Positions 1-20,108 of a DNA stretch of 20,108 nt are shown here, piece by piece. Within the stretch, counting starts at the first letter, position 1. Each line of letters begins with the position of its first letter. The stretch is from positions 1 to 20,108 of the IMG/VR virus record IMGVR_UViG_3300030108_001866; one strand, 5' to 3'. The notes under the pieces were generated by a model, which saw nothing but the letters and a program-made list of their open reading frames with translations, was not told the DNA's origin and searched no databases. Source of the stretch: a virus. A program made the position numbers and the translations under genes.

Positions 1-1
1 C

Positions 2-700
2 CCAGTAAATGATGAATTTGCATTACAGCTTGAAAAAGCAATGGAAAAAGTAGCAAGAGAAGTTGAGTGGTTTGCATTCAACGGTTCCTTTTCTGACGGT
101 GCTAATACAACACCTGGTTCAGGAACTAGAGAAATGTACGGTCTTGACGTTTGGATTACAATTGGAAAGAACGCTAACAACTCAGCAGCAGTAAACCCAT
201 TAGGCGGTAACTGCTTCTACAATGACACAGACGGAGATGGAACTGGTTCTGCACAAGTAATTAGTTTCAAAACTATTTCAGGTGCGTTAAAGAGAATGTA
301 TGATAACCATGCACCAATGACAAACCCTGTGCTTGCTGTTAGTCCAAAACAATTACTAGACCTTAACAATGAACTTGTTAAAGGAACAGTTGATATAGCA
401 GGAGCAATCATTCCTAGAGATAGAAGTGTTGCAGGTGTTGATATTGATACAATCGTAACCCCATTCGGTTCAATCGGAATGATGGTTATTGACCCTAATA
501 TCATGCCTACAGGAACTGCTTTCATCTTAGACCTAGCTTTCATACAGCCAGTGTTTACCAACATCCCAGGATTTGGTACTGTGTTCGTAAGAGACTTAGA
601 CCAAGATGCAAACGCTAGAATTGGTAAAGCAATTTATATGGAGATGGGATTCGAGTTCGGACCTCCTTCATATCATTGTAAAATTCAAGCAGTAGCTTAA
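2..700 (+). CDS. Major capsid protein, 5' end outside the window (DUF5309/SU10-like)
   Basis: This is the C-terminal 232 residues of the protein that builds the capsid shell. The frame is open to the left edge, so the first in-frame ATG at 41 is not the true start. The segment VEWFAFNGSFSDG, then REMYGLDVWI, then a long beta-rich stretch ending near FVRDLDQDANARIGKAIYMEMG resembles DUF5309/SU10-type major capsid proteins (HK97 fold). That assignment is from memory of the family and was not searched. An intrinsic terminator directly follows the stop codon, which fits a very highly expressed capsid gene. Downstream genes are also virion genes, which supports the call. Confidence 0.7.
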   Translation, partial: PVNDEFALQLEKAMEKVAREVEWFAFNGSFSDGANTTPGSGTREMYGLDVWITIGKNANNSAAVNPLGGNCFYNDTDGDGTGSAQVISFKTISGALKRMYDNHAPMTNPVLAVSPKQLLDLNNELVKGTVDIAGAIIPRDRSVAGVDIDTIVTPFGSIGMMVIDPNIMPTGTAFILDLAFIQPVFTNIPGFGTVFVRDLDQDANARIGKAIYMEMGFEFGPPSYHCKIQAVA

Positions 701-715
701 ATTAATTTGAAGATT

Positions 716-745
716 AGGGTGGAACTCCACCTCCACCCTTTTCTT
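716..745 (+). terminator. Intrinsic terminator after the capsid gene
   Basis: The stem GGGTGGA (717-723) pairs perfectly with TCCACCC (732-738) around an 8-nt loop. A716 and T739 add an eighth pair. The tract TTTTCTTCT follows. It starts 16 nt after the capsid stop codon and would limit read-through from the capsid gene into the downstream virion genes. Confidence 0.8.
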
Positions 746-746
746 C

Positions 747-755
747 TGCTATAGT
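747..755 (+). promoter_or_regulatory. Extended -10 promoter-like element before the 110-aa gene
   Basis: TGC TATAGT is an extended -10 match (TGnTATAAT with one mismatch), directly behind the capsid terminator. No convincing -35 is seen because that position lies in the terminator stem. The predicted transcription start falls about 3 nt before the ATG at 765, so the transcript would be nearly leaderless. An AAGGA sequence (756-760) is also present and could serve as a ribosome binding site if transcription starts earlier. Confidence 0.5.
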
Positions 756-764
756 AAGGAAAGT

Positions 765-1097
765 ATGATTAGTTCAAAATTAGCTTTAATAGATATTTCA
801 GCAGACAACAACAACTCTTTAGGAGTTAAGACAGAAGGTATGCTACTTTGTGGTATACAATATCCTGCTGCTATGACAGGCACAAGTGTAACTTTTGATT
901 TTTCTATGGACAATACTACATTTGTTGACGTCAAAGAAACAGACGGAACAGATGTTACCTATACAGTTTCTGCAGGAGACATGGTAAGAGTTGACCCTTC
1001 AGGGTGGGCTTTTGCTAGCAATGGATACATTAGAGTTACATCAAATGGTTCAGAGGCTGCAGACAGAAAAATAATATTACACTTTAGACACAGTTAG
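765..1097 (+). CDS. Small virion-type protein, 110 aa
   Basis: The function is not recognised. The protein is rich in Thr, Ser, Asp and Val, with alternating beta-strand patterns (SVTFDFSMDNTTFVDVK, YIRVTSNGS) and no membrane segment or signal peptide. It lies directly after the capsid gene, behind a terminator and a -10-like box. Its size and place fit a capsid decoration or head-completion protein, but that is inferred from position only. The start at 765 is the first ATG and is preceded by AAGGA. The stop codon TAG overlaps the AGGAG ribosome binding site of the next gene. Confidence 0.75.
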   Translation: MISSKLALIDISADNNNSLGVKTEGMLLCGIQYPAAMTGTSVTFDFSMDNTTFVDVKETDGTDVTYTVSAGDMVRVDPSGWAFASNGYIRVTSNGSEAADRKIILHFRHS

Positions 1098-1105
1098 GAG
1101 CAGAC

Positions 1106-1291
1106 ATGGGTATGCTCTTAATGCTCAAAGAAGGTAAGAACGAATTTAGAATTGACATTGATTCTAAAGGTTCTGATGAAATAGAATCTTCACTTTATTT
1201 AGTTGAGGATGAAGCAGAGAAAAGTGGCGAGTTTACAATGGCTACTTTTGGTATATCTGCTTATGCAAAAGAAATAGAAAGAACTGCCTAA
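1106..1291 (+). CDS. Small acidic protein in the virion operon, 61 aa
   Basis: No family is recognised. It is a short acidic protein (KEGKNEFRIDIDSKGSDEIE) with a C-terminal helix, no membrane span and no cysteines. AGGAG at 1097-1101 sits just before the ATG at 1106. An alternative ATG lies a few codons inside (MLLMLK). The stop codon overlaps the next start as TAATG, which indicates translational coupling with the 336-aa gene. Its place between the capsid and head-tail genes suggests a virion or assembly role. Confidence 0.7.
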   Translation: MGMLLMLKEGKNEFRIDIDSKGSDEIESSLYLVEDEAEKSGEFTMATFGISAYAKEIERTA

Positions 1292-2301
1292 TGAGTACAA
1301 CAATAAGAAACTTAATTGATAGAACATTTAGAGAATATTTAGAACCTGCTGATGAATTAACATCATATACATCAGTTGCTTCAACGTTAAGTTCTGCTGC
1401 AACAACATTATCATTCGATGCTGACCTTCTTACACAAGAAGAAGAAGATGTCATGGATGCAGGAACAATATTAGAAATAGACCAAGAGCTTTTATATTGC
1501 ACCGGATTAGATACAACAAATAACGTTGTTACAGTTGTAAGAGGTGTACGAGGAACAACAGCAGACTCACATGACGTAGGTGCAATAGTAAAAATAGCTC
1601 CATCGTTTACTAGACTTGCTGTGTTTGAAGCAGTGAAGGACCAAATAAACAATTTATTTCCCACGTTATTTGCAGTAGAAACAAAAGAACTATCATCCTC
1701 TACAGGTTATACCTTGATTGGAAGCCATGATGCACCAGGAGATGGAAACTATCTTGTTTCAATACTAAGTGCAATATCTCAATATACAGATTTCGCATCA
1801 GGAAGTGACAGCACAGGAGTTAGTTTTTTACCTGTTACATGTTCTTTAGTAGAGTTACCAAACCCATTTACATTTACAGATGCAGATGGAGTATCAAGAA
1901 CTATAACATACACAACAGGACCTAACGTAGTACATGCTGTGCAATTTTCAGGAATAGCACAAGGTCAAACAGCTTTTGTAACTTTTAAAAAGAAATTTAT
2001 TGAACCTACTGCAGAATCAAATACATTAGTTTCAATAGGTTTAGAGCCTGAATACGAGCCAATTATTATGGCAGGAGTTGCTGCACAGTTAATGGCAGGT
2101 AAAGATATTCCATCTGCTACTACTCAATATATTACAGAACAAATGGCAGTATCAGGTTATCCTGTAGGTTCTAGTAACAGTATAAGAAATTCATTGTTAC
2201 AGTATCAACAGTTATTAATTAATCAAGCAAGAAAATATCTTAGAGCAAAATATCCTGAGTCAGTTTCTGTTGATGGGTTGGTTTACGGAATACAGGCATA
2301 A
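1291..2301 (+). CDS. Putative head-tail connector/virion structural protein, 336 aa
   Basis: The start overlaps the preceding stop as TAATG, and its own stop overlaps the 646-aa gene in the same way. The N-terminal third has a helical start (RNLIDRTFREYL), then a beta module that runs from about TTLSFDADLL through DQELLYCTG and VTVVRGVRGTTADSH to VGAIVKIAP. A related module opens the 619-aa tail fibre. The C-terminal part is helical (LVSIGLEPEYEPIIMAGVAAQL; NSLLQYQQLLINQARKYLRAKYP). The gene order, after capsid and before the tail proteins, fits a head-tail adaptor or neck protein. The exact role is not shown by any motif I recognise. Confidence 0.55.
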   Translation: MSTTIRNLIDRTFREYLEPADELTSYTSVASTLSSAATTLSFDADLLTQEEEDVMDAGTILEIDQELLYCTGLDTTNNVVTVVRGVRGTTADSHDVGAIVKIAPSFTRLAVFEAVKDQINNLFPTLFAVETKELSSSTGYTLIGSHDAPGDGNYLVSILSAISQYTDFASGSDSTGVSFLPVTCSLVELPNPFTFTDADGVSRTITYTTGPNVVHAVQFSGIAQGQTAFVTFKKKFIEPTAESNTLVSIGLEPEYEPIIMAGVAAQLMAGKDIPSATTQYITEQMAVSGYPVGSSNSIRNSLLQYQQLLINQARKYLRAKYPESVSVDGLVYGIQA

Positions 2302-4241
2302 TGCCTAGGATAGCTACTAGAGGAGACGTTTCTAACCCTAAAAGAAAAGGATACGATTTTCGTATTGATGACTTTTTATTTAGAGCAGCCGTAGGACCTA
2401 ACAGACAGATGACTATAGAGTCTTCTGATGTTAGAGGTCAAGAGATAGATGTTAGACAAAATGCAGAAGATTTTACAAGAAACTTAGGTCGTATATATTC
2501 ACGTAATGATTTTTCCGGTGGTAGCAACTTAGACATAGCACATAGTAGAAATGGTTCTACAACAGATATACAAAGATTTTGGGATAGTAAGGGTGTAGAA
2601 GTTTTTGGAAAAGATAAAGGAACATCTTATGAATTGCAATTACTTCACACTACACAAATAACAACAGGAACAGAGTTTTCTTCAACAGATGATGACAATG
2701 CTATAGCTATTGTAGGAACAGATATTTATATTTCTGATGACAATGTGCTTCAAAAATCTACAGATGGTGGCGATAGTTTTTCTACAGTAAGCACTGGTTT
2801 GACTGCAGGTTATCACATAAAAGGTTTAGCAGCACATGGAGATTTACTTTACATCACAGCAAATAATGGTTCTGCAGGAGAAATAGAAACTTGGGATGGA
2901 AGCACATCTACACAAAAAATGTCAGCAGCAGTTTATGACAAAATATTTTCTGTTAAAGGAAAGTTTTTAGTAACAATAGGTAACGCAATACATCAATATG
3001 ACGGAAACACAACAGTCGGTTCAGCAATTGTAACACTACCTTCCGGACAAACATTTACAGATGTTGCAGATGTTGGTGCAGTTATTTTAGCTACAGCAAC
3101 TGATGGAAGAATATACGCTATCAAAGATGTTACTGGAACATTTACTGCTAATGGTCAAACAGAGTTATCTTCTAATGAAATACCTACTTGTGTTGCAGAA
3201 GTACAAGGAGAAATATTTTATGGAACAAAAGAAATACAAACTTCTGCGTCAAAAGTTATAGGAAGACTTTACAGAGCAAGGTTAGTTGCTTCAGATAATT
3301 TGTATGTGTTAGCAAATCAACAACTTATTAAAGAATGGAATATTAATTCTGTTACAGCACAGCCTATGACATTATTTTCAACTAGGGATTCTATCTATAC
3401 AGGTATTAAAGAATCAGCAAGCGAATCATATCTATGGAGATATTATTTACCTACTGCAGGTATAGCTAGAGACCTTGAGTTTGGAGCAGGAGGATTAATA
3501 AAAGGTATAAATAAAGTAAATGAAAAACTTATAGCAATAGTTGGAGGCAGTGGTTTTTACAAAGAAACAGAAAACTTTGAAACAGAAGGATATTTAATTA
3601 CTGCAGCAGCAGACTTTTTTACAGCAGAAAAGAAACAATTTGTAGAAGCACAAATAGAAACAACAAATATGGAATCAGGAACAAGTGCTGAATTACATAT
3701 TTCAGATAAATTAGAAAGTATAAATGATAAAGACGATACTAATTGGGACCTGGCACTTAATATAATATCAGGAGAGGGAACAGTTACTGCACAAACAGCA
3801 AAAGTATCAAGATACATAACTATGAAACTTGTTTTAAAATCTGCACTTTCAGATAAAACACCTAAGGTACAAGCTATACAAACTAGAGCATTAGCAAGAC
3901 CTGAACTTGTAGTTGTACAAATACCAATAAATTTAAGTGACAGGGTAGAAAGACCTTTTAGAAAACCTATTACTGTTAAAAATTTAGGAGAAACAATATA
4001 TCAATCTTTGAAAGATAAAGAAGGAAGTTCTGTAACTTTAGAATTGTTTGACCCTGCTGAGGTTATTAGAGGAGTTGTAGAATCTATATCTTATCCAATA
4101 GCAGGACAATTAGCAGAAGTAGGAAGCGTAACTCAATATGCAATTATTACAGTAAGAGGGACAAGGCAAGAGATTTATGGTACTGTTACATCAGGCGATA
4201 TATATGCCGTAAATAGTTTTGCAAAGATAAGATTTGGATAG
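2301..4241 (+). CDS. Propeller-like tail structural protein, 646 aa
   Basis: The N-terminus is basic (MPRIATRGDVSNPKRKGYDF). Residues of about 130-440 form short beta-strand repeats of the type TDIYISDDN, DLLYITANNG, GKFLVTIGNAIHQYDG and DGRIYAIKD, which suggests a beta-propeller. One repeat carries an Asp-box (BNR-like) motif, STDGGDSF, at about 153-160. The C-terminal 200 residues are beta-rich (AELHISDKLES, YITMKLVLKS, SSVTLELFDPAEVIRGVVESI) and look like a tail or baseplate attachment domain. It sits between the head-tail protein and the tail fibre, so a tail tube, nozzle or receptor-side role is likely. The choice between these is open. Confidence 0.55.
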   Translation: MPRIATRGDVSNPKRKGYDFRIDDFLFRAAVGPNRQMTIESSDVRGQEIDVRQNAEDFTRNLGRIYSRNDFSGGSNLDIAHSRNGSTTDIQRFWDSKGVEVFGKDKGTSYELQLLHTTQITTGTEFSSTDDDNAIAIVGTDIYISDDNVLQKSTDGGDSFSTVSTGLTAGYHIKGLAAHGDLLYITANNGSAGEIETWDGSTSTQKMSAAVYDKIFSVKGKFLVTIGNAIHQYDGNTTVGSAIVTLPSGQTFTDVADVGAVILATATDGRIYAIKDVTGTFTANGQTELSSNEIPTCVAEVQGEIFYGTKEIQTSASKVIGRLYRARLVASDNLYVLANQQLIKEWNINSVTAQPMTLFSTRDSIYTGIKESASESYLWRYYLPTAGIARDLEFGAGGLIKGINKVNEKLIAIVGGSGFYKETENFETEGYLITAAADFFTAEKKQFVEAQIETTNMESGTSAELHISDKLESINDKDDTNWDLALNIISGEGTVTAQTAKVSRYITMKLVLKSALSDKTPKVQAIQTRALARPELVVVQIPINLSDRVERPFRKPITVKNLGETIYQSLKDKEGSSVTLELFDPAEVIRGVVESISYPIAGQLAEVGSVTQYAIITVRGTRQEIYGTVTSGDIYAVNSFAKIRFG

Positions 4242-4272
4242 TAAAAAAAACTATATGTTAAAAAATTTTGTG

Positions 4273-4278
4273 TATAAT
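4273..4278 (+). promoter_or_regulatory. Perfect TATAAT -10 box before the tail fibre gene
   Basis: A perfect TATAAT lies in the 45-nt AT-rich gap between the 646-aa and 619-aa genes. The ATG at 4287 follows after 8 nt, so transcription from this box would give an almost leaderless fibre message. No good -35 is seen, and the GGAG at 4279-4282 could instead act as the ribosome binding site in a longer transcript. AT-rich sequence makes chance matches possible. Confidence 0.4.
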
Positions 4279-4286
4279 GGAGAAGA

Positions 4287-6146
4287 ATGACAGCAAGAGA
4301 AACTAATTTAGTAAACGCTTTTGAGACTACCCTAGCAGCTCAGTTAGCTAGTGGTGGTACAACAATGAATTTAACAGATGACCCAGGTATTGACTCGCCT
4401 GTTTATTTCGTAATAGACCCGGACAATGACAGCAACAGAGAAGTTGTATTGTGGTCATCAGGAACAAACCATGCAGCAGCAACCGTTACAAGAGACATAG
4501 ATAGCAAGCACGGAACAGACCCAACACATGCAGCAGGAACACAAGTTAGATTAGCTGTTGTAAAACAACACATAGAAGAAGCACACGATGCTATACAACA
4601 AGGTTTTGTATTAGAAGATGGAGACGGCACAGAAGTTACAATAGCTCCTGCAGTTGCTTCAGGTGTATATACACAAAGAGAAGTTAAATTTATTGATTCA
4701 GGTGGTCTTGATATTAACTGGACTGATACAGATGCAGGAACAGATGGAGACCCTTACGACCTAACATTTACATTAGACTTAAATGGTTTAACTGCAGCAA
4801 CAGTCAACATAGCAAATGACAGCATAGCAATTATTGATGCTGATGATTCTAACTTAACAAGAAAAGAATCTTTAGCAGATGTCATAGCAGCCATAGACGG
4901 AACAGGTTTAACAGCTAGTTCAGGTGTATTGTCAGTTGACTCATCACAAGCAATAACAGCTTTAACAGGTGGAGACCTTACTATATTTGACGATACAAAC
5001 AATGCAGACGTTTCTCTTAAAATAGGTACTTCTGCAACAGAAGCATTATCTATAGAAGTATTAAACGGGGCAAGCAATAAAACAGCAGAAGAAATTAAAA
5101 TATCTACTTCTACTGCATCAGGAACTGCAAACCACGGTAAGATTTCTATTTATATTGATGATACAGAAATATTAGACATTGATGATGGTGGTATAGATTT
5201 AGCATCAGGTAAAACATTTGCAATAGATGGTACAGATTTACCAACTACTTCATTTACAGCAGGAAACTTAATAGATTTTGACGGAACAGACATTGATGTA
5301 GATTTATCAGAAGCAGCCGAAGCAGCAATTGCTGATGGCGATTACATATTATTTTTAGATGGTGGTGCTACAGGCACTGCTGCTAAAGAAGCTCTTGCAG
5401 ATGTTGCAACATTATTTGCAGGAACAGGTTTATCTGCAGCTAGTTCAGTTATATCAGTTAACTTAAACGGTGTATCAGCAGGAACAGTAGCTCAAGCAGC
5501 AGACAGTATTGTATTTATAGATGCTGATGACAATGCAACAAAGAAAGAAAGCATTGCAGATTTTGTAGATGCTATAGATGGTGCAGGTTTAGACGCTTCA
5601 TCAGGAACATTAGTTAACGCAGCTATTGGTAAACAATCAATGTGGGTACCTGCTGCAGCTATGTATCCTACACAATCAAATGGTTGTGCAGCTATAACAG
5701 GAGTAGAAACAACAGCAGGAAGACCTGACATGTATGTGTTAGATTTCGATGCTTCATCAGATGAAAACGCACAATTTTCTATAGCAATGCCTTCATATTG
5801 GAATGAAGGAACAATTACTTATCAAGTTTATTGGACAACAGCAGCAACAGACACAGATGGTGTAGCTTGGGCTTTATCAGGTGTTGTATGTTCAGACAAT
5901 GACACTATTGATGCAGCTTTTGGAACAGCAGTAGTTGTAACAGATGATGCACTTGGTGCAGCAGAAGATTTATGTGTATCAGCAGAAAGTGGTGCAGTAA
6001 CAATAGCAGGCACACCTGCTGCAGGAGATTTAGCATATTTTAATATTATGAGAGACGTGTCAGATGCAAACGATGACATGGCAGAAGATGCAAGACTTAT
6101 AGGAATAAAAATATTTTATACAGTAGATGATGTTCACGAGGCTTAA
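4287..6146 (+). CDS. Tail fibre protein with internal repeats, 619 aa
   Basis: Residues 10-95 form a beta module with VTRDIDSKHGTDPTHAAGTQV, related to the module in the 336-aa virion protein. Three copies of a repeat follow at about 174-218, 345-392 and 400-444. Their shared pattern is D(S/Y)I-x-(F/I)-(I/L)D-x-x-x-x-x-x-KE(S/A)(L/I)AD then (A/D)IDGTGL or FAGTGL, then a short strand. The C-terminal domain begins near SMWVPAAAMYP (451) and ends LIGIKIFYTVDDVHEA. The protein is strongly acidic, very rich in Ala, Thr, Asp and Gly, and lacks a signal peptide. This architecture is common in marine phage fibres, by recollection. The stop codon directly abuts the start of the glycine-rich gene. Confidence 0.75.
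   Translation: MTARETNLVNAFETTLAAQLASGGTTMNLTDDPGIDSPVYFVIDPDNDSNREVVLWSSGTNHAAATVTRDIDSKHGTDPTHAAGTQVRLAVVKQHIEEAHDAIQQGFVLEDGDGTEVTIAPAVASGVYTQREVKFIDSGGLDINWTDTDAGTDGDPYDLTFTLDLNGLTAATVNIANDSIAIIDADDSNLTRKESLADVIAAIDGTGLTASSGVLSVDSSQAITALTGGDLTIFDDTNNADVSLKIGTSATEALSIEVLNGASNKTAEEIKISTSTASGTANHGKISIYIDDTEILDIDDGGIDLASGKTFAIDGTDLPTTSFTAGNLIDFDGTDIDVDLSEAAEAAIADGDYILFLDGGATGTAAKEALADVATLFAGTGLSAASSVISVNLNGVSAGTVAQAADSIVFIDADDNATKKESIADFVDAIDGAGLDASSGTLVNAAIGKQSMWVPAAAMYPTQSNGCAAITGVETTAGRPDMYVLDFDASSDENAQFSIAMPSYWNEGTITYQVYWTTAATDTDGVAWALSGVVCSDNDTIDAAFGTAVVVTDDALGAAEDLCVSAESGAVTIAGTPAAGDLAYFNIMRDVSDANDDMAEDARLIGIKIFYTVDDVHEA
4806..5618 (+). repeat. Three degenerate coding repeats in the tail fibre
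   Basis: Copies lie at about 4806-4940, 5319-5462 and 5484-5618. Their hallmarks are IIDADDSNLTRKESLADVI, LDGGATGTAAKEALADV and IDADDNATKKESIADFV, each followed by a GTGL/GAGL turn. The first and third are closer to each other than to the second. They likely form repeating shaft units of the fibre trimer. Confidence 0.75.
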
Positions 6147-7031
6147 ATGGCAGGACCTACTACATTTGGATATCAAAACATAGGCTTTGGTGGTGGAGGA
6201 CCAGGCGTACCTCCATTAGAAGGAACTTTTTTTGCAGTTGCAGGTGGTGGTGGTGCAGGTGGTAACCATCCTCGTAACTTACCATTAACACAACCTGGTG
6301 GAGGTGGTGGTGCAGGTGGTTTTCTTAGCGATAATGATAGTGGAATAGGGTTAGCAACTTTTGCAACAGCTACAACTTATGCGATATCAACAGGTGCAGG
6401 TGGTTCAGGTGGTAGTGGCGACCCTGGTCAAGCAGGTACTACTGGTTCTGATACTACTTGGAATGATGCTACTAATGGAACATTAACACTTAAAGGTGGA
6501 GGTGCAGGTGGTGCAGGTGAACAAATTGGTGGTGAACCTAATGGTAGAAGTGGTGGTTCAGGTGGAGGTGCAGGTACATTAGGTGGTAATGGTGGTTCTG
6601 CTTTATCTTTAACTCCAAGTCAAGGTAATAATGGTGGAGATAGTGATGATTATTTTGCATCAGCAGGTGGTGGTGGTAAAGGCAGTGCAGGAACAGATAG
6701 TTTAAGTGGTGCATCTCCTGGTAATGGTGGTTCAGGTTACACTTGGGTAGATGGAACTGAAAGAGCTATAGGTGGTTGTGGTAGTACAAGACAAGATAGT
6801 TTTCAAGGTAGTGGTGCAACATCAGTAACTGATGGTACAGGTAATGGTGGTGCTTCTAGGTTTGCATCACACACTTCAGGTTTAAGAGGAAGTAATGGTG
6901 GTTGTGGAATTAAATTTCCTGATGCTTATACTATATCAAACCCAGGTGGTGGTTTAACAATAACATCTACTACAGCAGGTGGTTTTACAACTTCAATAAT
7001 TACAGGAACAGGAAACATACAATTTGATTAA
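6147..7031 (+). CDS. Glycine-rich adhesin-like protein, 294 aa
   Basis: After a short N-terminus (GPTTFGYQNIGFGGGGPG) the chain has a very high glycine content: runs such as VAGGGGAGG, GGGGGAGG, GGGAGGAGE and GGSGGGAG alternate with short strands (ATTYAISTGAGG, GTLTLKGGG). It ends in TSIITGTGNIQFD. This matches the glycine-rich domain pattern found in phage tail tip adhesins, where glycine-rich stretches pack as polyglycine-II helices and exposed loops contact receptors. That comparison is family knowledge. The gene directly abuts the fibre gene (TAA ATG), so the two are probably made and assembled together. GGT codons dominate and give strong local GGTGGT repetition. Confidence 0.65.
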   Translation: MAGPTTFGYQNIGFGGGGPGVPPLEGTFFAVAGGGGAGGNHPRNLPLTQPGGGGGAGGFLSDNDSGIGLATFATATTYAISTGAGGSGGSGDPGQAGTTGSDTTWNDATNGTLTLKGGGAGGAGEQIGGEPNGRSGGSGGGAGTLGGNGGSALSLTPSQGNNGGDSDDYFASAGGGGKGSAGTDSLSGASPGNGGSGYTWVDGTERAIGGCGSTRQDSFQGSGATSVTDGTGNGGASRFASHTSGLRGSNGGCGIKFPDAYTISNPGGGLTITSTTAGGFTTSIITGTGNIQFD

Positions 7032-7040
7032 GGAGATATT

Positions 7041-7484
7041 ATGCCTCATTACGCTTTACTAGATGAAAACAATGTAGTAGTAAGAGTAATCAATAGTCTT
7101 ATTGATGAAAATGATACATCAAATCTTGCAGATGGATATAGTTCTTGGGAAGAATTTTATGGTAATTTTCTTGGTGGCACTTGTAAAAGAACATCTAGCA
7201 ATACATTTCAAAATCAACATTTAGCTTTGAATGAAGCAGGTGATGATTATGTATTAAGTGATACACAAGAAAAAGCATTCAGAGGAAACTATGCAGGTGT
7301 AGGTTATACATATAACGAAACTGAAGATATATTTTTGCCACCTAAACCTTATGATAGTTGGGTACTAGACACAGATAATGCTAAATGGAAAGCACCATTA
7401 GATTACCCTGATGATGGTGAAGCATACATTTGGGATGAAAGTGCATATCAAGCAGATAATTCTACTGGATGGGTTACTCCTTAA
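7041..7484 (+). CDS. Conserved small tail-associated protein of marine phages, 147 aa
   Basis: The protein begins PHYALLDENNVVVRVINS and contains FRGNYAGVGYTYNE, then PPKPYDSWVLDTDNAKWKAP and YIWDESAYQ. This order is familiar from small proteins encoded next to tail fibre genes in marine phages, including cyanophages (recollection, not searched). Their biochemical role is unknown to me. They may decorate or assemble fibres. A clear AGGAG ribosome binding site lies 7 nt or so before the ATG, just after the stop of the glycine-rich gene. No cysteine pair beyond a single Cys and no membrane segment are seen. Confidence 0.7.
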   Translation: MPHYALLDENNVVVRVINSLIDENDTSNLADGYSSWEEFYGNFLGGTCKRTSSNTFQNQHLALNEAGDDYVLSDTQEKAFRGNYAGVGYTYNETEDIFLPPKPYDSWVLDTDNAKWKAPLDYPDDGEAYIWDESAYQADNSTGWVTP

Positions 7485-7492
7485 AACTTTTA

Positions 7493-7501
7493 TGATATAA
7501 T
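7493..7501 (+). promoter_or_regulatory. Perfect extended -10 promoter opening the lysis module
   Basis: TGA TATAAT is an exact extended -10 (TGnTATAAT). The ATG of the 48-aa gene begins 7 nt downstream, at the expected transcription start, and that gene has no ribosome binding site. This predicts a leaderless message. It lies in the only gap of this region, between the last tail gene and the lysis-type genes. Confidence 0.6.
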
Positions 7502-7508
7502 CCAATTT

Positions 7509-7655
7509 ATGGATTTTTTATTCGGTTTCATTTTAGGTTATGTTTGTAAAGAAGTTGTATCTTATCTTAAAAGATTAGCTGATGGACCTATTGAACATGA
7601 CTGGGATAAAGAATGGGATTGGATGTCACCTCTCCAGGAAGATGATTTACCATAA
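7509..7655 (+). CDS. Small membrane-anchored protein, 48 aa
   Basis: The reading frame encodes a hydrophobic N-terminus (MDFLFGFILGYVCKEVV), a short basic stretch (KRLAD) and an acidic, Trp-rich tail (DWDKEWDWM, LQEDDLP). This fits a single N-terminal membrane anchor with a cytoplasmic tail. It starts at a predicted transcription start and has no ribosome binding site. Its TAA directly abuts the ATG of the next gene. It is the first gene of the lysis-type module. The function is unknown. Confidence 0.6.
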   Translation: MDFLFGFILGYVCKEVVSYLKRLADGPIEHDWDKEWDWMSPLQEDDLP

Positions 7656-7823
7656 ATGACAAACAACAATGGCTACACACAGAAGGAATTACTCAATATG
7701 GTCATTGAAAGACTTGATAGATTAGAAGAAAAACTAGATGCAAAACTAGATAAAGCAGAGTTTTACAAAGTATTAACGCTACTCGTAGCACTAGGTGGAG
7801 TTGTTGCAGCGATTGTAATGTAA
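7656..7823 (+). CDS. Coiled-coil plus membrane-span small protein, holin-accessory-like, 55 aa
   Basis: Residues of about 9-36 form an amphipathic coiled coil (NMVIERLDRLEEKLDAKLDKAEF). Residues 38-55 form one hydrophobic helix (YKVLTLLVALGGVVAAIVM). This layout matches small XhlA-like or holin-associated phage proteins, which sit on the inner face of the membrane and act with a holin. The match is in architecture only. The ATG abuts the previous stop, and its TAA overlaps the next ATG (TAATG), so it is translationally coupled to the 617-aa secreted protein. Confidence 0.6.
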   Translation: MTNNNGYTQKELLNMVIERLDRLEEKLDAKLDKAEFYKVLTLLVALGGVVAAIVM

Positions 7824-9676
7824 TGCTGCGAGTTCTATTCGCAGTTTTTTTACTGCTACCATTACCTTTATATGCTAATGAAAACAATACAGATACTTCA
7901 GATACTACTACCACTACTACTACTAGCACTACTACTACTACTATCCCAGGAGAAACAGAAGAGGTAGAAACCTTTGATAATTCTGATACAGAGCCTGAAC
8001 AAACTACTGATATAGAATTACCTGAAGATGAGTTAAATATTTCAGGGAACGAAGTAGAAAATAACATACAGATAGATGATGAGCATAGTAATGGTGATTG
8101 GTCTTGTTGTGGTATGACAGATTTTCACATGAACTTACACTATCAACAACATGGTAATGATAGTAACGACTATACATTTACATTACCTGAAACAACTACA
8201 GTAGATGAAGAAGAACTAGAGATAGAAATATATGAAGTAGGTTTTAGAATTGGTGCTTTGAACAATGATGGCACTGTGGAATACACACATACAGATGAAA
8301 CTACTCAGACAAATGTATTAGAAGGACAAAGTAATAGTAATGTACAGACAATGTATGAAGATATTGTATACAATATTTACGATACTTTAGATACTTTTAT
8401 AGAAAGTTTTACAATAACTATAAATGACTGGTCATTGTTAGATGACATATCTTTTAAATACATTACTCCTACTACTACAACTACAACTTTGCCACCACCT
8501 CCACCACCTGAACCTGCACCTGAAGAAATAATTGTAGATGTAAAAGTAAAAGGTGTAGATAAAACTTATACACAGGCAGATGTTAATGATGGAACTGTAG
8601 ATAGAGATACAGAAAGAGTATCTAATCAAGAAAATTATGGTTGTTATATGACTGATGCACAAATACAGCGTGGTGACTGTGATATAGTTGAAGAAGATGA
8701 AGAACGAGATACCAAAGAAGAGCTTCCTGATGATGATGATATGGTACTTGACCTGGAGTCTGAAGATGAAGTGGAAGAACTTGAACCTATCAAAGAAGAA
8801 GATATTGTTGAAGAGAAGTTTGAGATTGACCTTGAGGAGCTTGAAGAAGAGTTTAAGTTTGAAGAAGAAGATTTTAAATTAGAAGAAATAATTATAGTTA
8901 TTGAGGAAGAGGTTATAGAGGATGAGTTGGACGAAGAGGTACTACGAGATGACGACATCAGAGAGGAAACAATTCAAGAAAAAGATGTCCAAGACGAAGT
9001 TATACAGAAAGTAGAAGTACTTAAAGAAGATATTGAAGAAGAACTTACAGAAGAAGAAGTAGCTTTAGAAGTAGCAGAGATAGAAGAAGTTGTAGAAATT
9101 CCTATCGTAGAAGAAGATGCAACAGAAGAAGAAGTTGCTGAAGCAATAGAAGAATATGTAGAAGAATTAGAAACAGAAGAAGTCATTGAAGTTCTTGAAG
9201 AGGTCAATGATATTGGTGTGCAGGAACTAGAAAATGTATCAGAAGAAGTACAAGAAGTTATCCAAGCAGTAGTAGAGGAAGCTATTGAAGACGTAGAAGA
9301 ACTTACAGAAGAGCAAGTTGCAGTCGTAGCAGAAGTATTACAAGTAGAAGAAGATGATGTTGAAATTATTGCTGAAGCCGTTAAAGAAGATGAAGTTGTA
9401 GCTGAAGCAGTAGAAGAGTATGTAGAAAGAGCAGTAGAGAACGCAGACGTAGAGAATTACACACTTGCTGATGTTGTCACAGAGGTAACTTATGAGGCGT
9501 TCCTCAAAAATCCTGTAGAAGTTTTTGTTGATTTAGATTTTGAGGACATAAGCATAAGCACAATAGGAGATGATATGACACAAGACCAAAAAGAAAAAGC
9601 ACAAGAGGTGGTAGTCCCAGTTATTCTGACTAGAATAGCTAGTATGGCAGCTTTTGTATTTAGGAGAAGTCTATGA
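7823..9676 (+). CDS. Secreted, extremely acidic multidomain protein of unknown function, 617 aa
   Basis: A signal peptide is clear (MLRVLFAVFLLLPLPLYA, cleavage likely after residue 18). Next is a polythreonine linker (27-42), then a beta-rich domain at about 80-213 with a Cys-Cys pair (DWSCCGM) and ending WSLLDDISFKYI. A second linker of Thr and Pro follows (215-233), then a short domain with two Cys (YGCYMTDAQ, RGDCDIVEE). Residues of about 290-540 are dominated by Glu, Asp, Val and Ile, built from loose units such as EEVxEAxEEYVEE. The C-terminus (596-613) is a hydrophobic helix followed by RRSL, a possible membrane anchor. It lies between holin-like genes, with 1-nt and 4-nt overlaps. I do not recognise a family. 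Exported phage proteins of this size in a lysis cluster are unusual. Confidence 0.8.
   Translation: MLRVLFAVFLLLPLPLYANENNTDTSDTTTTTTTSTTTTTIPGETEEVETFDNSDTEPEQTTDIELPEDELNISGNEVENNIQIDDEHSNGDWSCCGMTDFHMNLHYQQHGNDSNDYTFTLPETTTVDEEELEIEIYEVGFRIGALNNDGTVEYTHTDETTQTNVLEGQSNSNVQTMYEDIVYNIYDTLDTFIESFTITINDWSLLDDISFKYITPTTTTTTLPPPPPPEPAPEEIIVDVKVKGVDKTYTQADVNDGTVDRDTERVSNQENYGCYMTDAQIQRGDCDIVEEDEERDTKEELPDDDDMVLDLESEDEVEELEPIKEEDIVEEKFEIDLEELEEEFKFEEEDFKLEEIIIVIEEEVIEDELDEEVLRDDDIREETIQEKDVQDEVIQKVEVLKEDIEEELTEEEVALEVAEIEEVVEIPIVEEDATEEEVAEAIEEYVEELETEEVIEVLEEVNDIGVQELENVSEEVQEVIQAVVEEAIEDVEELTEEQVAVVAEVLQVEEDDVEIIAEAVKEDEVVAEAVEEYVERAVENADVENYTLADVVTEVTYEAFLKNPVEVFVDLDFEDISISTIGDDMTQDQKEKAQEVVVPVILTRIASMAAFVFRRSL
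7904..7942 (+). repeat. ACT trinucleotide tract encoding a polythreonine linker
   Basis: Thirteen codons, eleven of them ACT, with one ACC and one AGC. A shorter ACT/ACA tract near 8467-8486 encodes the second linker. Such tracts can slip in replication and change linker length between relatives without breaking the frame. Confidence 0.8.
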
Positions 9677-9861
9677 TAAAAAAATTATGGAACTGGTTAG
9701 TCCAGGCAATTAAAGAAACACTAAATCTTTCGTGGACTTTAGTGGGTTTAATCATAGCCACTTTGACTTTGACTGGGAGTGCCAGGCAAATCACGGGGCT
9801 TGCCACCGTAATTACATTAGCAATATGGCTATTGACTATAGGATTTAGGAAAGGGGAATAA
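9673..9861 (+). CDS. Two-helix holin-like membrane protein, 62 aa
   Basis: A short amphipathic N-terminus (MIKKLWNWLVQAIKETLN) precedes two hydrophobic segments, about 18-35 (LSWTLVGLIIATLTLTG) and 39-57 (QITGLATVITLAIWLLTIGF), and a charged end (RKGE). Two closely spaced spans in a 62-residue protein within a lysis cluster fit a class II holin or an antiholin. No family motif is certain. The start overlaps the end of the secreted acidic protein as ATGA, showing coupled translation. Confidence 0.65.
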   Translation: MIKKLWNWLVQAIKETLNLSWTLVGLIIATLTLTGSARQITGLATVITLAIWLLTIGFRKGE

Positions 9862-9862
9862 C

Positions 9863-9901
9863 ATGGACTGTTGTGGACAAGGTTGTTGTGGAGGTAAGTA
9901 A
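9863..9901 (+). CDS. Cysteine-rich micro-ORF, 12 aa
   Basis: The frame encodes MDCCGQGCCGGK and ends in TAA directly before the ATG of the DUF5675 gene. AAGGGGA (9851-9857) gives it a good ribosome binding site at proper spacing. Two copies of TTGTTGTGGA or a near match encode the paired CCG units. Its GGA GGT codons also form the ribosome binding site of the next gene. It could be a real metal-binding or lysis-timing micropeptide, or only a leader that couples translation to the next gene. Confidence 0.4.
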   Translation: MDCCGQGCCGGK

Positions 9902-10501
9902 ATGAAATTAGATGTTGTAAGAACACAATTCGGGGAGGATGCAACTAACAGCTTATTATTTATTGATGGGGTATTTGAATGCTATGGACTCGAAGATGAA
10001 GTTAGAGATAAGAAAATTTATTCAGAGACAGCCATACCTTTAGGGGAATATGAAATAAAATTTAGAACTGTTGGAGGATTCCATACACGTACTAAGGCTC
10101 GCTACGATGCTAAGTATGGAGAAGGTTGGCACCTGGGTATGCTTGAACTACAAGATGTGCCTAACTTTGAATTTATTTTGGTGCATTCGGGGAATACAGA
10201 TGAAAGCACGGCAGGTTGTTATCTAGTGGGTAACACACAGCAAGACTTAGATGTAAGCAAAGATGGATTTATTGGCTCTAGTAGAGTAGCTTACGAAAAA
10301 ATGTATCCAAAAGTTAGAGATGCTTTAGTTGCAGGAGAAAAAGTAACAATTAAATATTCTAACGTAAATTTAGAACAGCCGTTATCTAATAAGTCAGGAC
10401 CTGAATACATGAATCCATCTGATGTACATGAAAAATTACAAGAGATAAGTGGAGAGATTCAAGTTTTGACTGCTATGCTTAAAGGTAGAATAATAAATTA
10501 G
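9902..10501 (+). CDS. DUF5675-family protein, 199 aa, probable lysis-associated function
   Basis: Residues 1-150 follow the DUF5675 pattern: a start with LDVVRTQFG and LLFIDGVFECYGLED, then TAIPLGEYEI, then DVPNFEFILVHSGN (about 86-98) and STAGCYLVG (102-110). His95 and Cys106, in an HxGN...GC setting, resemble the catalytic His/Cys layout of L,D-transpeptidase (YkuD) domains. That link is my inference. The last 45 residues (VHEKLQEISGEIQVLTAMLKG) add a helical tail. It lies directly after the Cys-rich micro-ORF and before the r1t holin, so a role in cell-wall attack is plausible. No signal peptide is present, so export would depend on a holin. Confidence 0.65.
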   Translation: MKLDVVRTQFGEDATNSLLFIDGVFECYGLEDEVRDKKIYSETAIPLGEYEIKFRTVGGFHTRTKARYDAKYGEGWHLGMLELQDVPNFEFILVHSGNTDESTAGCYLVGNTQQDLDVSKDGFIGSSRVAYEKMYPKVRDALVAGEKVTIKYSNVNLEQPLSNKSGPEYMNPSDVHEKLQEISGEIQVLTAMLKGRIIN

Positions 10502-10511
10502 GAGATTATAA

Positions 10512-10721
10512 ATGAGTGCAGACCTTAAAGACATGCTAGAACGTACCGGATGGACTTTCATTGAGGCTTTCATCGGAGCGTTAACAGTTGCTCCCTTGGT
10601 CGGTGTTGACGCAGAAGTTATACAACTTGCTGCTCTTGCCGGTGGTGGTGCAGCTTTAGCAGTAGTTAAGACCTATGCTAAAAAACAAATCGGTGGAAAC
10701 TCAGCATCAGTCAGCAAATAA
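10512..10721 (+). CDS. Phage holin, r1t type, 69 aa
   Basis: The sequence begins DLKDMLERTGWTFIEAFIGALTVAPLVG and continues VIQLAALAGGGAALAVVKTYAKKQIGG. The LERxxWTFIxAFxGAL motif, a second small-residue helix and a basic end match the phage r1t holin family, frequent in phages of Gram-positive bacteria and especially actinophages. Holins assemble in the membrane and trigger lysis. A clear AGGAG ribosome binding site sits 7 nt before the ATG, just behind the stop of the DUF5675 gene. Confidence 0.8.
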   Translation: MSADLKDMLERTGWTFIEAFIGALTVAPLVGVDAEVIQLAALAGGGAALAVVKTYAKKQIGGNSASVSK

Positions 10722-10789
10722 TTTAATTAAATACACGGTTTCTACGTAAACCCCTATAGACTGTCAGTAACAGGGCTAAAGGAGGTTTT

Positions 10790-11968
10790 ATGCCTAAGAA
10801 AAAAAAGCTATCCTCAGAAGAGTTAGGTAATAACTTTTATAAATCAGGGTGGCAACCAGGTTATGAAATAGATGAAGTAACTGGTTTAGGAGAAATCACA
10901 CACGTTGGAAACGACCCCAACTATCAATCAAAGTATGATGAGATATTAAAAGAATGGGGTTTTAATCCTGACCACTATGAAATAGATGGTCAAGTTCGTG
11001 CCAGTTCATGGCAGACACAACTGAAAGGTGGCAGGGTAGAAACATTCTATGCTTTCAAAGGTCTTGTCCGTAAAAAGAAACCAGGACACGACAAATATTT
11101 CAAAGAACTATTTAAGAAAGCCAGTAAGAAAGTACCTGTCAAAAAGTATGACAAAGGTGGAGACACAGCATTCATGTTCTTTTGTTCTGACTGGCAGCTA
11201 GGAAAAAAAGATTACGGTGTTGAAAACACTATTAAAAGATACGACATTGCTTTACAAGATGCAGTGCAGAGAATCAAGGAGCTGCGTAAAACAAACGTAG
11301 AGATAGATGAAATATATATAGCAGGAATGGGAGACCTTACAGAAAACTGTTATGGATTCTATGACTCGCAGGCATTTAACATTGAGCTTACATTAGTAGA
11401 ACAATACGCACTAGCTAGAAGTATGCTTATGAAAACTATTGATACATTTTTACCACTTGCAAATCGTATTGTACTTTGTGGTGTTCCTGGTAATCATGGC
11501 GAAACTTCTAGGTCAAGTAAAGGACAAGTCACAACTAACAGACTAGACAACTCAGATACAATGCACTTGCAAATATGTAAAGAAATTATGTCTGCTAACC
11601 CTGAAAGGTATGGACACGTAGAAGTAAATATACCGGAGGGTTTCCATCAGAACATTACCGTCAAAGGTAAGACTGTTGCTATGACACATGGACACATGAG
11701 TTCAGGTGGAGGTAACGCAGAAGCAAAGATAGAGTCGTGGTGGAAAGGTCAGATGTATGGCTTCTTACCACCAGGAGATGCTGAGATACTTGTGACTGCT
11801 CACTATCATCATTTTAGAAGTAAGCAGCAGGGAGATAGAACTTGGTTTCAATGTCCTAGCTTAGATAAGTCTATTGATTTTACTGCTAGAACTGGTATGT
11901 GGTCCCACCCTGGAGTTCTTACCTTTACGATTAGTAATAAAGGATGGGACAACCTTAAGATATTATGA
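10790..11968 (+). CDS. Calcineurin-like metallophosphoesterase, 392 aa
   Basis: Metal-site motifs appear in the right order: D134-W-Q136 (SDWQLG), GDLTEN (181-186), GNHGE (234-238), MTHGH (299-302) and AHYHH (337-341). These place it in the calcineurin-like phosphoesterase fold, whose phage members include Mre11/SbcD-like nucleases and DNA-end processing enzymes. Motif I has Gln where His is usual. The first 120 residues are a basic, lineage-specific region (GNDPNYQSKYDEILKEWGF; FYAFKGLVRKKK). A strong AAAGGAGGT precedes the ATG. It is the last rightward gene, and its stop overlaps that of the leftward 89-aa gene by 6 nt. Substrate is unknown. Confidence 0.8.
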   Translation: MPKKKKLSSEELGNNFYKSGWQPGYEIDEVTGLGEITHVGNDPNYQSKYDEILKEWGFNPDHYEIDGQVRASSWQTQLKGGRVETFYAFKGLVRKKKPGHDKYFKELFKKASKKVPVKKYDKGGDTAFMFFCSDWQLGKKDYGVENTIKRYDIALQDAVQRIKELRKTNVEIDEIYIAGMGDLTENCYGFYDSQAFNIELTLVEQYALARSMLMKTIDTFLPLANRIVLCGVPGNHGETSRSSKGQVTTNRLDNSDTMHLQICKEIMSANPERYGHVEVNIPEGFHQNITVKGKTVAMTHGHMSSGGGNAEAKIESWWKGQMYGFLPPGDAEILVTAHYHHFRSKQQGDRTWFQCPSLDKSIDFTARTGMWSHPGVLTFTISNKGWDNLKIL

Positions 11969-12232
11969 ACAGTATTGAGCAGCTTGATATTCTTTTATAG
12001 TATTTTGATAACGTAGTTTGGCTTTGTTGTAATCGTCAACATTTTTGTCAGGAAACAAAACATAATCTTGTAGCTCTACATTAATACCGAAATCATAATA
12101 TTTAGCTTGATTATATTTAGCTTTGTTTTGATTACACCTCTCGCAATACATAAACCAGTTGTGCCATTTCTTTTTATAAGCTGCATTTGGATTACCAAAG
12201 TCTTTACCTTTGACTGTAAATTTATGTCTCAT
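11963..12232 (-). CDS. Hypothetical protein with one CxxC, 89 aa
   Basis: No family is recognised. The protein is basic in its N-terminal half (VKGKDFGNPNAAYKKKWHNW), has a single CERC motif near residue 30, many Tyr and Asn, and a helical C-terminus (YNKAKLRYQNTIKEYQ). A lone CxxC is not enough to claim a zinc finger. It starts within a TAATG overlap with the upstream 134-aa gene and is the second and last gene of the transcription unit driven by the element at 12667-12698. Its stop lies inside the 3' end of the opposite phosphoesterase gene. Confidence 0.65.
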   Translation of the reverse strand: MRHKFTVKGKDFGNPNAAYKKKWHNWFMYCERCNQNKAKYNQAKYYDFGINVELQDYVLFPDKNVDDYNKAKLRYQNTIKEYQAAQYCS

Positions 12233-12636
12233 TAAACACTCTCCTTTTGTTTTTTAATTTCAGCTTGTACTTCTTGCAAAACTTGAATTGCAAAATCAAT
12301 ATCTTTAACAAGCAAACTTAAATCTTCTCTGTTGCGTCTTACTGATAGTTTGACAAATGGATAGTTTGTGTCCCCGGTAAATAAATCATGTGATTCAAGA
12401 ACATCAGAATAATTACCTCGCAAATCCCAAATAGAAATTGTATCTTCATTTCTTTCAATGGTATGACCATGTAATTTATCTTTGTTTATTTGTCTAGCAA
12501 TTCTGACACTAGCTAATTCTTTTTCAGTTCCTAATTTTAATTTGTACTTTTTATAATACATCGCATTAAACTTAGGATGCTTGGCTAACAACTTGTTAGC
12601 TAGTGTGTCTTTTGTTATTGATTTATGTTTAGGCAT
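12232..12636 (-). CDS. Hypothetical basic protein, 134 aa
   Basis: No family is recognised. The first half is strongly basic (MPKHKSITKDTLANKLLAKHP; YYKKYKLKLGTEKELASVRIARQ), and the end is a probable coiled coil (DLSLLVKDIDFAIQVLQEVQAEIKKQ). A nucleic-acid contact is possible from charge alone. It has a clear AAAGGAG ribosome binding site and lies 30 nt downstream of a TGTAACC-N17-GTCTAAGT element, so it opens the leftmost leftward transcription unit. Confidence 0.75.
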   Translation of the reverse strand: MPKHKSITKDTLANKLLAKHPKFNAMYYKKYKLKLGTEKELASVRIARQINKDKLHGHTIERNEDTISIWDLRGNYSDVLESHDLFTGDTNYPFVKLSVRRNREDLSLLVKDIDFAIQVLQEVQAEIKKQKESV

Positions 12637-12666
12637 ATTTTACTCCTTTGTTTTTATGCTTACGAT

Positions 12667-12698
12667 ACTTAGACTCTTTTGGTTTCAAAAAGGTTACA
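12667..12698 (-). promoter_or_regulatory. ECF-like bipartite promoter, copy A
   Basis: Read on the minus strand, TGTAACC (12698-12692), 17 nt, then GTCTAAGT (12674-12667). The start codon at 12636 follows after a 30-nt leader with ACAAAGGAG. An A20 tract (T20 on the plus strand) lies directly upstream of the -35-like box. It is one of six copies with identical spacing. Confidence 0.8.
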
Positions 12699-12700
12699 TC

Positions 12701-12720
12701 TTTTTTTTTTTTTTTTTTTT
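12701..12720. repeat. T20 homopolymer
   Basis: Twenty consecutive T on the plus strand, A20 on the minus strand. It fills most of the gap between the SET gene stop and the -35-like box of promoter copy A. It may act as an UP-like element, or its length may reflect polymerase slippage or sequencing error. Confidence 0.9.
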
Positions 12721-12722
12721 GA

Positions 12723-13028
12723 TTAGTTCGTAAGGTCTAAGTTATACATCGTATATCTAAGGGTAAGTTCTTCTCCTGGTTCAATATCTTTTGCTGCAGT
12801 TAGATACTTGTAACCATCCATATCTACTGTCTTACAATTAGGTGTCTCATCGTGATTTACAAAACCACCTAAAGGAGTTCTAATATATCTGTTAGGAAAT
12901 CTACTGTCTTCCACATGTGATATTCCTAAACTATATCCTTTGTTTATATGTGTGACACAGAACAAACCTAGTCCGTCTATGTCTGACACTCTAATTGTTA
13001 CGCAATCCGGTAACGGTTTATAGTGCAT
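12723..13028 (-). CDS. Minimal SET-domain protein (probable protein lysine methyltransferase), 101 aa
   Basis: SET domains transfer a methyl group from S-adenosylmethionine to lysine side chains. The hallmarks are in order: DGLGLFCVTHINKG (18-31) for the first SET strand and cofactor contact, GGFVNHDETPNC (54-65) with the conserved Asn-His and Pro-Asn-Cys, and DIEPGEELTLRY (81-92) with the catalytic Tyr92. There is no post-SET cysteine cluster and no extra domain, so it is about the size of the minimal chlorovirus vSET (recollection). It starts 11 nt inside the end of the upstream 66-aa gene, with only a weak ribosome binding site. It ends the long leftward operon after the annealing protein. 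The target is unknown and could be a host or phage DNA-binding protein. Confidence 0.85.
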   Translation of the reverse strand: MHYKPLPDCVTIRVSDIDGLGLFCVTHINKGYSLGISHVEDSRFPNRYIRTPLGGFVNHDETPNCKTVDMDGYKYLTAAKDIEPGEELTLRYTMYNLDLTN

Positions 13029-13218
13029 TCTTTAGTTTGTTTATTGCAAATACAGCATTTTGTTTATTAACATTTTTTCTTCTTAAATATAATCTTGCCT
13101 CTTTAGCAATCTCATGCTTGCCTTTATTTTCTAATTCCTTTGCTAAGGTTTTAATAAAATCAATTTGAGCTTGTGAGATAGGTGTTGAATTATAATACAC
13201 ATGTGTACTTAATTTCAC
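13018..13218 (-). CDS. Stand-alone paralogue of the annealing protein C-terminal domain, 66 aa, GTG start
   Basis: Residues from about ISQAQIDFIKTLAKELENKG to INKLKNAL align along their whole length with the last 55 residues of the upstream Rad52-type protein (MTEAQQNFLEGLINQAIDKG ... INKLKKEL). Both keep AQ-F-L, KG, EA--YL and INKLK. The frame could be extended to a TTG at 13248, but the GTG at 13218 overlaps the upstream TGA as GTGA and has a weak GAAAGAG before it, so I prefer it. The fold is probably a small helical domain. A role as regulator or partner of the annealing protein is an inference from homology and adjacency. Confidence 0.75.
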   Translation of the reverse strand: MKLSTHVYYNSTPISQAQIDFIKTLAKELENKGKHEIAKEARLYLRRKNVNKQNAVFAINKLKNAL

Positions 13219-14195
13219 TTTAACTCTTTCTTTAATTTGTTTATCCAATCACTACAAGATACTTTACCTGTATTGTCTGAGTTCAAGTATTGTTTTGCCT
13301 CGGCTGCAAGTGCGTCAAGTCCTTTGTCAATTGCTTGATTAATCAAACCCTCTAAGAAATTTTGTTGTGCTTCTGTCATAGGGTCTGCTTCTTTACCTGC
13401 TTTCCAATCATCGTTACTAAAGTCCATGTCTTTCTCCTTATCTGTTATTTCTGTAACGTTATCAAGATTCTCAATAATCCTATTTACAACAGGCTCATTG
13501 TTCTTTCTCTCTTCAAACGTTTCCTTGTTCTTATCTATGTACGAATCAACTAAATCTAAAAATGTTTTTATGTCTGCATCTTCCCATTTAGTTATGTCAT
13601 CTTTCTTTGTTTTAATTACTGCCCTGTTGTAACAATCTTTGTAACATCTTGCTGCAAAGTTCTTGTCATCGTTACAACTTACTAGCACCATTTCTTTTAA
13701 CTGATTCACAGTAATCCTTGGTTTAGAATGGGGTGTCCCAGTCTCTTGTGCTACTTTTTTTTTAGGCTCTTCCTGTACAGGTGCAGCACTTACATTGTAT
13801 TCCTCTTCGCTCATGTCTTGTTCCCATAACTCAAGACCAATACCAAGTCTCATGCAACATCTTTTAAGTGCATCTGATTCTGCATCTTTAATAAGTTCGC
13901 CCTCAGATTTTTTACCATTTAAGAATTGATTTATAGCTGTCGGCTCTACGTCTCCTACGTGAGTGACACTTTTACCGTCTACTACCAATGTACATCTTGC
14001 ACCTATGACGTGTCCTGCTTGTCCTTTAATGACTTCGACAGTATCAAAACTGTCAAACAATCCACTCTCCACCAGTCTTCTTGTATAGATATGGTGTGGT
14101 ACGTAGTCTCCAAATCCTGCAGGATTCTTTTTGACTACTGATTTAGCAAATGGTTTTTTTAAATCATCCCATTTCTTTTTCTTGCTCTCGCTCAT
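13215..14195 (-). CDS. Rad52-superfamily single-strand DNA annealing protein, 326 aa
   Basis: Residues of about 30-125 carry the Rad52/Sak-type core: YVPHHIYTRRLVESGLFDSF, a strand-turn region (GARCTLVVDGKSVTHVGDVEP) and the helix DALKRCCMRLGIGLELW (108-124), the most diagnostic stretch. Such proteins coat single strands and anneal them in phage recombination and replication. Residues 126-265 form a long charged linker. Residues 271-326 are a small helical domain that is duplicated as the next gene. The start abuts the upstream stop (TAA ATG). A strong AAGGAG ahead of Met257 could allow separate synthesis of the C-terminal domain. Confidence 0.8.
   Translation of the reverse strand: MSESKKKKWDDLKKPFAKSVVKKNPAGFGDYVPHHIYTRRLVESGLFDSFDTVEVIKGQAGHVIGARCTLVVDGKSVTHVGDVEPTAINQFLNGKKSEGELIKDAESDALKRCCMRLGIGLELWEQDMSEEEYNVSAAPVQEEPKKKVAQETGTPHSKPRITVNQLKEMVLVSCNDDKNFAARCYKDCYNRAVIKTKKDDITKWEDADIKTFLDLVDSYIDKNKETFEERKNNEPVVNRIIENLDNVTEITDKEKDMDFSNDDWKAGKEADPMTEAQQNFLEGLINQAIDKGLDALAAEAKQYLNSDNTGKVSCSDWINKLKKELK
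13427..13439 (-). promoter_or_regulatory. Internal ribosome binding site within the annealing gene
   Basis: On the minus strand AAGGAG (13439-13434) lies 6 nt before the ATG of Met257. Initiation here would give a 70-residue product (13215-13427) holding only the C-terminal domain, the same unit that the next gene encodes alone. The AAG GAG also encodes Lys-Glu, so chance cannot be excluded. Confidence 0.4.
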
Positions 14196-14399
14196 TTATT
14201 CTCCCTTGTTTAGAATCATGTAGACACGTTGTCTACTAATGTTCGCAGCTTTACTAATCGTTATTACTGAATGACCCTCTACTAAACATTCCTTTATTAG
14301 TTTAGTTCTACGGTCTGACAGTTCTTGTAACTCGTCTCTCTTTGAGTCCATAAGAACTTGATTGAATTGTAGGTCCTGCATTTTACTCATCAGGCTCAT
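14196..14399 (-). CDS. Small helix-turn-helix DNA-binding protein, 67 aa
   Basis: The C-terminal half, RTKLIKECLVEGHSVITISKAANISRQRVYMILNKGE, has the resolvase/Trp-repressor type helix-turn-helix pattern: a helix, a turn after GHSV, ISKAANIS, then the recognition helix RQRVYMIL. The N-terminal half is a probable coiled coil that could dimerise (KMQDLQFNQVLMDSKRDELQEL). It may regulate phage transcription. Its TAA directly abuts the annealing gene ATG, and its start overlaps the upstream membrane protein by 17 nt. Confidence 0.75.
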   Translation of the reverse strand: MSLMSKMQDLQFNQVLMDSKRDELQELSDRRTKLIKECLVEGHSVITISKAANISRQRVYMILNKGE

Positions 14400-14616
14400 A
14401 CCATTCTTGTATGTTTCCAGGTCTTGTTCTGACTCCTGTATTAAGATTTATAATTTCATACATGTCTTTGTACTCTTCCATATTATATTTTCTTAAATCA
14501 GTTATTGTCATACCAAATCCCTCTAATACGTCTCTCAGTATACGCAACGCACTAATCATAAAACCCACAAGCAAAACAATTATTATGCTCGCTGCGATTA
14601 GTAATTGCATTTCCAT
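14383..14616 (-). CDS. Single-pass membrane protein, 77 aa
   Basis: Residues of about 3-26 are a clear hydrophobic helix (MQLLIAASIIIVLLVGFMI). A helix with mixed charge (LRILRDVLEGFGMTITDLRK) and a hydrophilic tail with many acidic residues (GNIQEWYEPDE) follow. It probably anchors in the inner membrane with its tail in the cytoplasm. The start forms a TAATG overlap with the 87-aa gene. The function is not recognised. Membrane proteins in early phage operons are often host-takeover or exclusion factors, but nothing here proves that. Confidence 0.7.
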   Translation of the reverse strand: MEMQLLIAASIIIVLLVGFMISALRILRDVLEGFGMTITDLRKYNMEEYKDMYEIINLNTGVRTRPGNIQEWYEPDE

Positions 14617-14879
14617 TATTCTTCTTCCTTGAATGCCTCGTTCTCAAATGTGTCAGGATTGTCTGCAACGTACTGTCCCTTTTCATTTCTAGCACGTACT
14701 AACTCTCCGTCCTCATCTACTTCTAATCTTTGTACAACAACAGGCATTGTTGCAGTTAAAGATGTAAGTATTACTTCGTTCTTTACACGAATCACATTAG
14801 CTTGAAAGACTTGTTTGTCATCCACTTTAACGTCTAGCATTTCTCCTATTAAGTTTTCCATTGTTTTTTCCTCCGTCAT
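14616..14879 (-). CDS. Hypothetical acidic protein, 87 aa
   Basis: No family is recognised. Alternating strands (MLDVKVDDKQVFQANVIRVKNEVILTS; MPVVVQRLEVDEDGELVRA) suggest a small beta-barrel, and the tail is acidic (FENEAFKEEE). The ATG at 14879 overlaps the upstream TGA as ATGA. A second ATG at 14861 has a stronger GGAGG ribosome binding site about 8 nt before it, so the true product may be 81 aa. Confidence 0.7.
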   Translation of the reverse strand: MTEEKTMENLIGEMLDVKVDDKQVFQANVIRVKNEVILTSLTATMPVVVQRLEVDEDGELVRARNEKGQYVADNPDTFENEAFKEEE

Positions 14880-15088
14880 TCTTCCTCAGCTTTCTCTCTT
14901 AACTCGTTCATAGTTTGCATGTTGAAATTAAAATCAATTACAAATTGTTCAACCAACCTATCAATCTTATGAACATCATATTTATTTAACTTGATACTTG
15001 ATTGTGAAACTTCTTGCCCACCACAAGCATTTGCTAGATTTATAGCCCATTTTTTTAGTACCTTAGGCTCACTAAATAAATTAGCCAT
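14876..15088 (-). CDS. Hypothetical small helical protein, 70 aa
   Basis: No family is recognised. It is predicted mostly helical, with KVLKKWAINLANACGG at the start and a long amphipathic end (HKIDRLVEQFVIDFNFNMQTMNELREKAEEE). A good AAGGAGAG ribosome binding site precedes the ATG. It ends in an ATGA overlap with the 87-aa gene and is part of the long unit that begins near 16810. Confidence 0.7.
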   Translation of the reverse strand: MANLFSEPKVLKKWAINLANACGGQEVSQSSIKLNKYDVHKIDRLVEQFVIDFNFNMQTMNELREKAEEE

Positions 15089-15117
15089 TACTCTCCTTTT
15101 CCTATATTGTTTGCTAT

Positions 15118-15303
15118 CTATACAACAACAGTAGAGGTGGTCGTAAATTTAACGACATAACGTCCTGGTTCGTCTTTCAGTTCTCTTACCTGCTCGCCTG
15201 CTTTGACGAGAGAATCGAACTCCCATGAACGTTCCTCATTACTGTATATATCTATAGCTGTAACTATATACATCATATCTTTTATGTTACTACATATTGT
15301 CAT
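15118..15303 (-). CDS. Hypothetical small protein, 61 aa (start uncertain)
   Basis: Core MYIVTAIDIYSNEERSWEFDSLVKAGEQVRELKDEPGRYVVKFTTTSTVVV has the beta-alpha-beta look of small phage modulator-type proteins, with a strand, a helix with KAGEQVRELK and two final strands. No family is certain. The first ATG at 15303 has no ribosome binding site. The double Met at codons 10-11 (15276/15273) starts directly at the conserved-looking core and has a weak AAAAGAT before it, so it may be the real start. Confidence 0.6.
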   Translation of the reverse strand: MTICSNIKDMMYIVTAIDIYSNEERSWEFDSLVKAGEQVRELKDEPGRYVVKFTTTSTVVV

Positions 15304-15316
15304 GCTTTGTAAATAA

Positions 15317-15601
15317 TTATTGAACTAACTTCAATTGATTATTTGTCTCCTCATCAGGCATAGACAATAGATAATAAACATAGTGTCCCTTTTCTTTTCC
15401 TTGTACTGTTGCTATGTCCCAACCCTCATCTCTAAGATTGTGCAGCAGTCCTCCGAATCTTGTACATCGTAACTCAAAAACAAACTCTCCATTGCTTATT
15501 GGCTTGTCGTCTCTGAATGTTACCAATGCCCAGGCAATCAAATCTTTTTTAGATTTAACATACCAGGGAACTGTTCTATTTCTAAATGATTCTACAATCA
15601 C
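15317..15601 (-). CDS. Winged-helix-like DNA-binding protein, 94 aa, GTG start
   Basis: The pattern SKKDLIAWALVTFRDDKPISNGEFVFEL, then RFGGLLHNLRDEGWDIATVQ, then KGHYVYYLL fits a winged helix: helix, turn, recognition helix ending in LRDEGW, and a two-strand wing. Phage proteins with this LR(K/D)EGW element are common small regulators. The GTG start is supported by a strong AGGAGG 4-5 nt upstream and by the GTGA overlap with the preceding 38-aa gene. Confidence 0.7.
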   Translation of the reverse strand: MIVESFRNRTVPWYVKSKKDLIAWALVTFRDDKPISNGEFVFELRCTRFGGLLHNLRDEGWDIATVQGKEKGHYVYYLLSMPDEETNNQLKLVQ

Positions 15602-15714
15602 TCTTCCTCCTGTATCTCTTGTATCCTGGCGTCAGTTAGCATATTGATAACTAAGTCAGGATTATTTTTATAGTCCCTGTTCTTAAATTTTATCCAGTAT
15701 GTTTTGCTGTTCAT
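15598..15714 (-). CDS. Hypothetical small protein, 38 aa
   Basis: The frame reads MNSKTYWIKFKNRDYKNNP, then DLVINMLTDARIQEIQEEE. It is a basic N-terminal half and an acidic helical end. No family is recognised. The ATG overlaps the upstream TGA (ATGA), a strong GGAGGT lies before it, and its own TGA overlaps the next GTG start. These couplings make it a credible gene despite its size. Confidence 0.65.
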   Translation of the reverse strand: MNSKTYWIKFKNRDYKNNPDLVINMLTDARIQEIQEEE

Positions 15715-15899
15715 AGATTACCTCCAGTAGAAGTAACTGGATATTGATGCAAAGCATAATAAGTATTAGGGTCCTCCTCCAAAGGAATTGGATTTTCTAT
15801 TTCTTTATACAAAAATAAAGATAAAGTTTTAAAATATTCAGTCCTCGTTTGAGTTCCTCTATAACTTAAAGTAATGTTCCAACCTTTCCAAAGTTTCAT
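15711..15899 (-). CDS. Hypothetical small protein, 62 aa
   Basis: No family is recognised. It is rich in aromatic residues (LWKGWNITLSYRG; FKTLSLFLYKEIEN; TYYALHQYP) with one central helix and no membrane span that I would call. The ATG at 15899 overlaps the end of the 104-aa gene by 1 nt (TAATG), and its TGA overlaps the next ATG. It is held in frame by these couplings. Confidence 0.65.
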   Translation of the reverse strand: MKLWKGWNITLSYRGTQTRTEYFKTLSLFLYKEIENPIPLEEDPNTYYALHQYPVTSTGGNL

Positions 15900-16213
15900 T
15901 AGAACGGTGGCTCCGTGCTTGCACCGTCAATGGCTGCTTGTTCTGATAGGTCTGCTCTTTCAACTTCTTTATACAGAACTCTTAACTCTCTAAGCTGCTG
16001 CATTAATACCATGCGTGTTACATCGTATCGTGCATACCTAAAGTCGCTCCACCATTTGATACTGCTTTTCTTTTCTTTGTTTATTATTGACAACTCGTAC
16101 TCAATTCTTTCAATCAAGTGTTCAATAATATCGTATGCGTCAGGGCATCCCCTAAATATAGATTTCATATTTTCTCCTTTGTTTTCATTAAGTTCAATAA
16201 GTTCCCAAGCCAT
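15899..16213 (-). CDS. Hypothetical helical protein, 104 aa (or 89 aa)
   Basis: No family is recognised. The centre is a long helical region (DAYDIIEHLIERIEYELSIINKEKK; YDVTRMVLMQQLRELRVLYKEVERADL) that probably forms a coiled coil, with a flexible end (DGASTEPPF). The ATG at 16213 forms a TAATG overlap with the upstream 45-aa gene. Met16 at 16168 has the AAAGGAG ribosome binding site typical of this phage, 5 nt or so before it, so an 89-aa product is equally possible. Confidence 0.7.
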   Translation of the reverse strand: MAWELIELNENKGENMKSIFRGCPDAYDIIEHLIERIEYELSIINKEKKSSIKWWSDFRYARYDVTRMVLMQQLRELRVLYKEVERADLSEQAAIDGASTEPPF

Positions 16214-16350
16214 TACTCTTGCTCCCTTACTTTCTTATTGTGTTGTTTCTCTAACTGTTCTGCATGTAGCTTTAGTCCATAAGTTTGATGATTCTTTTGT
16301 GTCCCACCTTTCTTATTAGATGCTAGCCTGCGTCTTGTAGCTCGATTCAT
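16213..16350 (-). CDS. Small, very basic protein, 45 aa
   Basis: The frame encodes MNRATRRRLASNKKGG followed by a Gln/His/Lys-rich helix (LKLHAEQLEKQHNKKVREQE). About a third of the residues are Arg, Lys or His, so binding to nucleic acid is plausible. It has a strong GAGGAGG ribosome binding site and TAATG overlaps at both ends. Confidence 0.65.
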   Translation of the reverse strand: MNRATRRRLASNKKGGTQKNHQTYGLKLHAEQLEKQHNKKVREQE

Positions 16351-16568
16351 TATTCCTCCTCTGTAACTCCTACAACTCTGTTTAATAAAAGTTCTTCGTT
16401 AGGATTTTCAACAAACAAATCCATAGCGTGTTCCTCTGCTTGTTCTTTGCTATCAGCATTAACAACAACTGATACTTCACGTTCTATTTCTACTACAAAA
16501 GATTTTGTACCTAATATCTCTTGTAATTCCTCTGTATGAACTTTTACTGTACGATATTCTTTAGCCAT
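16350..16568 (-). CDS. Hypothetical small protein, 72 aa
   Basis: The central part, SFVVEIEREVSVVVNADSKEQAEEHAMDLFVENP, is a strand-strand-helix unit of a kind seen in many tiny phage proteins, with ADSKEQAEEHA as the helix start. No precise family is claimed. A GAGGAGGAATA leader precedes the ATG, which also overlaps the upstream stop (TAATG). Confidence 0.7.
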   Translation of the reverse strand: MAKEYRTVKVHTEELQEILGTKSFVVEIEREVSVVVNADSKEQAEEHAMDLFVENPNEELLLNRVVGVTEEE

Positions 16569-16810
16569 TATTCCTCCTCCATTTTTACAAAGGCTCCGTC
16601 TTTCATCTCCATTGCGTATGCGTATGTAACTTTATCCACATACTTAGGTTTGTATTCACGCAGCCAACCCTGTACTTTTCTTTCTGCATCTGCTTTATCT
16701 ATACCTAGTATTGGGAACTCTCCCGATACTAGGAATATATATTTCTTTAGCATATATATCTCCTCTATCTCGTTGTCTAAGTCGTCTAACAATTGCTCAT
16801 CAAACCACAT
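16568..16810 (-). CDS. Hypothetical small protein, 80 aa (leaderless) or 61 aa
   Basis: No family is recognised. The region MLKKYIFLVSGEFPILGIDKADAERKVQGWL shows a strand followed by a DKADAERKVQ helix, much like the neighbouring 72-aa protein, and YVDKVTYAYAMEM gives a last strand. The ATG at 16810 lies 1 nt after the GTCTAAGT box of promoter copy B and has no ribosome binding site, so this form would need a leaderless message. Met20 at 16753 has a strong GAGGAG about 6 nt upstream and would give 61 aa. Confidence 0.65.
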   Translation of the reverse strand: MWFDEQLLDDLDNEIEEIYMLKKYIFLVSGEFPILGIDKADAERKVQGWLREYKPKYVDKVTYAYAMEMKDGAFVKMEEE

Positions 16811-16811
16811 A

Positions 16812-16843
16812 ACTTAGACTGTTCTATTACTTAATTGGTTACA
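16812..16843 (-). promoter_or_regulatory. ECF-like bipartite promoter, copy B
   Basis: On the minus strand TGTAACC (16843-16837), 17 nt, GTCTAAGT (16819-16812). The ATG at 16810 comes 1 nt later, unlike the 23-30 nt leaders of the other copies. The TAA inside TGTAACC is also the stop codon of the upstream 69-aa gene. It heads the longest leftward unit, 16810 to 12723. Confidence 0.75.
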
Positions 16844-17048
16844 TAGATATTTCACTATTGCCCCAAACTTTTACTACTGACCTTAAAATAAAATACAATT
16901 GCTCTTTCTGTTCCTCGTTAAACAATGCGTCCTCCTCAATCATTTTCATTGTAAGTGTCACAATCTTTATGACCCTGGGATTATTTACTTCCCACATGTC
17001 TGACTGCTGCACTTGGTCTTTCAGTATCTCAAATCGTCTATCTATCAT
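16839..17048 (-). CDS. Hypothetical helical protein, 69 aa
   Basis: No family is recognised. It is mostly helical (RFEILKDQVQQSDMWEV; VIKIVTLTMKMIEEDALFNEEQKEQLYFILRSVVKVW) and amphipathic, with no membrane span. The ATG overlaps the upstream TGA as ATGA. A GGAGAG lies upstream. Its stop codon is embedded in the -35-like box of promoter copy B, so gene end and promoter share bases. Confidence 0.7.
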   Translation of the reverse strand: MIDRRFEILKDQVQQSDMWEVNNPRVIKIVTLTMKMIEEDALFNEEQKEQLYFILRSVVKVWGNSEISM

Positions 17049-17377
17049 TTTTCATTTTCTCTCCAATAAATTCTTAGGCTGCACCTCACACGTCTTGGAG
17101 GTACTTTTCTAAACCAGTCCGTGTTGCGTCTTACTGCGTCAGATAATCCCTGAGTATATCTTGTACCAGTTGGAGGCAAAGAGTTTGCAATTGATATAAC
17201 TAATTTCCCCTGCTTTATGCTTGGGGCATCAATAAAATTATCTGCCCTGCCTCCTGCGTCTCCTAATCCTGATATGTTAGAACGTTCCCTGCCGTCCTCT
17301 CTTGTCAGTCTTACGTGAAACGGTCCATATACTTGTGGTGGTATCTCCCACGGAAATTGTACTGGTGGTTTCTCCAA
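17045..17377 (-). CDS. Hypothetical Pro/Arg-rich protein, 110 aa, TTG start
   Basis: No family is recognised. It is unlike its neighbours: rich in Pro, Arg and Gly (EKPPVQFPWEIPPQVYGPF; RKVPPRRVRCSLRIYW), with a central GKLVISIANSLPPTGTRYTQG that recalls small virion completion proteins. Its DNA is also visibly richer in G and C than nearby genes. No ATG or GTG exists in the first part of the frame. The TTG directly follows the upstream TAG, with GGGAG about 9 nt before it, so I take TTG as the start. Confidence 0.6.
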   Translation of the reverse strand: MEKPPVQFPWEIPPQVYGPFHVRLTREDGRERSNISGLGDAGGRADNFIDAPSIKQGKLVISIANSLPPTGTRYTQGLSDAVRRNTDWFRKVPPRRVRCSLRIYWRENEK

Positions 17378-17695
17378 CTAGATTAACTCCCGTATCTTTT
17401 CGTGGCTGCATACTTTCTCGTGCAGTAGATTATATATATTTATTTGCAGTTGTCTTATAATGTTTTCGCCCTCGTAAGGTGCATCTCCTAGCCATACGTC
17501 TGACCAGTCCTGCCCCTCCAACTCGTTGGCGAACTCTATAACACCACTATTATAAATTGGTACGTAACCATCAACCATTTCAGTAACTATGTCTTGAGGG
17601 TAACTGTGGTCATTGTCTTTCAGTTCCTCCTCTATCTCTGTCACAATCTCCTCAATAAAGTTGTTCATAATAAATCGCTCTTTTGTTTCTTCCAT
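17378..17695 (-). CDS. Hypothetical acidic protein, 105 aa
   Basis: No family is recognised. An acidic helix (NFIEEIVTEIEEELKDNDHSYP) is followed by DIVTEMVDGYVPIYNSGVIEFANEL and a C-terminal helix (ENIIRQLQINIYNLLHEKV). This helical layout, with a YVPIYNSG loop, is like small phage proteins of unknown function. The frame stays open to a TTG at 17725, but the ATG at 17695 has a strong GAGGAGG and a TAATG overlap with the upstream stop, so it is the start. Confidence 0.75.
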   Translation of the reverse strand: MEETKERFIMNNFIEEIVTEIEEELKDNDHSYPQDIVTEMVDGYVPIYNSGVIEFANELEGQDWSDVWLGDAPYEGENIIRQLQINIYNLLHEKVCSHEKIRELI

Positions 17696-17904
17696 TATTC
17701 CTCCTCGCAATCTTCTATACCCCAACCCTCACGAAGTCCGGAGTATATTAAACAATCTTGGTAAGCATTTACTCTTGCTTGCTGCATCAAAGTTTCTCGT
17801 TCTGTTCGTTCAGTTTGTTGTTCCTTTGGGATAAACCATAATTTATTTAAACTATCTTGTGCAACTTCCAACATTTTACGAATTTCTCGTTCTGCTTTTG
17901 TCAT
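17695..17904 (-). CDS. Hypothetical helical protein, 69 aa
   Basis: No family is recognised. It is a helical protein (KAEREIRKMLEVAQDSLNKLWF; TERETLMQQARVNAYQDCLIYSGL) with an acidic end (IEDCEEE). A strong GAGGAGG ribosome binding site precedes the ATG, and its stop overlaps the next ATG. A 13-nt gap separates it from the upstream gene. Confidence 0.7.
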   Translation of the reverse strand: MTKAEREIRKMLEVAQDSLNKLWFIPKEQQTERTERETLMQQARVNAYQDCLIYSGLREGWGIEDCEEE

Positions 17905-17917
17905 TATTCCTCCTCTG

Positions 17918-18139
17918 TTAATCTTTAAACAAATTTAATCGTTGTCTTAAATAAAAATCTTCCCATTCACTAACACTCATAAAGTTTTCTCTTACTAATT
18001 TACTTGTTTTATGAATAGTAAATTCTGGAATATTTCTATCTTTCCAGTTATAAAATGGCTCTCTTGATATATTTAATTGTATATCTTTATTACCATATTT
18101 TTTTTGTACTTGTTTCCAAGTCAATGTATTTGTTTTCAT
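17918..18139 (-). CDS. Cro-like DNA-binding protein candidate, 73 aa
   Basis: The segment LTWKQVQKKYGNKDIQLNISREPFYNWKDRNIPE follows the Cro-type plan: a first helix, a turn, then a recognition helix with S-x-x-x-x-Y-x-WKDR-x-IPE. The remaining part (KLVRENFMSVSEWEDFYLRQRL) is helical. It could act as an early-gene regulator. The helix-turn-helix is suggestive but not certain. The ATG overlaps the upstream TAA, with GGGGAG before it. Confidence 0.6.
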   Translation of the reverse strand: MKTNTLTWKQVQKKYGNKDIQLNISREPFYNWKDRNIPEFTIHKTSKLVRENFMSVSEWEDFYLRQRLNLFKD

Positions 18140-18423
18140 TATTCATCTCCCCAATATAATCTTGACCCGTCTTCGCTCCAGTAAGAGCCGTCCTCGGTCT
18201 TGTGTGTGTAAAAGTCCTCTTGCATTTCCTCCTCGGATAACTTCTCTAGCTCTCCGTAATCCTGCTCGAACTCCCAACCACACTCGTTGAGCCTAACCCA
18301 ACTCATCTTGTCGCCTCCACCGTTTTGTGTAAGCTCCGTAATATATTCGATTGCGTCACTTTCACTCTCAGCAGACACCCAAGCCTCGCTTTCTTGTGTG
18401 TATTTTACTTTGTACAGTTTCAT
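18139..18423 (-). CDS. Hypothetical acidic protein, 94 aa
   Basis: The start, MKLYKVKYTQESEAWVSAESESDAIEYITEL, is the strand-strand-helix unit seen in many small phage proteins, also in the 72-aa and 80-aa genes here. The rest is very acidic and rich in Trp and Tyr (WEFEQDYGELEKLSEEEMQEDF; YWSEDGSRLYWGDE). Such acidic, aromatic-rich proteins can mimic DNA, but I infer this only from composition. TAATG overlaps lie at both ends. Confidence 0.7.
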   Translation of the reverse strand: MKLYKVKYTQESEAWVSAESESDAIEYITELTQNGGGDKMSWVRLNECGWEFEQDYGELEKLSEEEMQEDFYTHKTEDGSYWSEDGSRLYWGDE

Positions 18424-18617
18424 TATTTAACCTCCGTTACTTGTACTGGTACAATTTCAATGTATTCAACACAATCATTGCAGTGATATTCTTTGTCGCT
18501 TGGCTCATTGAATATCAGTATGTTTTCGTGGTCCTCATTGATATATTGTTCAACTATTCCTAGTCTATATATCCAGGTACCTCTACAATTTTTACATACC
18601 CACTTTGTTGTTTCCAT
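18423..18617 (-). CDS. Zinc-ribbon protein, 64 aa
   Basis: Two CxxC pairs, CKNC (8-11) and CNDC (46-49), are spaced as in a zinc ribbon, with strands between them (TWIYRLGIVEQYI; ENILIF). It probably binds one zinc ion and may contact nucleic acid or protein. It is the first gene after promoter copy C, with an ACAAAGGAG leader. Its stop overlaps the next ATG. Confidence 0.75.
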   Translation of the reverse strand: METTKWVCKNCRGTWIYRLGIVEQYINEDHENILIFNEPSDKEYHCNDCVEYIEIVPVQVTEVK

Positions 18618-18640
18618 TTATCTCTCCTTTGTTTAGTATT

Positions 18641-18672
18641 ACTTAGACTGTGCAGCCTCCGAAAAGGTTACA
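18641..18672 (-). promoter_or_regulatory. ECF-like bipartite promoter, copy C
   Basis: On the minus strand TGTAACC (18672-18666), 17 nt, GTCTAAGT (18648-18641), then a 23-nt leader with ACAAAGGAG and the ATG at 18617. The TAA within TGTAACC is the stop codon of the upstream 68-aa gene. It heads the unit 18617 to 16839. Confidence 0.8.
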
Positions 18673-18874
18673 CAAATTCTCCTCTTTGTTCTCCTACGTG
18701 ATAGCTCGTAATAAAATCAAACCTCTCATTAGTGTGATTTAATCCGTACTTGTCCATAATATATTCGATACTTTCTCCGTGCATTAGGTCCTGCTCAAGG
18801 TCGTATCTTTCATCCCTCGTTAGTCCCGATATGTCGTAACTAACTTGCTTTTGTATCTCTAATCTATCCTCCAT
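18668..18874 (-). CDS. Hypothetical small protein, 68 aa
   Basis: No family is recognised. It is helical and acidic (MEDRLEIQKQVSYDISGLTRDERYDLEQDLMHGESIEYIMDKYGL); the last part, GESIEYIMDKYGL, could be half of a helix-turn-helix. The ATG overlaps the upstream stop (TAATG), and a GGAGGAATA leader precedes it. Its own stop lies inside the -35-like box of promoter copy C. Confidence 0.7.
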   Translation of the reverse strand: MEDRLEIQKQVSYDISGLTRDERYDLEQDLMHGESIEYIMDKYGLNHTNERFDFITSYHVGEQRGEFV

Positions 18875-19014
18875 TATTCCTCCACTCTATAAGTTGCACT
18901 CGTATTTACTAATGCAAACTCGATTTGTTTTATGTCGTCCTCGGTTAAGTCCTCAGTATCTATAATTATTTTGTTGCCTAGATTTAGTTTATATTCTCCT
19001 ATTAATATTTCCAT
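18874..19014 (-). CDS. Hypothetical small protein, 46 aa
   Basis: The frame reads MEILIGEYKLNLGNKIII, then DTEDLTEDDIKQIEFALVNTS, then ATYRVEE. It looks like a strand pair plus a helix. No family is recognised. TAATG overlaps at both ends and an AAAGGAGG leader make it a real coding frame. Confidence 0.65.
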   Translation of the reverse strand: MEILIGEYKLNLGNKIIIDTEDLTEDDIKQIEFALVNTSATYRVEE

Positions 19015-19148
19015 TATTCCTCCTTTATTATTATTTCTAAATTATTATCTAATTCTTTTAAGAATTTAGATAAATCACCTGCGTAACTTACTTTAAAATT
19101 ATTATTGAATAAAGCATCAACAATAATTTGCCTAATGTCATCGTTCAT
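19014..19148 (-). CDS. Hypothetical small protein, 44 aa
   Basis: The frame reads MNDDIRQIIVDALFNNN, then FKVSYAGDLSKFLKELDNNLEIIIKEE. It is helical and acidic. No family is recognised. It has the standard ACAAAGGAGG leader, lies 24 nt after promoter copy D, and ends in a TAATG overlap, so it is the first gene of a three-gene unit. Confidence 0.65.
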   Translation of the reverse strand: MNDDIRQIIVDALFNNNFKVSYAGDLSKFLKELDNNLEIIIKEE

Positions 19149-19172
19149 TATTCCTCCTTTGTTTCTCTTATT

Positions 19173-19204
19173 ACTTAGACGGCATAACCCCCGAAGGGGT
19201 TACA
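19173..19204 (-). promoter_or_regulatory. ECF-like bipartite promoter, copy D
   Basis: On the minus strand TGTAACC (19204-19198), 17 nt, GTCTAAGT (19180-19173), then a 24-nt leader and the ATG at 19148. The -35 end and the spacer contain a perfect inverted repeat AACCCC-TTCG-GGGGTT. It heads the unit 19148 to 18668. Confidence 0.8.
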
Positions 19205-19216
19205 CATTATTTTTAT

Positions 19217-19468
19217 TTATTGGGCTGCTTTTAATATTTTGAGTTCTAAATCTTGCTCAAGCTCTACAACCCCACAGGCTTTGATAAATCTTTCATAGTC
19301 AAAATTATCATTGAACTTGGAGAACGTACTGCCCAAGTCATAAGCCATGTGCTTTAGTGTGAATAAGCTAATTTCTTTTTCTGTGTCGCTCATACCTTGG
19401 CTAAAAAATACCACGGTAGCCCTTTCATTAATATCCTTGGCGATTGCCTCGAAATGTTTTTTAGTCAT
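19217..19468 (-). CDS. Conserved small phage protein, 83 aa
   Basis: The opening KKHFEAIAKDINERA and the close NDNFDYERFIKACGV match a small protein frequent in phages, in which a helix with HFxxIAxxI is followed by a final FDxxRFxxACG motif. This is from recollection, and no function is known to me. It is a single-gene unit with an ACAAAGGAG leader, 26 nt after promoter copy E. Confidence 0.75.
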   Translation of the reverse strand: MTKKHFEAIAKDINERATVVFFSQGMSDTEKEISLFTLKHMAYDLGSTFSKFNDNFDYERFIKACGVVELEQDLELKILKAAQ

Positions 19469-19494
19469 TGTTTCTCCTTTGTTTTGTTTATATT

Positions 19495-19526
19495 ACTTAG
19501 ACTTAATTAGTTCTGATTTGGTTACA
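19495..19526 (-). promoter_or_regulatory. ECF-like bipartite promoter, copy E
   Basis: On the minus strand TGTAACC (19526-19520), 17 nt, GTCTAAGT (19502-19495), then a 26-nt leader and the ATG at 19468. An A7 run lies just upstream of the -35-like box. Confidence 0.8.
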
Positions 19527-19533
19527 GGTTTTT

Positions 19534-19743
19534 TTATATTCCTGTTTCTACTGCTTTTATTCCACAAGGATTGCAGAACATTCCCCATTTCATAAGATAA
19601 AAAGAATTAGCCGGAGCATATCCCTTTTCATTATTGATTTTCTCGCCGTAGTTCTCAGAATTGAGACTTTCAGCACACACGGCACAATTAGCCCCGTATC
19701 GTTCAAGGTTCTTATAATTTACCTCAGGTTTGAAAGTAGCCAT
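19534..19743 (-). CDS. Zinc-finger-like small protein, 69 aa
   Basis: Two CxxC pairs, CAVC (20-23) and CNPC (57-60), suggest one structural zinc site. Between them lies a Gly/Asn/Tyr-rich stretch (NYGEKINNEKGYAPANSFYLMKWGMF). The function is unknown. A host or RNA polymerase-binding role is possible for the first leftward gene but is not shown. It has an AAAGGAG leader 28 nt after promoter copy F and forms a unit of its own. Confidence 0.75.
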   Translation of the reverse strand: MATFKPEVNYKNLERYGANCAVCAESLNSENYGEKINNEKGYAPANSFYLMKWGMFCNPCGIKAVETGI

Positions 19744-19771
19744 TTTTTATATCTCCTTTATTGTCTGTACT

Positions 19772-19803
19772 ACTTAGACTCTATTAGTTACAAAAGGGTT
19801 ACA
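19772..19803 (-). promoter_or_regulatory. ECF-like bipartite promoter, copy F
   Basis: On the minus strand TGTAACC (19803-19797), 17 nt, GTCTAAGT (19779-19772), then a 28-nt leader and the ATG at 19743. It is the rightmost copy. The A-rich bases and the phased TAGA repeats lie upstream of it. Confidence 0.8.
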
Positions 19804-19810
19804 TGTTTTT

Positions 19811-19850
19811 TAGAAATATTTAGACACCCCTAGACCCTCTTAGAAAGAAA
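19811..19850. repeat. Four TAGA repeats in exact 10-bp phase
   Basis: TAGA begins at 19811, 19821, 19831 and 19841, one per 10 bp. The middle two read TAGAC, and the surrounding bases resemble the GTCTAAG box seen on the other strand. They lie just upstream of promoter copy F on one face of the helix, as expected for a cooperative binding site. Confidence 0.55.
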
Positions 19851-20044
19851 CAAAACAGGTACAAGGTATTTTATAAGGGCTACAGATACAGGCATAATAG
19901 ATATATGCACAGGCAACACAGACAAACAAAATCTAAATGTAAAGTATAGATATAGATTAAGTTTTGGGGGGGTTAAATACGACCCCCATGTATATATAGT
20001 GTGTGTCCTCTAAAAAATATCTGTTAATAAATACCTGTTAGATA

Positions 20045-20058
20045 CACTAGATATAGTG
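20045..20058. promoter_or_regulatory. Palindrome CACTA-GATA-TAGTG
   Basis: Perfect 5-bp arms around a 4-nt centre. Its centre lies 31 bp, about three helical turns, from that of the next palindrome. An operator for a dimeric repressor is possible. Short palindromes also occur by chance. Confidence 0.35.
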
Positions 20059-20075
20059 GGTACAGTATGTATAAG

Positions 20076-20089
20076 TACAATGTATTGTA
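20076..20089. promoter_or_regulatory. Palindrome TACAAT-GT-ATTGTA
   Basis: Perfect 6-bp arms around a 2-nt centre. The arm sequence differs from that of the palindrome at 20045-20058, so the two would not share one protein unless it is tolerant. Operator-like, unproven. Confidence 0.4.
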
Positions 20090-20108
20090 TAGTACCTATT
20101 TACTGGCT

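Follow-up and report, generated by a model that had tools for sequence, protein, structure and literature searches.

A family of ultra-acidic, predicted exported proteins with interchangeable heads in the lysis region of marine phages

Introduction

What does a large, apparently secreted and extremely acidic protein do in the middle of a phage lysis region? The question is raised by an open reading frame in a 20,108-nt stretch of viral DNA (IMG/VR record IMGVR_UViG_3300030108_001866, positions 1 to 20,108; hereafter the window). An earlier note, made from the sequence alone, had described its product as a 617-aa protein with a signal peptide, two linkers, a beta-rich domain, a long acidic region and a C-terminal hydrophobic helix, and had suggested that it might bridge membrane and envelope, bind cations or alter the cell surface before lysis. 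Several precedents frame the question. Spanins act at the envelope during lysis and are not needed in monoderm hosts; the T5 protein Llp is a small, exported lipoprotein that masks the receptor of a diderm host and is encoded near receptor-binding genes; and accessory 'moron' genes also typically adjoin lysis genes. We therefore ask how the protein is built, how widely it occurs, which genes accompany it, and which of several roles fits these observations best.

Results

The open reading frame occupies positions 7823-9676 on the plus strand, and the 617 aa read from it have an overall pI of 3.3. A signal peptide (residues 1-18, MLRVLFAVFLLLPLPLYA|NE; 7823-7876), recognized by hydropathy and an AXA-like cleavage site and conserved in the family, is followed by a Thr-rich linker (residues about 26-42; 7898-7948), a head domain (residues about 57-215; 7991-8467) and a Thr/Pro linker (residues 216-236; 8468-8530), so that both linkers of the earlier description are present. 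The rear of the protein begins with a conserved small domain carrying the motif YGCYMTDAQIxRGDC (8531-8692; AlphaFold2 pLDDT about 87) and continues through an acidic stalk that is predicted to be disordered (residues 291-408; 8693-9046; pLDDT <50, mostly <40), an acidic region of predicted helical repeats (residues about 409-560; 9047-9502; pLDDT mostly 72-84) and a C-terminal helix whose hydrophobic stretch ends in RR (9581-9673), a probable membrane anchor from sequence, hydropathy and model. The hydropathy of this terminal helix over 19 residues is 1.87, about equal to that of the signal peptide. As the hydrophobic stretch is short and interrupted by an Arg in many family members, a true transmembrane (TM) span is uncertain. 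An LPXTG sorting motif was sought at the C-terminus and is absent.

Two parts of the earlier description need refinement. Asp and Glu make up 45%, and Val, Ile and Leu 31%, of residues 291-550; of this acidic part, only about 291-408 looks disordered, and about 410-560 is predicted to form helical repeats. The Cys pair that it placed in the beta domain exists as a vicinal pair (residues 95 and 96) in the head, but a second pair (residues 274 and 286) lies past the Pro linker, in the small domain.

A scan of IMG/VR yielded 279 confirmed full-protein relatives, plus further divergent members, mostly 545-925 aa long and all on contigs from uncultured viruses; with hundreds of relatives, the reading frame is not a chance one. 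A protein search against 50,697 annotated phage records returned zero matches, and searches against Pfam, NCBIfam, PHROGs and PADLOC gave sub-threshold matches at most; for the PADLOC defence models, none of the four proteins checked had a match. By these sequence comparisons, the acidic protein is a member of a large marine phage family outside known protein families. A cellular origin was considered and rejected, as a scan of genome contigs and searches of three bacterial orders gave only phage-like contigs in metagenome-assembled genomes (MAGs). In four relatives (L240, L238, L235 and L075), the frame is open and no ATG, GTG or TTG precedes the signal peptide, making a non-standard start codon possible.

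The conserved part of the family alignment is the rear: the YGCYMTDAQIxRGDC domain, the acidic stalk, the helical repeats and the terminal helix ending in RR. Heads were clustered after trimming the N-terminal region, since the Thr linkers join all clusters. Among about 130 complete unique copies, 110 have jelly-roll heads, in several divergent forms, and 20 have Fn3-like heads, one of which (L022) contains a segment matching the Fn3 domains of a receptor phosphatase (E=6e-5). Unrelated heads sit on near-identical C-termini, showing at the sequence level that the head, either a CBM-like jelly roll or an Fn3-like array, is swappable on a conserved rear.

An AlphaFold2 model of the head, built from the head alignment, is all-beta with a pLDDT of 72, rising to 84-91 over most of residues 61-160. 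Foldseek matched this model to jelly rolls of the galactose-binding-like kind with modest scores (E-values of 1e-4 to 1e-2, TM-scores of 0.3-0.47), the CBM6 and CBM35 modules among them lying at E-values of 1e-3 to 1e-2, and a search of a viral structure library with the same model gave nothing below E=0.001. The model gives tentative support to a CBM6/35-like jelly roll, and the head would bind a wall or cell-surface polymer, a predicted ligand. The rear model has a pLDDT of 62 and consists of the confident small domain, the disordered stretch, the helical repeats and a single terminal helix; a search of the C-terminal half against PDB folds gave no match below E=0.5.

Signal peptides and TM segments were called from hydropathy and motifs. 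The signal-peptide rule, which combines hydropathy with a cleavage site, was passed by 90 of 102 complete copies. Inspection of the 12 failures showed that five had been missed by the charge test, six had it ahead of the start that had been called (in one case in another frame, reflecting a frameshift in a Thr run) and one carried an in-frame stop; every complete copy examined therefore has a signal peptide, save the one broken by the stop. Loss of the signal peptide in relatives, which the earlier note had named as counting against its reading, was accordingly not seen. The cysteines tell a similar story. Among distinct sequences, 89 have both Cys 274 and Cys 286 and 51 have neither, with no sequence having only one, and 176 of 178 complete mature proteins contain an even total of cysteines beyond the signal peptide. 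Such paired gain and loss fits a disulfide-bonded protein outside the cytoplasm. A lipobox was not found, there being no Cys at +1 after LPLYA|NE in the window protein and none in the relatives inspected. The signal peptide, the cysteine pairing and the terminal helix support export via Sec and tethering at the membrane, from which we infer the topology described below.

The acidic-protein gene is tightly embedded among small genes for membrane proteins. Upstream lie a 48-aa open reading frame with an N-terminal hydrophobic segment (7509-7655, plus strand; similar frames occur in, for example, L329 and L330) and a 55-aa XhlA-like frame with a coiled coil and one C-terminal TM segment (7656-7823, plus strand), whose match to the PHROG 'hemolysin' annotation is weak (E=0.03). 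The latter's stop codon shares position 7823 with the first base of the acidic-protein gene (TAATG), and the stop of the acidic-protein gene overlaps by 4 nt (ATGA, 9673-9676) the start of a 62-aa frame encoding a two-TM protein (9673-9861, plus strand). The overlaps behind the translational coupling to holin-like genes first proposed for both sides are real; the label 'holin-like' is loose, the upstream product having a coiled coil and one TM segment and the downstream product two. On the question of whether homologues always sit between holin genes, the first labelled gene downstream is a homologous two-TM gene in 163 of 171 non-redundant copies, in almost every case with an overlap or directly abutting, and an XhlA-like gene is the nearest labelled gene upstream in 69 of 97. 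The two-TM protein, 60-85 aa long across the family, is holin-like, with a putative holin role. Its pairing with the acidic protein persists in L153 despite an altered cassette order, and also in L296, a distant member whose DUF5675 gene is not adjacent. Gene order across the family shows that the two genes are strictly paired.

Downstream of the two-TM gene and a 12-aa micropeptide frame, the window encodes on the plus strand a DUF5675 protein (9902-10501; Pfam E=2.8e-24) and an r1t-like holin (10512-10721; PHROG 443 lysis/holin, E=1.8e-6). In the DUF5675 protein, which has no signal peptide, the His and Cys of the motif H..GNTDExTxGC are invariant; the motif resembles that of YkuD-type L,D-transpeptidases, and the annotations of relatives read peptidoglycan hydrolase or L,D-carboxypeptidase. 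The invariant motif and these annotations make it a probable peptidoglycan-acting lysis enzyme, and its sequence suggests a YkuD-like L,D-transpeptidase or carboxypeptidase; in the literature searched, the function of DUF5675 receives passing mentions at most. An acidic-protein gene is present in 60 of 76 DUF5675 neighbourhoods, and the placement in a lysis region recognized at the outset is conserved, together with the DUF5675 and holin neighbours. Tail-fibre-type genes lie just upstream of the acidic-protein gene.

We then compared the content of the slot that the pair occupies, counting only loci fetched by micropeptide or DUF5675 scans and not via the acidic-protein gene. The acidic-protein and two-TM pair was found in 47 cassettes, a gene for a TM plus coiled-coil protein in nine, neither in seven and both in none, numbers that represent related contigs and not independent events; the seven include L428 and L438, whose contigs end inside the slot. 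The full locus set shows the same mutual exclusion. As the pair is present, replaced or missing across cassettes, it is accessory, filling a slot in the lysis region whose content varies, and the existence of related cassettes without it indicates that it is not universally required and not essential to lysis in this lineage. The alternative occupant is 160-173 aa long (for example, L329:1800-2282 and L446:3743-4264) and has a spanin-like topology in phages whose hosts are apparently monoderm.

Several lines of evidence point to an actinobacterial host. The terminase large subunit (TerL) and portal protein of a 44-kb relative (the L092 record) have their best matches in Streptomyces phages, and the capsid protein of the window matches best those of Mycobacterium and Propionibacterium phages. 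MAG RS345, assigned to Actinomycetota, contains two phage contigs carrying the family, on one of which the copies lie 43.9 kb apart, a spacing that suggests the length of the full genome. One further genome in the small-genome order of this MAG has a family relative, and searches of two other orders found the family only in the seed MAGs. Two MAGs with family matches are labelled non-actinobacterial (gammaproteobacterial and flavobacterial bins), and we take these matches to be mis-binned phage. A search for WhiB, an actinobacterial marker, in 26 long records of related viruses found none, which is host evidence neither way. The sequence matches support an actinobacterial host, which we take to be a marine one, probably from the Actinomarinales, a group in which an outer membrane is considered unlikely (PMC7771536). 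If the terminase, portal and capsid matches reflect a monoderm host, the acidic protein should span the wall. The bridging of membrane and envelope originally suggested fits such a host.

A comparable annotated genome plan is that of Streptomyces phage Immanuel3 (Beephvirinae), which has homologous TerL and portal proteins and a similar order of TerL, portal, giant protein, capsid, tail, TM plus coiled-coil frame, holin and opposite-strand replication genes. It differs in having no such exported protein or two-TM partner annotated, and the acidic-protein family has no match in a collection that includes Immanuel3. A giant protein of about 2,000 aa also follows the portal gene in phages related to that of the window (L485:9766-15855, L488:203-6253); the one tested, from L485, had no Pfam match, and these products are possibly ejected internal virion proteins.

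Discussion

We propose that the acidic protein is a late, Sec-exported, membrane-tethered stalk that acts in an envelope step of lysis, a tentative reading to which we give slightly less than an even chance. Expressed late, the protein would lie with its C-terminal helix at the cytoplasmic membrane, beside the two-TM protein that the overlapping gene encodes; the acidic stalk, part disordered and part helical, would cross the cell wall and present an interchangeable jelly-roll or Fn3 head bound to a wall or cell-surface polymer. Its accessory envelope job would be either to tether or strain wall and membrane, or to sense the state of the envelope and so control the holin-like partner. Contact with the partner and participation in lysis are conjectural, as are the cation binding and the change to the surface before lysis that were raised earlier; the protein may strain or open the envelope, control the partner or coat the cell. 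The broader claim, that phages of monoderm hosts here possess a new two-gene system for envelope disruption or lysis control, in which an exported modular stalk, with a swappable glycan-binding head, a polyanionic stalk region and a membrane helix, and a two-TM partner serve in a wall-only envelope as spanins or sensor antiholins do elsewhere and are interchangeable with the TM plus coiled-coil protein, is in our judgement doubtful.

The spanins, such as lambda Rz/Rz1 and T1 gp11, are phage-encoded, exported, membrane-tethered, envelope-spanning products of lysis cassettes, as is predicted for the acidic protein, and in relatives of the window phage coiled-coil genes take the acidic-protein slot. 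Spanins serve diderm hosts, either with an outer-membrane lipoprotein that has a lipobox or as one protein with both a lipobox and a TM segment, and they have a coiled-coil periplasmic domain and fuse two membranes; the C-terminal region of the acidic protein is modelled as helical repeats. Unlike spanins, the acidic protein lacks a lipobox Cys after the signal peptide, is mostly 545-925 aa long, has binding-type heads and belongs to phages of an apparently monoderm host.

The main rival to a role in lysis is masking at the cell surface, in which the protein would cover receptors, or free polymers of the wall, and so serve superinfection exclusion or protect progeny from debris, with the lysis genes as chance neighbours. 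This alternative, which we consider unlikely, would account for an exported, accessory protein with an interchangeable, binding-type head encoded just downstream of tail genes, and T5 Llp is likewise an exported phage protein encoded near receptor-binding-type genes. If the protein masked receptors, heads and tail fibres would be expected to vary together, and the lack of any excess co-variation weighs somewhat against it: across 27 loci (351 pairs), head similarity correlated with that of the adjacent tail-fibre gene at rho 0.21 and with that of DUF5675 at rho 0.19, in a small and weak test in which the fibre is a putative receptor binder. Near-identical heads also occur with very different fibres (median similarity 0.33), and the strict coupling is to a two-TM gene within the lysis cassette. 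The acidic protein differs from Llp in having no lipobox and, in this small test, no co-variation with the tail fibre.

Alternatively, the acidic protein might be an exported, antiholin-like sensor or regulator of lysis timing that binds its two-TM, holin-like partner and either delays lysis or sets it off, depending on what is sensed by the head. The strict pairing with a small two-TM gene would suit such a role, and there are precedents in T4 RI, an antiholin that bears a signal peptide (PMC8385771), and in the pairs of two-TM and one-TM holin-like proteins that control mycobacteriophage lysis (PMC13056207). Like RI, the acidic protein has a cleavable-type signal peptide, judged from hydropathy and cleavage-site pattern, and is linked to a small holin-like membrane protein. 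An RI-type antiholin binds a holin and inhibits lysis, and the tie of the acidic protein to its partner is at the level of gene pairing. RI, though, is a small protein that is released into the periplasm (PMC8385771), whereas the acidic protein is far larger, and searches of Pfam, NCBIfam and PHROG libraries gave no sequence relation between them; the holin identity of the two-TM protein is, moreover, putative. The LysF1a/LysF1b-type pairs also come from an actinobacteriophage cassette and combine a two-TM with a second membrane-associated protein, but LysF1b has one N-terminal TM segment in an N-out-C-in orientation and no exported modular ectodomain (PMC13056207). We regard a dedicated timing sensor as quite unlikely.

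Still less probable is an adhesin that attaches infected cells to one another, to particles or to fresh hosts: a long charged stalk with exchangeable heads of the CBM or Fn3 type would suit an adhesin, but this role does not predict the lysis-linked position or the pairing with a membrane gene. Virion proteins of tailed phages assemble in the cytoplasm, and a tail appendage, suggested by the tail-fibre-type genes just upstream, is very improbable given a signal peptide and paired cysteines conserved in all branches of the family; nor did any evidence of homologues in virions turn up, the other finding that the earlier note had set against its reading.

If the envelope-acting stalk is the right reading, lysis cassettes of abundant ocean actinophages encode large surface proteins with exchangeable heads that annotation libraries have missed, which raises the question of what phages do to open, or to control, a streamlined monoderm envelope.

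Annotation also misses a conserved, Cys-rich micropeptide of the same cassette. In the window, the 12-aa MDCCGQGCCGGK is encoded at 9863-9901 (plus strand), between the two-TM and DUF5675 genes, and the family consensus is M[D/E]CCGxGCC[G/N]G[K/G]. When the regions after the two-TM gene were chosen without reference to the motif, 53 of 165 contained a mini-frame with at least three Cys. Across 29 distinct 36-nt versions, differences within the Cys and Gly codons fall almost exclusively at the third base. Elsewhere in the family, the micropeptide is encoded upstream of the acidic-protein gene or lies across its start in another reading frame, and copies occur near L277 5998, L392 10022 and L307 6443; in the latter two, which are unrelated phages, it directly precedes a major-tail-protein-like gene. 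Change almost confined to the third base, together with this varied placement, points to selection on a translated peptide, which could act as a peptide in its own right or as a Cys-codon leader. Finally, an open reading frame on the minus strand of the window (13215-14195) has weak Rad52/Mgm101-like matches and is possibly a single-strand annealing protein.
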